Assembly (NCBI GenBank): GCA_019118745.1
Contig: DWYJ01000006.1
Location: 24,500 to 88,499, forward strand
Reading direction: 5' to 3'
Source: Candidatus Desulfovibrio gallistercoris
GTDB lineage: Bacteria; Desulfobacterota; Desulfovibrionia; Desulfovibrionales; Desulfovibrionaceae
Length of the DNA stretch: 64,000 bases
A program made the translations under genes and the position numbers. Numbering within the stretch: the first letter of the stretch is position 1; the number at the start of each line of letters is the position of its first letter. Below are positions 1 through 64,000 of the stretch, piece after piece. The notes under the pieces were generated by a model. It saw nothing but the letters and a program-made list of their open reading frames with translations. It ran no database searches and was not told the DNA's origin.

Positions 1-94
1 GGCGCACGGCCCGCGTCAGATCGGCATAGGGCAGGACGCTCTCGCCGTCGTCGATGCGGGCATCCCGTTCCGCGTCAGAAATCGTCGCTTGCAT
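1..94 (-). CDS. Partial antitoxin-like ORF (possible BrnA), runs off the left edge
   Basis: Minus-strand ATG at 94 gives MQATISDAERDARIDDGESVLPYADLTRAVR..., overlapping the end of the BrnT-like gene; position is as expected for BrnA. Confidence 0.45.
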   Translation of the reverse strand, partial: MQATISDAERDARIDDGESVLPYADLTRAVR

Positions 95-344
95 AGGCTT
101 CCACCTCATCCTTGCGTGCGCGCCGAACGGAGATCAGACGCACGCGATTTCCCCGGCAGGTCATGATGGCCGTCCAGTGCTTGCCGTGCAGCATGCCGAT
201 GCAGGCCTGCCGGGGTTCCGCGCCGTAGTTGAGCGGGAACACCAGCAGGCGTTCATCGTTCCAGAGGGCCTGCGCCTCCTCGAAGTCAAGACCATGCTTG
301 AGCTTGTTGGCGGCGCTTTTGGCCGGGTCATATTCAAATTTCAT
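75..344 (-). CDS. brnT: BrnT family toxin
   Basis: 89 aa, MKFEYDPAKSAANKLKHGLDFEEAQALW... with the RRARKDE C-terminal motif typical of BrnT. Confidence 0.8.
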   Translation of the reverse strand: MKFEYDPAKSAANKLKHGLDFEEAQALWNDERLLVFPLNYGAEPRQACIGMLHGKHWTAIMTCRGNRVRLISVRRARKDEVEAYASDDF

Positions 345-402
345 GCTTTTAAGGTATAAGCGATATACCGCAACGTCAAGCGTTCCCCATGCGGCCCTTC
401 CG

Positions 403-1278
403 TCATTGCCGGGTCGCGCTGATCTCCAGCTTCCCCTCCACGCGCACGGGCTGCACCGGCATCCGCAGGTTGAGATGGGGCTTCAGGCTGCCGTCCTTGA
501 TGCCCATGCGCCTGGCGATGGCCGCCTTGAGGCGGGGCTCATCGGTCAGGCCGTCCGGCGTCTGGAACTGGCCGCGCAGTTCGGCCCAGAGGCGCAGGTA
601 TTGCAGCTCCTGCGGGCTGAAGCCGCGCGGGGCGGCATCCAGCGTTTGCCAGACCGGACCGGGCGTCTTGCCGTCGATGCCCTTGCCGTCAGGGATGTAG
701 ACGGCATAGGCCAGCTGCAGCTCGCCGTAACTGTTGGCGGCTTGCTGACAGAGCAGCTTGACGGTGACGACCTGCGCCGATTTTTCGGCGGCAAGCTGCT
801 CGCAGGCCGCCATGACCGTGGCAGCCAGATCGGCCTGCGTCACGGCCTGCTGATCGCCCGTGGGCAGCAGCTCGGCAGTGATGCGCAGGCGTCCCTGACG
901 CTCAAAGGGTTTCAGTGACCGCAGCCGCACGGGCAGGGGATGGCCCGCGGGCTGCGCGGGTGCGGCCGCTTCGACGGAGGCCGGCGGTCCCACCGGGGCC
1001 GGGGCCGTCGCCTCGCTGGTGGGGGCGGCGTCCGTACCGGGCTGCGTGGGCGCGATCATGCCCGCGAGTACAAGGAGGACCAGACCGGCGGCCAGGCCGC
1101 GCACAAAGCCGCCGAGGCGGCCCCGTGCGCCCAGTTTGCGGGCAATGGGGGGGAAGATCAGGCTGCCCACGGCGGCGAGCAGACCGGCAAGGGCCAGCAG
1201 AAGCAGAATGACGGCGACGGCCATCATGATACATGCCTCCTGAAAAAAAGATTGCTGGTATCTGTTTACCTTCCCCAC
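403..1278 (-). CDS. Membrane-anchored hypothetical protein
   Basis: 291-aa ORF with N-terminal TM segments and a Pro/Ala linker; minus strand like the neighbouring phage genes. Confidence 0.6.
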   Translation of the reverse strand: MGKVNRYQQSFFQEACIMMAVAVILLLLALAGLLAAVGSLIFPPIARKLGARGRLGGFVRGLAAGLVLLVLAGMIAPTQPGTDAAPTSEATAPAPVGPPASVEAAAPAQPAGHPLPVRLRSLKPFERQGRLRITAELLPTGDQQAVTQADLAATVMAACEQLAAEKSAQVVTVKLLCQQAANSYGELQLAYAVYIPDGKGIDGKTPGPVWQTLDAAPRGFSPQELQYLRLWAELRGQFQTPDGLTDEPRLKAAIARRMGIKDGSLKPHLNLRMPVQPVRVEGKLEISATRQ

Positions 1279-1319
1279 TAGACAAAACCGGCCGGAAAGG
1301 CAAGCGGGACGGAGCGCAC

Positions 1320-1523
1320 TCAGCCGTCATGCCGCCGGGACAGATACCGCCGGATGCCGGCCAGCGTCACCTGCAGGCCCTTGCGGGTGCCGATGCGGAT
1401 GGCTTCCAGCTCGCCCCGGCTGATGAGTTTGTAGACATAGGACGGGGAACAGCCCAGCAGTTCCGCCGCCCGGCAGACAGGGACGCGCTGTTGCCCGTGG
1501 AGGCTGGGGATGCCGCTTTTCAT
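1320..1523 (-). CDS. Excisionase/MerR-like helix-turn-helix DNA-binding protein
   Basis: 67 aa, VPVCRAAELLGCSPSYVYKLISRGELEAIRIGTRKGLQV is a classic excisionase-family HTH. Confidence 0.7.
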   Translation of the reverse strand: MKSGIPSLHGQQRVPVCRAAELLGCSPSYVYKLISRGELEAIRIGTRKGLQVTLAGIRRYLSRRHDG

Positions 1524-1536
1524 GAGGTCTCTCCTT

Positions 1537-1680
1537 GAGCATTTTCAGTTTGAAACGTTTCACGTTTCAAACCATACGGCCTGGCGTTTCGCGGAAAAAG
1601 CGCGGTTTTTCCGCTCACTTTCGGCCGGGCGGCGCTGTGCCGCCGCCTCGCGTTTTGCCTTTTTCAAAGGCAAAACGCTC
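1537..1680 (+). repeat. Family-1 dispersed intergenic repeat, copy A
   Basis: gagcattttcagtttgaaacg...gcgttttgcctttttcaaaggcaaaacgctc; four successive inverted repeats. Confidence 0.85.
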
Positions 1681-1690
1681 TTGCCTGGGG

Positions 1691-3652
1691 TCAGTAGCTG
1701 TCATGGCCGCGCCGGATGGCGGGGCGACGAGTGATGGGCGGAGCGCGATCCGGAAGCGGGTGGGGACCGGGCAGGCCCCGCCGCGGGACGGCGTCCCCGA
1801 CGGCGGCACGGCGCGGATCCGTCGCGGACGGTGCGGGAGGGGGCGGGCCGGCGGAGGATGGCGCGGCCTGCCGGGCCTGCGCCCCCTGCTCCACGATGCG
1901 CTGGAACGAGGGCAGCCAGGAGCCGTCCACGCAGGCGTCGGCCATCATCACGCAGTCCAGATAGTGGTTCGCCTTGCGCAGACGCCGCCAGACGAGCTGC
2001 CCGCCGCGCTCCCGCTCCAGGACTTCCGCCGTGATCTGCCGGGCGAAGCTCTCGTCCGTTTTGCTGTGCAGGGTCATGGGCTGATGCGCGTCCATGCGCA
2101 GGCGGCCGAAGACGAGCCCCTTGAAATAGTGCGTATCCAGCAGGTAGAGCCAGAGGCCGCCGGGGATGCACATACGCGAACTGGGCAGGCGGTCGATCAT
2201 GGTGGCCCGCACGGGCGTGTGCGATTCCCGGCTGAGGCCCTTGCAGGCAAAGAGCCTGCCCTGCCCGTGCCGCCGCACGAAGGTGTAGACCTCCTCGGTG
2301 CGGGAGACCACGGCATCATCCAGGCGCGTGCCGCCGGAGTCGATGCCCGCCCGCCAGATGTGCAGGCTCTGCCCGGCGCGCGGCGAAGAGGCTTCAAAGG
2401 GATAGCGGCCATCCAGCAGGGCCTGCACGGCGGGCCAGTCCGTCAGGCGGCCGTAGTCGATGAGCGCGGAAGACATGTCGGGACGCCAGGCCTTGACCAC
2501 ATACCAGAAGCCGCGCGCCTGCACGTCGATGCCCGCCGTGAGCGCCACGGCGTCGCCGGGCACGGTGCGCGGCGGCAGGTCCGGATCCACCAGGGCCAGT
2601 ATCTCTTCTTCCCTGGTCTCCAGCTCCACCATACGGAACGGCGCCGCCCACAGACCGTTGACATATTGCTGCTTCACGGCCGGGGAATCGGACTGTTCCG
2701 CCGCCACCTTGTCGGCCACGATCTCGGAGATGCTCACATTGGCCGACAGGATGGCAGGCAGCAGGAATCCCACGGAACGGGGATGCGCCACAGGTTCCTC
2801 CGCCTCCCAGTGGCCGTGGCTGACGGCCTGATCCCGAAGGTGATCCGTCCAGAGGTAGCCGCATTCGGCGCAGCGGTAGCGGCCCAGACGCCGCTCGCGG
2901 ATGTCGCGCGGCGCGGCCCCCTTCTCAAGCAGCACCAGGCGGTCCTCGATCATGGGCTGATACGCCTGACAGGCCGGACAGCGCACGAGGTAGTGCCGCA
3001 GCTCCTCCACATCGGCCAGAGCCTGCACGATGCTGCATTCCTCGCCGCCGATGGGCTTGGAGACGCGCAGTATCTTGCGCTTGTGCGCATAGGAGCGGGT
3101 GCGCTCCTTGAACTCGGCCACCGGCACGCCCTGTCCGGCGATCTGCCGGTAGAGGGCCTCCTCGTCCAGGAAGAGATCCTGCACGGAAAGCGAGGCGCGC
3201 TGGCCGGGCGACTGGGCGCTGGCCAGGAACAGGGAGGTGCCGTCCCGGAAGCCGATGCGCTGGGCGCGTACCTTGCCCAGCATGCCCCGCACGCCGGGAG
3301 AGGAGCGAAACATGGGCAGCAGCTTGAGCTGGGCCACCTTGCCCAGGGCGTCGTCGTCCTGCATGGCCAGCATGCGCGGCCCGGGCCGGCGCGCAACGGC
3401 GTAGCAGATGGCCGCGTGCATGACCAGCGTCTTGCCGGTCTGGGCGCTGCCGCAGACCACGACTTCCTCCACGCCCGGCGCGCTCCAGGTGTCCATGATG
3501 CCGGTCAGGTAGGGGTTGACGTCACGCCGGTAGCGTCCGCCCGCATGGGGGCCGTCTCGCACGATGAGGTTGCGGGCCGCCCATTCGGAGAGCGGCACAT
3601 GCGGCCGCCGGGCGAACACGCGCAGCTCGCCGTCCGTGAAACGGAAGGGCAT
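1691..3652 (-). CDS. terL: Phage terminase large subunit (GpA family)
   Basis: Walker-like CGSAQTGKT, FLDEEALYRQ, zinc-ribbon-like CPACQAY...CAECGYLW; start placed at internal Met 3652, overlapping the TerS stop. Confidence 0.9.
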   Translation of the reverse strand: MPFRFTDGELRVFARRPHVPLSEWAARNLIVRDGPHAGGRYRRDVNPYLTGIMDTWSAPGVEEVVVCGSAQTGKTLVMHAAICYAVARRPGPRMLAMQDDDALGKVAQLKLLPMFRSSPGVRGMLGKVRAQRIGFRDGTSLFLASAQSPGQRASLSVQDLFLDEEALYRQIAGQGVPVAEFKERTRSYAHKRKILRVSKPIGGEECSIVQALADVEELRHYLVRCPACQAYQPMIEDRLVLLEKGAAPRDIRERRLGRYRCAECGYLWTDHLRDQAVSHGHWEAEEPVAHPRSVGFLLPAILSANVSISEIVADKVAAEQSDSPAVKQQYVNGLWAAPFRMVELETREEEILALVDPDLPPRTVPGDAVALTAGIDVQARGFWYVVKAWRPDMSSALIDYGRLTDWPAVQALLDGRYPFEASSPRAGQSLHIWRAGIDSGGTRLDDAVVSRTEEVYTFVRRHGQGRLFACKGLSRESHTPVRATMIDRLPSSRMCIPGGLWLYLLDTHYFKGLVFGRLRMDAHQPMTLHSKTDESFARQITAEVLERERGGQLVWRRLRKANHYLDCVMMADACVDGSWLPSFQRIVEQGAQARQAAPSSAGPPPPAPSATDPRRAAVGDAVPRRGLPGPHPLPDRAPPITRRPAIRRGHDSY

Positions 3653-4389
3653 CACGCTTCCTCCGGTTCGGCGTCGTCGCCCTCGTCCACGCCGCCGAAC
3701 TGCATGTCGCCGCTCCAGGCATCCATCCAGTCCTCGGTCTCCTCCCGCCACCAGCTCAGGAAGGCGTCCTGCAGGGCCGGGTCGCCCCGCACGAGCTCGA
3801 TGATCTCTCCGGCTTTGCGCAGGCCGAAGTTCTCGATCTCGTTCCTGAAGAACAGGGCGCGCGCGGCCATGTTCTCCTCGAATTCGCTGCGCGGCATGAG
3901 GAGGCCCTTCTCCCGTTCCAGCTTCAGCCGGTTGCGTTCGGCGTTGACCTTCTTGTTTTCCGCATCGGCGGACAGGCGGCTCACGGTGACATCGGTCAGC
4001 TCCCGGTTCTCCTGCCGGGCCAGCGGCTTGAGATGGGCCGCGGCATAGGCCAGCAGCGAGCCTTCCTCAAATCCGTCCGCGGCCCTGGCCACCTTGCCGG
4101 CCAGCACGTCCCGGTTGAATTGCGATGTGGATACCTTGAATCCGGCATTGGACAGAAACTCCACGCACTCCTTCTGAGTCTTGCGCAGCATGCTCACAGT
4201 CTCCCCTCCCTGCTGCAGGCGTCGGATCTCTTCCTCGACGGCTGCCTTGGCCCGCCGGAAAGCGGCGATATGTTCCGGCGTGGCGTCGTCCCGCAGGCGT
4301 GCCTTGGCCTGCTCCTTGGCCTTGAGCAAAAACGGCAGGTCGCTGGCGGCGCTTTGCCGGGCCAGATCAAGAACGTCACTCCGCATCAT
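3652..4389 (-). CDS. Phage terminase small subunit-like DNA-packaging protein
   Basis: 245 aa, directly upstream of TerL, coiled coil and HTH-like segment. Confidence 0.65.
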   Translation of the reverse strand: MMRSDVLDLARQSAASDLPFLLKAKEQAKARLRDDATPEHIAAFRRAKAAVEEEIRRLQQGGETVSMLRKTQKECVEFLSNAGFKVSTSQFNRDVLAGKVARAADGFEEGSLLAYAAAHLKPLARQENRELTDVTVSRLSADAENKKVNAERNRLKLEREKGLLMPRSEFEENMAARALFFRNEIENFGLRKAGEIIELVRGDPALQDAFLSWWREETEDWMDAWSGDMQFGGVDEGDDAEPEEA

Positions 4390-5719
4390 GCGTCACCTCC
4401 AGCGGATAGAGGGCTCCGGTGTCGGACTGCACGGCCCGCCTGCCCGTCAGCTCCTGCCAGCGCCGGATGATGACGTCAGCATACCGCGGATCGTATTCCA
4501 TCATGTTGCAGCGACGGGCCAGCCGTTCCGCGGCGATGAGCGTCGTGCCGCTGCCGCCGCACAGGTCCACGACCAGGCCGCCCCGCGGCGAAGAGTTGGC
4601 CAGCATGCGCTCGACCAGGGCAACGGGTTTCATGGTCGGGTGCAATTCGGATCTTTGGGGCTTGGGTTCGGAGAGGATGCTGCCGGTCAGCTCCTCCACC
4701 AGCAGATCCTTGCCGCTGATACGCAAGATGCTGTCGCCGCTGGCTACCTGCCAGACGTTTTCCGAAACCTTCTGCACCACGCTGCCCGCATAATGCTCGA
4801 AAAAAGAACGCTGCTTCCTGTCCCCGTACCAGACATGTTTTCCGGTAGGTTTCCAGCCGTAAAGGATGGGCTCATGCTGCCAGTGGTAATCCCCGCGGCC
4901 CATGACCAGCTGGTTTTTCTTCCAGATCAGGCAGCAGGACAGCTTGAAGCCCGCATGCTTGAAAGCCGCCCGAAAGGCCATGCCGTCTCCGGCCTCGGAA
5001 TGGGCCACATAGATGGCTCCACCATCCGCCAGCACGTCGCTGGCGCTCACCATGAGCCGGCGCAGGAACTGATCGAATTCCGCAGGGCTCATCTTGTCGT
5101 TCTTGATCTTGCCAGCCCGGGAGCTGTAATCGACGTTGTACGGCGGATCGGTCCAGACCATGTCCGCGCGCTCTCCAGCCATGAGCGAGGCCACGTCCGC
5201 CGGCTGGGTGGCATCGCCGCACATGAGCCGGTGCATGCCCAGATGCCAGACCTGTCCGGCCTGACAGACAGGCTCCTCCCGGAGATCGGGCACGCTGTCC
5301 GGGTCCTTTTCATCCGGTGCGACGGCATCCAGCAGGATGGCGTCCAGCTCCCTGTCGTCAAAGCCGGTCACGCTGAGGTCGTCCAGAGCCTGGCGCAGCT
5401 CGGCCATTTCAACGCGCAGGGCGTCATCGTTCCAGTCGGCCCAGGTGGCGCTGCGATTGACCAGCAGACGAAAGGTCCTGATCTGCGTCGGCGTCAGATC
5501 GTCCGCCACCACGACGGGGATCCGCGTCATCCCCAGCTGGAGAGCCGCCAGATACCGCAGCTTGCCGTCGATGATCTCCCCGGATGTGCTGACCAGCAGA
5601 GGCACTCGGAATCCCCATTCCCGCAAGGCGTTCACCATGCGGGGCAGCGCTGTTTCGTGACGTTTCAGATCGCGGGCATACGGCGCCAGGCGCTGTACGT
5701 CCCATTGTTCCACGTTCAT
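4376..5719 (-). CDS. ParB/Srx-domain plus DNA methyltransferase fusion
   Basis: N-terminal ParB-like GEIIDGKLRYLAALQLG; methyltransferase motifs TDPPYNVDY and VDLCGGSGTTLIAAERLAR. Confidence 0.9.
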   Translation of the reverse strand: MNVEQWDVQRLAPYARDLKRHETALPRMVNALREWGFRVPLLVSTSGEIIDGKLRYLAALQLGMTRIPVVVADDLTPTQIRTFRLLVNRSATWADWNDDALRVEMAELRQALDDLSVTGFDDRELDAILLDAVAPDEKDPDSVPDLREEPVCQAGQVWHLGMHRLMCGDATQPADVASLMAGERADMVWTDPPYNVDYSSRAGKIKNDKMSPAEFDQFLRRLMVSASDVLADGGAIYVAHSEAGDGMAFRAAFKHAGFKLSCCLIWKKNQLVMGRGDYHWQHEPILYGWKPTGKHVWYGDRKQRSFFEHYAGSVVQKVSENVWQVASGDSILRISGKDLLVEELTGSILSEPKPQRSELHPTMKPVALVERMLANSSPRGGLVVDLCGGSGTTLIAAERLARRCNMMEYDPRYADVIIRRWQELTGRRAVQSDTGALYPLEVTHDAE

Positions 5720-7221
5720 GACAGATCCTCCTGTTCGTTGTGCATGGGCTCTTCCGGAAGCACATCCAGAAAGCGTCTTGCGGAAAAGCGGTCATGCCGG
5801 TTGCGGGCCACCCAGCGCCACAGCTCCGGATGCGTGTCGAAAAACAGCAGCAGAGCGTGGAGTTTTTCAAAATTTTTCCGAGCCCACCGCTGCGGATATT
5901 CCCATCCGTACCCTTTGATGCGCCCGTCGGCATGGCGCTCACGCCGGTAAAAGACGGGGCAGGTTTTCCACATATCCCAAAAACGCAGGACGACCGGCGG
6001 AACGGCGGTATCCGCGGCGTTTGAGGTAATTTCGGACATGTTCTCGTCTGGCGGCGGGCATGGGGCGTCCGGCGGCGTTTCGTTTTCCGGCGGATGGCTG
6101 CCGTTCGAGGCCAGGGACTGTGCCGCGAGCGTCAGGCGCAGGCCCTCCGGCAGGCCGGAAAGCAGCCAGATGCGCATATCCTCTCCCCGGGCAAACGCAT
6201 CGCCCGGATCCTTTCCCGCGGGGACCGGCCAGCGCCGCGCCGTGGGAAAGGTCTGCCGCCAGCGGAGCCAGCCCTCCGCGCCTGCCGCATCCGCATCCAG
6301 CGCCACAAGGATGACGAGCGAGTCCTTCAGACGGTCAAACATCCAGGCGGGGAGCCTGGCCACGTTGCAGGTGCCAAGGGCCAGCGCATGTACCAGATCG
6401 CCGGCCAGGGCATGCAGCATGAAAGCGTCCAGCTCCGTCTCCACCACGACCACCGCCCCCTGGCCCTCACGGAGGGGCGCGGTGCACTCCAGCCACAGAG
6501 GCTGCATCTCGGATCCCTCGACCACATGATACTTGTGGGCCGGGTTGAATTTTTCCCGGTCGCTGTCCAGGCGGCGGATACGCAGACGGCGCACGGCGCC
6601 TTCTTCTATCTGCGGGATGACGATGCCGCGCGGCAGCCAGAGGCGCCTTGGCTTCCCGTCATCCCGCAGGGCGTCGGGCAGCCCCCAGCTGCTCCGGGGA
6701 CGTATGATGCAGTTGCGCCCCTTTTCGCCGGGATTGTATCCCAGCCGGTACCGCGCGGCAGAGGCCGCATCGATGCCGCGAGCCGCCAGCCAGGCCAGAT
6801 GTTCCGGGCTGCGTTGCAGACAGTCCGCCGCCCAGAGAGAAAATTTCTCGGCATGTGCGCACCACTTTTCCCTGTCCACGGTATCAGCCGACTGCCGGTC
6901 CCGCACAGGTTCAAAACGTCTGCCGGCGTGCTGCCGCGACAGTTTCGGCGTCCTGACGACGGGAGCCGCCGCGGCGACGCCGATCCGCTTGCAGGCGTCC
7001 GCATAGGACATGCCGGCATAGTCCCGCAGGAACTGGATGCCGTCCCCCTTCGCCCCACACTCCCGGCACCAGTAGTAGCCGCGGCCTTCGCCTTCTCCGG
7101 GCCAGAGGCTGCACCGTTTGCTGCCGCCGCAGACAGGGCAGGCTGACGACCACTCTTCCGCCGTCTTTTGCTTCAGCGTAAAGCCGTATTCCCGAAACAG
7201 GTCCGTCAGATCAGCGGGCAC
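5716..7221 (-). CDS. Phage primase (zinc-binding plus TOPRIM)
   Basis: CPVCGGSKRCSLW...YYWCRECGAKGDGIQFLRDY; TOPRIM VVVVETELDAFML and LVALDADAAGAEG. Confidence 0.85.
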   Translation of the reverse strand: MPADLTDLFREYGFTLKQKTAEEWSSACPVCGGSKRCSLWPGEGEGRGYYWCRECGAKGDGIQFLRDYAGMSYADACKRIGVAAAAPVVRTPKLSRQHAGRRFEPVRDRQSADTVDREKWCAHAEKFSLWAADCLQRSPEHLAWLAARGIDAASAARYRLGYNPGEKGRNCIIRPRSSWGLPDALRDDGKPRRLWLPRGIVIPQIEEGAVRRLRIRRLDSDREKFNPAHKYHVVEGSEMQPLWLECTAPLREGQGAVVVVETELDAFMLHALAGDLVHALALGTCNVARLPAWMFDRLKDSLVILVALDADAAGAEGWLRWRQTFPTARRWPVPAGKDPGDAFARGEDMRIWLLSGLPEGLRLTLAAQSLASNGSHPPENETPPDAPCPPPDENMSEITSNAADTAVPPVVLRFWDMWKTCPVFYRRERHADGRIKGYGWEYPQRWARKNFEKLHALLLFFDTHPELWRWVARNRHDRFSARRFLDVLPEEPMHNEQEDLS

Positions 7222-7480
7222 AGGACACCTCCGAAAACATCCTGCAAAGGTCCTGTGTGATGTCCTGCATGTATCCTGCTATTTTTTCATGAAAAATAGA
7301 AAAACAGGACATTAGGACATACATACGGCGTGGTACATGACGCCCCCATAACGTTTCATGCGTTGGGGCCTCCGCAGCGAGGTCATATTGTCCTGACGCA
7401 CCTATCCTGCCGGAATAAAAACGCTTCCGGGCAGGACGTTCCCCTTTCTGAATGTCCTGGCAAAAAAGGAATGTCCTGTC
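7220..7480. repeat. Iteron-like array (ATGTCCTG/CAGGACAT), candidate replication origin
   Basis: 12 NTCCTG/CAGGAN units on both strands within 260 bp, flanking the palindrome ctattttttcatgaaaaatag (7279-7299). Confidence 0.7.
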
Positions 7481-7482
7481 CG

Positions 7483-9066
7483 CTACCTGGCGGAGAGCTG
7501 ATCGCCGAAGTCCGAGAGGCGCTTGCCATAGTAGTAGGTATGACCGCCGACCTTTCTCTTCTCGATCTTGGCGGATATCTGCCGCCCGAAAATATGCATG
7601 CTGGGGACGTACTTGGGATTTATGTATTTTTTGTACCATTCCTTGAAAACCTCATAGAGCTCGGTCGCATTGATGCGGTCTTCAGCCGAAGGACTGTCCT
7701 CCAGGCACTGGTCGACAAACAGCTGCATGTCGTCCTCGTCCACTCGGTATTGCTCGGTGGCCTTGGTGACGGCCGCCGGCGCAAGCAGACCTTCGGCGCG
7801 GTAGAGCAGGCAACCTCGTACCAGCCAGGCCAGGATGCCGGGGAACTCCGCCTCCAGTTCCCGTTCCAGATGCGGGTTGCGGGGCAGCTCCAGTTCTCCC
7901 TTGGGCTGATCCACAAAGCGGAACGGGAAATTGATGAGCTTGAGCCGCTCCCAGAAGGGGAGGTCATGGGCCGGGGCCGCCGGCAGGAAGTTGGTCAGCA
8001 GGAACAGGGTATGCGTCGGGCGGAACTCCGTGTTCTGCTTGTCCCAGAGATAGCGCCCGGTCAGCGAGTCGGAACCGGACAGCAGCTTGACCTGCGCCGT
8101 GGAGAACCGTCTGTTCTCATTGGTTTCCGAGGCCCAGATGATCCGCATCCCCTTCATGTTCATGATGGTGGGGCTGGCGGAGTCCGGATCCTTGGGTATC
8201 TTGCGATCCAGAAGCAGTTCCGCCGGTACCGGCCCCATGTAGGGGCCAAGCACCTTTTTCAGGGTCTCCATGAGGACCGTCTTGCCGTTACGGCCACGCT
8301 CCCCGTACAGCATGAGAAAAAGCGGTTCGGATGACTGACCGGTAATGGCGTAGCCCAGCACCTTGTGCAGCCAGGGCAGGACGCCTTCGGATGCGCCGAT
8401 GATCTGCTGGAGGGTCTTTTCCCAAAGGGGGGCTGGTTCATGCAGTCCTTTCCATTCCACAGGGCAGCAGCGCAGGAGGTAGTCGTCTGGACGTCCCGGC
8501 CGATGCTCGCCGGTCCTGAGATCCACCACGCCGTTGGCCACGCCCAGCAGCCAGGGATCCGTATCCCAGATGTCCGGCGTCGAGATGAGCGGATCGCTGT
8601 TGGCCAGCGTAAATTTCACGCAGGCGTTGACGCCCCGTGAGCTGTTCAGCCAGGAGGCGCGCTTCTGCAGCAATTCGGCCTTGCCCCGCAGGTGATTGGA
8701 CCTTTCGTTGTCGCCGCCTTCCGCCGCCTCCTTGGCCAGCTGCTCATAATGGGCAGCTACCGTACGATACGTGTCGCCCACCTGCTCGACCGAGGCTTCC
8801 ACCTGGTGGACATGGGTGGGTTTCCAGTGGTGAACGTTCCAGACATACCAGGTCTTGCTTTCGGGAACATAGGTCAGGCGGTTCCGGAAAAGGGCTGAAT
8901 GGAGGAGACCATCACCCTTTTCTCCGAACGCGGCGCAACGGGACACAAAGTCCGGTGTGATGACATCTTCCGGCTTGTCCGTAGGGGGAGCCTTCGCCTT
9001 TTCCGCTTCCACCTGCGCGGACACCCGTCGGGCCATCTCCTGGAGTTGGCTTTCGGATTCGCTCAT
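7483..9066 (-). CDS. D5/P4-family phage primase-helicase
   Basis: Walker A LYGERGRNGKTVLMETL; D5_N-like EKTLQQIIGASEGVLPWLHKVLGYAITGQ. Confidence 0.9.
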   Translation of the reverse strand: MSESESQLQEMARRVSAQVEAEKAKAPPTDKPEDVITPDFVSRCAAFGEKGDGLLHSALFRNRLTYVPESKTWYVWNVHHWKPTHVHQVEASVEQVGDTYRTVAAHYEQLAKEAAEGGDNERSNHLRGKAELLQKRASWLNSSRGVNACVKFTLANSDPLISTPDIWDTDPWLLGVANGVVDLRTGEHRPGRPDDYLLRCCPVEWKGLHEPAPLWEKTLQQIIGASEGVLPWLHKVLGYAITGQSSEPLFLMLYGERGRNGKTVLMETLKKVLGPYMGPVPAELLLDRKIPKDPDSASPTIMNMKGMRIIWASETNENRRFSTAQVKLLSGSDSLTGRYLWDKQNTEFRPTHTLFLLTNFLPAAPAHDLPFWERLKLINFPFRFVDQPKGELELPRNPHLERELEAEFPGILAWLVRGCLLYRAEGLLAPAAVTKATEQYRVDEDDMQLFVDQCLEDSPSAEDRINATELYEVFKEWYKKYINPKYVPSMHIFGRQISAKIEKRKVGGHTYYYGKRLSDFGDQLSAR

Positions 9067-9382
9067 TTATGTCTCCGTGGAAAACGGTCCCAAAATCCCG
9101 GAAATCTCATCCCAGAAAATCCCTGACCGCACGGGCGACCGGTTCGGCCCCGTGAGGGGGCGGTAGGGAAGGACCCGCGGCGGGTGATGGAGAGAGGATG
9201 CGGGCAGGAGCTTTTGCTCTGGCTTTTTAAAGAAGGGGGGAGAGCGAGGGGGAGGCACACGCCTTTTGGGGCGCGGTGCGCCCCAAAGGTCGCGTCGGCA
9301 TAGCCGACGCCCAGAAGGAAATCAGGGCAGGATGGATAAGCGGCTGGGCGAGGACTGGTGACAAAATGGTCACCAAAAGGAA

Positions 9383-9419
9383 ACAGCAGGTATCCCCGTA
9401 TGAGGGATAACCTGCTGTA
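9383..9419 (-). terminator. Hairpin terminator downstream of the tRNA
   Basis: acagcaggtatccc-cgtatga-gggataacctgctgt, 14-bp stem with one bulge, then TTTCCTTTT on the minus strand. Confidence 0.6.
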
Positions 9420-9425
9420 AATACA

Positions 9426-9501
9426 TGGTGGGCCCACCAGGCTTCGAACCTGGGACCTGCCGGTTATGAGCCGGAGGCTCTACCAACTGAGCTATAGGCC
9501 C
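9426..9501 (-). tRNA. tRNA with CAU anticodon (Ile2 or elongator Met)
   Basis: GGGCCTATAGCTCAGTTGGTAGAGCCTCCGGCTCATAACCGGCAGGTCCCAGGTTCGAAGCCTGGTGGGCCCACCA; C4-G69/C5-G68 leans towards Ile2. Confidence 0.93.
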
Positions 9502-9555
9502 GCGAGGCGCACTATAGCCGCAAGCCGGCTTGCGGGTCAAGCGCGCAAGCAGCGG

Positions 9556-10719
9556 CTACATGGCATTGCCGCACTGCAACAGGCGGATCTGGTCGTCCAT
9601 GGCCTTGCGGAGCGGCGCGGGCAGGCCCATGATGTCCACATTGAGGAAGCCGCGCACGATGGTGGCCGCCGCCTCGTCCTCATCCAGACCGCGGGCCATG
9701 AGGTATTCGATCTCTTCCTGAGCGATCTTGCCCACGGCCGCCTCGTGGGAGAGCTCCACGCCGTCCTGATTGCTGTCCAGCTCAGGGATGGCGTGCATGC
9801 GCCCGTTGCCGAGGATGAGGCCCTTGCATTCCAGATGGCCCTTGACGGGCGTGGTCCCCGCGCCGATGAAGCCGCGGTTGATGATGGTGCCGCCCGTGGT
9901 GACCGCACGGGAGATGATCTCGCCGCGCGTGTGCGGAGCGTTGAGCTCGATGCGGTTGCCGCTGTCCACATGGGAGCCTTCCGGGGCCACGATGACCGAA
10001 TCGAAGCGGGCCACGGCTCCTTCTCCGGCCAGGGTGATGCCGGGATACATCTGGAGGTCACCCACGGGTTTGAGCAGGATGTAGTTGTTCTGGAAGACGC
10101 CCCCGGCTTCCACTCGTCCGGCGGAACGCGGGCGCACGGTGGTGCTCTCGCCCCAGTTGTGGATCATGGTGAAGGTCAGCTTGCCGCCCTTCTCCACATA
10201 ATACTCCGTGATGCCGAGGTGGGCGGAATGTTCCGCGTCATGGGCGGTGGCGCAGCCGCCAAGGACGTGCAGCTCCGCGCCTTCTTCCACGATGACGATG
10301 TTGTGGATGCTCTGGCCCGCGCCGTGCCCCTTGATGAACATGCAGGACTGCACGGGTTCGGTGAGCTTGACGCCCTTGGCCACGCGCATGAAATAGCCGC
10401 CGTTGCAGTGCTCGCGCGTGAGGCGGGTGAATTCGTCCTTTTCGGGGTCGAGCAGCCGCCAGTAGTGCTGGGGCAGGCCGTCGTACTTGGCGAGCGCGGC
10501 GCGGATGTCCATGAGTTCCAGGCCTTCATGCCGCGTGCCGCAGTGCACGTCCGCATGGTTGAGCTGCATGAAGGTGCCGCTGACGTGCTTGTCCTGCACG
10601 TCGATGCCCGCGAGGACGAGGCGTTCGCGGTCCTGTGCGGGCAGGGCCGTCAGATCCTGGATGGGGGCGGCATGCTCGCCGCCGGTGAAATCGAAGCGGG
10701 AAAGATCGACAGTGCTCAT
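9556..10719 (-). CDS. sufB: SufB/SufD family Fe-S scaffold protein
   Basis: SufBD core (HNWGESTTVRPRSAGRVEAGGVFQNNYILLKPV, ...VELSHEAAVGKI); ATGA overlap with sufC. Confidence 0.9.
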   Translation of the reverse strand: MSTVDLSRFDFTGGEHAAPIQDLTALPAQDRERLVLAGIDVQDKHVSGTFMQLNHADVHCGTRHEGLELMDIRAALAKYDGLPQHYWRLLDPEKDEFTRLTREHCNGGYFMRVAKGVKLTEPVQSCMFIKGHGAGQSIHNIVIVEEGAELHVLGGCATAHDAEHSAHLGITEYYVEKGGKLTFTMIHNWGESTTVRPRSAGRVEAGGVFQNNYILLKPVGDLQMYPGITLAGEGAVARFDSVIVAPEGSHVDSGNRIELNAPHTRGEIISRAVTTGGTIINRGFIGAGTTPVKGHLECKGLILGNGRMHAIPELDSNQDGVELSHEAAVGKIAQEEIEYLMARGLDEDEAAATIVRGFLNVDIMGLPAPLRKAMDDQIRLLQCGNAM

Positions 10720-11516
10720 ACCAGCGGGGCCTCCATGATCTTGCCGTAGCTGTCGCCGGCCAGGCAGCGCAGGCATTCCTGATAGCCGTGATTGGCGATG
10801 TGGTCGAGGATGACGCGCGGGCGGGCCTCACAGCAGAGCTTGCCGTGATACATGACCTGGCCCCGGTCGGCATTGACGTATTCCAGGATGTGGCCGGTAT
10901 GGGTGATGATGAGCCCGCTGGTGGTGCGGTTGCGGCTGCGTTCGCGCAGCGTGGCGCTACAGCAGGCGGGCACGCCGTCCAGCAGTTCGCGGACGGTATG
11001 GCCGACGAGCGCCATGTTCTCCAAGTCCACGCCGGACTCCGGCTCGTCGAAGAGCAGCAGGCGCGGCTGCTGGGCCATGAGCTGGAGCAGTTCGGAGCGC
11101 TTGATCTCGCCGCCGGAAAAGCCCGCGTTGACGTCACGGTCGAGGAAGGTGTCGAAGTGGACGCGCTTGGCCATTTCCGTGATGTCCATCTCCCGTCCGC
11201 GGCCGCAGAGCTCCACCATGCGGCGGGTCGGCAGGCCGTGGATGGTGGGCGGCCGCTGGAAGGACATGCCGATGCCCAGACGCGCCCGCTCGTGCATGGG
11301 GGCGTGGGTGATGTCCTTGCCGTCAAAAATGATGCTGCCCCGCGTGACTTCGTAGCCGGAAAAGCCCATGAGCGTCATGAGCAGGGTGGTCTTTCCCGAG
11401 CCGTTGGGGCCGAACAGGATAAAGGTTTCGCCGGATTCGATGGTCAGGTCGATGCCCCGCAGGACGGGCGTGCCGTGCACCGAAACATGCAGATCTCGTA
11501 TTTCGAGCATGTTCAT
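10716..11516 (-). CDS. sufC: SufC Fe-S assembly ATPase
   Basis: MLEIRDLHVSVHGTPVLRGIDLTIESGETFILFGPNGSGKTTLL, FSGGEIKRSELLQLM; start set at 11516. Confidence 0.92.
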   Translation of the reverse strand: MNMLEIRDLHVSVHGTPVLRGIDLTIESGETFILFGPNGSGKTTLLMTLMGFSGYEVTRGSIIFDGKDITHAPMHERARLGIGMSFQRPPTIHGLPTRRMVELCGRGREMDITEMAKRVHFDTFLDRDVNAGFSGGEIKRSELLQLMAQQPRLLLFDEPESGVDLENMALVGHTVRELLDGVPACCSATLRERSRNRTTSGLIITHTGHILEYVNADRGQVMYHGKLCCEARPRVILDHIANHGYQECLRCLAGDSYGKIMEAPLV

Positions 11517-11686
11517 CCTCAAGCTTGAGACGGGCGCCCGCAGGCGCTGTTGGCTGGCGGCATCCGGCGGAGCGGCCGGGACGCGCCTGGAAAACGAAAG
11601 GCCCCAGGTCGGTGACGGCTGCCGCAGGCAAGCCGGGCCATGAGGGGAGCCGGTGCGCCACAGACGGCCACCGGGCCCGCGCATAA

Positions 11687-11725
11687 TCGCAGACTTGTTC
11701 CGCGCTGTCCAGCCCGACCGGACAG
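11687..11725 (+). repeat. Direct repeat, left copy
   Basis: tcgcagacttgttccgcgctgtccagcccgaccggacag, 36/39 identical to 12690-12728. Confidence 0.85.
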
Positions 11726-11792
11726 ATTTCCCGTAGAGACCGGTGCCCTGCCACAGGTGCAAACAGGTCGGAAGGCGCTCCAAATGTCTGCG

Positions 11793-12392
11793 TCAGTTGA
11801 TGGTGCCATAGAAGATATAGATTAAATCCATAAAGAATATTTCCTCTATATTGCACACAGCGCCGTAGCGATACCTGACCTGGTCTTCCGAAGAAAAATA
11901 GCGGACATGCGACTTGGAATCAAAGGAAGGTACCGATCCGATAAACAGCGTTCCGGAAGGGATCTTGGCAAAGATGGCCATATCCTTAAGGATATGTTCC
12001 AACACTTCATGACAGACGACGGCGTCATATGTGATGCTTTTGAAGAGGGAAGATGTGTAGATGTTGTCAATTTGAAAGGTGAAGTGAGGAGATTGTGCAC
12101 GATTTTTCGCTCGAGCTATGGCTACTTCGCTGAAGTCAAACCCTGTATATTGGCAAGAATAGCGGGAAGATGCAAGCATCTCGGCAAATGTTCCACATCC
12201 ACAGCCAACTTCAAGGATATTTCGCGTTCTTTTCTGTACGAGAATATCCAGTGTTTTAAAGTAGATATTTTTATAGTAGGATTCATGGTAATTCTTTTGG
12301 TATTCTTCACTTGTCGCGTAGACTTGGTCATAAAAATTGGGCCGCAGATCCTGCTGTGCTTTTCCTTGATGGCATTCAAGTATATTTTTCAT
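11793..12392 (-). CDS. Class I SAM-dependent methyltransferase
   Basis: ILEVGCGCGTFAEMLASS motif I; visibly lower GC than its surroundings. Confidence 0.8.
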   Translation of the reverse strand: MKNILECHQGKAQQDLRPNFYDQVYATSEEYQKNYHESYYKNIYFKTLDILVQKRTRNILEVGCGCGTFAEMLASSRYSCQYTGFDFSEVAIARAKNRAQSPHFTFQIDNIYTSSLFKSITYDAVVCHEVLEHILKDMAIFAKIPSGTLFIGSVPSFDSKSHVRYFSSEDQVRYRYGAVCNIEEIFFMDLIYIFYGTIN

Positions 12393-12419
12393 GAGTCTCT
12401 CCTTGCTGTTGTGGTATTA

Positions 12420-12562
12420 GAGCGCTTCACCTTTGAAAAAGGTGAAACGCGAGGCGGCGGCACAGGCCGCCCGGCCAAAAGTGAGCGGAAAAACCGCGTT
12501 TTTCCGCGAAACGACAGACCGTATGGTTTGGAACGCGCAGCGTTTCAAACTGAAATTGGTCT
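12420..12562 (-). repeat. Family-1 dispersed repeat, copy B
   Basis: gagcgcttcacctttgaaaaaggtgaaacgcgaggcggcgg...gcgtttcaaactgaaat. Confidence 0.85.
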
Positions 12563-12689
12563 AGATGCCCTGCCCCAATAGGCTATTCCTCTTTCCCCGT
12601 TCGGTGAGTGGAGGTTGTCGCACAAATCATCAAGCAAGCGGCGAAAAGGCTGATTAGTCCTAAAAGGTCGGATATATTTTCGCGCAGAG

Positions 12690-12728
12690 TCGCAGACTTG
12701 TTCCTCGCTGTCCAGTCCGATCGGACAG
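12690..12728 (+). repeat. Direct repeat, right copy
   Basis: tcgcagacttgttcctcgctgtccagtccgatcggacag, 36/39 identical to 11687-11725. Confidence 0.85.
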
Positions 12729-12798
12729 GCTTTCGGGGACACGGGCTTGCGCCGGGCCGGGCAAGGGGCTAGTATCCCCCAGCTAGGGCATCCTGCCA

Positions 12799-12904
12799 TA
12801 AAAAGGGAAAAGGCGAGGCGCTGACACAGCGCCTCCGACCCAAACCAAGCGGAAAAACCGCGTTTTTCCGCGAAACGCCAAGCGTTTCAAATAGAAAAGG
12901 CTCT
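12799..12904 (-). repeat. Family-1 dispersed repeat, copy C (shortened)
   Basis: gcggaaaaaccgcgtttttccgcgaaacgccaagcgtttcaaa core; lacks the ggccgtatggtttgaaacgc segment. Confidence 0.75.
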
Positions 12905-12938
12905 ACTGAACGCGCCTCGGCGCATGAGGAGATTTAGC

Positions 12939-13910
12939 ATGTACATCATTACCGGGGGCGCGGGCTTCATCGGCAGCGCCATGCTGTGGCAGCTCAACCA
13001 GCAGGGCATCGACGACGTGGTGCTGGTGGACCATCTGGGCACGGACGACAAGTGGCGTAATCTCGTCAAGCTGACCTATGCCGACTACATCCACCGGGAG
13101 CGCTTCCGCGACCTTCTCCAGCGTGACGCCCTGCCGTGGAAGGTGGAGGCCATCATCCATCTTGGGGCCTGCTCCGACACCACGGAGGCGGACGGCGACT
13201 TCCTCATGGAGAACAATTTCCAGTTCAGCCGGGACATCTGCCGCTATGCGCTGGACAAGGGGGCGCGCTTCATCCAGGCCAGTTCCGCCGCCACCTACGG
13301 CGACGGCTCGCTGGGCTTCAGTGATGATCCCGACCTGCTGCCGAAGCTGCGGCCGCTCAACCTCTATGCCTATTCCAAGCACCTCCTCGACCTCTGGCTG
13401 GTGCGGCACGGGCTGGACAAGGAAGTGGCGAGCCTCAAGTTCTTCAATGTCTACGGCCCCAACGAATACCACAAGGGCGAGATGCGCAGCGTCGCCTGCA
13501 AGGCCTACAAGCAGATCACCAAACACGGCGACCTGGAGCTTTTCCGCTCCACCAGCCCGGACATCTCCGACGGCGAACAAAAACGGGACTTCGTCTACGT
13601 CAAGGACTGCACGGCGCTCATGAGCTGGCTGTTGGAGAACCGTCACGTCAACGGTATCCACAATGTGGGCAGCGGCCGCGCGCGCAGCTTCAACGATCTG
13701 GGCCGGGCCGTCTTCAGCGCCATGCAGCGTTCCTGCCGCATCACCTATGTGGACATGCCGCGCATGCTGCACGGCAAGTACCAGAACTTCACCCAGGCGG
13801 ACATGAACTGGCTGGACAAGGTGGGCTGCCCCATCAAGATGACCAGCCTTGAAGACGGCGTGACGGACTTCGTGCAGAACTACCTGTCCCAGCCCGATCC
13901 GTATCTGTAA
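12939..13910 (+). CDS. hldD: ADP-glyceromanno-heptose 6-epimerase
   Basis: MYIITGGAGFIGSAMLWQLNQQGIDDVVLVDHL, HLGACSDTTEADGDFLMENN, SSAATYGDG, KFFNVYGPNEYHKG. Confidence 0.93.
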   Translation: MYIITGGAGFIGSAMLWQLNQQGIDDVVLVDHLGTDDKWRNLVKLTYADYIHRERFRDLLQRDALPWKVEAIIHLGACSDTTEADGDFLMENNFQFSRDICRYALDKGARFIQASSAATYGDGSLGFSDDPDLLPKLRPLNLYAYSKHLLDLWLVRHGLDKEVASLKFFNVYGPNEYHKGEMRSVACKAYKQITKHGDLELFRSTSPDISDGEQKRDFVYVKDCTALMSWLLENRHVNGIHNVGSGRARSFNDLGRAVFSAMQRSCRITYVDMPRMLHGKYQNFTQADMNWLDKVGCPIKMTSLEDGVTDFVQNYLSQPDPYL

Positions 13911-13937
13911 CGCGCGGACTGTGCGTCCTTTTTGATT

Positions 13938-13982
13938 GCAGCAAGTCCCGGCTGGCCTGTGCCTCCGGGACTCTTTGCTGCC
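13938..13982 (+). terminator. Hairpin downstream of hldD
   Basis: gcagcaagtcccgg...ccgggactctttgctgc. Confidence 0.55.
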
Positions 13983-14062
13983 TATCTTTTTTGCGATCGT
14001 CGCCCGGGGAGGTTGGTAAGCAGCGTTTCAGGCCGCCTTCCGGGCAGGCCCTCCAAGCTCGT

Positions 14063-14935
14063 TTATATCCACTCGCTCCTCTCCCTTTTGCTTGTCTTCC
14101 AGCTCAGATTTGTGATTGAAGGGCGGCAGTAGCGGCAGAAAGGGACTGGGGAGGCCACGAAACGGTAAATATCCTCGGCGGTAAGCGATGTATCGTAAAT
14201 GTCGAGGAAATCTTTGTCGCTGCGGTGAAATTCTGCACCGAAATACAGATTGAATAGATCTATGTTTGCGCATGTGGAGCAGATGTAGAGCTTACCGTCC
14301 ACAAGCTCGCTGCACAGTCGTTTGCTTGTGCAGCGCATGTAGGCATCGATGATGAATTCATCCCCTTCAGGATTGAGCGGGTCTTTGCGCAGCGTTTTTG
14401 GTTGATCCTGATGATGTATGGTGTATTTGACGTTCTCTGTCTTCAGCTTTTCTTCCATGCGGGAAAAATCGAGACGAACAGGGTATTTGGTAATTTCAAT
14501 GACAATACGGTGCTTGCGGGCTTCTTCCCAGAATAGCGCCTTTTGCCAGGCCAGCAGTATGCCGTTGGTCAGTATCTTGATGCTGCTGTGTGGGAAAAAC
14601 GTTCGCGCGATGCCAAAAAATCGTGGAAGTTCCTCATGGAGCAGCGGCTCACCACCCATAAGGTAGAGGGTGATCAGATTCTGGTTCAAAAGAGAGGAGA
14701 GGCGCTCCATATCGGAGGCAAACTGATCCTGCTTCAGGAATTCGGGAGGTGAGAGCGGCGCAAAGGAACTACAGCCGCAACAGTTCAGATTGCAATGTCG
14801 AGTAACAGGAATGGATAGCTGCTGCAAGGCAACAGTGTTCATAGATAAATAGATAGCCCGCTTTGTGTGGAGGACTTCATCAAGCAGGCGTTGCTGCGTA
14901 AAAAAAAGCTGGCCCAAAAGATTTTCCATAGACAA
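14063..14935 (-). CDS. Radical SAM protein in glycan cluster
   Basis: TRHCNLNCCGCSSF (CxxxCxxC), LYLMGGEPLLHEELPRFF, C-terminal Cys-rich segment. Confidence 0.8.
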   Translation of the reverse strand: MSMENLLGQLFFTQQRLLDEVLHTKRAIYLSMNTVALQQLSIPVTRHCNLNCCGCSSFAPLSPPEFLKQDQFASDMERLSSLLNQNLITLYLMGGEPLLHEELPRFFGIARTFFPHSSIKILTNGILLAWQKALFWEEARKHRIVIEITKYPVRLDFSRMEEKLKTENVKYTIHHQDQPKTLRKDPLNPEGDEFIIDAYMRCTSKRLCSELVDGKLYICSTCANIDLFNLYFGAEFHRSDKDFLDIYDTSLTAEDIYRFVASPVPFCRYCRPSITNLSWKTSKRERSEWI

Positions 14936-14960
14936 CCATCCTCTTTAAAATCAGCCCGGA

Positions 14961-15974
14961 TCAGATGCCGTAGCGCTGAGGAGCGTATTTTTTGAGATTG
15001 CCGGAAGTCGTGAACCACTGGACGGTTTCCTCCAAGCCTCGCAGGAAGCCCTCCCTGCCTGCATAGCGGGGGCGCCAGCCGGTCAGGGCTTGCAGACGGC
15101 TGCTGTCGGCAACAAGGCGCATAACTTCGCTGGCAGAGGGACGCAGGCGTTCGGCACTTTGGACGATCTTCACCTCCGTCCGCATCACGTTCGCAATGGC
15201 CTGTACCGTTTCAAGGATGCTGAAGCCCGTTCCGGTTCCTGTTTGCAGGGTTTGCCCGACGGATTGCTCGGCGCGCAGGACGGCCAGATAGGCATCGGCC
15301 GTGTCCAGGACATAGTTGAAGTCGCGGACCGGGGCGGTATTCCCCAGGACGATGCGGCGGTTTCCCGCAGCTATTTGCGTAATGACGGTCGGGATCACCG
15401 CACGATTCGACTGACGCGGGCCATATGTGTTGAAGGGCCGGAGGATGGTGACGGGCAGGCCGAAGGAACATGCGTAGCTGGCAGCCAGCTGATCAGCCGC
15501 GATCTTGGTGGCCGCATAGGGTGACTGCGCACTGAGGGGATGTTCTTCCGTCATGGGGATGAAGCGGGCCGTGCCGTACACCTCGCTTGTCGAGGTATGC
15601 ACGATCCTTTCCGTTCCATGTTGCCGGGCGGCTTGCAGGATATTGAGCGTTCCCTTGATGTTGGTCTCAACATAGCTGTCCGGAGCGATATAGGAATAGG
15701 GGATGCCGATAAGCGCCGCCAGATGCAGGACGGCAAAACACCCCCGCACGGCTTCGGCAACGCCGTTGGGATCGCGGATATCGCCAGGGATCACCTCGAT
15801 GTTGTTGAGAACATCCGCCGGAAGCGTATCCAGCCATCCCCATGTGCCGAAAGACGTGTAGAATACAAAGGCCCGCACCTGCCATCCTTCTTGCACAAGG
15901 CGTTCCACAAGATGGGAGCCGATGAAGCCGTCAGCCCCTGTCACCAGTATCTTCTTGTCCTGTATGCTGCTCAT
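14961..15974 (-). CDS. NAD-dependent epimerase/4,6-dehydratase (LegB-like)
   Basis: ILVTGADGFIGSHLVERLVQEG, STSEVYGTARFIPMTEEHPL, SPYAATKIAADQLA. Confidence 0.85.
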   Translation of the reverse strand: MSSIQDKKILVTGADGFIGSHLVERLVQEGWQVRAFVFYTSFGTWGWLDTLPADVLNNIEVIPGDIRDPNGVAEAVRGCFAVLHLAALIGIPYSYIAPDSYVETNIKGTLNILQAARQHGTERIVHTSTSEVYGTARFIPMTEEHPLSAQSPYAATKIAADQLAASYACSFGLPVTILRPFNTYGPRQSNRAVIPTVITQIAAGNRRIVLGNTAPVRDFNYVLDTADAYLAVLRAEQSVGQTLQTGTGTGFSILETVQAIANVMRTEVKIVQSAERLRPSASEVMRLVADSSRLQALTGWRPRYAGREGFLRGLEETVQWFTTSGNLKKYAPQRYGI

Positions 15975-16175
15975 GTCGTCTTGCTGTCCTGTGATGCTGA
16001 GAGGAGGCGGCCTGTGGATGCGTATCCGGCCCCGCGGTCTCCTCGCAGGCCGGGTGCGGCGATGCGCGGAAAGCCTCCCCGCTCGGCGAGCGCGGCCGTC
16101 GTGCCATCCGGTCCTGTCAGCATAGGTTTTTCCGGGAAGGTCCAGGTTTTTTGAGATCCCGGAGCCCAAATCTCA

Positions 16176-19100
16176 TCATGCCTGCGGTGCAAGGCCCTGT
16201 CCCTCCGGAGCATAGACGATAGCCAGCCCATGAGGCACCTCTTGGGTCATTTTTCGTTCATAGCCTGCCTGCCCGAAGATACGGTCATAGTCATGGGCAA
16301 AACAGTAGTCCGAGGCTTTTTCCAGCTCCATAATTTCATTGATGTAGACGGCGCGTCCCAGATGGACGAGCTCTTGAATGATTGTTCCAATCTGCGCGGG
16401 GGGGATGTGCTGGAGTACGCGTGTGCAGATGATGAGATCGAAATATTTGGCCGCAAAGGGCAGTTCCGACAACGGACAGGCAAAGAGACGCACTTGCTCC
16501 ATATTGCGTTTGCGGGCCAGGTCTAGCGCTTCTTCGGAAATGTCCTGTCCCACAAGCTGGATATGAGGGTAGCGTCGGCGCAGTGGCAGCAGCAGACGGC
16601 CATTGCCGCACCCGAAATCCAGTACGGTCGCCGGGGTTGTGGCTTCGATCGCCCGGAAGATTTCCTCTATGCCGCCATCCTGGTGCCCGTAGTTGGCAAA
16701 AAGATCCCGTGCCCGGTGGGTCCAGTAGAGTTTGCGTCCGAATTCCGTGTGATACAGCCATGCAAGATCCATTTTTACCGGGGTGGCATCGGCTGTGGGG
16801 AGTGATGCGCTGTAGCGGACAAGGCGGACAAAGCCTCGTCCGTCCGGTTGTTGGACGATCTGCCTGCAGATATGCCCCAGGACAAGCAGGCTGCTGCGTA
16901 AAGGGGCGTGCCTCATAAGGGAGGCCGCCTTGAAAAAGGCTTCCGCCGTACGTTGCTTTTCCAGCGCCTGCATGGCCAGCAGGTAGCAGCTGTGGGAATG
17001 TCCGGGAAAGAGATCCAGCAGGAAGTTGGCCAACTGCCTGCTGTCTTCGATCTTGTCCTGCTGGAGATAGAGGGCGAGCAGCAGGGTACCTGCCTGATGT
17101 ATGCGGCGAAGGGCATGCCAGCCGACGGCCTGACCAAGGGCAATCAGAAGGTGATGCTCGGCAAGGACATATTTTTTCGTCTGCATCTCCAGTCGGGCAA
17201 GCAGGACAAGCTGGTCATTCTCTTCCTGAGTCGGCGCCTGACGATGATCCACATTGTTCAGGGCGAGCAACAAGCGGGCCCGCTGCCTGCCGCATTCCCC
17301 GTCGGGGATGCGGGGATAACCTTCATCGGCCGGGGGGACGGGCTGCTGGTTGGCTGCCTCCAGCGACAGAAGCGCCGCCCGCAGATACTCTCCCCGGTTC
17401 CACGCCGCCAGGGCGCTGACGGCATAGCCCTCTCCGAGGAATTCCCGCTGCGTGTCGAAGCTGTGAAACATGGCGGCATGACGCCGGTACAGGCATTGGC
17501 GTGTGATGTAATCCACATAGGGACGGCGGTCTGTGATGCTTGAGCCGTGACTGCGGTATCGATACAGCGGCGCGGGGATATGGACCACATGGAGGGCCAC
17601 ATCCCGGAAGACCGCTAGCCAGAATTCCCAGTCGATATTGCCGTAACGCAGCTCCGGGCCTTCATAGTGCCCGTGAGCGTAGCGGTAATATTCCCGCTGT
17701 AAGATGAAACCCGCGCCGGGGATCCACTGCCGTCGGGTAAGCTTCTCCAGGTTGAACATCCGGTACGACCAGGTTTCATTGTGCTGGCCGAACAGTTGCA
17801 GATCGCAGAAAACAAGGTTCGGCGGGCGCTTGTTCCTGATGTTGAGGCCATGATAATTGGATTCATAGCGTTCGGGATGCTCTGCGGCGTCAAGGCATCT
17901 TTCGCAAAAGCCGGGAGCCAGCTTGTCATCCGAGCTCAGCAGGGAAATGTAGGTCCCACGGCTATGGAGATAGCCTGTGTTGAAGGCTGCGCCGGCGCCT
18001 CGGTTCGTTTCATGGCGGACGCAGCGGATGCGTGCGTCATGTAATGCGGCCACCATATCCCGCGCGGTATCTGCGGGAGAACAGTCATCGACCACGATGG
18101 CTTCCCAGTCGCCGCACGTCTGGGCCTGGAGCGATGCAAGGCATTCCGGGAGGAAGTGCTCGTAGTTGTAACAGGGGATGATGAAAGAAATGGCGGGAAC
18201 CGGCGGAGCGCTTTTTTCCTGGCTCGGCTGCTGGCTGACATCACGCAGAATGTGTGTGTACAGCGCCTGCAGACGTTGCATATAATGCGAGAAGCTGTAC
18301 TCCGTCACAACGGCCTGGCGGGCTTCGGCAAGTCGTTCTTCCGAAGGAGGCGTGGACAGGGCATGGCGCATGGCGGCGGTGAGCGCCTGTACCGAATCTT
18401 CAGGGAGGAGATCGAAGCAGCGCTCGGCGAAGGTGCCGCGGTAAGCGGGCAGATCATTGGTGATGACCCGCTTGCCGCAGGCTCCGGCCTCGGCGAAAAG
18501 CACGGGGAAGCCGTCGATCCTGGGGAAGTTGACGATAACGTCACTGGCCGCGTAGACGGCGGGCAGGAGTTCATCGGCGGGCGAACCGATAAAGCGGACC
18601 CTGTCCTCTATGTGCAGCGTCTGCGCCAGGCTGCGCAGCGTCCGCTCCATCTCCACGATGGATTCCTTTTCCCCTGGACGGAGAAACGTGCCCTTGTCGA
18701 TCAGTTCCTGCGGGCTGGTCGGCAACGGCATGAAGAGAGCGCGCGGATTGAACAGCTTGATGCACAGCACGGCATCCACATCGCCCAGGGTGGCAAGGGC
18801 CCGCAGAATATCGTCATGGCGGTAATTGGGCGTGACGGCGCGTGGCGAAAGAAAGAGGGTGGTCCGCTCTCCCACGCCGAGACGCTGGCGGATCTCATGG
18901 CGTATGCCGACCGCCACGGGCTCGAAAAAATGGGAATCCACGCCGAGGGGATTGAAATGGATGGGGGGCTCATCTCCGGCCAGGAAGCGGCATTTGCGGC
19001 GCATGGCGGGGTCGTCGATAATGAGCGCGGCAGCCCGGGGAAAGGCCCGCATGAGCTGATAGTAGCCGAATTGCTGCGCTCCACTGGACAAATCAAGACG

Positions 19101-19439
19101 GATTTCCCCGTTGGGCGCGAGGTGGACAAACTGGTTTACATCGCTGCCCCAGATGGACACGACGACAGGGACTGCCGTTGCGTTCAGGCAGCAGTTGACT
19201 AATTCATCCGCCCAGTGACAGTGAACGATATCCGCGTTGAAATGGGGGATGAGCGAGGAAAAAAATCGGGTGCATGCCGCCGGTCCTATGGGAAGCTGGT
19301 AGCGCGTGTAGTTGACGGGCTCCGTGAGGGGCTCCGGGCAGGTGTCCACGAGCGCGACGGTATGTCCCGCGGCCAGCAGAGCATGAAAAGGCCGCATGCA
19401 ATGAGGGGACTGGCGTGTGCCGATAAAGAGGATATTCAT
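16176..19439 (-). CDS. Multidomain glycosyltransferase: GT4-like, GT2-like and C-terminal SAM methyltransferase
   Basis: N-term GT4-type (MNILFIGTRQSPHCMRPFHALLAAGH), middle GT2 (ISFIIPCYNYEHFLPECLASLQAQTCGDWEAIVVDDCS), C-term VLDFGCGNGRLLLPLRRRYP; start set at 19439 because upstream codons lie in repeat D. Confidence 0.88.
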   Translation of the reverse strand: MNILFIGTRQSPHCMRPFHALLAAGHTVALVDTCPEPLTEPVNYTRYQLPIGPAACTRFFSSLIPHFNADIVHCHWADELVNCCLNATAVPVVVSIWGSDVNQFVHLAPNGEIRLDLSSGAQQFGYYQLMRAFPRAAALIIDDPAMRRKCRFLAGDEPPIHFNPLGVDSHFFEPVAVGIRHEIRQRLGVGERTTLFLSPRAVTPNYRHDDILRALATLGDVDAVLCIKLFNPRALFMPLPTSPQELIDKGTFLRPGEKESIVEMERTLRSLAQTLHIEDRVRFIGSPADELLPAVYAASDVIVNFPRIDGFPVLFAEAGACGKRVITNDLPAYRGTFAERCFDLLPEDSVQALTAAMRHALSTPPSEERLAEARQAVVTEYSFSHYMQRLQALYTHILRDVSQQPSQEKSAPPVPAISFIIPCYNYEHFLPECLASLQAQTCGDWEAIVVDDCSPADTARDMVAALHDARIRCVRHETNRGAGAAFNTGYLHSRGTYISLLSSDDKLAPGFCERCLDAAEHPERYESNYHGLNIRNKRPPNLVFCDLQLFGQHNETWSYRMFNLEKLTRRQWIPGAGFILQREYYRYAHGHYEGPELRYGNIDWEFWLAVFRDVALHVVHIPAPLYRYRSHGSSITDRRPYVDYITRQCLYRRHAAMFHSFDTQREFLGEGYAVSALAAWNRGEYLRAALLSLEAANQQPVPPADEGYPRIPDGECGRQRARLLLALNNVDHRQAPTQEENDQLVLLARLEMQTKKYVLAEHHLLIALGQAVGWHALRRIHQAGTLLLALYLQQDKIEDSRQLANFLLDLFPGHSHSCYLLAMQALEKQRTAEAFFKAASLMRHAPLRSSLLVLGHICRQIVQQPDGRGFVRLVRYSASLPTADATPVKMDLAWLYHTEFGRKLYWTHRARDLFANYGHQDGGIEEIFRAIEATTPATVLDFGCGNGRLLLPLRRRYPHIQLVGQDISEEALDLARKRNMEQVRLFACPLSELPFAAKYFDLIICTRVLQHIPPAQIGTIIQELVHLGRAVYINEIMELEKASDYCFAHDYDRIFGQAGYERKMTQEVPHGLAIVYAPEGQGLAPQA

Positions 19440-19468
19440 AATCAGCCATACCTTGACTGGTTGTGTTG

Positions 19469-19614
19469 GAGTATTTTCCCTTTGAAAAAAGCACAATGCG
19501 AGGCGGCGGCACAGCGCCGCCCGGCCCAAAGTGAGCGGAAAAACCACGTTTTTTCAGCGAAACGCCAGGCCGTATGGTTTGAGACGCAAAGCGTTTCAAA
19601 CTGAAAATGCGCTA
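19469..19614 (-). repeat. Family-1 dispersed repeat, copy D
   Basis: gaggcggcggcacagcgccgcccggcccaaagtgagcggaaaaacc...gcgtttcaaactgaaaatgcgctag; its end contains the stop codon of the 19612 ORF. Confidence 0.85.
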
Positions 19615-20043
19615 GGGGCGGGCGAGCGCCTGGGCACACTGGCGAGCGGCAGCGCTGATTTCGGGGTTGATGCTTGCCGCAAGCTGCTCGATGTAGAGCC
19701 AGATGCGACGGCAAGAGGGCTGCCGGGCAACTCCCCGGAGCAGCTCGTCAAGCAGGACAGCCGGTTCGCTGTCCTTGAGACGCAGGGCCAGCAAACCGAG
19801 TTCCGCTTCCAGCGGCACAACATCTTCCCCGGCGTGCCGCCGGAAGATGGGCAGGGCTTCGGCATCGTCGCCTGCCATCAGTTTTTCCCAGGCTGCCTGC
19901 AAGTCGTCTTCATAGGTCATCTGCATGGTCGGCTCCATGTTTTTTGCCGCAAGGAACGGCAGACGCGGGGGCAGTATCCCGTCCGCCGCCAATATGACCT
20001 TTGCTGCCGGTGCGTATTGCCGGGACAAGGCGCGTAGCGGCAT
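19612..20043 (-). CDS. Hypothetical protein in glycan cluster
   Basis: 143-aa ORF between the aminotransferase and the multidomain GT, same strand; TYEDDLQAAWEKLMAGDDAEALPIFRR. Confidence 0.6.
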   Translation of the reverse strand: MPLRALSRQYAPAAKVILAADGILPPRLPFLAAKNMEPTMQMTYEDDLQAAWEKLMAGDDAEALPIFRRHAGEDVVPLEAELGLLALRLKDSEPAVLLDELLRGVARQPSCRRIWLYIEQLAASINPEISAAARQCAQALARP

Positions 20044-20064
20044 GCCAGGGTACGCTGGATCCCT

Positions 20065-21279
20065 TTACCGGTGCCAAGAGGTGAAAGATTCCGTTTTTCC
20101 CGCTGGATGCACAGTACCTCCCGCACTCCGGGGATGCAGTGCTTCGGACAGGGCCCGCACAACCCGATGGACATGATCCTCATTCAGACCGGGATGCAAA
20201 GGGAGGGTAAGCGTACGCCGCATGTATTCCTCGGCCAGCGGCAAGGCCGTTTCCGCGAAGAGGCGGGAATGCCAACTGAAGCGATGATACGGGGGGTAAT
20301 GGATGCTCGTCTGCACGCCCGCGTCCTTCATTCTCTGCATGACGGCGGCGCGGTCGCACCCTTCAGGCAGGACGCAGACCATGAGATGGCAGTCCGCGTT
20401 TTCGTGTGACAGGGGAAGGATCGCCACTTCCGGCAGAGCGGCGGTAAGCAGTTCCCGGTAGCATGCCGTGAGATGCCGCCGGGTGCGGGTCCTCTCTTCC
20501 AGATGTTCAAGCTGCACCCGGCCCAGCGCGGCCCGCAGTTCATCCATGCGCATATTGTATCCCAGCTGGACAATATCGTAGGAAAAGGCGTGTCCACGTT
20601 TCCTTTCCAGCGTGGGGGCAGTCATGCCGTGGGCACGCAGCATGCGGCAGGCGTCCCGCACGGCGGCATGACGGGAAAGGATCATTCCCCCCTCGGCACA
20701 GGTCATGTTCTTGTTGGCAAAAAAGCTGAAGGCGGCGGCGTCGCTGTACTGACCCACGGATGGCATGAACGGCGTGTGGGCGGCATCTTCTATCAGTATG
20801 CAGTCATGCCGCCGACAGAACTCCGACCAGAGGGCGGTATCGCAGGCAAAGCCGCCATAATGCATGATGATGACGCCACGAGTTTTTTTTGTGATCTTGC
20901 GCTCCGCATCTTCCAGGGACATGTGCGGAAGCACGGGGGACTGAATATCGACCGGGACTGGCCGGGCATCGACGTACAGCACGGCGTTGACGGTGGCAAT
21001 GAAGGTCACGCTCGGGACAAGTATCTCATCTCCGGGCCGAACGCCGAGCGCTTGCAGGGCCAGCTGCAACGCGGCCGTACACGAGGAGACCGCTACGGCA
21101 TCCTTTTGGGCGTGGCATTGGGCAAACTCCTGCTCGAAAGCGCGCACTTCATCGCCGGTAGAAAGCCAGCCGCTGTCGATGACACGGCAGAGGGCATGTT
21201 TTTCCTCATCGCCGAGCAGCGCTTCAGACAAGCCTATGGTATAGACGGAGGAGCCCTTTTTTTGCTCCGCATTCCTCAT
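20065..21279 (-). CDS. DegT/DnrJ/EryC1/StrS family sugar aminotransferase
   Basis: VSSCTAALQLALQALGVRPGDEILVPSVTFIAT, FSFFANKNMTCAEGGMIL (PLP Lys). Confidence 0.92.
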   Translation of the reverse strand: MRNAEQKKGSSVYTIGLSEALLGDEEKHALCRVIDSGWLSTGDEVRAFEQEFAQCHAQKDAVAVSSCTAALQLALQALGVRPGDEILVPSVTFIATVNAVLYVDARPVPVDIQSPVLPHMSLEDAERKITKKTRGVIIMHYGGFACDTALWSEFCRRHDCILIEDAAHTPFMPSVGQYSDAAAFSFFANKNMTCAEGGMILSRHAAVRDACRMLRAHGMTAPTLERKRGHAFSYDIVQLGYNMRMDELRAALGRVQLEHLEERTRTRRHLTACYRELLTAALPEVAILPLSHENADCHLMVCVLPEGCDRAAVMQRMKDAGVQTSIHYPPYHRFSWHSRLFAETALPLAEEYMRRTLTLPLHPGLNEDHVHRVVRALSEALHPRSAGGTVHPAGKTESFTSWHR

Positions 21280-21282
21280 GTG

Positions 21283-21993
21283 CTACACTCCCAGGATTCT
21301 GGAGCGGTAACTGGAAAAGCTTTCCTGGGCCTTCTGGTAGTCTTCCGGTCTGCCGATATCGAGCCATATACCATCGTGGCGATAAACATGCACAGGCTGC
21401 TGCGCGCGCAGTAGCGTATACATCAGGTCATCAAAGCCGAAGGCTACGCCACGGGGGATATAGCTGACGATGGAAGGATCGAAGGCATACACCCCCATGC
21501 TGACCGTATAGTTCATGGCGGGTTTTTCCCTGAATCCGGTCAGTCGGGCTCCTTCCGTCTCGATGACGCCATATTCGAGTTTCACTTCGGTGGTATGACA
21601 GGCAACGGTGGCTATTCCGCCGTTTTCCTTATGGGAATTCATCAAGGCATTGAGGTCGAGATCCGTCAGGATATCGCCATTCAAGAGAAAAAAGGGCTCC
21701 GAAAGCCACGAGCGAGCGATGAGGTTGAGCGCGCCGACCGTCCCCAGAGCCTTTTCTTCATGGACATAGCGGATGCGGATATCCCATTGACTGCCGTCCC
21801 CGCACACGCCCTGAACCAGATGGGCCAGATAGCCCGTGGAAATGATGAGTTCATCGATGCCGTTGCGGCGCAACCATTGGCACAGGATCTCAATAATGGG
21901 CAATTCCCCGAAAGGGACGAGGGGCTTGGGGATGACGAAAGTAAACGGCCTCAAGCGCGTCCCCAGTCCTCCTGCCTGCAATACTGCCTTCAT
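21283..21993 (-). CDS. Sugar nucleotidyltransferase
   Basis: MKAVLQAGGLGTRLRPFTFVIPKPLVPFGELPIIE. Confidence 0.92.
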   Translation of the reverse strand: MKAVLQAGGLGTRLRPFTFVIPKPLVPFGELPIIEILCQWLRRNGIDELIISTGYLAHLVQGVCGDGSQWDIRIRYVHEEKALGTVGALNLIARSWLSEPFFLLNGDILTDLDLNALMNSHKENGGIATVACHTTEVKLEYGVIETEGARLTGFREKPAMNYTVSMGVYAFDPSIVSYIPRGVAFGFDDLMYTLLRAQQPVHVYRHDGIWLDIGRPEDYQKAQESFSSYRSRILGV

Positions 21994-22205
21994 ATAAGCT
22001 CCTTGTCATGTGCTGCCGCCTGGCATCAGGATACGGTCCGAACCTTTCGCCGTAAGGCACCGTTTTTTACGCGTGGCGATTCAAGTTTGCTGGGGCAATT
22101 TTTCGTCTTGGTCGCGATCTCTGCCCGTTGAATTACGGGTGGACCCTTACGACATTCAACTTCCCGTCAAGGAGAAGGTAGGAGAAGAAGTTTTTTGATC
22201 CTGGC

Positions 22206-22385
22206 ATGGTTCGTGATAACTTGCTCGATGAGGTCCGGCATGTTCCCCTCTCCGGCCTTGCTGCTTGTCTAAACGACGCTCGCGCTCGGACGTTGATTTA
22301 CTGGGGCGGGCCGGATAAAGTCCTCTTTGTCACTGTTGAAAACTTCAACCGCCCGCAAGACCCTTTTTACCTATTTTTTGACTAA
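22206..22385 (+). CDS. Possible small ORF (59 aa) of unknown function
   Basis: MVRDNLLDEVRHVPLSGLAACLNDARARTLIYWGGPDKVLFVTVENFNRPQDPFYLFFD; below the ORF-track cut-off; AAGGAG-rich stretch upstream is too far to be a clear SD. Confidence 0.3.
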   Translation: MVRDNLLDEVRHVPLSGLAACLNDARARTLIYWGGPDKVLFVTVENFNRPQDPFYLFFD

Positions 22386-22401
22386 AATCAAGGCGCTTAA
22401 T

Positions 22402-22513
22402 GGGTAAAAGTTCATATTTTGAATAAAATGTAAAATTACAGATATTCTAATATGATACTATGAGTGCCAAGGGAAAAACTTGGGTAAAAGTTGGGGCATG
22501 GAAACTTTTACCC
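22402..22513. promoter_or_regulatory. Repeated operator-like word gggtaaaagtt upstream of HTH gene
   Basis: gggtaaaagtt at 22402-22412 and 22482-22492, inverted aacttttaccc at 22503-22513 abutting the ATG at 22515. Confidence 0.55.
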
Positions 22514-22514
22514 T

Positions 22515-22967
22515 ATGGAAACGCTAGGTGACCGCATAAAAATTATTCGCGGAGAGACTAGTCAGACGCAATTTTCGAGCAGCCTTGGTATCACGCAAAC
22601 GAAACTGAGTCGCTACGAGCGGAATACTACCCCTCCAGAGATCGATTTTCTTGTGAGGCTATCACGCCAGTATGCTGTATCCTTGGACTGGCTCCTGCTT
22701 GGCAATGGATGCTCAGAGTCCTCTCGCCCCAGCGATGGTGACGATGCAAACATACAGACTGAGTTAGCTGCCGAGCGCGCAGAACGACGAGAGCTGACTG
22801 CCGAAAATCGAAAGCTTTACCGCGAAAAAGAGGTGCTCTACAAGGAAAGGGAGGCCTTGCTTCGTGAAATTGGAGAACTACGGGAGAAGATCGCCCGACT
22901 GGAGGAACGCAAGTGTCGAATTGCTGTCACTGCGAATATGGCTGCGCAAGACAGCGGCGCTGCGTAA
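22515..22967 (+). CDS. XRE-family HTH regulator with C-terminal coiled coil
   Basis: METLGDRIKIIRGETSQTQFSSSLGITQTKLSRYERNTTPPEIDFLVRLS. Confidence 0.85.
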   Translation: METLGDRIKIIRGETSQTQFSSSLGITQTKLSRYERNTTPPEIDFLVRLSRQYAVSLDWLLLGNGCSESSRPSDGDDANIQTELAAERAERRELTAENRKLYREKEVLYKEREALLREIGELREKIARLEERKCRIAVTANMAAQDSGAA

Positions 22968-22980
22968 TCAAGGATAAAAA

Positions 22981-23024
22981 ACAGCCCCGGCCTTGTGTCA
23001 GTTTCAACACTCGCCGGGGCTGCT
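22981..23024 (+). terminator. Long-loop hairpin after the HTH gene
   Basis: cagccccgg...ccggggctg, then ctctgttctgtt. Confidence 0.45.
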
Positions 23025-23316
23025 CTGTTCTGTTCTCGTTTGTCGTGCGAAAACGCCCTTGAAATGGGCTTCGTTCTCAACTCTTTTTTCGCGGTCTTTC
23101 AGGAGCGGTCAACCGTCGTGACCGCATCAGGCAAGGAAAAGTCGATTATCCGTCAGGCCGAAACGGCCAACTCCGCCATTCTCATTTCTTTTGCCCCCCA
23201 TACCTGGGGTCAAGGCCGCGGCCGCATGCTCGGCGGGGCCTAGATCTTCCTTTTGCCAGACGATGGAGGCCGTGTCCGGGCATGGCGGTCATGGCAAGGC
23301 ACTCCTCCTGCTGGGG

Positions 23317-24195
23317 TTACGGCAAAAAGAAGCGCAGGCCGGCATAGCCCACCACATGCTCCATGTCGCCGGAGATGCTGCCGGAGGTGTCGTGCAGGGT
23401 CTGTTCCGCCAGCGGCGGCGTCTTGCCCGTGAGCTGGCGCAGGGCATAGAGGGCCAGCGCCAGCGGGGCCGCGCCGCACATGCTGATCCCTTCCCGCTGG
23501 GTGACGTGCAGCAGGCCGTCGGCATCCCCGGCAAGGGCGTGGCGCAGGGCCATGTCGTCCTTTTGCAGGGTGCGGTGCTGGTCTTCGTAATGGTTCATGT
23601 CCGAGCTCACCACAAGGGCGACCTGCGGCATGTCGCCGCCGGTCTCGCCCGACGGCTTCGGCAGCAGGCGTCCGGCGAGCAGGCGGGCCAGGTCGCGTCC
23701 GGCCTGATGGAGGACATCCCGCTGGCGTGTGCCCACGCAGACAGGCACGATGCGGAAGGGCTCCGGCTGATGGACCTGCAGGAAGGGCAGGATCACCTCC
23801 AGCGCATGTTCGCGCAGATGGGCGTGGGTGTCGGCTTCAAAGACGGTCGGCCCTTCGCAGAGCCCGGCGGCCAGCGAGGCGTCCACCGTGACGGGCCCCA
23901 GCGGCGTGAGCCATGCGCCGTCCGGCCAGACGGACAGGGGACGGCCCATGCCCGTGTGGTTGGGGCAAAGCAAGATGAGGGTGCGGGGCAGGCGCATGCC
24001 CGCCAGGGTGGCCCCGATGACATGCCCGCAGAAGACATGCCCGGCGTGCGGCAGCATGAGGGCGACCGGCGTGGTGTGTCGCGGGGCGGGCAGGGCCTGC
24101 GCCCCGGCGTCCAGGAAGTGCCGCACTTCCTGCCGCAGATCTTCCGGGCCATCGGGATAAAAGCGTCCGGCGACCGCCGGCTGACGGATAAGCAT
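23317..24195 (-). CDS. amrB: AmmeMemoRadiSam system protein B (MEMO1 family)
   Basis: RQPAVAGRFYPDGPEDLRQEV, MLPHAGHVFCGHV, VVSSDMNHYEDQ. Confidence 0.9.
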   Translation of the reverse strand: MLIRQPAVAGRFYPDGPEDLRQEVRHFLDAGAQALPAPRHTTPVALMLPHAGHVFCGHVIGATLAGMRLPRTLILLCPNHTGMGRPLSVWPDGAWLTPLGPVTVDASLAAGLCEGPTVFEADTHAHLREHALEVILPFLQVHQPEPFRIVPVCVGTRQRDVLHQAGRDLARLLAGRLLPKPSGETGGDMPQVALVVSSDMNHYEDQHRTLQKDDMALRHALAGDADGLLHVTQREGISMCGAAPLALALYALRQLTGKTPPLAEQTLHDTSGSISGDMEHVVGYAGLRFFLP

Positions 24196-24275
24196 GTGAC
24201 CTCCCAGCGCAAAAAGCGCCCGGACAGGAGGTCGCGGCCCCCTGTCCGGGCGGTTGTGAGTGCTGTTTTCGTGTG

Positions 24276-24400
24276 GAGCGCTTAGCGCTTCACTCCGTTC
24301 GGCCTGTCGCTTCGCGGGAAAAAGGCCTATCCCGCCTGGTTCGGGCCGGGCGGCGTGCCGCCGCCTTGCGCCTTGTCGTATTCAACGGCAAGACGTTCTA
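24276..24400 (+). repeat. Family-1 dispersed repeat, copy E (diverged)
   Basis: gagcgctt...cgcttcgcgggaaaaaggcctatcccgc...gggccgggcggcgtgccgccgcc...ttcta; end overlaps a TAG stop codon. Confidence 0.65.
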
Positions 24401-25861
24401 GTTGTCGATGCCGCCCATGAGGAAGAGGTGGGTCTCCATGTAGTCGTTGAGACCCTCGCGGCTGCCTTCACGGCCCATGCCGCTGAACTTCACGCCGCCG
24501 AAGGGCGTTTCCGCGGCGGCAAGGGTAACGTCGTTGATGCCGACCATACCATACTGCAGGGCCTCGGACACGCGCCAGATGCGGCCCAGATCCCGCGCGA
24601 AGAGGTAGGAGGCAAGGCCGAAGCAGGTGTCATTGGCCAGCGAGATCGCTTCTTCTTCCGTGTCGAAGGGCATGATGGCGGCCACGGGGCCGAAGATCTC
24701 TTCCTGGAAGATGCGCATCTCACGGGTCAGGCCGGTGAGCAGGGTCGGCTCGTAGAAGCGCGGGCCCATGCTGTGGGGCTTGCCGCCGGCCAGCAGGGTA
24801 GCGCCCTTGCTCAGGGCGTCCTGCACGAGGCCGTCCACGCGCTGGACCGCTTCCTCATTGATGAGGGGGCCGATGGTCACGCCCGCATCCAGACCGTTCC
24901 CCACGCGGAAGGCGTCCACCTTCTCCTTGAGGCCCCGCACGAAATCGTCATGGATGCCGCGCTGCACCAGAAAACGGTTGGCGCAGATGCAGGTCTGGCC
25001 AGCGTTGCGGAACTTGCTCCCCACGGCGCCGGCCACAGCGGCGTCCAGCTGCGCGTCGTCAAAGACGATGAAGGGAGCATTGCCGCCCAGTTCCAGCGAA
25101 AGGCGCTTGAGGGTGGGGGCGCAGTCCGCGGCAAGCTGCTTGCCCACGGCGGTGGAGCCGGTGAAGCTCAGCTTGCGCACCACCGGGCTCTGGGTGATCT
25201 CCCGGCCGATGGTGCCGGAGTCGCCGGTGATGATGTTGATGACCCCGGCCGGGATGCCCGCACGGCGGGAAAGTTCGGCCAGCGCCAGCGCGCAGTAGGG
25301 GGTGGCGCTGGCGGGCTTGACCACCAGGGTGCAGCCGGCGGCGATGGCCGGAGCGGCCTTGCGGGGCAGCATGGAGGAGGGGAAATTCCAGGGGGTGATG
25401 ACGCCCACCACGCCGATGGGCTGCTTTTGCGTCAGCGGACGCACGCCGGCGCGCGGCGCGGGCACCACGTCGCCATAGGCGCGACGGATCTCTTCCGCGA
25501 ACCAGGGGAAATACGTTGCCCCCTGCAGGATCTCGCCGCGGGCTTCAGCCAGAGGCTTGCCCTGTTCCAGGGTCAGGATGCGGCAAAGATCGTCGATGTG
25601 TTCCTCGATGAGCTCGCCCCAGCGGCGCAGCCTGGCTCCGCGTTCCTGCAGGGGCACCTTGCGCCAGACGGCAAAGGCGGCTTCCGCCGCGGCGATGGCG
25701 GCGCGGGCATCGTTGGCCGTGCAGCGCGGCACGCTTCCCAGATCTTCACCCGTGGCGGGGTTGATGACCGGCAGCGTGGCGCCGTTCTCGGCATCCCGCC
25801 ACTGGCCGTTGATGTAGGCCAGGTGGCGTAACAGGTCGGGGTCTTTCAGATGTTTAGGCAT
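24398..25861 (-). CDS. gabD: NAD(P)-dependent succinate-semialdehyde dehydrogenase family
   Basis: GVITPWNFPSSMLPRKAAPAIAAGC, SFTGSTAVGKQLA, ELGGNAPFIVFDDA, NAGQTCICANR; start set at 25861. Confidence 0.9.
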   Translation of the reverse strand: MPKHLKDPDLLRHLAYINGQWRDAENGATLPVINPATGEDLGSVPRCTANDARAAIAAAEAAFAVWRKVPLQERGARLRRWGELIEEHIDDLCRILTLEQGKPLAEARGEILQGATYFPWFAEEIRRAYGDVVPAPRAGVRPLTQKQPIGVVGVITPWNFPSSMLPRKAAPAIAAGCTLVVKPASATPYCALALAELSRRAGIPAGVINIITGDSGTIGREITQSPVVRKLSFTGSTAVGKQLAADCAPTLKRLSLELGGNAPFIVFDDAQLDAAVAGAVGSKFRNAGQTCICANRFLVQRGIHDDFVRGLKEKVDAFRVGNGLDAGVTIGPLINEEAVQRVDGLVQDALSKGATLLAGGKPHSMGPRFYEPTLLTGLTREMRIFQEEIFGPVAAIMPFDTEEEAISLANDTCFGLASYLFARDLGRIWRVSEALQYGMVGINDVTLAAAETPFGGVKFSGMGREGSREGLNDYMETHLFLMGGIDN

Positions 25862-25913
25862 ATGGGCCTCCTTTGAAAGTTGTGCCGCCGATGCGGCAAG
25901 GGTGTGCAAAGAT

Positions 25914-26690
25914 TCATGGGGCTGTACGTGGAGAGGCGGTCGTCCGGGCGGCGATGTAAAAGCCGTAACTCAGCGACGCGCCGTATTTCCGGTAGAGGCG
26001 TATCTCCGCTCGCTCTTCTTCGACAAGACGCCGCGCTTGCGGCGACGGTCGAGCGGCCAGAAAGGAGGGGAAGCGGGCTTCGAGCGGGCGGTAATAGTTT
26101 TCCGTTCAGCAGCAGGCGGGCAGGGGAAAGTAGCCGAGCGGCTCATAGCCGGCCGCTTCCAGGATATGCAATTTATCCGCCGCCGTGCCCATTTCGGCAT
26201 ACGCGGCATTCCAGTAGGTCTCGATCTCTGCGGGGCGCTGCGTGTGCAGCCAGGTGATCTCGGAGACGGCGAGGATGCCGCCCGGCCTGAGCAGGGAACG
26301 CCAGGCCCGCACGCCGTGGGAAAAGCCCATATGGTAGATGGCGCCTTCAGACCAGAGAAGATCGAGTGAGCCCGGCGCAATGGGAGGGCGGCGCATATCG
26401 GCATGACAGCAGTGGATGCGCTGGGCCACGCCGAGGGCTTGCGCCCGTTCGCCAAGGCGCTGCAGGAAGGATGGCAGGAAGTCCAGCGCCAGAAAACGGG
26501 CCTGAGGCAGCGCCTGTGCCAGCACGAGCGTGGACGCCCCGGTGCCGCAGCCGATATCGGCCACACGCAAAGGGGCATCCGCCGGCAGGCGGGTCAGGGA
26601 AAGGGCCTGCCGGGTGCATTCTTCACTGCCGGGGCCCTGCCGCAGGGCATCGCCATGCAGTTCTGCCAGAAGCTCGAATTCCGCTGTCAT
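25914..26690 (-). pseudogene. Class I SAM methyltransferase interrupted by one in-frame UGA at 26106-26108
   Basis: Annotated ORF ends ...GYFPLPACC*, but the same frame continues 63 codons TENYYRPLEARFPSFLAARPSPQARRLVEEERAEIRLYRKYGASLSYGFYIAARTTASPRTAP*. Confidence 0.7.
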
Positions 26691-26847
26691 CGGTCGAGGC
26701 TCCCATGCCGTCAAGACGTATTGATGAAAGTTTTACAACGACTTCCTCTAAATAAATCTCATACCCTGTCCTGCCTGTTTTCGGCAAGATTGGCAATATG
26801 TCCTGTTCCCTCCCGGTAAAAGCGCGCTGGGGAAGGGTTTGGGGGCT

Positions 26848-27014
26848 TGGGGGGAAGGATGACGAGAACGCCTTTTCTCGCTTCACTGCGAAAAGGCTGG
26901 GCCCTCCCGCGCCGGCAGCTACCGAAAGGCGGCCCGCAGGGCCGTGCCCGTTAGGCGACGCAGGAGCCCTACGGGCATCGACAGCAGAGCGAGGGGTTCC
27001 CCTTCCCCCCAAAC
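26848..27014 (-). repeat. Family-2 palindromic repeat, copy 1
   Basis: Minus: ttggggggaaggggaacccctcgctctgctgtcgatgcccgtagggctcctgcgtcgcctaacgggcacggccctgcgggccgcc, with ttggggggaagg inverted at the other end. Confidence 0.75.
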
Positions 27015-27039
27015 AAACAGCGAAGAGCGTCAACAGCCC

Positions 27040-28302
27040 CTAAAACAACTGCACGCCGCCGCACCAGTGATGCCGGACCCGGCCCTGCATCTCTTCGCCG
27101 AGGAAGGGCGTATTGGCGCTCTTGGAGTACAGGGTCTCAGGGCCCACCGTCCACCGCTCCTCCGGATCGAAGAGGAAGAAGTCCGCCGGGTCGCCGGGCT
27201 CGAAGCGGTTGCAGGGCAGGCCGAAGATCTCCGCCGGGCCGTAGCACCAGCGCTGATGCAGGAGGGCTTCGTCCCAGATGCCTTCGCGCACCAGCCGCCA
27301 AGTCAGCGGCAGGGCAAGGTCGAGGCCGGTGAAGCCCTTGGGGGCCTCGTCCAGGGTGCGTTCCTTCTCGTGCAGGGCATGCGGGGCGTGGTCGGTGCTC
27401 AACACGCCGAGGATGCCGTCCCGCACGGCCTGGCGCAGGGCCTCCCGGTCTTCGGGGCGGCGCAGCGGGGGGCTGACCTTGGCATTGGCGTTGTAGCCGC
27501 GCAGGGCGCTTTCATCGAGCATGAGGTAATGCGGGCAGGTCTCGGCCGTGATCTTGACGCCGCGCGCTCTGGCCCAGCGGAGCACATCCACGGAAAGGGC
27601 GGAGGAGACATGGGAGATGTGGATGGGGATATCCAGATATTCCGACAGCATGGCGTCGCGGGCCACTTGCACGGCCTCCCCGGCGGCGGGCTGTCCCTTC
27701 ACGCCGAGCTCGCCGCTGAGCTCGCCTTCGTTCATGACCCAGCCTCGGGCCAGGTCCGGGTCTTCGCAATGGTCCATGACCACCATGCCGAGATCGGCGG
27801 CGTATTCCATGACGCGGCGCATCATCTCGGCGCTGCTCACCGGGCAGCCGTCATTGGAGACGGCCACGCAGCCGGCCTCCTTCAGTTCGCCGAGCGGGGC
27901 CATCTCCTGCCCGGCAAGGCCCACGGTGGCGGCGGCCACGGGATAGAGGCGCGGCCCGTGGGGCCAGGCGGTGCGGGCCTTTTCCAGCATGTAACGGGTG
28001 ACGGCGGCCGTGTCGTTGACCGGGCGGGTGTTGGCCATGCACATGACCGCGCCGAAACCGCCATGCGCGGCGGCGGTGAGGCCGGTGACCACATCTTCCT
28101 TGTATTCGTAGCCGGGATCCCGAAAATGGGCGTGCACGTCGATGAAGCTGGGCATGAGCTGCAGGCCGTCGGCCTCGAAGACCTCACACCCTTCCGGGAG
28201 GGGCTGGTGTCCGGCCGGGGTCATGGTGAGCACGCGTCCGTCCCGGACGAGCAGGTCCACCGGGGCGTCAAGATGGCGGGCGTTTTTGATGCAGAGGGTC
28301 AT
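27040..28302 (-). CDS. pyrC: Dihydroorotase
   Basis: LMPSFIDVHAHFRDPGYEYKEDV, NTRPVND, STDHAPH; start set at 28302. Confidence 0.93.
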   Translation of the reverse strand: MTLCIKNARHLDAPVDLLVRDGRVLTMTPAGHQPLPEGCEVFEADGLQLMPSFIDVHAHFRDPGYEYKEDVVTGLTAAAHGGFGAVMCMANTRPVNDTAAVTRYMLEKARTAWPHGPRLYPVAAATVGLAGQEMAPLGELKEAGCVAVSNDGCPVSSAEMMRRVMEYAADLGMVVMDHCEDPDLARGWVMNEGELSGELGVKGQPAAGEAVQVARDAMLSEYLDIPIHISHVSSALSVDVLRWARARGVKITAETCPHYLMLDESALRGYNANAKVSPPLRRPEDREALRQAVRDGILGVLSTDHAPHALHEKERTLDEAPKGFTGLDLALPLTWRLVREGIWDEALLHQRWCYGPAEIFGLPCNRFEPGDPADFFLFDPEERWTVGPETLYSKSANTPFLGEEMQGRVRHHWCGGVQLF

Positions 28303-28304
28303 GA

Positions 28305-29273
28305 CTAGTCTCCATGCTGCGGGGCGGCGGCCCCTTCGTTGCGGGTAGCCAGAAGGTAGAGCACGGCCATACGGGTGGCCACGCCGGAGGACACCTGATC
28401 CAGCACGCGGCTGTGCGGGCCGTCCGCCACGGCGTCGGCGATCTCCAGGCCGCGGTTCATGGGGCCGGGGTGGAGCACCAGGGCATCGGGCCTGGCCTTG
28501 TCCAGCCGGGCGGGGGTCAGGCAGTAGCGCCGGGAATACTCGGTCAGATCCGGCAGCAGCCCGGCCTGCTGGCGTTCGAGCTGGAGGCGAAGGCACATGA
28601 CGGCGTCGCTGTCGCGCACGGCGGCATCCGGGTCGGCGACGACCTCGGTAGGCCAGTTGTGGACGCCCGCGGGCAGCAGGGTGCGCGGGGCGCAGAGGCG
28701 GACGCGCGCGCCCAGCAGGTTCAGGAGATGCACGTTGGAGCGGGCCACGCGGCTGTGGGCGATGTCGCCGAGGATGGTCACCACGCGTCCGCTGAAGTCG
28801 GTCCCCCAGTGCGCGCGCAGGGTCAGGCTGTCCAGCAGGGCCTGCGTGGGGTGGGCGTGCCAGCCGTCGCCGCCGTTGACGATGCCGCAGGGCAGGCGTT
28901 CGGCGAGGAAGCGCGCCGCGCCGCTGCTGGGGTGGCGGATGACGATGACGTCCGGGCTCATGGCTTGCAGGGTGAGGGCCGTGTCCTTGAGGCTCTCTCC
29001 CTTGTTGAGGCTGGACCCGGACTTGGCAAGGGAGTAGGTGTCCGCGGAGAGGCGCTTGCCCGCCACGTCAAAGGAGGTCTTGGTGCGGGTGCTGTTCTCC
29101 ACGAAAAAGAGGATGACGGTCTTGCCCTTGAGCGTGGGAACCTTCTTGACGGGGCGCTGGTTGATCTCCTGAAAGCTGGCGGCCACATCGAGGATGTGGA
29201 GGACATCCTCCCGGCTGAGCTGGGAGATGTCCAGCAGGTCCTTGTGCGTCCACTGATAGCGATTGTCGTTCAT
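28305..29273 (-). CDS. pyrB: Aspartate carbamoyltransferase catalytic subunit
   Basis: [56 protein letters not shown]. Confidence 0.95.
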
Positions 29274-29291
29274 GGCAGTGTGGGGCTGAAG

Positions 29292-29402
29292 TCAAAAAAA
29301 GCCCCGCTCGCGCGGGGATGGGACAAACAAAAAAAGGGAAGCGTTCCGTCGGGATACGGATTTGGGAAAATCAGCGGGAAAAGGGACGGTCGCGTGGTCC
29401 AT
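29292..29402 (-). CDS. Putative pyrB leader peptide (36 aa)
   Basis: MDHATVPFPADFPKSVSRRNASLFLFVPSPRERGFF*, translated through the terminator hairpin and stopping in its U-tract; not in the ORF track. Confidence 0.5.
   Translation of the reverse strand: MDHATVPFPADFPKSVSRRNASLFLFVPSPRERGFF
29294..29335 (-). promoter_or_regulatory. Candidate UTP-sensitive attenuator of pyrB-pyrC
   Basis: Minus: TTTTTTTGTTTGTCC tract, then CCCCGC-GCGA-GCGGGG-C-TTTTTTT intrinsic terminator, about 20 nt before the pyrB ATG. Confidence 0.65.
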
Positions 29403-29408
29403 AGGGCA

Positions 29409-29437
29409 ACGCTAGACCGGTGCGTCCGCTTTGTAAA
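29409..29437 (-). promoter_or_regulatory. Putative sigma70 promoter for pyrB
   Basis: TTTACA-17 nt-TAGCGT on the minus strand. Confidence 0.45.
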
Positions 29438-29562
29438 GGAGAAAATGCCCGGTTGACGCTGCCCCGCCCTTTTACTAGGGTCAGGCTGCGTGTTCACGCC
29501 ATGCGGGGGCTGTTTTTTTCCGGCCCGCCGCCGGCGGGTCCGCCCGCCATCCCGGAGACGTC

Positions 29563-30432
29563 ATGAAACTTGTACAGACATATAATCGCAAACTGGCCGA
29601 GTCCGTCTGGTGGAACCTGCTCTGGCTCACGGTCGGCGCGCTGCTGGTCACCATCTGCATCCAGTCCGTGGCCACGCCGCACAACTTCGTGGCCGGGGGC
29701 ATCCTCGGCATGGCCTATCTGGTCTGGCACTGGACGGGCCAGCTGGATCTGCTGACCTGGTACCTGCTCCTGTCCGTGCCCATCTGGGTCTGGGGCTGGT
29801 TCTTCGTGGGGCGGCGCTTCCTGCTCTACACGGCCTACGGCACCATCTGCACCACGGTCTTCGGCATGTTCCTCAACGTGCAGATCCCGCTGCAGACGGA
29901 AGTCTACGCGGCGGTCATCGCCGGGGTGCTGCACGGCGCGGGCATGGGCATCATGCTGCGCACCCTGGGCAGCAGCGGCGGCACGGACATCATCGCCGTG
30001 GCCCTCAAGCAGCGCTGGAACGTGCCCATCGGGCAGTTCTCCTTCGGCGTCAATGCCGTGGTCTATCTGCTGGCGGGCTTCAGCCTGAACCTGGATCTCA
30101 TCGTGGCTTCCGTGCTGATGATGTTCATCTCGGCCAATACGCTGGAGTACGTGCTCGGCATGTTCAACCGGCGCAAGCTGGTGCTCGTCATCTCCGAGCG
30201 CGGCGAGGAGATCAGCGAGGCCATCTTGGTGACCGAACGTTTCGGCGTGACGCTCATGCGCGGCAAGGGGGCCTATTCCGGCGCGGACAAGGAGATCCTG
30301 CTGACCGTGACCAACAATGTGGTCCTCAAGCGGCTGGAGAACCTGGTGTACACCATCGACCCCGGCGCGCTCTTCATCGTGGAGAACACCTTTTACGTCT
30401 CCGGCGGGCAGTTCGCCCGGCGGGACAGGTGA
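29563..30432 (+). CDS. YitT family membrane protein
   Basis: HNFVAGGILGMAYL, LGSSGGTDIIA, C-terminal DUF2179-like FGVTLMRGKGAYSGADKEILLTVT. Confidence 0.9.
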   Translation: MKLVQTYNRKLAESVWWNLLWLTVGALLVTICIQSVATPHNFVAGGILGMAYLVWHWTGQLDLLTWYLLLSVPIWVWGWFFVGRRFLLYTAYGTICTTVFGMFLNVQIPLQTEVYAAVIAGVLHGAGMGIMLRTLGSSGGTDIIAVALKQRWNVPIGQFSFGVNAVVYLLAGFSLNLDLIVASVLMMFISANTLEYVLGMFNRRKLVLVISERGEEISEAILVTERFGVTLMRGKGAYSGADKEILLTVTNNVVLKRLENLVYTIDPGALFIVENTFYVSGGQFARRDR

Positions 30433-30512
30433 GGCGGCCCGTCCGGCGCGCGCTGCCGGACAGCCTTTTGCGTGTGCGGAAAACCTTTTTCCTGCCTGCA
30501 TAAGGAGGTTGC

Positions 30513-31727
30513 ATGTCCGACTGCCTTGTTATCCGTGCGCGAACCCTGGTGAGCATGGCAGGGGAGGCTCCCGCGCGCGGCGAACAGCTTTTTGCGCCCC
30601 TGCGCAAGCTGGATGACGCGGCGCTCGTCCTGGTGGACGGGCGGGTGGAAGAGGTCGTGAGCTGGAAGCGCTGCTCGCCGCCTTCCGGGGCTCTGGTGCG
30701 GGATCTGGGCGAGGTCTGCCTGGCTCCGGCGGTGATCAATGCCCACTGCCATCTGCAGCTCTCGCACCTGGCCGGGAAAACACGCTGGGGCGCGGGCTTC
30801 AGCGCCTGGCTGGAGAGCCTCATCCCCCATCTGCGGGAGCCGCTTTCGCGCGAGGCCATCGCCGAGGCCTGCGAGGATATGGTCGCCCGCGGCACCGGCC
30901 ACGTGGGGGATTTTGCCGGTGAGGGGTTGGCCCTCGTGGATGACGCGGCCCGGCGGGCCGGGTTGGGCGTCACGCATTTTTGCGAATGGTTCGGCATGGA
31001 TGCGCCGTTCATCGACGGCGGGCGTCCCTGGCCGCCGCGCTGCCGCCCCGCGCTGGAGCAGGACGACGACCGGCCGGTGGCGGACATCTCCGTGCCGCTG
31101 GAAGCGCGTTGCGCTCCGGCGGGGCATGCCCTGTATTCCACCGCGCCGGAGGTGCTGCGCGACGCGCGGCAATGGTGCGCGGACAAGGGCCGGGTCTTTG
31201 CCCTGCATCTTGCCGAATCGCCGGAGGAGAGCGAGCTGCTCCTGAACGGGAGCGGGCCGCTGGCCGAGCTTTACGCGGGCATCGTGCTGCCGGAGGACTG
31301 GCAGCCTCCGCGCCTGCGGCCGCTGGCCTGCGCCATGAAGCTCGGCCTCGTGGGCGCGGGGACGCTGGCCGTGCACGGGGTCCAGCTCGATGCGCAGGAG
31401 ATGACGGTGCTGGGGGCCTCCGGGGCGGCGCTCTGCCTCTGCCCGCGCTCCAACCGGCATCTGGCCGTCGGGGAAGCGCCGTTCCTTTCCGCCGTGGAGA
31501 ACAATGTCCTGTGCTGTCTGGGCACCGACGGACTGAGCTCCAATACGGATCTGGACGTGCGCAAGGAGGCGGTCTTCCTGCGCGAAGCCTGCGATGCGCC
31601 GCCGGAAGCCCTGTTGCGCCTCCTGATGGTCAACGCCGCGGAGGCCCTGCGCCTGCCCTCCACGGGGCGGCTGGAGCCGGGGCAGCCCGGCAGCTTCTGC
31701 GTCCTGCCGGAAGCGCTGAGTTTTTAG
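30513..31727 (+). CDS. Amidohydrolase family protein (aminofutalosine deaminase-like)
   Basis: VINAHCHLQLSHL, LHLAESPEE, AVHGVQLDAQEMTVL, CLGTDGLSSNTDLDV. Confidence 0.8.
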   Translation: MSDCLVIRARTLVSMAGEAPARGEQLFAPLRKLDDAALVLVDGRVEEVVSWKRCSPPSGALVRDLGEVCLAPAVINAHCHLQLSHLAGKTRWGAGFSAWLESLIPHLREPLSREAIAEACEDMVARGTGHVGDFAGEGLALVDDAARRAGLGVTHFCEWFGMDAPFIDGGRPWPPRCRPALEQDDDRPVADISVPLEARCAPAGHALYSTAPEVLRDARQWCADKGRVFALHLAESPEESELLLNGSGPLAELYAGIVLPEDWQPPRLRPLACAMKLGLVGAGTLAVHGVQLDAQEMTVLGASGAALCLCPRSNRHLAVGEAPFLSAVENNVLCCLGTDGLSSNTDLDVRKEAVFLREACDAPPEALLRLLMVNAAEALRLPSTGRLEPGQPGSFCVLPEALSF

Positions 31728-31775
31728 CGCGTTTTGTCATGGGAAAACGGCAAAACGCGGGGCGGCGCGCCACCA
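31726..31775 (+). repeat. Partial family-1-like repeat, copy I
   Basis: gcgcgttttgtcatgggaaaacggcaaaacgcggggcggcgcgcc, directly after a TAG stop. Confidence 0.4.
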
Positions 31776-31908
31776 CAGGGGCTCCTTCGGGCGGGGCCAT
31801 GCGTGGCGGGGCGTCCGTCTGGAAGCCCGTCATAGGTCTTTGCTCTGACAGGGCCCGGCAGCCGGGCCTGGGAACATAGGTGAATCAACCGTCCTTTGAG
31901 GAGGAAAC

Positions 31909-32247
31909 ATGGGAGAACATTTTCTGGATGTGAAGGAAGCCCTGCCCCGCGTGGGCGGCAACGAGACCCTCTACCGCAAGCTGCTGGGCACCTTCATGGA
32001 AGATGAACGGGAGACCGCCGTCCAGGTGGAAGGGGCCCTGCGCAACGATGACCGTGATACCGCCTGGAAGCTGGTGCACAACCTCAAGGGCGCGGCGGCC
32101 AACCTGGGCGCGAAGCCGCTGGCTTCGGCGGCCTTCGAGCTGGAGATGGCCATCCGCGCCGGGGCCGACACCGCCGCGCTGCTGGGACGGTTCAGCCGCA
32201 CGCTGACCGACACGCTGGTGGCTATGGCGACCTACCGCTCGGCCTGA
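31909..32247 (+). CDS. Hpt domain-containing phosphotransfer protein
   Basis: WKLVHNLKGAAANLGAKPLASAAFELE (HxxKG motif). Confidence 0.85.
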   Translation: MGEHFLDVKEALPRVGGNETLYRKLLGTFMEDERETAVQVEGALRNDDRDTAWKLVHNLKGAAANLGAKPLASAAFELEMAIRAGADTAALLGRFSRTLTDTLVAMATYRSA

Positions 32248-32325
32248 GAAAGCGGGGCTTTTCCTTCACGGCGTTTTGGGATATACTGTCCCTCTGCCAA
32301 TTTTTTATCCTGCATCGGGGGTTCT

Positions 32326-33459
32326 ATGAACATCTGGAAACGCATTCTGGCCGGCGGGGCATTGTGCGCCGTGGCCCTGGGTCTTGCCGCCCCGGCTTTC
32401 GCCGAGACCATCAGGCTGGGCCTCATGTGTCCGCTGACGGGCAAATGGGCCTCCGAAGGGCAGGACATGAAGAACATCGTCAGCCTGCTGGTGGATGAGA
32501 CCAACGCCGCCGGCGGCATCAACGGCAAGAAGGTCGAGCTCGTGGTGGAAGACGACGCCGGCGATCCGCGCACGGCGGCGCTGGCGGCCCAGAAGCTTGC
32601 CGGGGCCGGCGTGGTCGCCGTCATCGGCACCTACGGCTCCGCCGTGACGGAAGCCAGCCAGAACATCATCGCCGAGGCCGGCCTCGTGCATGTGGGGACG
32701 GGCTCCACCAGCATCCGCCTCACCGAAAAGGGCCTGCCGCTCTTTTTCCGCACCTGCCCGCGCGATGACGCGCAGGGAGCGGCGGCCGCGGAGGCCATCG
32801 TCAAGGGCGGCTTCAAGAAGGTCGCCCTGCTGCACGACAAGTCCTCCTACGCCAAGGGCCTGGCCGACGAAAGCCGCAAGGCGCTGGAAAAGGCCGGCGT
32901 GGAGATCGTCTTTTACGACGCTCTGACGCCCGGTGAGCGCGATTACACGGCCATCCTCACCAAGCTCAAGTCCGCCACGCCCGACGTGGTCTTCTTCACC
33001 GGCTACTATCCCGAGACCGGCATGCTGCTGCGTCAGAAGAAGGAAATGGGCTGGGACGTGCCCATGATGGGCGGCGATGCCGCCAACCATCAGGACCTCG
33101 TGAAGATCGCCGGTGCGGATGCCGCCAAGGGGTATTTCTTCATCAGCCCGCCCCTGCCGCAGGACATGGACACGCAGGAGGCCCGGCATTTCCTTGAAGC
33201 CTACAAGGCGCGCTATCAGAGCGTCCCGGTCTCCGTCTGGGCCGTGGTGGCCGGCGATGCCTACAAGGTCATCGAGGCCGCCCTTGCCGCCGGCAAGACC
33301 GACCCCGAAGACATGGCCCAGTGGCTCAAGCAGCTCAAGGACATGCCCGGCCTGACCGGCAAGCTCGGCTTTGACGAGAAGGGTGACCGCGTGGGCGAGT
33401 TCTACCGCTCCTACATGGTGGACGAGCAGGGGAAGTTCATCCTTCTGCCGCAGAAGTAA
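32326..33459 (+). CDS. livK: Branched-chain amino acid ABC transporter, substrate-binding protein
   Basis: Signal peptide, IRLGLMCPLTGKWASEGQDMKN, heads livHMGF. Confidence 0.9.
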   Translation: MNIWKRILAGGALCAVALGLAAPAFAETIRLGLMCPLTGKWASEGQDMKNIVSLLVDETNAAGGINGKKVELVVEDDAGDPRTAALAAQKLAGAGVVAVIGTYGSAVTEASQNIIAEAGLVHVGTGSTSIRLTEKGLPLFFRTCPRDDAQGAAAAEAIVKGGFKKVALLHDKSSYAKGLADESRKALEKAGVEIVFYDALTPGERDYTAILTKLKSATPDVVFFTGYYPETGMLLRQKKEMGWDVPMMGGDAANHQDLVKIAGADAAKGYFFISPPLPQDMDTQEARHFLEAYKARYQSVPVSVWAVVAGDAYKVIEAALAAGKTDPEDMAQWLKQLKDMPGLTGKLGFDEKGDRVGEFYRSYMVDEQGKFILLPQK

Positions 33460-33562
33460 CAGGGCAGCGCCGCTGTCCCTGACCGTCATCATCATATCTG
33501 CAAAAAAGCGCCGCGTGCCCGGAACCGTTCTGCGGTGACGGGCCGCGGCGCACAAGTGCCCT

Positions 33563-34468
33563 ATGGAACAATTTTTTCAGCAACTTCTCAACGGACTCGC
33601 CGTCGGCGGCATCTACGCCCTGGTCGCGCTCGGGTACACCATGGTCTATGGCGTGCTCAAGCTCATCAACTTCGCGCACGGCGATCTGTTCACCATCGGC
33701 GCTTACCTCGGCCTGACCCTGCTTGTGAGCTGCAACCTTTCCGGGCTCCTGGGTCCCGCCGCCGCCGTCCTCGCCGTGTTCGTCATGGTGGCGTTGCTGG
33801 TGGCCGTTCTGGGCTGCCTGCTCGAACGCACCGCCTACCGCCCCCTGCGCAAGGCCAACCGGCTCTCCGCCGTGGTCTCGGCACTGGGGGCCTCCATCTT
33901 TTTCCAGAATGCGGTCATGCTCATCTACGGGGCCCGCTTCTACGTCTATCCCGACTATCTGCGCCCTGACTTCACGGTGAGCCTGTTCGGCATGGCCGTG
34001 CCCGGCGTGCGCCTGATGGTCATCGCCGCCAGCGTCCTGCTCATGCTGGCGCTCTGGGCCTTCATCCAGCGCACCCGCACCGGCGCGGCCATCCGGGCCG
34101 TGGCCATCGACCAGGGAGCGGCCCGCCTCATGGGCATCAACGTCAACCGCGTCATCTCGCTGGTCTTCTTCATCGGCCCCGGTCTGGGGGGCGCGGCCGG
34201 ACTCATGGTCGGCATCTATTACGGGCAGATCGACTTCACCATGGGCTGGAGCTATGGCCTCAAGGCCTTCACCGCCGCCATCCTGGGCGGCATCGGCAAT
34301 ATCCCCGGCGCCATGCTGGGCGGCCTGCTGCTCGGCGTCATCGAGGCGCTGGCCGCGGGCTACATCGCCATAGCCTGGAAGGACGCCATCGCCTTCCTGG
34401 TGCTCATCCTCATCCTCATCATCCGGCCCACCGGGATCCTGGGCGAACGCACGGCGGACAAACTATGA
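33563..34468 (+). CDS. livH: Branched-chain amino acid ABC transporter permease LivH
   Basis: LLNGLAVGGIYALVALGYTMVYGVLKLINFAHGDLF. Confidence 0.93.
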   Translation: MEQFFQQLLNGLAVGGIYALVALGYTMVYGVLKLINFAHGDLFTIGAYLGLTLLVSCNLSGLLGPAAAVLAVFVMVALLVAVLGCLLERTAYRPLRKANRLSAVVSALGASIFFQNAVMLIYGARFYVYPDYLRPDFTVSLFGMAVPGVRLMVIAASVLLMLALWAFIQRTRTGAAIRAVAIDQGAARLMGINVNRVISLVFFIGPGLGGAAGLMVGIYYGQIDFTMGWSYGLKAFTAAILGGIGNIPGAMLGGLLLGVIEALAAGYIAIAWKDAIAFLVLILILIIRPTGILGERTADKL

Positions 34469-35436
34469 ACCTGCGAACCCTTGCCGGCATACTGCTTGCC
34501 CTGTGTCTGGCCCTGCTGCCGCTGGTGGCCGGGCCCTACTGGATCTCGGTCTGCGTGAACGTCGGGCTCTACGCGCTGCTGGGCCTGTCCCTCAACATCA
34601 TCCTCGGCCAGGCGGGCATCTTCCATATGGGGCATGCGGCCTTTTATGCCGTGGGCGCGTACACCACGGCCATCCTGAACACCCTCTACCAGTGGCCCAT
34701 CTTTGCCGCCATGCCGCTTGCCGGGGCCGTGGCGGCGCTGGTGGCCGTGGCGGTGGCCCGCCCCATCATCCACCTGCGCGGTGATTATCTGCTCATCGTG
34801 ACCATCGGCATCGTGGAGATCGTCCGCATCGCTCTGCTCAATGACGTGGGCGGCTATACCGGCGGTTCCAACGGCATTTTCGGCATTGCCCGGCCCAATT
34901 TCTTCGGCTTCAAGATCGTCAAGACCGTCCACTTCTATTATCTGGTCTGGGGCATGGTGGCGGTGAGCATCCTGCTTTTTTACGGCCTCTGGCGCTCCCG
35001 CTACGGTCGGGCCCTCAACTACATCAAGGAAGATGATGTGGCCGCCGAAGGCTGCGGCGTGCACGTGACCAGCTACAAGCTCTCCGCCTTCGTGCTCGGC
35101 GCGTTCTGGGCAGGTATGGCCGGGACGCTCTATGCGGCGCAGATGACGACCATCACCCCGGAATCCTTCAACTTCATGGAATCCGTCATCATCTTTGCCG
35201 TGGTCATCCTCTCCGGCGGCAGCATCCTTGGCGTGCTCGTCAGCGCCTTTCTCTTCATCGGCCTGCCGGAACTGCTGCGCGAATTCTCCAATGCCCGCAT
35301 GCTCATCTTCGGTTTGGCCATGATGCTGATGATGATCTGGCGGCCGCAGGGCCTGCTGCCTCCGCGTCCGCGACGCTACCAGGTGGCGGAGGACGGCGGC
35401 CGGGCTGACGGCGCGTCCGCGGGAGGTGCGGCATGA
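34465..35436 (+). CDS. livM: Branched-chain amino acid ABC transporter permease LivM
   Basis: LGLSLNIILGQAGIFHMGHAAFYAVGAY. Confidence 0.92.
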   Translation: MNLRTLAGILLALCLALLPLVAGPYWISVCVNVGLYALLGLSLNIILGQAGIFHMGHAAFYAVGAYTTAILNTLYQWPIFAAMPLAGAVAALVAVAVARPIIHLRGDYLLIVTIGIVEIVRIALLNDVGGYTGGSNGIFGIARPNFFGFKIVKTVHFYYLVWGMVAVSILLFYGLWRSRYGRALNYIKEDDVAAEGCGVHVTSYKLSAFVLGAFWAGMAGTLYAAQMTTITPESFNFMESVIIFAVVILSGGSILGVLVSAFLFIGLPELLREFSNARMLIFGLAMMLMMIWRPQGLLPPRPRRYQVAEDGGRADGASAGGAA

Positions 35437-36203
35437 GCCTGCTCGAACTGCATGAAGTCAGCAAGATATTCGGCGGTCTGGTGGCGCTGAACGAGCTGTC
35501 CTTTTCCGTGGAGGAGGGCAGCGTGGTGGGGCTCATCGGCCCCAACGGCGCGGGCAAGACCACGGTCTTCAACTGCATCACCGGCAACTACCGTCCCGAA
35601 CACGGCCGCATCACCTTTGCCGGTCGCAACGTGACAGGGCTGCGGCCGCATGCGCTGGTGGAACTGGGCATAGCCCGCACCTTCCAGAGCATCCGGCTTT
35701 TCGGGCGGCTGCCCGTGCTGGAGAACGTCCTTGCCGGGCGGCATTGCCGTCTCAAAGCCGGGCTGCTGGCCTCCATGCTCCATACGCCGGCCCAGCGCCG
35801 CGAAGAGCGCGAGGCCGTGCGCCGCTGCATGCAGGAACTGGAATTCGTGGGTCTGGCCGCCCACCATGCCGAAGAGGCGGGCAGCCTCTCCTACGGCAAT
35901 CAGCGTCTGCTGGAGATCGCCCGCGCGCTGGCCTCCGACCCGCATCTGCTCATCCTGGATGAACCCGCGGGCGGCATGAACGATCAGGAGACCGTGGCGC
36001 TCATCGACCTGATCAGCGCCATCCGTGACCGCGGCATCACCGTCCTGCTCATCGAGCACGACATGCGGCTGGTCATGCGCATTTGCGAAAAGCTCGTGGT
36101 GCTCGAGAACGGCTGCCTGATCGCGCAGGGAGAGCCGGAGGTCGTCCGGTCCAATCCCGCTGTCATCGAAGCCTACCTCGGCGCGGAATCGGAGGGCTGG
36201 TAA
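35433..36203 (+). CDS. livG: Branched-chain amino acid ABC transporter ATP-binding protein LivG
   Basis: GLIGPNGAGKTTVFNCITG, LSYGNQRLLEIARAL. Confidence 0.93.
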   Translation: MSLLELHEVSKIFGGLVALNELSFSVEEGSVVGLIGPNGAGKTTVFNCITGNYRPEHGRITFAGRNVTGLRPHALVELGIARTFQSIRLFGRLPVLENVLAGRHCRLKAGLLASMLHTPAQRREEREAVRRCMQELEFVGLAAHHAEEAGSLSYGNQRLLEIARALASDPHLLILDEPAGGMNDQETVALIDLISAIRDRGITVLLIEHDMRLVMRICEKLVVLENGCLIAQGEPEVVRSNPAVIEAYLGAESEGW

Positions 36204-36913
36204 TGGCGTTGCTGGAACTGAAAGGGGTCCGTGTCCGCTACGGCAACGTGGAAGCCCTGCACGGCATAGATCTGCACGTGGAAGAAGGCGAGATCGTCAC
36301 TCTGCTTGGCGCCAACGGCGCAGGCAAGAGCACGACGCTCCTGAGCATCAGCGGTCTGGTGCGCCCCAGCGCGGGCGAGATCCTTTTTGACGGCAGGTCG
36401 CTGCTGCGCATCCCCGCCCACGACGTGGTGCGGCAGGGCATCGCCCAGTCTCCCGAAGGCCGCCGGGTCTTCGGGACCATGAGCGTGCTGGAAAACCTGC
36501 GCCTCGGCGCGTTTTCCGTTCGCGACAAGGAAAAGTGCGAAAAGACGCTGGAATGGATATTCGACCTTTTCCCCCGGCTCTTCGAACGCCGCGATCAGCT
36601 GGCCGGGACGCTCTCCGGCGGCGAACAGCAGATGCTCGCCATCGGGCGCGCCCTCATGGCCCAGCCCCGTCTGCTGCTGCTCGATGAGCCCTCCCTTGGT
36701 CTCGCGCCGCTCTTCGTGCGCTCCATCTTCGAGACCGTGCGCAATATCAGCGCCAGCGGCGTGACCGTCCTCCTCGTGGAACAGAACGCCCGCGCCGCCC
36801 TCAAACTGGCTTCGCGTGGCTATGTGCTCGAAGTGGGCAACGTGGTCATGCATGATACCGCGCAAAACCTGCTGGCCGATCCCAGCGTCCGCGAAGCCTA
36901 CCTCGGCGGTTAG
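36203..36913 (+). CDS. livF: Branched-chain amino acid ABC transporter ATP-binding protein LivF
   Basis: LLGANGAGKSTTLLSISGL, LSGGEQQMLAIGRALM; ATG overlaps the livG stop. Confidence 0.93.
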   Translation: MALLELKGVRVRYGNVEALHGIDLHVEEGEIVTLLGANGAGKSTTLLSISGLVRPSAGEILFDGRSLLRIPAHDVVRQGIAQSPEGRRVFGTMSVLENLRLGAFSVRDKEKCEKTLEWIFDLFPRLFERRDQLAGTLSGGEQQMLAIGRALMAQPRLLLLDEPSLGLAPLFVRSIFETVRNISASGVTVLLVEQNARAALKLASRGYVLEVGNVVMHDTAQNLLADPSVREAYLGG

Positions 36914-36954
36914 CGGTTGCAGAAATGATGTGCTACTCCGCAGCAGTACCGCAC

Positions 36955-37103
36955 GAGCGTTTTGCCTTGGCAAGAGCTGAAACGCGAGGCGGCGGCACAG
37001 CGCTACCCGGTCAAAAACAAGCGTAAAAAACCGTGCTTTTGCCGCGAAACGACAGGCCGCTTGGTTTGGAACCACAAAGTGTTTCAAACTGAAAATGTTT
37101 TAA
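36955..37103 (-). repeat. Family-1 dispersed repeat, copy F
   Basis: gaggcggcggcacagcgctacccgg...cgaaacgacaggccgcttggtttggaaccacaaagtgtttcaaactgaaaatg. Confidence 0.8.
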
Positions 37104-37141
37104 AAAGAGCGTTTCGCCTTACGGGGGAAACGCTCTTTTTT
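37104..37141 (+). terminator. Intrinsic terminator
   Basis: agagcgtttcgccttacgggggaaacgctcttttttc. Confidence 0.75.
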
Positions 37142-37304
37142 CATGCTGCCGGGAGACCATCGACCGAGGACAGGCCGGAGGGGCGCGTCAACGTGTCATC
37201 TTCCACAGTAAGAGTTTTTGCGGGAGGAAAGGGGGTGCGGGGGAAAGGAGGGGGCTTTTTGCAAAAAGCTCCCTCCTTTCCCCCGCAAATAGCAAATTGG
37301 AAAA

Positions 37305-37973
37305 TCAGCGTGCGCCGAAGCCCGGCACATGGAAGCGGCGTTCCAGCCAGTGCAGGAGCCAGGTGGCCAGGGTCACCATGACGAGATAGTAGGCGCCGAC
37401 GACGAGAAAGACTTCGGTATACCGGAAGGTATCCGAGGCGACTACTTTGCCTTCCCCCATGAGCTCCATGCAGGTGACGAGGTAGGCCAGCGAGCTGTAC
37501 TTGATGAGGTAGATGATCTCGTTGCCGCAGCCGGGCAGGGCGCGCCGGGCGGCCTGGGGGATGACGATCCAGATGATGGTCTGGAGCGAATCCATGCCCA
37601 GAGCCTGAGCGGCCTTGATCTGCCCCTGCCGGATGGAGAGCAGCGCCCCGCGGATGTATTCCGACTGATAGGCGGAATTGCAGAGGATGAAGCTGACGAG
37701 GGAGGCTCCGTAGGGCTCGAAGTAGATGCCGATCTTGGGCAGGGCAAAGTAGATCATCATGAGCTGCACAGCCAGCGGCACGCCGCGGATGATGGCTGTG
37801 TAGGCATCGCCGAGGCGGCGCGCCCAGGGGCTGCCGAAAGCGCGGACGCAGCCCAGCAGGACGCCGCCGACGAAGCCGAACAGGCCGGCCGGTATGATAA
37901 GGGCTAGGCTGACCAGCAGGCCACGATTGAGCGCGGGCAGGAGGTCCTGAGATACAAAGGCTGCATCGAACAC
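37305..37973 (-). CDS. Polar amino acid ABC transporter permease
   Basis: AFGSPWARRLGDAYTAIIRGVPLAVQLMMIYFAL, QSEYIRGALLSI. Confidence 0.9.
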   Translation of the reverse strand: MFDAAFVSQDLLPALNRGLLVSLALIIPAGLFGFVGGVLLGCVRAFGSPWARRLGDAYTAIIRGVPLAVQLMMIYFALPKIGIYFEPYGASLVSFILCNSAYQSEYIRGALLSIRQGQIKAAQALGMDSLQTIIWIVIPQAARRALPGCGNEIIYLIKYSSLAYLVTCMELMGEGKVVASDTFRYTEVFLVVGAYYLVMVTLATWLLHWLERRFHVPGFGAR

Positions 37974-37975
37974 GC

Positions 37976-38725
<750 letters not shown>

Positions 38726-38727
38726 GG

Positions 38728-39420
38728 TTACCCCGCCGCCCCCATGCCGATCGTGCCGCCGGTGGAGTAGCCGGGGATGTGGACCCGGTTTTCCAGGGCG
38801 CGCAGGAGTTTCAGCACCACGAGCGTGAGAATGAAGTAGATGAGGCCCGCAAGGGCGAAAAGGGCAAGATGTTCATGGGTGCGCTGGGCTACGAATGTGG
38901 CGCGAGCCATGATCTCCTGCGTGCCAAGCACATAGCAGACGGCGGAGTCCTTGAGAAGGATGGAAAATTCATTGGCCCAGCCGGGGAGCGAAAGCCGCAG
39001 CGCCTGCGGAAGGATGATCCAGGTTATGCCGCAGCCGTCGGTCATGCCGAGGGCGCGGGCGGCTTTGAGCTGGCCCTGCGGAAGGCTCTCGATGGCGCCG
39101 CGGAAGATCTGCGACTGATAGGCCGTGCTGATGCAGCCCATGACCAGACAGGAGGCCAGGAAGGGCGGCAGGGAGAATCCCAGGCTCATGCACAGGCCAT
39201 AGCTGAGGAAAAGGAGCACGAGGATGGGCACACCGCGGAAAAACCAGACGTACAGCCCGACGGCGGCGCGCACCGCCCTACCGCCATAGACCTGTCCCAC
39301 GGCCAGAGGGATGCCGAGCACAAGGCCCATGCCGAGGGCCAGCGCCACAGCGCTGACGGTGGTCAGCGTTCCGCCGAGGATGAAGGGCAGGGCATCCCAG
39401 ATGACTTGCAATGAATTCAT
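38728..39420 (-). CDS. Amino acid ABC transporter permease
   Basis: YVWFFRGVPILVLLFLSYG, STAYQSQIFRGAIESLPQGQLKAARALGM. Confidence 0.92.
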   Translation of the reverse strand: MNSLQVIWDALPFILGGTLTTVSAVALALGMGLVLGIPLAVGQVYGGRAVRAAVGLYVWFFRGVPILVLLFLSYGLCMSLGFSLPPFLASCLVMGCISTAYQSQIFRGAIESLPQGQLKAARALGMTDGCGITWIILPQALRLSLPGWANEFSILLKDSAVCYVLGTQEIMARATFVAQRTHEHLALFALAGLIYFILTLVVLKLLRALENRVHIPGYSTGGTIGMGAAG

Positions 39421-39520
39421 GGCACACGGATGGTTGATGGGAGAGACAGGGGCAAGGCCGCCACGCTGGTGGCGGCCTTGCCGGCGTCAGAACAGAAAGG
39501 GCGCGGGGCCCGGGCTGTCG

Positions 39521-40261
39521 TTACTTGCGCAGATACTTTTCCTGCAGCTCCTTCCAATACGGGTCGGCCTGGAGCTTGCGGAAGCCTTCGTCGATGAGGG
39601 CGCGGAGCTCGGTGTCGCCCTTGCGGATGGCCACGCCGAACTGGTCGGGCTCGCCGTGGGTGCCGGCCTTCTTCACGGCCTTGCCCTTGGCGATGGAATC
39701 TTCGGCCGGGAGCTGGTCCATGAGGGCGGCGTCGATACGGCCGTTGAGCAGGTCTTCCACGGCCAGGGGGCAGGATTCATAGAAACGCAGTTCGAAGGGA
39801 TAGCCCTTTTCCTTCTGCTCCTGCTTGATGGCGTCGGCTTCGGAGGTGCCGCGCTGCACGCCCAGCTTGATGGGCTTGGAAAGGATGTCCTTGGGCGTCA
39901 GGGTGGAGTCTTTCTTCACGAGGAAGACACGGGAGACCGTCCAGTACGGATCGGAGAAGTCCACCATCTTGCGGCGTTTTTCCGTGATGCTCATGCCGGA
40001 GCAGATCATGTCGATCTGCTTGTTGACAAGAGCGGGGACGATGCCGTCCCAGGCCATGGCCTGATGAGTGATGGTGACGCCCATAGCCTTGGCGATCCAG
40101 TTCATGGCGTCGACGTCAAAACCGGCGGGCTGTCCCGTTTTTTCGTCGATGTAGGCAAAGGGCGGGTAGTTGGCGTCGATGCCGTTGACATAGTTTTTGG
40201 CAAAGGCCGGCACAGCGGCCAGCAGGCCCAGCAGCAAGGTGCAGACAAAAAGCTTTTTCAT
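39521..40261 (-). CDS. Amino acid ABC transporter substrate-binding protein
   Basis: MKKLFVCTLLLGLLAAVPAFA signal peptide; YPPFAYIDEKTGQPAGFDVDAMNWIAKAMG. Confidence 0.92.
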   Translation of the reverse strand: MKKLFVCTLLLGLLAAVPAFAKNYVNGIDANYPPFAYIDEKTGQPAGFDVDAMNWIAKAMGVTITHQAMAWDGIVPALVNKQIDMICSGMSITEKRRKMVDFSDPYWTVSRVFLVKKDSTLTPKDILSKPIKLGVQRGTSEADAIKQEQKEKGYPFELRFYESCPLAVEDLLNGRIDAALMDQLPAEDSIAKGKAVKKAGTHGEPDQFGVAIRKGDTELRALIDEGFRKLQADPYWKELQEKYLRK

Positions 40262-40413
40262 GGCGAACCCCGATTTCTGAAAAACAGCCGCAGGCACGGC
40301 AGAACGGGATTTTTCTAGCAGATGGCGCTCCGCGGCGCAAGCCCCGCGCCCTTTCCCTTGAGTTGTGCGGGGGAAGGGTGTATGTAACACGGATTCCATC
40401 TGACGGTTATGCC

Positions 40414-41814
<1,401 letters not shown>

Positions 41815-41863
41815 GAAGGCGCAACGGAGGCCCGTCCGCAACGCTCAGGGCCATTACGTTTTT

Positions 41864-41993
41864 TGAGGGGGAAGAAACCCCTTTGCTTTGCTGTCGATGC
41901 CTGTAAGGCTCCTGCGTCGCCTTACAGGCACGGCCTTGCGGGCCGCCCTTTGGGGCGCTGCTCGCGGCAAAAAGGGGTTTCTTCCCCCTCAAG
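41864..41993 (+). repeat. Family-2 palindromic MITE-like repeat, copy 2
   Basis: Terminal inverted repeats tgagggggaagaaacccctttg / aaaaggggtttcttccccctca; internal hairpin tgcctgtaaggc-tcctgcgtc-gccttacaggca. Confidence 0.75.
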
Positions 41994-42134
41994 CTCCCCC
42001 ATCTTCCCCAGAACCCGCTATCAGGATAAAGGGAGTGGGAAGCAAAACACCTTATGCAATGAAAATAAATAGTTATTTTACAACAGGTTGTAAAACACCC
42101 CCAACAGGGCATGATAAAAAGTCCTGCTCCTGGG

Positions 42135-42205
42135 CGATGTAAAAGCCCGCGGGCGTCGACACAGAGCGCTACCGCAAGGCGGCCCGCAGGCCGTGCCTGT
42201 CAGCG
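42135..42205 (-). repeat. Family-2 repeat, partial copy 3
   Basis: gggcgtcgacacagagcgctaccgcaaggcggcccgcaggccgtgcctgtcagcga resembles the core in reverse orientation. Confidence 0.5.
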
Positions 42206-43300
42206 ATCCAGCGCGGCGAAGCCCTGTTCGACTTCCGCCGTGAAGGCTTGCGCAAAGCGGTCTTCGGAAAAATTCTCGGCATGCGCATGCAGGACGGCGG
42301 GCGAGAAGGCCGCTTCCTGCTCCTCGAAGCGAAGGATGGCCGCTTGCAGGCATTCCGGGCTCTGTTCGTCGAAGAGCTGGCCGGTGATGCCGTCCTGTAC
42401 GGTCTCCCGCGCACCGCCGCGTCCGTAGGCGATGACGGGGACGCCTGCGGACATGGCTTCCACGGGGATGATGCCGAAGTCTTCCTCACCGGGGAAGAGT
42501 AGCGCCCGGCTCCGGCGCAGCAGCTCCCGCACGGCGTCATCCTCCAGACGCCCCAGAAAGCGCACGTTCGGCCCGGCCAGCGCTTCCAGCCGCTGCCGTT
42601 CTTCGCCGTCGCCGATGATCAGCAGCGGCCGTCCGAGGCGGTTGCAGGCCTCGATGGCCAGATCCACCCGCTTGTAGTGCGTCAGGCGGCCAAAGCAAAG
42701 ATAGTGCTCGCCCCCGGCCCGCTCGCGGGGGGCATAGGCCTGCGTGTCCACCGGCGGATGCACCACCTGGGCCTCACGACGCCAATACTTGCGGATGCGG
42801 CGCGCCACGTGACGGGAATTGGCCACGATGCGGTCCACGCGCATGGCGCTGAGCACGTCCCACTGCCGCAGGCGGGGCAGCAGCACGCGCGAGCAGAGCC
42901 GGGTGAACCGTCCCGCATTTTCCTGATACACGGGCCAGTTGTCCCAGAGATAACGCATGGGCGAGTGGCAATAGCAGATGTGCAGGGCGTCCGGCCGGGT
43001 GATGACGCCCTTGGCTGGCCCGGATTCGCTGGAGATGACGAGATCATAGCCTGTCAGATCCAGCTGTTCGAGCGCCAGCGGCATGAGCGGCAGATACTTC
43101 TGATAATGCCGCGCGCTGCCGGGCAGGGCGTTGATGAAGGTCGTACGGATGGCGTGCCGCCGCAGTTCGGGCAGCAGATTATCCCTGCGCAGCACATGCG
43201 TATAGATGTCGGCCTGAGGGTAGAGGCGGCAAAGGGCTTCGAGCACCTTCTCGCCGCCGCCCATGACCGACAGCCAGTAGTGGACCAGAGCGACGCGCAT
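42200..43300 (-). CDS. Glycosyltransferase family 4
   Basis: MRVALVHYWLSVMGGGEKVLEALCRLYP, LLFPGEEDFGIIPVEAMSAGVPVIAYGRGGARETV. Confidence 0.9.
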   Translation of the reverse strand: MRVALVHYWLSVMGGGEKVLEALCRLYPQADIYTHVLRRDNLLPELRRHAIRTTFINALPGSARHYQKYLPLMPLALEQLDLTGYDLVISSESGPAKGVITRPDALHICYCHSPMRYLWDNWPVYQENAGRFTRLCSRVLLPRLRQWDVLSAMRVDRIVANSRHVARRIRKYWRREAQVVHPPVDTQAYAPRERAGGEHYLCFGRLTHYKRVDLAIEACNRLGRPLLIIGDGEERQRLEALAGPNVRFLGRLEDDAVRELLRRSRALLFPGEEDFGIIPVEAMSAGVPVIAYGRGGARETVQDGITGQLFDEQSPECLQAAILRFEEQEAAFSPAVLHAHAENFSEDRFAQAFTAEVEQGFAALDR

Positions 43301-43761
43301 CAGGCAGCGGGGCGGTCGCCGATGGCGGCGGTGATCACGGCTTCGGCGGCCAGCTTGCCGTCCACGAAGGCCTTGGCGTCCATCTTGCACATGCGCAGCT
43401 TCATGCGCAGATTGCTGCATTCCAGATCGAGGCGGTCGCCGGGGACCACCTGCCGCCGGAATTTCACGCCGTCCAGCCCGGTGAAGAGGAAGAGCTTGTC
43501 CGACAGATCGCCCATGCCTACCGCGGCCAGCAGGCCGCCGGTCTGCGCCAGCGCTTCAAGGATGAGCACGCCCGGCATGATGGGCACCCCGGGGAAATGT
43601 CCCTGGAAGAACGGCTCGTTCATGGTGACGTTTTTATAGGCGCGGATATGCGAACCGGGAACGCATTCCACCACCCTGTCCACCAGCAGGAAGGGATAGC
43701 GGTGGGGAAGGATGGCCTGGATGCGCTGGATATCCATCGTGATGGGCGTTTCCTGACTCAT
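43300..43761 (-). CDS. fabZ: 3-hydroxyacyl-ACP dehydratase FabZ
   Basis: ILPHRYPFLLVDRVVE, NEPFFQGHFPGVPIMPGVLILEALAQTGG. Confidence 0.95.
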   Translation of the reverse strand: MSQETPITMDIQRIQAILPHRYPFLLVDRVVECVPGSHIRAYKNVTMNEPFFQGHFPGVPIMPGVLILEALAQTGGLLAAVGMGDLSDKLFLFTGLDGVKFRRQVVPGDRLDLECSNLRMKLRMCKMDAKAFVDGKLAAEAVITAAIGDRPAA

Positions 43762-43842
43762 GAAAACTCCTTTTTCCTGTGCGTCGGTCCTGCCACCTTA
43801 GCCCGTGACGTGCCGGGGCACAAGGGCTGCACGGCGGCAAAC

Positions 43843-43877
43843 ACAAAAAAACCCGGCGCGGGGCCGGGTCTTTTTTG
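43843..43877 (-). terminator. Intrinsic terminator between skp and fabZ
   Basis: aaaaaaacccggcgcggggccgggtctttttt. Confidence 0.75.
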
Positions 43878-43898
43878 CTGTCCGAGGGAAATGGCGGC

Positions 43899-44441
43899 TT
43901 ACTTCTTGTCGCCCTTTTCCTTGAAGATCTTGTTGACTTCAGCCAGCACGTCGGGGGTGAGATCCATGCTCTGGTCGGCATAGAGGACGCCGCCCGCCGT
44001 GATGTCCACCACGAAGGTGAAACCCTTGCGCTTGGCCACTTCATAGGTGGCATTGAAGACCATGGTCACCATGTCCTGGCGCAGCTTGACTTCTTCTTGT
44101 TCGACCTTGCGCATGAAGTTGCGGGTCTTCTGATCGAGTTCCTGCTTGGACTTGATGAAGGCCAGCTTCTTTTCCTCGCTCGCCTTGGGGCCCTTGAGGT
44201 CTTCGGCCTTCTTCTTCAGCGCTTCGCCCTGCTTTTCGAGGGACTCGCGCTCCTTGCCGAACTGCTTTTCCATCTTTTCCTTGGCGGCCTTGGCCGGTTC
44301 GCTCTGAGTGGCGACGGCCTGCATGTCCACGACGCCGATCTTGGGCGTCAGCGTAGCGGCAGCGTCCGCGGCAAAGGCGGAACCAACCAGCATCAGGCTC
44401 AGGGCAAGGGTCAGAAACAGGACTTTACGCATGGGGAACAC
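43899..44441 (-). CDS. skp: OmpH/Skp family periplasmic chaperone
   Basis: Signal peptide, KIGVVDMQAVATQSEPAKAAKEKMEKQF. Confidence 0.9.
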   Translation of the reverse strand: MFPMRKVLFLTLALSLMLVGSAFAADAAATLTPKIGVVDMQAVATQSEPAKAAKEKMEKQFGKERESLEKQGEALKKKAEDLKGPKASEEKKLAFIKSKQELDQKTRNFMRKVEQEEVKLRQDMVTMVFNATYEVAKRKGFTFVVDITAGGVLYADQSMDLTPDVLAEVNKIFKEKGDKK

Positions 44442-44549
44442 TCCATTTCAGTAATCGGTCGTGTGTGAATGTGTCAAAGCGTAGCAACGCTTTCAGGCTT
44501 TGTCTGCAGAACGGGAAGAGCTGGCTGGCTGCTTCGTTCGGCGCGCCTA

Positions 44550-46844
44550 TCACATAGCACCAGACGTACCGTCAGTCAATGAATTCTGTGCCGTACGACG
44601 CTTGGACAAGCGATCGCGGTAGGCAAGGATGCCCTCCGCCAGGCCTTCGGCCAGAGCGTGTCTGTACTTGGCGTCCAAAAGGCGCTTGGCTTCCTGTCCG
44701 TGCGTGCAGTACCCCACTTCCACAAGGACGGCGGGCATGTTGGCGCCCAGCAGGACATGGAAGGGCGCGGACTTGGTGCCGTTGTTGCGCACTTCGTAGC
44801 CTCGCCGCTTGAGGCGGAAGAGGGAAAGCCGCTGGATATCCGAGGCAAGGCGGCGCGACTCGTCCACACGTGCCGACAACATCACTTCCGCCAGCATGCT
44901 CTGCATATTGCCCAGCCGCCGTTCGCTGCGGGCGTTTTCCAGCGCGGCCACTCGTGCGGCGTGCTGGTTGCTGGCAAAGTCGAGGTAGTAGGTCTCGAAG
45001 CCCTGGACGGAGCGGTCCTCGTTGGCGTTGACATGGATGGAGACGAAGAGGTCGCATTCCTTGCGGTTGGCCGCCACCGTACGCTGGCTCAGGCCCACGG
45101 CGCGATCGTCCCGGCGGCTGTAAACGACATCGAGGCCGTTGGCCTCCAGCAGGCGGCCCAGACGCAGGGCGATGTCCAGGGTGATGACCCGTTCCACCAC
45201 CTTGTTGTGGCTGGTGCCGGGGTCGCGTCCGCCGTGACCGGCGTCGATGAAGACGCGTTGCACGCTCAGGCCGAGTTGGCTCGCCATGTCGGCCACCTGA
45301 CGCGCGCTGACCCGGCGTTCACGCCGAGGAGCTTCGGCGATGTCCGTGTCTCCCTTTTCCGCACGGGGCAGGCGGTTCTTGCCGGACGTCACCCGAACCA
45401 CGATGCGGCTGGGGTTTTCTTCGGAATCCGTATCGAAGCGCGCCACCTCGCGGAACGTAAGTTCCACCTGCGCATCCTTCTTGAGCTTCTTGACCGCGAT
45501 GTTCTGGAGCAGGCTGCCGTTGACCTTGACGCCCTTGCGCACGTCGTCGGCCACGGCCGTATTCTTGAGCCGCAGGACGAGGCGGTCCGGCTGGGACTTG
45601 CTGCCGCGCACCAGGCGGGTGTCGTACGTGGTGGAGGTATTGAGCTCCAGCACGACCTCAACGCTGTTCTTGCCCGGCGAATCCCAGGAAAGCATTTGCA
45701 GTTCCGGCGCGGCAGGCCGCTGCGCCGTGCGTACGGATGCTTCCTTCTGCGGACCTCCGTCCAGTTCCGCCAGCAGCTGCCGCCCCTTGCCGGCCATGTC
45801 TCCCTTGGCGTAGCTCTTCAGCTGTTCGCTGAGGAAACGCCGGGCCTCTCCGGCATCGTCCAGCTCCTGCGCGGAGAGGACGGCGGCCTGATAGAGGGCG
45901 TCGTCAGCCAGGGCGCTGCGCGGGAACTGATCCGGGACCGCGGCATAGAGGGCGACCGCGGCCTGGAACTCCTTGTCGAGGTGCGAGCAGCGGGCCAGCG
46001 CCTCACGGCAGACGGCCGCACGATAGAGCGCCCCCGCGCCTATGGCCGGAGAGGGCTTGGCGGCGTGCACGGAAAGGAAGCGCTGCTCCAGCTTTTCCCA
46101 CGGCTCACGCCAGCAGGACCGCTTCTTGTCCTTGCGCAGGGCGTCCATCTCCGCCTTGGCCTGCTGATAGACGGCCTGCGGCCGCTGTGCCGGGCGAACA
46201 TCGGGGATGGCCGCTTCCGGCGCAGGTGCTTGCGCGGCCGGGGCGGCTGCCGCCGTCCCGACTGGGGCCAGGCTGGCGGTAAGATTGCTGCGCAGCTCAC
46301 GGGCCTGATCGCGCATGTCCCCACGGGGATACTGCCGTTCAAGGCGGTCCAGCAGGGCCAGCGCCGCCTTGTCGTCCTTGAGGTAGGAGGCCGTCAGCAG
46401 GGCAGCCCGGAAGAGGGCATCGTCGGCAAGGCGGCTGTCGGCATGCTTGAGCGCCACTTCTTCGTAGCAGTCCACGGCCCGTTGTGCGTCCTTGCGGGTA
46501 AAGGAACGGCGCGCCAGCTGTTCGAGGCTTTCCCCGGCCTTGAACAGGGCGGCGGCCCGGTTGGGCCAGTCCGTGTCGCTGCGGTAGATGTCGCTGAATT
46601 CCTCCGCCAGGTTTTCCCACGGCTCCCGCTGCATGGAGCGTTTCTCGTCCAGCTTGAGCCGCTCCACGCCGGCCTTGGCGTCCGCGTAGCGCTTTTCAGT
46701 GGGGGGGAGCGCCGAATAACCGGCATCGTAGCAGAGCACGACCAGCGCGAAAAGAGCCAGCATGAAGGCCAGCGGCGGCGCCAGACGCCGCAGCACGCCG
46801 CTGCCGTTGCCCGTCTTTTCGGAAGATGTAGTTCGCTTTGCCAT
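44550..46844 (-). CDS. N-acetylmuramoyl-L-alanine amidase (Amidase_3, AMIN domain, repeats)
   Basis: VFIDAGHGGRDPGTSH, SIHVNANEDRSVQGFETYYLD, VLVEVGYCTHGQEAKRL; N-terminal TM and repeat region. Confidence 0.92.
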   Translation of the reverse strand: MAKRTTSSEKTGNGSGVLRRLAPPLAFMLALFALVVLCYDAGYSALPPTEKRYADAKAGVERLKLDEKRSMQREPWENLAEEFSDIYRSDTDWPNRAAALFKAGESLEQLARRSFTRKDAQRAVDCYEEVALKHADSRLADDALFRAALLTASYLKDDKAALALLDRLERQYPRGDMRDQARELRSNLTASLAPVGTAAAAPAAQAPAPEAAIPDVRPAQRPQAVYQQAKAEMDALRKDKKRSCWREPWEKLEQRFLSVHAAKPSPAIGAGALYRAAVCREALARCSHLDKEFQAAVALYAAVPDQFPRSALADDALYQAAVLSAQELDDAGEARRFLSEQLKSYAKGDMAGKGRQLLAELDGGPQKEASVRTAQRPAAPELQMLSWDSPGKNSVEVVLELNTSTTYDTRLVRGSKSQPDRLVLRLKNTAVADDVRKGVKVNGSLLQNIAVKKLKKDAQVELTFREVARFDTDSEENPSRIVVRVTSGKNRLPRAEKGDTDIAEAPRRERRVSARQVADMASQLGLSVQRVFIDAGHGGRDPGTSHNKVVERVITLDIALRLGRLLEANGLDVVYSRRDDRAVGLSQRTVAANRKECDLFVSIHVNANEDRSVQGFETYYLDFASNQHAARVAALENARSERRLGNMQSMLAEVMLSARVDESRRLASDIQRLSLFRLKRRGYEVRNNGTKSAPFHVLLGANMPAVLVEVGYCTHGQEAKRLLDAKYRHALAEGLAEGILAYRDRLSKRRTAQNSLTDGTSGAM

Positions 46845-47150
46845 AGTGTTTTCCCGCCAGGCCCGCAGAGCAGACGGGCCGCCTTCTCTCCCTGGAGGCC
46901 TTGCGCTGCTGTGGCAGTGGGGGGAGGACAAGGCTCAGGAGTACTCTATGATTTCTTTCTTATCCTACTCGTAGTCTGTGGCGGGGTATTTGGCAAGGAA
47001 TTTTTTTTTAGAAATGCTCTAAACAAAATTTACATGAAGTGATGAAAGTTTATATTCTGCCGTATCTGTGCACGATGAACAGCATAGCTAGAGATAAAAC
47101 GTATCTGTTATAGTTTCAGATGCAGAGAAATGTGTCTTGATATGCATAAA

Positions 47151-47187
47151 TAATAAAGGCGCCCTCCGCAGAGGACGCCTTTTTGCA
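47151..47187 (-). terminator. Intrinsic terminator after bamA
   Basis: aaaggcgccctccgcagaggacgcctttttgc. Confidence 0.65.
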
Positions 47188-47203
47188 TTCCCGGCAGAAC
47201 GGA

Positions 47204-49966
47204 TCAGAAGAACTGACCCATGCTGAATTCCAGCCGCCCGGGCTCGCGCTCGTTGTCGTAGTCCTTGCTGAGCGGGATGCCGTAGGCGATGCGCAGGTCG
47301 CCCATGGGCGAGCGCCAGCGCAGTTCAAGGCCGGCGGAGTAGACGATCTTGTCGTACAGATCGTTGGCCTGCGTCTTGGAGTCGATGTTGAAGCCGGCAT
47401 CTATGAAGGGCACGAGCGCAAGGCCCATATCCTTCTGGAAGGTCCAGACGTATTCCAGGTTGACCACGCCCATGCGGTCACCGCCGATCTGGTCGCCGCC
47501 GTAATTCTTGTCGCGGGGCGAAAGGTCGGAGTAGGAGAAGCCGCGGATGGTTTCCATGCCGCCCACCCAGAAGCGTTCGAAGACCGGCACGCGCTTGTCC
47601 GTATTCTGGAAGACGCCGCCGACGCGGGCCCGCAGGTGGATGGTGTTCTCCGGATTGAAGGACCAGAAGCCCTGCCAGTCCGCCACGGCCTTGATGAAGT
47701 TGTCCGTACCGCCCAGACCGCCGCCGCCGTATTCGGCCCAGAGGCGGGCGATGGTGCCCTTGGTGGGCCTGTCGCGGGCGTCGGTGGTGTCGCGCAGGAT
47801 GCGGGCGTTGATGGCGCTGGTCCAGTTGTAGCCCTTGTAGTCGGTGATGTAGGGGGAGGCATCGTCGCCCACGTCCGAGAGGTAGTAGCGTTCCAGACGG
47901 TAGCCGATGCCGACGGAGGTATATTCGCCCACGGGGTAGGAGAAGTTGATGGTGTCCCCCATGGTCTCCTTGGTGAAGTCGTCCCAGTAGTCGCGCACGT
48001 AGTACAGATCGTTGCCGATGCTGAGATCCGTATCGTAGACGCGCGGATTGGTGAAGGACAGGATGCCCGACGTGCGCCGCCAGGAGAAGAAGCCCTGCAA
48101 TTGCAGCCAGTAGCCGCGGCCGAAGAGGTTGCGCTCCATGATGGAGGCGGAGACGCCCACATCATAATAGGTGGAGTAGCCGATGCCGCCCATGAGCGCG
48201 CCGGTGTTGGTCTCATTGACCTTGACCTTGAGGTCCACCTCGTCGTCCTTGCCGGTGGGCACGAGTTCCGTGTCCACGGCGGAGAAGTAGCGCAGGCGGT
48301 TCAGGCGCTCGGTGGAGCGGCGCAGCTTGGCCCCGTCGTACATGTCGCCGTCGCCCAGGCGCATCTCGCGCAGGATGACGTTGTCGCGGGTCTTCACGTT
48401 GCCTTCGACGATGAGGCGGCGGATGAAGACCTTTTGCTTCTTGCTGATCTGGTAGCCCACGTCCACCAGAGGCTCGTCGCCGTCCACCTTGAGGATGCGG
48501 GTGTCCACTTCGGCAAAGGCGTAGCCCTGGTCAGCGTAATAGTTGGTCAGGCGTTTGGTGTCCTCCTGCATGACGGTAACGGAAAAATAGTCGTTATCGT
48601 CGCGCCAGTTGTCCATCTCCACCTGGGCGAGCATGGCGTCCTCGGTGTCGATGACGTCGCCGCCGAACTTGACGTCCCGCACCTTGTAGCGCGGGCCTTC
48701 GTTGACGAGGAAGGTGATGTAGATGCCGTCTTCCTTGTACTGGATGTCCGGCGCGGACACCTGGATGTCCACAAAGCCCTGGCTCAGGCCATAGGCGGCG
48801 ATGGCGTTGGTGTCGCGTTCGATGTATTCGTCCTTGAGCACGCCGGTGCCGGTGAACCAGGACAGGATGGTGCGGGGACGCAGGGCCAGATACTTGTCAA
48901 GGCCGCCGCGGTCCAGCTCCTTGATGCCGTCGATATTGACTTCCTTGATGTAGAGCTTGTTGCCTTCCTCCACGGAGATGACCAGGACGGCGCCCTTGCC
49001 GCCCTGACGGGATTCCAGCCTGTAGGAAGCCTTGGCAAGGTAGTAGCCTTCCTTGCGGTAGAGCTCGTTGATCTTCTGGAGGTCGTCGGAGATGAGCTGC
49101 TCGTTGAGCACGTTGCCGCTGCGGGTGCCCATCGCCGCCAGCACGTCGTCGGCGTCCACGGCGTCGGAACCTTCGACGATGATGTTCTCGATACGGGGCT
49201 TTTCGCTGACGGTGAAGACAAGGACATTGCCTTCAAGGGTCGCCCGCACGTCGTTGAAGTAGCCCATCTCCCAGATGCGCTTGACTTCTTCGTTGATGGC
49301 GTCGGCATCCGGGCTGTCGCCGCGGCGGATGGTCAGGCGCGTCAGCACCACGTCCGGGTCCATGACCTGGAGACCGCGCACCTGCACGTCGGCGAGGCCC
49401 TTGGTCGTGCCCTGCATGGGGACGAAGTCCGGCATCTGATCGAGCGCGGGAGCAGCGGCGGGCGCGGCCGCCGGTGCCGGGGCGCTGCCCGCGCCCATGA
49501 CGCTGGCGGCCCGTCCGGCCAGATCGCTGGCGCATTCGGCCAGCGCTATGAGCGAATCACGCTCGAAGCGTGCGGGGACGGCCTGGCCCTCTTCCACGGG
49601 CACAAGGCGGGTATCCATGCTGAAGCCCGTTCCCTGCTCGCTGAAGCTGCCGTAGACGACGAGATCGGCGCCGGCCATGCGGCCCAGACGCCGGGCTTCG
49701 GCCAGGTCCACGGAGCCGTTGCCGCCGCGGGCCAGCAGACCGCGGGCTTTGTCCATGGGGATGGGGCTGAGTCCGTTCTGCGCGAGCTGGTCACAGATAA
49801 GCTGGGGCACATCCTGCGAAGCATTGGGCATTTCCGGGCCGGTGCTGGCCTGGAAGGGCAGCACGAGCACCTTTTGTCCGGCGGCGTTCGCCGCGGTCAC
49901 GGCGCACACCAGCAGCAAGGCCGGCACAATGAAGAGGGAGGAGAGCCTACGCAAATACTTTTTCAT
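47204..49966 (-). CDS. bamA: Outer membrane protein assembly factor BamA
   Basis: POTRA repeats (VQVRGLQVMDPDVVLTRLTIRRGD...), C-terminal barrel ending REPGRLEFSMGQFF. Confidence 0.95.
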   Translation of the reverse strand: MKKYLRRLSSLFIVPALLLVCAVTAANAAGQKVLVLPFQASTGPEMPNASQDVPQLICDQLAQNGLSPIPMDKARGLLARGGNGSVDLAEARRLGRMAGADLVVYGSFSEQGTGFSMDTRLVPVEEGQAVPARFERDSLIALAECASDLAGRAASVMGAGSAPAPAAAPAAAPALDQMPDFVPMQGTTKGLADVQVRGLQVMDPDVVLTRLTIRRGDSPDADAINEEVKRIWEMGYFNDVRATLEGNVLVFTVSEKPRIENIIVEGSDAVDADDVLAAMGTRSGNVLNEQLISDDLQKINELYRKEGYYLAKASYRLESRQGGKGAVLVISVEEGNKLYIKEVNIDGIKELDRGGLDKYLALRPRTILSWFTGTGVLKDEYIERDTNAIAAYGLSQGFVDIQVSAPDIQYKEDGIYITFLVNEGPRYKVRDVKFGGDVIDTEDAMLAQVEMDNWRDDNDYFSVTVMQEDTKRLTNYYADQGYAFAEVDTRILKVDGDEPLVDVGYQISKKQKVFIRRLIVEGNVKTRDNVILREMRLGDGDMYDGAKLRRSTERLNRLRYFSAVDTELVPTGKDDEVDLKVKVNETNTGALMGGIGYSTYYDVGVSASIMERNLFGRGYWLQLQGFFSWRRTSGILSFTNPRVYDTDLSIGNDLYYVRDYWDDFTKETMGDTINFSYPVGEYTSVGIGYRLERYYLSDVGDDASPYITDYKGYNWTSAINARILRDTTDARDRPTKGTIARLWAEYGGGGLGGTDNFIKAVADWQGFWSFNPENTIHLRARVGGVFQNTDKRVPVFERFWVGGMETIRGFSYSDLSPRDKNYGGDQIGGDRMGVVNLEYVWTFQKDMGLALVPFIDAGFNIDSKTQANDLYDKIVYSAGLELRWRSPMGDLRIAYGIPLSKDYDNEREPGRLEFSMGQFF

Positions 49967-50630
49967 ACAATATCCCCGCTCTGAGTTCCAAACTGCGCTG
50001 CATGGTAGCGGCCAGGTCCGCATTGTGCGTGACCACTACGAGCGTCATGCCCAGTTCCTTGTTCAGCTCCGTCAGCAGTTCGCCGATCTGCGCCCCGGTA
50101 TGCTCGTCCAGATTGCCCGTGGGCTCGTCGGCGAGCAGGACCCGCGGCCGCATGAGGATGGCGCGCGCTATGGCCACGCGCTGCCGTTCACCGCCGGACA
50201 TGGTGGCGACGGAGCTCTGCATGCGGTGCGAGAGCCCGACCCTGTCCAGCATTTCCCGCGCCAGCGGCAAAACGTCGGCATGGCGACGCCCGGCCACGAA
50301 GGCAGGCATCGCCACATTTTCCACTGCCGTGAATTCCGGCAGCAGATGGTGGAATTGAAAGACAAAGCCCAGCGCGGCATTGCGGAAATGCGCCTTTTCG
50401 TCCGCGTTCATGGCGGCCATGTCTTTACCGTCGAACAAGATACGTCCTGACGAGGGAGTATCAAGAGCTCCCATAAGATGCAAGAGGGTCGACTTGCCCG
50501 AACCGGAGGCCCCCACTATGGCCAGGGACTCCCCTTCATCAATTACCATATTGATATTCTTGAAAATCTCTAGATTTTCAGGGCCGTCAAAATGTTTGCT
50601 CACATCAAGGAATCGGTACAGTTCGGACAT
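49947..50630 (-). CDS. lolD: Lipoprotein-releasing ABC transporter ATP-binding protein
   Basis: IVGASGSGKSTLLHLMGALDTPSSG, MSGGERQRVAIARAI. Confidence 0.92.
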   Translation of the reverse strand: MSELYRFLDVSKHFDGPENLEIFKNINMVIDEGESLAIVGASGSGKSTLLHLMGALDTPSSGRILFDGKDMAAMNADEKAHFRNAALGFVFQFHHLLPEFTAVENVAMPAFVAGRRHADVLPLAREMLDRVGLSHRMQSSVATMSGGERQRVAIARAILMRPRVLLADEPTGNLDEHTGAQIGELLTELNKELGMTLVVVTHNADLAATMQRSLELRAGILYEKVFA

Positions 50631-50635
50631 GGCGG

Positions 50636-51871
50636 TTATTCGTAGCGCAAAGCTTCGGCCGGAACGAGGCGGGCGGCCTGCCGCGCCGGATAGAGGGTGG
50701 CCAGGAAGCAGAGCAGCATGGCGCTGGCGCCCACGATGAGCACGTCGGGCACGGTGATGATGATGGGGAGATGGTCGAGGGTGTAGACGTTTTCCGGCAG
50801 CTTGATGAAGCGGTACTTGCGCAGGGCCCAGCCGAGAGTGAGGCCCATCCCGTAGCCCAGCAGGGTGCCGACCAGGCCGATGATGGTCCCCTGGAGCATG
50901 AAGATGTTGCGGATCATGCGGCTGGTGGCGCCCATGGACATCATGATGGCGATGTCCCGCGTCTTTTCCATGACCAGCATGACCAGCGAGGTGACGATGG
51001 AAAAGGAGCCGATGAGCACCACCATGGCGAGCAGGATGAACATGCCGACCTTTTCCAGCTTGAGGGCCGCGAAGAGGTTGGCGTTCATCTCCATCCAGTG
51101 GCGGACATAGAAGGGGCTGCCCAGTTCCCCGGCCAGTTCGTTGGCGATGACGTCGGCACGGAAGAGATCGTCCACGGTGATCTCGATGCCGGTCAGGTAG
51201 CCCTCCGGCAGGCCCAGCACGCTGCGGGCCACGTCCAGCGCGACGAAAGCCAGGGAAGAGTCGTATTCGAACATGCCGGTCTTGAAGGTGCCCACCACAA
51301 CGAAAGGCTTGACGTCGGGCTGATAGCCGGCCGCGCCCTTCTTGCCGGAAGGGGTGAGCAGGTTGACGCGGCTGCCGAGGACCACGCCGAGGCGGCGGGC
51401 CAGTTCATCGCCGATGATGATGCCCGGCAGGCCTTCCCGCACGAGGTCGCCCACAGCGCCCTGCCGCAGTTTGCCCAGCATGGTGACGACGTCCGGCGCG
51501 GTGGCCGGGTCCACGCCGCGCAGCACGATGCCCTTGACGCTGCCGTTGGCCGAGACCATGCACTCGGTATAGATGAACGGCGTTGCCCCGGTGACATGCG
51601 GGACGCTGAGCGTCCGCTCGCGCAGATCAGGCATGCGCTGGAAGGCCGCCGGCTGATAGGACATGACGATGCCGTGAGCGTTGGCCCCCAGGATCTTGTC
51701 CCGCATGTCCGTGGTCAGGCCGTTGTACACCCCAAGGACGACCACCAAAGCGCCGACCCCCAGCGCCACGCCCAGGATGGACATGAGCGAGATGACCGAG
51801 ATGAAGGTCTGTTTGCGGCGCGAAAACAGATAGCGCCGGGCGACGAAAAGGGCGAAGGAGGATCGGCCCAC
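50636..51871 (-). CDS. lolC: Lipoprotein-releasing ABC transporter permease LolC/E
   Basis: FALFVARRYLFSRRKQTFISVISLMSILGVALGVGALVVVL. Confidence 0.92.
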   Translation of the reverse strand: MGRSSFALFVARRYLFSRRKQTFISVISLMSILGVALGVGALVVVLGVYNGLTTDMRDKILGANAHGIVMSYQPAAFQRMPDLRERTLSVPHVTGATPFIYTECMVSANGSVKGIVLRGVDPATAPDVVTMLGKLRQGAVGDLVREGLPGIIIGDELARRLGVVLGSRVNLLTPSGKKGAAGYQPDVKPFVVVGTFKTGMFEYDSSLAFVALDVARSVLGLPEGYLTGIEITVDDLFRADVIANELAGELGSPFYVRHWMEMNANLFAALKLEKVGMFILLAMVVLIGSFSIVTSLVMLVMEKTRDIAIMMSMGATSRMIRNIFMLQGTIIGLVGTLLGYGMGLTLGWALRKYRFIKLPENVYTLDHLPIIITVPDVLIVGASAMLLCFLATLYPARQAARLVPAEALRYE

Positions 51872-53458
51872 CTAATACTCCGGCCGCAGCAGCGGGAAGA
51901 GGATGACCTCGCGAATGGACGCCGAATCCGTCAGCAACATGACCAGCCGGTCTATGCCCACGCCCTGTCCGGCAGCGGGCGGCATGCCGTATTCCAGGGC
52001 GCGCAGGTAGTCCTCGTCCATGCAATGGGCTTCGTCGTCCCCGGCTTCCTTTTCCCGCACCTGCGCCTCGAAGCGGTTGCGCTGGTCCATGGGATCGTTG
52101 AGCTCGGAAAAGGCGTTGGCCATTTCCCTGCCGGTCATGAAGAGTTCGAAGCGGTCCGTGATGTCCGGGTTCTCGTCATTGCGCCGCGACAGCGGCGAGA
52201 TGGCCGTGGGGTAGTGGTAGATGAAATGCGGCTGGATGAGCTTCTCTTCCACGTCGAGGTCAAAAACCTTGGCCTGCATCTTGCCCAGCTCCTCGCCTTC
52301 GGCCACCTTTTCGCCCTTTTCCGTGAGGTAGGCCTTGACCTTGTTGTAGTCGGTATAGAAGGAGGGCGCATGTCCGCCGACCTGCTCCAGCGATTCATGG
52401 AAGGTCATCCGCTTCCAGTGGCCGGGGGTCAGGTCGATCTCCTGCCCCTGATAGGTGATGACGGTGCTGCCGCAGACCTTCTCCGCCAGCCGGGCGAAGA
52501 GCTCTTCGGTCAGGTCCATGAGATCGCGGAAGGTGGCATAGGCCCAGTAGAACTCGCACATGGTGAATTCGGGGTTATGGCGGGTGTCTATGCCTTCGTT
52601 GCGGAAGTTGCGGTTGAGCTCGAAGACCTTTTCAAAGCCGCCCACAAGCAGACGCTTGAGGTAGAGCTCAGGCGCGATGCGCATGTACAGCTGAAGGTCG
52701 AGCGCATTATGATGCGTGATGAAGGGGCGGGCCGTGGCGCCTCCGGCCAGGGGCTGCATCATGGGCGTCTCCACTTCCATGAAGCCCTTTTCCTGCAGGA
52801 AGGAGCGGAACTCGCTCACGATGAGGCTGCGCTTGCGGAAGATGTCCCGCGCGCGCTCGTTGACCGTCAGGTCGACATAGCGCTGGCGGTAGCGCGTCTC
52901 CATGTCCTTGAGGCCGTGGTATTTTTCCGGCAGGGGACGCATGGAGCGCGTGATGAGCTTGAGGCTGCGGCAGGCGATGGTCAGCTCATTGGTCTTGGTG
53001 CGGAACAGATGCCCGGAAACGCCGACGATGTCGCCGACATCCAGCTTCTTGACCACGGCAAAGACGTCTTCGGGCAGCTCTTCGCGGCTGGCGTAGCACT
53101 GGATGCGCCCGCTCTGATCCATGAGGTGGAAGAAGAGCACCTTGCCGAAGCTGCGCAGCGAGACGATGCGCCCGGCCAGCGCAAAGACGTCCCCGGCCTG
53201 ATCCAGCGCCTCGCCTTCCAGCTCGCCGAACTGGTCGAGGACCTCGCCGATGGCATGTTCCTTGCGGAAGTCGTTGGGGAAGAGCGGCACGCCGGCATCC
53301 AGCAGGTCACAGGCCTTCACCACGCGATTCTTGACCACCTCGTTGAGGTCGTCGCGTTTGGCGAGCCCTTCCAGCATGGGCATGAAATACGCGGCATGGG
53401 CGGACTTGGTGTTCAGCTTCACCTTGGGCTTCTGCGGACTCTTTTCCCGTTCTTCCAC
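51872..53458 (-). CDS. lysS: Lysyl-tRNA synthetase (class II)
   Basis: GRIVSLRSFGKVLFFHL, YRQRYVDLTVN, RNFRNEGIDTRHNPEFTMCEFYWAYA, GVGIDRLVMLLTD. Confidence 0.96.
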   Translation of the reverse strand: MEEREKSPQKPKVKLNTKSAHAAYFMPMLEGLAKRDDLNEVVKNRVVKACDLLDAGVPLFPNDFRKEHAIGEVLDQFGELEGEALDQAGDVFALAGRIVSLRSFGKVLFFHLMDQSGRIQCYASREELPEDVFAVVKKLDVGDIVGVSGHLFRTKTNELTIACRSLKLITRSMRPLPEKYHGLKDMETRYRQRYVDLTVNERARDIFRKRSLIVSEFRSFLQEKGFMEVETPMMQPLAGGATARPFITHHNALDLQLYMRIAPELYLKRLLVGGFEKVFELNRNFRNEGIDTRHNPEFTMCEFYWAYATFRDLMDLTEELFARLAEKVCGSTVITYQGQEIDLTPGHWKRMTFHESLEQVGGHAPSFYTDYNKVKAYLTEKGEKVAEGEELGKMQAKVFDLDVEEKLIQPHFIYHYPTAISPLSRRNDENPDITDRFELFMTGREMANAFSELNDPMDQRNRFEAQVREKEAGDDEAHCMDEDYLRALEYGMPPAAGQGVGIDRLVMLLTDSASIREVILFPLLRPEY

Positions 53459-53500
53459 AATACATCTCCTCGCGGCTAACGCGCCAATAATTGCTGGAGC

Positions 53501-53529
53501 AGCCTAGTCCAAGCCTTGGCGGCAGTCAA
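53501..53529 (-). promoter_or_regulatory. Putative sigma70 promoter for lysS operon
   Basis: TTGACT-17 nt-TAGGCT on the minus strand. Confidence 0.45.
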
Positions 53530-53648
53530 GGACCCGGTCCGCGCCGGGGCGTCTTTCTTCGCGCGGCGGGCGCGCCTGACGGCTTGTCTTTCTTGACACG
53601 ATACGCCATAGTGCTCCCCTTGGCATCAAATTACAGAGCGAGGCGCAG

Positions 53649-54212
53649 ATGAAAAAACTGACTATCTCCTTTCTGGGGCGGGACTGTCCCGGAGCCGTGT
53701 CCACGGTGAGCCAGATCCTCGGCCAGAGCGGCTGCAATATCGTGGAAGTGACGCAGACCATCCTGTCCGGCGAGTTTGCCGCTATTTTTATTGTCCAGGC
53801 TCCTGACACGCTGGAGCAGGAAGAGCTGCGGCGTCTGCTGCTGACCGGGCTGGAGGCCGCCGGGCAGGACCTGTCCGTGCTGGTGCGCCCGGCCGTGGAA
53901 GGGCAGTGGGGCACAGGGCTTGTCTGCGATCCCTTCGTGGTGACGGCGGACGGGCCGGACCACACCGGACAGATCGCGGCCATGAGCCGCATCTTCGCCC
54001 AGCACAGCATCAATATCGAAAGCCTCAAGGCCATCCTGGGCGAGGGCGGCCCGAATCATGCGCTCTTCGTGTTCGAGGTCATGGTGCCGGAAGATGTGGA
54101 CCTTGGCCGCCTGCGCCGTGAACTCATGGTGGAGGGCAAGAAGCACGACCTGCGCGTGAGCGTGCAGCACCGCGACATTTTCGAAGCCGTGCACCGCGTG
54201 GCGTCGTTCTGA
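53649..54212 (+). CDS. ACT-domain protein (GcvR-like)
   Basis: ISFLGRDCPGAVSTVSQILGQSGCNIVEVTQTI; second ACT ADGPDHTGQIAAMSRIFAQHSINIESL. Confidence 0.85.
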   Translation: MKKLTISFLGRDCPGAVSTVSQILGQSGCNIVEVTQTILSGEFAAIFIVQAPDTLEQEELRRLLLTGLEAAGQDLSVLVRPAVEGQWGTGLVCDPFVVTADGPDHTGQIAAMSRIFAQHSINIESLKAILGEGGPNHALFVFEVMVPEDVDLGRLRRELMVEGKKHDLRVSVQHRDIFEAVHRVASF

Positions 54213-54222
54213 GGCAACGGCC

Positions 54223-55047
54223 ATGCGATGCCCCGCGCTGTTTTTGCTGGCTGTCTGGCTCGTCTGCCCGGCGTTCGCGTCTGCCGCGGCGGCGGACGGG
54301 GACGGAGGGCGGCCTGCTCCGGGATCGCCCTCTCTGGACGTTACGCCCCCGGAGGGCTGGACGGCGGCAAGCGAAGCGCCTGAAGGCATGTTTGCCGGCT
54401 GCCGGAGCTACTCGCGCACGGACGAGCTCTTCGCCCTGATGGCCTGCGCCGAGGATATCGACCTTTCCCAAAACACGGATGAAGGCTACCGCCCCCTGGG
54501 GGACGCCCTTCTCCGCAGCGGCGAGGAAGGGGTCCTGCTGCTTGCTCCCCGCAAGCAGGGGAAGGGGGTCGGGCTCTTCGTGCTGCTCGGACAGCCGGGG
54601 TCCGTCTGGCGGCGGCAGGAGGCGGCTCCCATGCTGGCGGCCTTCGCAGGCGCGTATGCCGTGCCGGAACAGCTGCTGGCCCCGCCTATCGATCCGGTCC
54701 GCTATCTGGGGACGTTCTCCCCCGAGGATCAGGGCCGGGAAGAGGAACTCGGCTGCACGGTCTATGTGCGCTCGCTGCCGGGCAATGCAGAGGGCAAGCT
54801 GCTGGCGGCCATCCTGCCCTATTCCGCCGCCTGGCTGGACAAGCCGGAACTGCTGGCCTCTCTGGAATCCTTCTGGGGAGAACTCGCGCCGGAGGGCGAA
54901 CACTGGACGGCCGGGCCGAAACGCCATGCCGCCATCTCCGCCGACGGGCGGGCGCTCTGCCTGCTCATGGCCGTCGCCGCGGAAACGACGGACACGACCG
55001 AGGCTGTCCGCCAGGCCATGTGCGATCTGCCCGGCTTTGTCTGGTGA
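54223..55047 (+). CDS. Secreted hypothetical protein, tandem paralogue 1
   Basis: Signal peptide; VTPPEGWTAASE...EGYRPLG...AAPMLAAFAGAYAVPEQLLAPPIDPVRYLG...GELAPEGEHWTAG...AMCDLPGFVW. Confidence 0.7.
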   Translation: MRCPALFLLAVWLVCPAFASAAAADGDGGRPAPGSPSLDVTPPEGWTAASEAPEGMFAGCRSYSRTDELFALMACAEDIDLSQNTDEGYRPLGDALLRSGEEGVLLLAPRKQGKGVGLFVLLGQPGSVWRRQEAAPMLAAFAGAYAVPEQLLAPPIDPVRYLGTFSPEDQGREEELGCTVYVRSLPGNAEGKLLAAILPYSAAWLDKPELLASLESFWGELAPEGEHWTAGPKRHAAISADGRALCLLMAVAAETTDTTEAVRQAMCDLPGFVW

Positions 55048-55095
55048 TGGTCTTTGTCACGCTATCCAACGACCGACAGCCCCAAAGGAGACGAC

Positions 55096-55989
55096 ATGCC
55101 TTTTCAGAAATTCCTCAACACGCTTCAGGGAACGTGCGGCATGCGCGGCTTCCTTGCGCTGCTGCCTTTGCTCTGCCTGCTTGTCCTGCCTGCGGCCGCG
55201 CCGCGCGCCGCATCCCTTCCCCCGGCCGTGACGCCGCCCGCGGGCTGGAAGGAAGTGAAGGATGCCGCCGAACTGGAGCACATTTTCGCGGACACCCCCG
55301 TTGTCCCGCGCGAGTCCAGCCGTATCTATGCTCGCGCCGACGGTACGCTTTGCCTCATGGTCAGTTCCGGCATCCCGGCGGAGGCCTTTTCCCGCGAGCA
55401 TGAAGGGTATCGCCGGCTGGGCAAGGGCTTTGTGTCCGACGATATCATGACTGAGGAAAGGGAATTGATCGCCCCCGCCCGCAACGGTGGCGACGGCGGT
55501 CGGTTCGTCCTGTTCGGGCCGCCCAGCTCCCTGTTCCGGCTGGTCGAAGTCGCCCCCATGCTGGCGGCATACGCAAAACACTTTGACATCCCCGCGGAGC
55601 TGACGGACAAGCCTGTCGATCCGTCCCGCTATGTGGGGAAGTTCGCCTCGCCCGCTTCAGGGCAGAAGGATGAATATGGCTGGTTGACGTACGCCCGTCC
55701 CCTCGCCAAGGACGGCAGGTCGATGATCGCGTTGCGGATCATTCCTTACGGCGAGGGCTGGATGCCCAGAAAGAATTTTCTTGCACTCGTGTGGGCCGCT
55801 TTTCTGAATCAGTGGGGAGAACTGACTCCCGACGGGAAGCACTGGCAAGCCGGCCGGGTCAGCCGTCTGGCCTTTTCCCGCGACGGCAAGGCCGCCTGTG
55901 TGCTCATGGCCATGACCGGCTACCCCGATGCCGAATGTGAGCAGGAATTGCGGCGGGCCATGCGCGATCTGCCCGATTTCGTCTGGTAA
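55096..55989 (+). CDS. Secreted hypothetical protein, tandem paralogue 2
   Basis: VTPPAGWKEVKD...EGYRRLG...VAPMLAAYAKHFDIPAELTDKPVDPSRYVG...GELTPDGKHWQAG...AMRDLPDFVW; AAAGGAG SD, ATG at 55096. Confidence 0.7.
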   Translation: MPFQKFLNTLQGTCGMRGFLALLPLLCLLVLPAAAPRAASLPPAVTPPAGWKEVKDAAELEHIFADTPVVPRESSRIYARADGTLCLMVSSGIPAEAFSREHEGYRRLGKGFVSDDIMTEERELIAPARNGGDGGRFVLFGPPSSLFRLVEVAPMLAAYAKHFDIPAELTDKPVDPSRYVGKFASPASGQKDEYGWLTYARPLAKDGRSMIALRIIPYGEGWMPRKNFLALVWAAFLNQWGELTPDGKHWQAGRVSRLAFSRDGKAACVLMAMTGYPDAECEQELRRAMRDLPDFVW

Positions 55990-56060
55990 ATTTCCCGCGC
56001 GGTTACACGCGACCCACAAGCAACCAACAGCGTCCTCCTGACGCTTTTTCCGGAGATACC

Positions 56061-57446
56061 ATGCTTTCCGAACGCGAAGTCACCAGTACCCTGAACATGC
56101 TCCGCAACGAACACCTCGACGTGCGCACCGTCACGCTGGGCGTCAGCCTTTTCGACTGCGTGAGCCATGATCTGCAATTGTTCACCGACAACGTGCGGGC
56201 CAAGATCCGCCGCTACGCCTCCCAGCTCGTGAGCGTCTGCGATGAAGTGGGCGACAAGTACGGCATCCCCGTGGTCAACAAGCGCATCAGCGTCAGCCCC
56301 ATCGCCGTGGTGGGCGCGCCCTTCGGCCCGGACGGCATGGTGCGCGTCTGCCGCGCCCTGGACGAGGCCGCCAAGGAGGCGGGCGTGGACTTTCTGGGCG
56401 GCTTTTCCGCCCTTGTGGAAAAAGGCTTCGCCAAAGGAGACCGCGCGCTCATCGAAGCCCTGCCCGAAGCGCTGGCCTCCACTGACCGCATCTGCTCCTC
56501 CATCAACGTCGCTTCCTCTCGCAGCGGCATCAACATGGACGCCGTGGCCCTTATGGGCCGCCAGATCCTCAAGGTGGCTGAAGCCACGCGCGACCGCGGC
56601 GGCCTCGGCTGCGCCAAGCTCGTGGTCTTCGCCAACATCCCGCAGGACGTGCCCTTCATGGCCGGCGCCTACCTCGGCGTGGGCGAGCCGGACGTGGTCA
56701 TCAACGTGGGCGTATCCGGGCCCGGCGTGGTGAAAAAGGCCATCGACCGCGCGCTGGAGACCGGCCGCAACGACCGCGGCCAGCCCATGACCCTGCTGGA
56801 CGTGGCCGAAGTCATCAAGCGCACCGCCTACAAGGTCACCCGCGTGGGCGAGATGATCGGTACCGAAGTGGCCCACCGCCTCGGCCTGCCTTTCGGCGTG
56901 GCCGACCTCTCCCTGGCCCCCACCCCCGCCGTGGGCGACAGCGTGGGCGAGATCTTCCAGTCCGTGGGCCTGTCCAGCATCGGCGCGCCCGGCACCACCG
57001 CCGTGCTCGCCATGCTCAATGACGCCGTGAAAAAGGGCGGCGCGTTCGCCTCCTCCTCCGTGGGCGGCCTGTCCGGGGCCTTCATCCCCGTCTCCGAAGA
57101 CTCCAGCATCGAGGCGGCCGCCACCTCCGGCCTGCTCAGTCTCGAAAAGCTCGAAGCCATGACCAGCGTCTGTTCCGTGGGCCTTGACATGATCGCCATC
57201 CCCGGCGACACCCCCGCCAGCAGCATCTCCGGCATCATCGCCGATGAAATGGCTATCGGCATGATCAATCACAAGACCACCGCCGTGCGCGTCATCCCCG
57301 TGCCCGGCAAGGGCGTGGGCGAAGAAGTCTCCTTCGGCGGCCTCCTGGGCAAGGCCGCCATCATCCCCGTGCCCCGCGGCGACGCCTCCGGCTTCATCAA
57401 CCTCGGCGGCCGCATCCCCGCGCCTATCCATAGCCTGAAGAACTAG
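56061..57446 (+). CDS. PFL family protein (UPF0210)
   Basis: VTLGVSLFDCVSHDLQLFTDNVRAKIRRYA, GVGEPDVVINVGVSGPGVV. Confidence 0.9.
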   Translation: MLSEREVTSTLNMLRNEHLDVRTVTLGVSLFDCVSHDLQLFTDNVRAKIRRYASQLVSVCDEVGDKYGIPVVNKRISVSPIAVVGAPFGPDGMVRVCRALDEAAKEAGVDFLGGFSALVEKGFAKGDRALIEALPEALASTDRICSSINVASSRSGINMDAVALMGRQILKVAEATRDRGGLGCAKLVVFANIPQDVPFMAGAYLGVGEPDVVINVGVSGPGVVKKAIDRALETGRNDRGQPMTLLDVAEVIKRTAYKVTRVGEMIGTEVAHRLGLPFGVADLSLAPTPAVGDSVGEIFQSVGLSSIGAPGTTAVLAMLNDAVKKGGAFASSSVGGLSGAFIPVSEDSSIEAAATSGLLSLEKLEAMTSVCSVGLDMIAIPGDTPASSISGIIADEMAIGMINHKTTAVRVIPVPGKGVGEEVSFGGLLGKAAIIPVPRGDASGFINLGGRIPAPIHSLKN

Positions 57447-57474
57447 TCCGCCTTTTCTTGCAGGGCTGCATTGT

Positions 57475-57532
57475 GGGGGGAAGGGGACACCGCGCCTGGC
57501 GCGGGCGGTGTCCCCTTCCCCCCACGCCCCCC
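57475..57532. repeat. Long G-run hairpin after PFL gene
   Basis: gtggggggaaggggacaccgcgcctggcgcgggcggtgtccccttccccccac. Confidence 0.75.
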
Positions 57533-57596
57533 ATCCCTCCCCCGCGCGCTTTGCAGGCGCAATGCCACGGCGTCGTATCGCTCAGGCTTTCCTTAA

Positions 57597-57726
57597 GAGA
57601 ATTTCCTGTTTGAAACGATATGGCCTGGCCATTCGCAAAAAAAAAACGCGGTTTTTCCGCTCGTTTTCGTCTGGGCGGCGCTGTGCAGCAGCCTCGCATT
57701 TTGCCTTTTCAAAGGCAAAATGCGGT
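57597..57726 (+). repeat. Family-1 dispersed repeat, copy G
   Basis: ctgtttgaaacgatatggcctggcc...acgcggtttttccgctcg...gggcggcgctgtgcagcagcctcgcattttgccttttcaaaggcaaaatgc. Confidence 0.8.
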
Positions 57727-57788
57727 AACACGGCAACTGCTTTCGCCGTCGTTTCGGCAGTCTCGGGGGCGCTTCCTGCTTCCAGCCT

Positions 57789-58031
57789 TTTCGACATGCA
57801 CACGGGAGACCGGCAGGCGAAGGGGCGGCAGTCGCGGCACAGATATTTCGAACAACCAGCGTAAGACTTTCGAGGGGGAGGGGAACTTCTCCTCTTTTTT
57901 TCTGCGGCTATCCGGCGTAGCTTTTTTCCTGTCTTTTCGTCATGCAGCCGGGGGACCGGCAGGCAAAGCGGCGGCAGTCGCGTCACGGATATTGCGAGCG
58001 ACCAGAGCAAGATTTTCGAGGGGAGGGGGCG
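57789..58031 (+). repeat. Tandem repeat, two units with ~146-bp period
   Basis: ttcgacatgcacacgggagaccggcaggcgaaggggcggcagtcgcgg (57792) vs ttcgtcatgcagccgggggaccggcaggcaaagcggcggcagtcgcgt (57938), both ending ttcgagggg. Confidence 0.75.
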
Positions 58032-58103
58032 CGGTGGAGGGGAACCTTTGCAAAGGTTCCCCTCCCCCGCAAAAACTCTGCCCCACAAAAAAGGGGACAA
58101 GCC

Positions 58104-58784
58104 ATGTACTTCACCTACGACGAGCAGGCGGTAGCGTATCTGAGCCGGAGGGACAAGCGGCTTGGGGCGGTGATGGAGCGGCTGGGGCCAGTTCGGAGGG
58201 AGGTCATCCCTGATTTGTTTGCCGCGCTGGTGCATGCCATCGTCGGGCAGCAGGTCTCCATGCCGGTACAGCGCACGCTTTGGCAGCGCCTGTGCGCCGC
58301 GCTGGGGGAAGTCAGCGCGTCCGCCGTGCTGGCGGTCGCGCCGGAGTCCTTGCGTGAATTGGGGCTTTCCGGGCGCAAGGTGGAATATATCCGTGAGGCG
58401 GCGCAGACCGTGGTGGACGGGCGTCTGGATGTGGAGGCCCTGCGGGAGATGGATGATGCCGCCGTCTGCGCGGCGCTTGTGGGACTGCGGGGCGTGGGGG
58501 TGTGGACGGCGGAGATGCTGCTGTTGTTCTCGTTGCAACGGCAGGATGTGTTCAGCTTCGATGATCTGGCCATCCGGCGGGGCTTGCGCATGCTGTACCG
58601 GCACAGAGAGATCGACCGTGAGCGTTTCGAGCGTTACCGGCGGCGCTTCTCGCCGTACGGGAGCGTGGCCTCACTGTACTTGTGGGCCGTGGCGGGCGGA
58701 GCGCTGCCCGAATTGCGGGATCCCGCCGATGCGGTGCAGCGAGGGAAGCGCGGCGGCGCATGCAAAAAAGCCCGCTCCGCCTGA
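58104..58784 (+). CDS. DNA-3-methyladenine glycosylase, AlkA-type HhH-GPD
   Basis: LVHAIVGQQVSMPVQRTLWQRL, LVGLRGVGVWTAEMLLLFSLQRQDVFSFDDLAIRRG. Confidence 0.9.
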   Translation: MYFTYDEQAVAYLSRRDKRLGAVMERLGPVRREVIPDLFAALVHAIVGQQVSMPVQRTLWQRLCAALGEVSASAVLAVAPESLRELGLSGRKVEYIREAAQTVVDGRLDVEALREMDDAAVCAALVGLRGVGVWTAEMLLLFSLQRQDVFSFDDLAIRRGLRMLYRHREIDRERFERYRRRFSPYGSVASLYLWAVAGGALPELRDPADAVQRGKRGGACKKARSA

Positions 58785-58823
58785 AGGGGAACGGGCTGAT
58801 GCTTTAACAGGAACGGGAGGCAT

Positions 58824-59306
58824 CTACTTCAGGGCAGCCGCACCGGCCTTGGCCACGTTGGTGTCTTCGGCCACGCTGCCGCCGCTGACGCCGATGGCGC
58901 CCACGATGACGTTGTTGCGGATGAGCAGCTCACCGCCGCCGAAGATGACCAGACCGCCGTTGGTGGCTTCGATGCCATAGAGTTCCTTGCCGGGCTGGGA
59001 GGCAGCGCCCAGTTCAGCGGTGGACATGTTGAAGTAACGGGCGGTGATGGCCTTTTTGGTGGACACGTCGATGCTGCCGATGAATGCGCCGTCCTGGCGC
59101 ACGAAAGCTTTGAGGTTGCCGCCGGCGTCCACGATGGCGATGTTCATGGGCACGCCCTGCGCACGGGCCTTGACCAGTGCGGCATCAAGGACGGTACGCG
59201 CCTCGTCCAGCGTCAGATCGCCGGGCAGATGTTTTTGCACATCCTTGGCAAAGGCTGTGGACGTGAGCAGCAGAAGACCGAGGGCCAGCAACAGTACACG
59301 TTTCAT
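58824..59306 (-). CDS. GlcG/HbpS family heme-binding protein (DUF336)
   Basis: Signal peptide; MNIAIVDAGGNLKAFVRQDGAFIGSIDVSTKKAITARYF, GGLVIFGGGELLI. Confidence 0.88.
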   Translation of the reverse strand: MKRVLLLALGLLLLTSTAFAKDVQKHLPGDLTLDEARTVLDAALVKARAQGVPMNIAIVDAGGNLKAFVRQDGAFIGSIDVSTKKAITARYFNMSTAELGAASQPGKELYGIEATNGGLVIFGGGELLIRNNVIVGAIGVSGGSVAEDTNVAKAGAAALK

Positions 59307-59402
59307 GATGTTTGCTCCTTGCGTGCCTCGCGGCGGGATTGCCGGGGAGGAACTGCCTTGAACATAGCACCGGCGGCAACGGGGAGCAAGCGGAGCCGGG
59401 AT

Positions 59403-59480
59403 CTAGAATCCGGAGAATCGGCTACAGGCGGTGAGCGCCAGGACGAGTAGGAAGAGAAGAGGGCGGATGAGAGCTTTCAT
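59403..59480 (-). CDS. Putative 25-aa micro-lipoprotein
   Basis: MKALIRPLLFLLVLALTACSRFSGF*, Sec signal with LTAC lipobox; below the ORF-track cut-off. Confidence 0.5.
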   Translation of the reverse strand: MKALIRPLLFLLVLALTACSRFSGF

Positions 59481-59571
59481 GCGGGAACTCCGTGCAGCGG
59501 CACGAGATGCCGGGATCGCCGGGGGACGGGGAGCCTTCCCCCGTAACAGGCAGCAACAGTGTTGACAGGCT

Positions 59572-60345
59572 CTAGAATGCCTCAAGGATGAAGAATTCAT
59601 AGAGCAGGGTACAGAAGAGCAGGCCCAGCGATACCGTCAGGAAGCGGCGTACGGCTTGCGGGCCTACGCGGACGGCGGTACGGCTGCCCAGCCAGTTGCC
59701 GGTGATGGAGGCGGCGGCCATGGGCAGGGCCAGCAGCCAGAGCACTTTGCCCGCGAGGACGAAGCTCACGGCGGCGGCGATATTGGAACCGAGGTTGATG
59801 ACCTTGGAGGTCGCCGAGGCCTGGATGAGGCCCACGCGGACGATGAAGTGCAGGGCAAGGATGATGAAGCTGCCGGTGCCCGGCCCGTAAAAGCCGTCAT
59901 AGACGCCGATGCACAGGCAGACCAGCGGCGTCAGCAGCCAGAGGCGCGGGCCGCTGGTGACGTTGAGGTCGTGGGCCATGTCCTTCTTGGGCAGCAGGGT
60001 GGCGGCCATGCCGAAGGGCAGCAGGCAGACAAGGATCTTGCCCAGGATGGCGTTGTCGAACAGCAGGGATATCTGGGAGCCGATGGCCGAGCCCAGCAAA
60101 GCGGCGACCACGCCCACGAGGGCCACGCGCCACTGGATGAGGTGGCTGCGGGCGAAGGTGCCCACGGCGGTAGCCGTGCCGAGAGCGGCGCTGATCTTGT
60201 TGCAGGCGAGGGCGTTGTGGGCGGGCACGTTGGCCAGCAGCAGCGCGGGCAGGGTGATGAGGCCGCCGCCGCCCGCTATGGCGTCGATGAAGCCGGCTAC
60301 GAGGGCCGCCCCGCAGCAGATGAGGATGACGCTCAGCGAGACCAC
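59572..60345 (-). CDS. TSUP family transporter (TauE/SafE)
   Basis: AGFIDAIAGGGGLITLPALLLANVPAHNALACNKISAALGT. Confidence 0.92.
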   Translation of the reverse strand: MVSLSVILICCGAALVAGFIDAIAGGGGLITLPALLLANVPAHNALACNKISAALGTATAVGTFARSHLIQWRVALVGVVAALLGSAIGSQISLLFDNAILGKILVCLLPFGMAATLLPKKDMAHDLNVTSGPRLWLLTPLVCLCIGVYDGFYGPGTGSFIILALHFIVRVGLIQASATSKVINLGSNIAAAVSFVLAGKVLWLLALPMAAASITGNWLGSRTAVRVGPQAVRRFLTVSLGLLFCTLLYEFFILEAF

Positions 60346-60352
60346 GGCCCGT

Positions 60353-60700
60353 CTACCATTCCTTGAAAATGACCCAGCAGGCCAACACGATGAGCGCGAA
60401 GCCCACGATGTGGTTCCAGCGCAGGGATTCGTGCAGATAGAAGACCGAGAAGAGCGTGAAGACGCTGAGGGAGATGAGTTCCTGGATGGTCTTGAGTTCG
60501 GCGGCGGAAAAATAGCCGTGGCCGATGCGGTTGGCCGGCACCTGGAGCATGTACTCGAAGAGGGCGATGCCCCAGCTCGTCAGGATGACGATGGGCAGGG
60601 CCATCCCCTTGTAGCGCAGGTGCCCGTACCAGGCGAACGTCATGAAGACGTTGGAGAGGGTCAGCAGGCCAATGGTCATTACAGGTATGGGCAGGTTCAT
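60353..60700 (-). CDS. DMT family protein (DUF486)
   Basis: NVFMTFAWYGHLRYKG, SWGIALFEYMLQVPANRIG, LHESLRWNHIVGFALI. Confidence 0.9.
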   Translation of the reverse strand: MNLPIPVMTIGLLTLSNVFMTFAWYGHLRYKGMALPIVILTSWGIALFEYMLQVPANRIGHGYFSAAELKTIQELISLSVFTLFSVFYLHESLRWNHIVGFALIVLACWVIFKEW

Positions 60701-60714
60701 ACGCTCACCGGGCA

Positions 60715-60752
60715 TAAAAAAACGCCTATCCGAGATAGGCGTTTGTTTTTTT
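60715..60752 (-). terminator. Hairpin terminator next to tRNA-Thr
   Basis: aaaaaaacgcctatccgagataggcgtttgttttttt. Confidence 0.75.
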
Positions 60753-60753
60753 G

Positions 60754-60829
60754 TGGAGCCCTTGACCAGGATTGAACTGGTGACCTCATCCTTACCAAGG
60801 ATGCACTCTACCGACTGAGCTACAAGGGC
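60754..60829 (-). tRNA. tRNA-Thr (GGU)
   Basis: GCCCTTGTAGCTCAGTCGGTAGAGTGCATCCTTGGTAAGGATGAGGTCACCAGTTCAATCCTGGTCAAGGGCTCCA. Confidence 0.96.
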
Positions 60830-60884
60830 GTCGCTGACGAAGATGGTATCTACGCGAAAGCCTGGCCGGGGTCAAGCATTTTTT

Positions 60885-61463
60885 TCAAACTTTTTTATTT
60901 TTTTCAGACCCCGCCTCGGAGGGGGCGGACATGCCCTGCATCAGCTGGCGGAACAGCTCCCGCCGGGCATGGGGTGCGCCCTGTTCGGCCCGCGCGCGGG
61001 CGACCAGATCCGGCAGCCGTTCGCGCAGGGTCTCGTCTGCGGCGGGCAGGGCCTCGCGCAGAGCGGAGAGCAGACCGGGCAGGGTCGCGTCAGGTTCCCG
61101 CAGGAGGCGGTCCCGCCACTGCTCGGCCCGATGGAAGCGCGCGGTATCCGCCTGATGACCGGCGGAGCGGGCGGCAAGGGCTTCCCGGATGGCGTCGGCA
61201 TCCTCCTCACGCATGAGGCGGCCGATGAACTGCATCTGGCGTCGGCGTCCCTCCCGGTCCGTTATGCGGGCGAGCAGGGCGAGGGCTTCGCGCATGTCCG
61301 GGCTGATGGGCATGTCGTCCTGCGCGGCGGGGGGTAGGGCCGCCAGTTTTTCTCCCAGTTCCTGCAGGGCGGAGCTGCGCCGCTTCTTTTCCGAACGGCT
61401 GGGGCTGTCGGCATCTTCGCGCAGGGCCCCGTCCTGCCACTGATAGCGCTTGCGCGGAGCCAT
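60885..61463 (-). CDS. DarP/YjgA-like ribosome-associated protein (DUF615)
   Basis: EKKRRSSALQELGEKLAALP, LLARITDREGRRRQMQFIGRLMRE. Confidence 0.85.
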   Translation of the reverse strand: MAPRKRYQWQDGALREDADSPSRSEKKRRSSALQELGEKLAALPPAAQDDMPISPDMREALALLARITDREGRRRQMQFIGRLMREEDADAIREALAARSAGHQADTARFHRAEQWRDRLLREPDATLPGLLSALREALPAADETLRERLPDLVARARAEQGAPHARRELFRQLMQGMSAPSEAGSEKNKKV

Positions 61464-62326
61464 CAGAACACCAGTCCCAGGATGACGCCCAGCAGGACGA
61501 GGGGGGAGACGATGCCGTTGAGCGTGAAAAAGGCCAGATCGACGCGGGAAAGATCCTGCTTGCGCATGATGCGGTGTTCCACCAGCAGCAGGAGCGAGAT
61601 GCCCAGCCAGAAGGCGTACCAGACCAGCGAGAGTTGCGCGGCCAGACCGAACAGCAGCAGGAAGAGCGAGGTCAGCACATGGGAGAAGCCGGCGATGGTC
61701 AGGGCCGCTTCCGGGCCCTTGTCCGCAGGCAGGGAGTGCAGGCCGAAGGCCGTGTCGAAATCCAGATCCTGGAAGGCATAGTAGACGTCGAAGGCCCCCA
61801 CCCAGAGCGTGACCGCGCAGAAGAGCAGCAGCGGGGCCAGGCCGATACTGGCGGGATTGACGCTCAACCAGCCTGCCAGCGGGGCCAGGCCGAGGCTGGC
61901 GCCGAGCCAGTAGTGGCAGTAGGGGGTAAACCTCTTGAGCAGGCTATAGACGGCGGTAAAGATGAGGGCCGGCAGGGCCAGGGAGAGGCAGAGCGGATTG
62001 ATGCAGGCGCAGGCCCCGATGAAGACCAGCGCCGACACGCCGCAGAACAGCCAGGCCTGCGGCAGGGTGATCTCTCCGGTGACGAGGGCCCGCTCGCAGG
62101 TACGGGGGTTCTCCCGGTCAAAGGGAAGGTCGACGATGCGGTTGATGCCCATGGCGAAGGAGCGGACGCCGACCATGGCGATGGTCAGCATGATGAGGGG
62201 CAGCAGGGGCGGCATGCCTCCGGCCGCCAGCACCGCGCCCGCCCAGGCCCAGGGCAGGGCAAAGATGGAATGTTCGATCTTGATCATGCGGCAGAACGTG
62301 GCTGCCGTCGTGCGGCTGGGGAGCAT
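61463..62326 (-). CDS. UbiA-family prenyltransferase (MqnP-like)
   Basis: MIKIEHSIFALPWAWAGAVLAAGG, AMGINRIVDLPFDRENPRTCERAL, AFDVYYAFQDLDFD. Confidence 0.9.
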   Translation of the reverse strand: MLPSRTTAATFCRMIKIEHSIFALPWAWAGAVLAAGGMPPLLPLIMLTIAMVGVRSFAMGINRIVDLPFDRENPRTCERALVTGEITLPQAWLFCGVSALVFIGACACINPLCLSLALPALIFTAVYSLLKRFTPYCHYWLGASLGLAPLAGWLSVNPASIGLAPLLLFCAVTLWVGAFDVYYAFQDLDFDTAFGLHSLPADKGPEAALTIAGFSHVLTSLFLLLFGLAAQLSLVWYAFWLGISLLLLVEHRIMRKQDLSRVDLAFFTLNGIVSPLVLLGVILGLVF

Positions 62327-62328
62327 GC

Positions 62329-63117
62329 TTAACCTCCACAATCGGCGGTGTCGCCGTGCAGTTTGTCGAGCGCGTGGGCAAGGGCAGGCAGGACGGCCGC
62401 CAGGTTTTCCCGTACGGCCTTGAGGCTGCCGGGCAGATTGATGATCAGGCTCTGGCCCAGCACGCCCGCCGTGGAGCGAGAGATGACGGCCCGCGGCGTG
62501 ACGGCCAGACTGGCCGCCAGCATGGCCGCGGCAAAACCGGGCAGTTCATAGTCCAGCACGGACTGCGTGACCTGCGGGGAGATGTCCCGCGGGCTGATGC
62601 CCGTGCCGCCGCTGGTCAGGATGAGGTCGTACTGCTGGCCGAGGGCCAGTTCCGTCAGCAGGGCGCGCAGCTGGGACGGCTCGTCGGGCAGGATGAATCC
62701 CTGGCTGTGACAGAGCGGCAGGGCCTCGGCCACCATCTCCGCCAGCGCCGGGCCGCTGGTGTCTTCCCGCAGGCCGAGGGAGCCCTTGTCCGAGAGGGTG
62801 ATCCAGGCAAGGCTGCGGCCGCTCTTGCGCGGCTCAAGACAAATGTCGCCCACGGGCAGATCCGTGAGGGCGGTGAGCAGGGGGCAGCGCAGGGCGTGTC
62901 CGTCGTCGCAGGCCGGCAGCCAGACGTGCCCCGTCACACGGGCGAAGGGGGTCTCCTCCGCATACAGGGTCGTCCCCACAGGCAGGAAGGGGACGTCCCG
63001 CAGCGGGGGATCCTGCAAAAGATGCGCAGGCAGTCCGAGAGGGCCGCCGCTTTGCGCCGGGGCAAGCGGCAGGCAGTCTTCCGCCGAGCAGGCCCGCAGG
63101 GAAAGTTTCCAGATCAT
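62329..63117 (-). CDS. MogA/MoaB family molybdenum cofactor protein with N-terminal extension
   Basis: AWITLSDKGSLGLREDTSGPALAEM, DLILTSGGTGISPRDISPQVTQSV, IINLPGSLKAVRENLAAVLPALAHALDKLHG. Confidence 0.88.
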   Translation of the reverse strand: MIWKLSLRACSAEDCLPLAPAQSGGPLGLPAHLLQDPPLRDVPFLPVGTTLYAEETPFARVTGHVWLPACDDGHALRCPLLTALTDLPVGDICLEPRKSGRSLAWITLSDKGSLGLREDTSGPALAEMVAEALPLCHSQGFILPDEPSQLRALLTELALGQQYDLILTSGGTGISPRDISPQVTQSVLDYELPGFAAAMLAASLAVTPRAVISRSTAGVLGQSLIINLPGSLKAVRENLAAVLPALAHALDKLHGDTADCGG

Positions 63118-63293
63118 GTACTTCCTCCAGAAGGTTGCGGGAGCGGGCCTTCCGGGCTGTGCGGGGAAGGGTCGCGGGCGCGCCGCGCCATGCGGGCGGC
63201 TTCCGCTCCGGGAAGGACTATTGTAGCGGCAAGCACATTACGTTACAAGTCTGCCCGCGGGGCTGTCCCGCAATCTTTCCGCAAGGAGACATC

Positions 63294-63803
63294 ATGTCGC
63301 AACAATCGACCCATAGTCAGGACCAGACGGCCCACCTCCATGTTCTCGGCACCGGCAAGTTGCCCACGCCGCAGGGCGGGCCCAGCGTGGCCCTGCTGGA
63401 AGCCTTCCCTAACCGCTTCCCCCACAGGCCCTACGTCATCAGCATCAGCTTCCCCGAATTCACGTCCCTCTGCCCCGTGACCGGGCAGCCGGACATGGGC
63501 ACCATCAGCGTGGAATACATCCCCGACGAGCTGTGCGTGGAGTCCAAGAGCTTCAAGCTGTACATGTTCGCCTTCCGCAACCATCAGTCCTTCATGGAGA
63601 CCATCACCAATACGGTGCTGGACGATTTGAACAGCTTGCTGTCTCCCTGCTGGATCCGCGTCAAGGGCTTGTTCGCGCCGCGAGGGGCCACCCATATCCA
63701 TGTCTTTGCCGAGCAGTACAAGGACCTGCCCGGCCCGCGCGCCGCGCTCGTGCGGGAACTGGTGAAGGACTGGAAGAGCGAACCTGATCCGCATCGCCCG
63801 TAG
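63294..63803 (+). CDS. queF: preQ1 synthase (NADPH-dependent 7-cyano-7-deazaguanine reductase)
   Basis: EFTSLCPVTGQPDMGTISVEYIPDELCVESKSFKLYMFAFRNH; GCAAGGAG SD, ATG at 63294. Confidence 0.95.
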   Translation: MSQQSTHSQDQTAHLHVLGTGKLPTPQGGPSVALLEAFPNRFPHRPYVISISFPEFTSLCPVTGQPDMGTISVEYIPDELCVESKSFKLYMFAFRNHQSFMETITNTVLDDLNSLLSPCWIRVKGLFAPRGATHIHVFAEQYKDLPGPRAALVRELVKDWKSEPDPHRP

Positions 63804-63926
63804 CGCGTCCTGCGGGTGCGGACAGCGCCGCCCGGCCGAAACCAAGCGGAAAAACCGCGTTTTTTCCGCGAAACGCCAGGCCGTATGGTTTGAAGCGCAA
63901 AGCGTTTCAAACGGAAAATGCTCTAA
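63801..63926 (-). repeat. Family-1 dispersed repeat, copy H
   Basis: gacagcgccgcccggccgaaaccaagcggaaaaaccgcgttttttccgcgaaacgccaggccgtatggtttgaagcgcaaagcgtttcaaacggaaaatgctctaa; begins at the queF TAG stop. Confidence 0.85.
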
Positions 63927-63950
63927 GGCCTGTTAACACTATTCGTTACG

Positions 63951-64000
63951 TGTTTGGGGGGAAGGGGAACCCCTCCGCCGGCGCGAGAGGGGTTCCCCTT
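63951..64000. repeat. Long G-run inverted repeat at right edge
   Basis: tttggggggaaggggaacccctccgccggcgcgagaggggttcccctt, truncated by the window. Confidence 0.65.

Follow-up and report, generated by a model that had tools for sequence, protein, structure and literature searches.

Why should an intrinsic terminator stand directly in front of pyrB? In the window, the 64,000-nt stretch of Candidatus Desulfovibrio gallistercoris DNA that was analysed here, such a terminator lies between a predicted promoter and the start codon of a pyrB-pyrC pair, and because the next gene 5' of the pyrB leader (29563-30432, + strand) is divergent, it has no upstream operon to end. The original prediction read this region as a UTP-sensitive attenuator of the kind known from enterobacterial pyrBI. 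Its promoter, 36-codon open reading frame (ORF), U-rich tract and terminator are correct to the base, and the whole arrangement was found again in 54 of 75 genomes of the genus. We used comparisons among these genomes, and with genomes from elsewhere in the family, to ask what the element is likely to do.

Anatomy of the pyrB leader and the mechanism it suggests

The features of the locus are listed in Table 1. The A of the leader ATG falls at the predicted +1, since the -10 hexamer would end at -7 and is followed by a gap of 6 nt. TAGCGT is a weak -10 hexamer, and for this reason the consensus sigma-70 scan of the window did not pick up the promoter; relatives nevertheless keep it. From the leader ATG to the hairpin there are 85 nt. 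The terminator was the best match of the local terminator scan, folds at -12.9 kcal/mol, and is still intact when the whole leader is folded. The first base of the leader stop codon is the last base of the terminator U tract, and the pyrB ATG (29273-29271) follows about 20 nt past this tract, with no Shine-Dalgarno sequence (SD) before it. The probable start of pyrC, taken from its ORF, overlaps the pyrB stop by 4 nt.

Table 1. Features of the pyrB-pyrC leader region, in window coordinates
Feature	Position	Strand	Remarks
Promoter TTTACA-17-TAGCGT	29409..29437	-	-35 TTTACA 29437-29432; 17-nt spacer; -10 TAGCGT 29414-29409
Leader start codon ATG	29400..29402	-	6 nt past the -10 hexamer, at the predicted +1; transcription start inferred from spacing
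Leader ORF, 36 codons, MDHATVPFPADFPKSVSRRNASLFLFVPSPRERGFF*	29292..29402	-	Stop TGA 29294-29292
Small hairpin TCCGT-ATCCCG-ACGGA	29360-29345	-	Read in the sequence
U-rich tract TTCCCTTTTTTTGTTTGTCC	29321..29340	-	Just 5' of the terminator hairpin; putative UTP-sensitive pause region
Intrinsic terminator (attenuator) CCCCGC-GCGA-GCGGGG-C-T7	29294..29317	-	Stem-loop 29317-29302, then C, then U7 29300-29294
pyrB, aspartate carbamoyltransferase catalytic subunit	28305..29273	-	NCBIfam NF002032, 380 bits (cut-off 263)
pyrC, dihydroorotase	27040..28308	-	TIGR00857, 362.6 bits (cut-off 279)

We think it likely that this leader is a pyrBI-type attenuator in which translation and UTP supply together set transcription of pyrB-pyrC. 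Transcription would start on the leader AUG or no more than about 2 nt from it, so that the leader mRNA would be leaderless, and RNA polymerase would make about 85 nt before entering the U-rich stretch and then the G+C hairpin with its U tract. When UTP is scarce, polymerase would slow in the U-rich stretch, allowing the first ribosome on the leader to catch up; a ribosome over the 5' arm of the hairpin would block hairpin formation, and pyrB-pyrC would be transcribed. With plentiful UTP, polymerase would outrun the ribosome, the hairpin would form and transcription would end. As a matter of anatomy and comparison, the coupling of termination to leader translation is well supported, and UTP is the likely signal.

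Conservation of the promoter, start codon and terminator

The comparison covered the DNA upstream of pyrB from all 75 Desulfovibrio genomes in which pyrB was found and from 55 genomes of the family that belong to other genera. The strict test asked for TT[TG]ACA, 16-18 nt, TAnnnT or TAnnAA, 4-10 nt and ATG, followed by a hairpin with a U tract, and the 54 genus genomes mentioned above satisfy it. Throughout the 3.15-Mb genome that contains the window, this pattern occurs four times, one of them at pyrB. Between species, the 40 nt before the leader ATG share an identity of 0.66, as compared to 0.56 for shuffled sequence.

The distance between the -10 hexamer and the ATG was confined to a narrow range. 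It was 6 nt in 28 of the strict genomes, 7 nt in 15 and 8 nt in 11; gaps of 4, 5, 9 or 10 nt occurred in none of the 54, though the test permitted them. The suspicion, part of the original prediction, that the leader is leaderless gains backing from this fixed spacing, and the predicted leader mRNA is likely to be leaderless or nearly so, with no more than about 2 nt ahead of its AUG. A looser -10 test added four genomes of the leaderless type (G154, G218, G172, G164). In six others (G158, G212, G190, G183, G187, G177), the terminator is reached instead by a leader with an SD, and two further genomes (G152, G209) were judged to be of this kind by reading, for a total of six to eight.

Leaderless initiation may be commoner in the genus. 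A TTGACA-type promoter stands 6-8 nt before the ATG of two genes, one encoding an ArsR-like regulator and one folK-like, both in the genome containing the window and in G210 (L242, L265, L246, L268); the names come from the translated starts alone. Among the other leaderless-promoter matches in seven genomes, most were ordinary genes or chance and none was recognizable as an attenuator. The pyrB gene itself carries an SD-like tetramer at -20 to -4 in 11 of the 54 strict genomes, against 21-24 of 37 window genes in a rough test.

With one and the same scan, a terminator hairpin within 320 nt upstream of pyrB was detected in 66/75 genomes of the genus and in 10/55 outside it. In the genus, its U tract mostly starts 22-32 nt before the pyrB ATG. 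The attenuator is absent from two complete or nearly complete genus genomes (G156, G159), and for at least two more (G185, G175) neither the scan nor reading revealed a terminator. In G156 (L116), whose PyrB is about 91% identical to that of the window, the promoter is kept and the hairpin lost, and the ATG lies farther from the -10 hexamer, behind an SD-like GAAGGAA.

Some leaders showed individual variations. In G207 (L115), the attenuator region is tandemly duplicated, with two CCCCGCGCGAGCGGGG hairpins, the U tract of the first being reduced to CTTTTCC, and the leader frame traverses both. In G165 (L146), the leader frame, by reading, continues in frame into pyrB, so that it could be an N-terminal extension of pyrB read through the terminator. 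Outside the genus, some of the genomes with a terminator (G073, G001, G008) also show, by reading, a short frame leading into it. Reading further showed that in several other genera of the family pyrB is preceded on the same strand by an amidohydrolase-like gene. The window has an amidohydrolase gene at 30513-31727 (+), for which the best model is an aminofutalosine deaminase family, below its cut-off; it is separated from pyrB by the divergent gene and faces away from it, whereas the similar gene of those genera stands directly before pyrB.

A U-rich tract precedes the terminator

Dereplication at 80% left 33 leaders, in which the 10 nt immediately 5' of the hairpin consisted of 46% T and 8.5% A. 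At the same positions before 39 ordinary Desulfovibrio terminators, T made up 17% and A 40% (Mann-Whitney p=1e-9 against the pyrB leaders). These controls came from the window and from fetched genus loci; one of them (L007) is itself a pyrB leader hairpin, too few to alter the result. The original prediction had named, as the outcome that would count against it, the loss of both the U tract and the terminator from related genomes; with the terminator in 66/75 genomes and this enrichment of T, the opposite was found. As judged by its composition, the U-rich tract is special to the pyrB site, as would be expected for UTP-sensitive pausing. Composition alone is no proof of UTP sensing, however, of which U-rich pausing is a necessary but unspecific sign.

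Might the attenuator be coupled to translation and yet not specific to UTP? The U-rich tract would then be a constitutive pause, and the leader would report translation capacity (ribosome supply, growth rate, ppGpp). Its anatomy would be the same as that of an attenuator that senses UTP, and such a reading could accommodate the variation of the U-rich tract between species, in which the maximum number of T in 12 nt ranges from 3 to 10. Leaderless initiation also responds to stress, according to the part of PMC7298713 that cites Vesper et al. 2011. However, a monitor of translation at large would not need to be confined to a pyrimidine gene, and this element sits at pyrB. It is absent from the carA leaders of six genus genomes that were read, where carA lies behind carB, and from the pyrE leaders of seven, where pyrE lies inside an operon; ordinary terminators of the genus lack the U-rich tract. 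We therefore consider a response to translation capacity in general unlikely, and retain UTP-responsive attenuation as the preferred reading.

In the terminator stem, pairs covary between species at several positions (C-G/G-C, G-C/C-G/T-A). Hairpin and U tract together have an identity of 0.77 between species, as compared to 0.56 for shuffled sequence. In minimum-energy folds of whole leaders, the terminator stayed intact in 24 of 26, and no antiterminator competing with it was evident in these folds. An amino-acid leader-peptide attenuator of the trp/his type was rejected: no competing antiterminator is evident, and the leaders share no conserved codon run. Phenylalanine is about twofold enriched in the leaders (0.086 versus 0.042), because of the U-rich tract. 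The original prediction also described a small hairpin upstream of the U-rich tract. Its sequence is present, but a role as a pause hairpin is unsupported: the region has no significant excess of structure (mean z -0.33, SEM 0.20), and by reading the hairpin is partly kept in close relatives of the window species only.

PyrR and the unconserved leader interior

Termination before pyr genes can also be controlled by PyrR binding to the leader, as in Bacillus, and this genome does encode a PyrR homologue, away from the pyr genes (L237, contig C100:10403-10927; 226.6 bits, cut-off 138). The original prediction that no PyrR-type site is apparent held for the RNA motif, while the protein itself turned out to be encoded elsewhere in the genome. 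Rfam returned no PyrR element in the region, its other matches there being at chance level, and a search of the 75 genus upstream regions with a Bacillus PyrR loop consensus gave no more matches than shuffled sequence.

The leader interior is not conserved either. It ranges from 31 to 142 nt in length across leaders and has a mean identity of 0.439 between species, against 0.427 for shuffled sequence. Since the interior is no more alike than shuffled sequence, selection seems to act neither on a leader peptide nor on a binding RNA. The terminator, moreover, has no competing structure in 24/26 folded leaders. Control of pyrB termination by PyrR is thus very unlikely. The role of PyrR may be limited to that of a uracil phosphoribosyltransferase; given that it is encoded, another pyrimidine regulator may also act in the cell.

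The leader reading frame is kept although its sequence is not

Conservation of the leader frame had been proposed as a check of the attenuator reading. We compared the 33 dereplicated leaders with dinucleotide-preserving shuffles, a test that leaves kinship beyond dereplication uncorrected and skips the first codon, since an ATG followed by A puts a TGA straight away in frame +1. Starting from the predicted ATG, the reading frame was open to the hairpin in 32/33 leaders, as compared to 20.9 expected (P=1.4e-6); frames +1 and +2 were open in 21/33 and 18/33, respectively. The check thus came out in favor of the prediction, and the pyrBI-style reading finds support in all three elements that relatives keep, namely the terminator, the U-rich tract and the leader frame.

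The leader stop codon lies within the hairpin in 18 of the 54 strict genomes, in the U tract in 11, overlapping the pyrB ATG in 12, and elsewhere downstream of the hairpin in 12. In the one remaining genome it precedes the hairpin, by 16 nt. From these positions, none of which precedes the hairpin by more than 16 nt, we infer that a ribosome translating the leader would mask it. The frame is retained through changes in the sequence. The window differs from its nearest relatives by an insertion that places its leader ATG in another frame, though one that still extends to the U tract. In G208, G210 and G205, which are close relatives, the frame crosses the terminator and ends at a TGA overlapping the pyrB ATG. 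In the G068/G149 group, by reading, a change in U-run length is offset about 20 nt further along by an indel of the opposite sign, so that the frame is restored at the hairpin.

These observations bear on whether the leader ORF might encode a small protein, or the transcript ending at the hairpin act as an independent small RNA, with read-through into pyrB being incidental. Termination at the hairpin does predict a short transcript of about 110 nt. However, the leader sequence is not conserved above the shuffled background, and while the frame is kept, the stop position and the peptide shift with indels, which makes a separate product highly improbable. Equally improbable is a start of pyrB transcription elsewhere, for example between the U tract and the ATG, with the terminator merely blocking stray transcription: the U tract is only about 20 nt from a pyrB that has no SD, but a consensus scan found no promoter between hairpin and pyrB, that gap is too short for a promoter with a -35 element, the divergent neighbor leaves nothing upstream in need of termination, and the -35/-10/ATG spacing is conserved.

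Implications

The open-licence literature that was searched yielded no description of a pyrB attenuator from Desulfovibrio, and an earlier report elsewhere is possible. If the preferred reading of the leader as a UTP-responsive attenuator is right, a classical enterobacterial control, detailed in E. coli, extends to a lineage of sulfate reducers in a different phylum, pared down to a form that conserves a promoter, an AUG, a U tract, a terminator and little else. Within our survey, which covered the Desulfovibrionaceae, the element occurs in only part of this one family, which belongs to another phylum than the enterobacteria, and on this basis it is probably convergent with enterobacterial pyrBI; nucleotide sensing without a dedicated regulator would then apparently have arisen by convergence. 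A more tentative possibility goes further: attenuation may have arisen independently in the Desulfovibrionaceae by way of leaderless initiation, with the leader ribosome also delivering translation to pyrB and so gating both transcription and translation. We propose the latter because pyrB usually lacks an SD and because the leader stop overlaps the pyrB AUG in a dozen species.

For annotation, the leader frame should not count as a small protein gene. The genus would also offer dozens of natural variants in which to study the rate of ribosome loading that a leaderless mRNA needs if the ribosome is to reach RNA polymerase within about 85 nt.

Comparison with known attenuators

Like the Desulfovibrio leader, the PyrR-dependent pyr attenuators of Bacillus provide pyrimidine-responsive termination before pyr genes, but the Desulfovibrio leader has neither the PyrR element nor the loop motif. 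In the rph-pyrE attenuator of E. coli, translation likewise ends near a terminator that precedes a pyr gene, and pausing occurs at U-rich sequence. The translated frame in that case belongs to a genuine gene, rph, in contrast to the Desulfovibrio pyrB leader with its unconserved sequence, and Desulfovibrio pyrE itself has no such element. A precedent for leaderless initiation is trpL of Sinorhizobium meliloti, where the first nucleotides of the attenuated transcript are the ATG of its leader ORF (PMC7298713). That system is a Trp attenuator, whereas no structure competing with the terminator was found in the Desulfovibrio pyrB leader.

The closest comparison is with pyrL-pyrBI of E. coli, in which ribosome movement over the pyrL leader suppresses the pyrBI terminator, aided by pause sites, as stated in the passages of PMC4824070 and PMC5021804 that cite Roland et al. 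1988. The U-rich tract of the Desulfovibrio leader would suit such pausing. We read the E. coli K-12 pyrL sequence directly for this purpose. The pyrL AUG has an SD, whereas the Desulfovibrio leader AUG lies at the predicted +1, 6-8 nt after the -10 hexamer; E. coli pyrB has its own SD, which Desulfovibrio pyrB usually lacks. The AATTTG-type initial U run of E. coli pyrBI, the site of reiterative transcription, has no consistent counterpart in the Desulfovibrio start region, and pyrB is followed by pyrI in E. coli and by pyrC in Desulfovibrio, no PyrI being found in the genome that contains the window. With the SD-led leader, the initial U run and pyrI all absent, the locus was rejected as a pyrBI operon proper of the E. 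coli type.

The two systems are nevertheless alike in the parts on which the proposed mechanism would depend. Both place a leader ORF before pyrB with a frame that reaches or passes the terminator, the stop in E. coli lying just before pyrB. Both have a U-rich tract before the hairpin, which in pyrL is TTTTTCTTCCC, and a G+C hairpin whose U tract starts about 30 nt before the pyrB ATG, formed in E. coli by the CCCCTC-AAT-CGAGGGG region with U8. The distance from the leader ATG to the hairpin is about 89 nt in E. coli pyrL and has a median of 88 nt (interquartile range 81-101) in Desulfovibrio.
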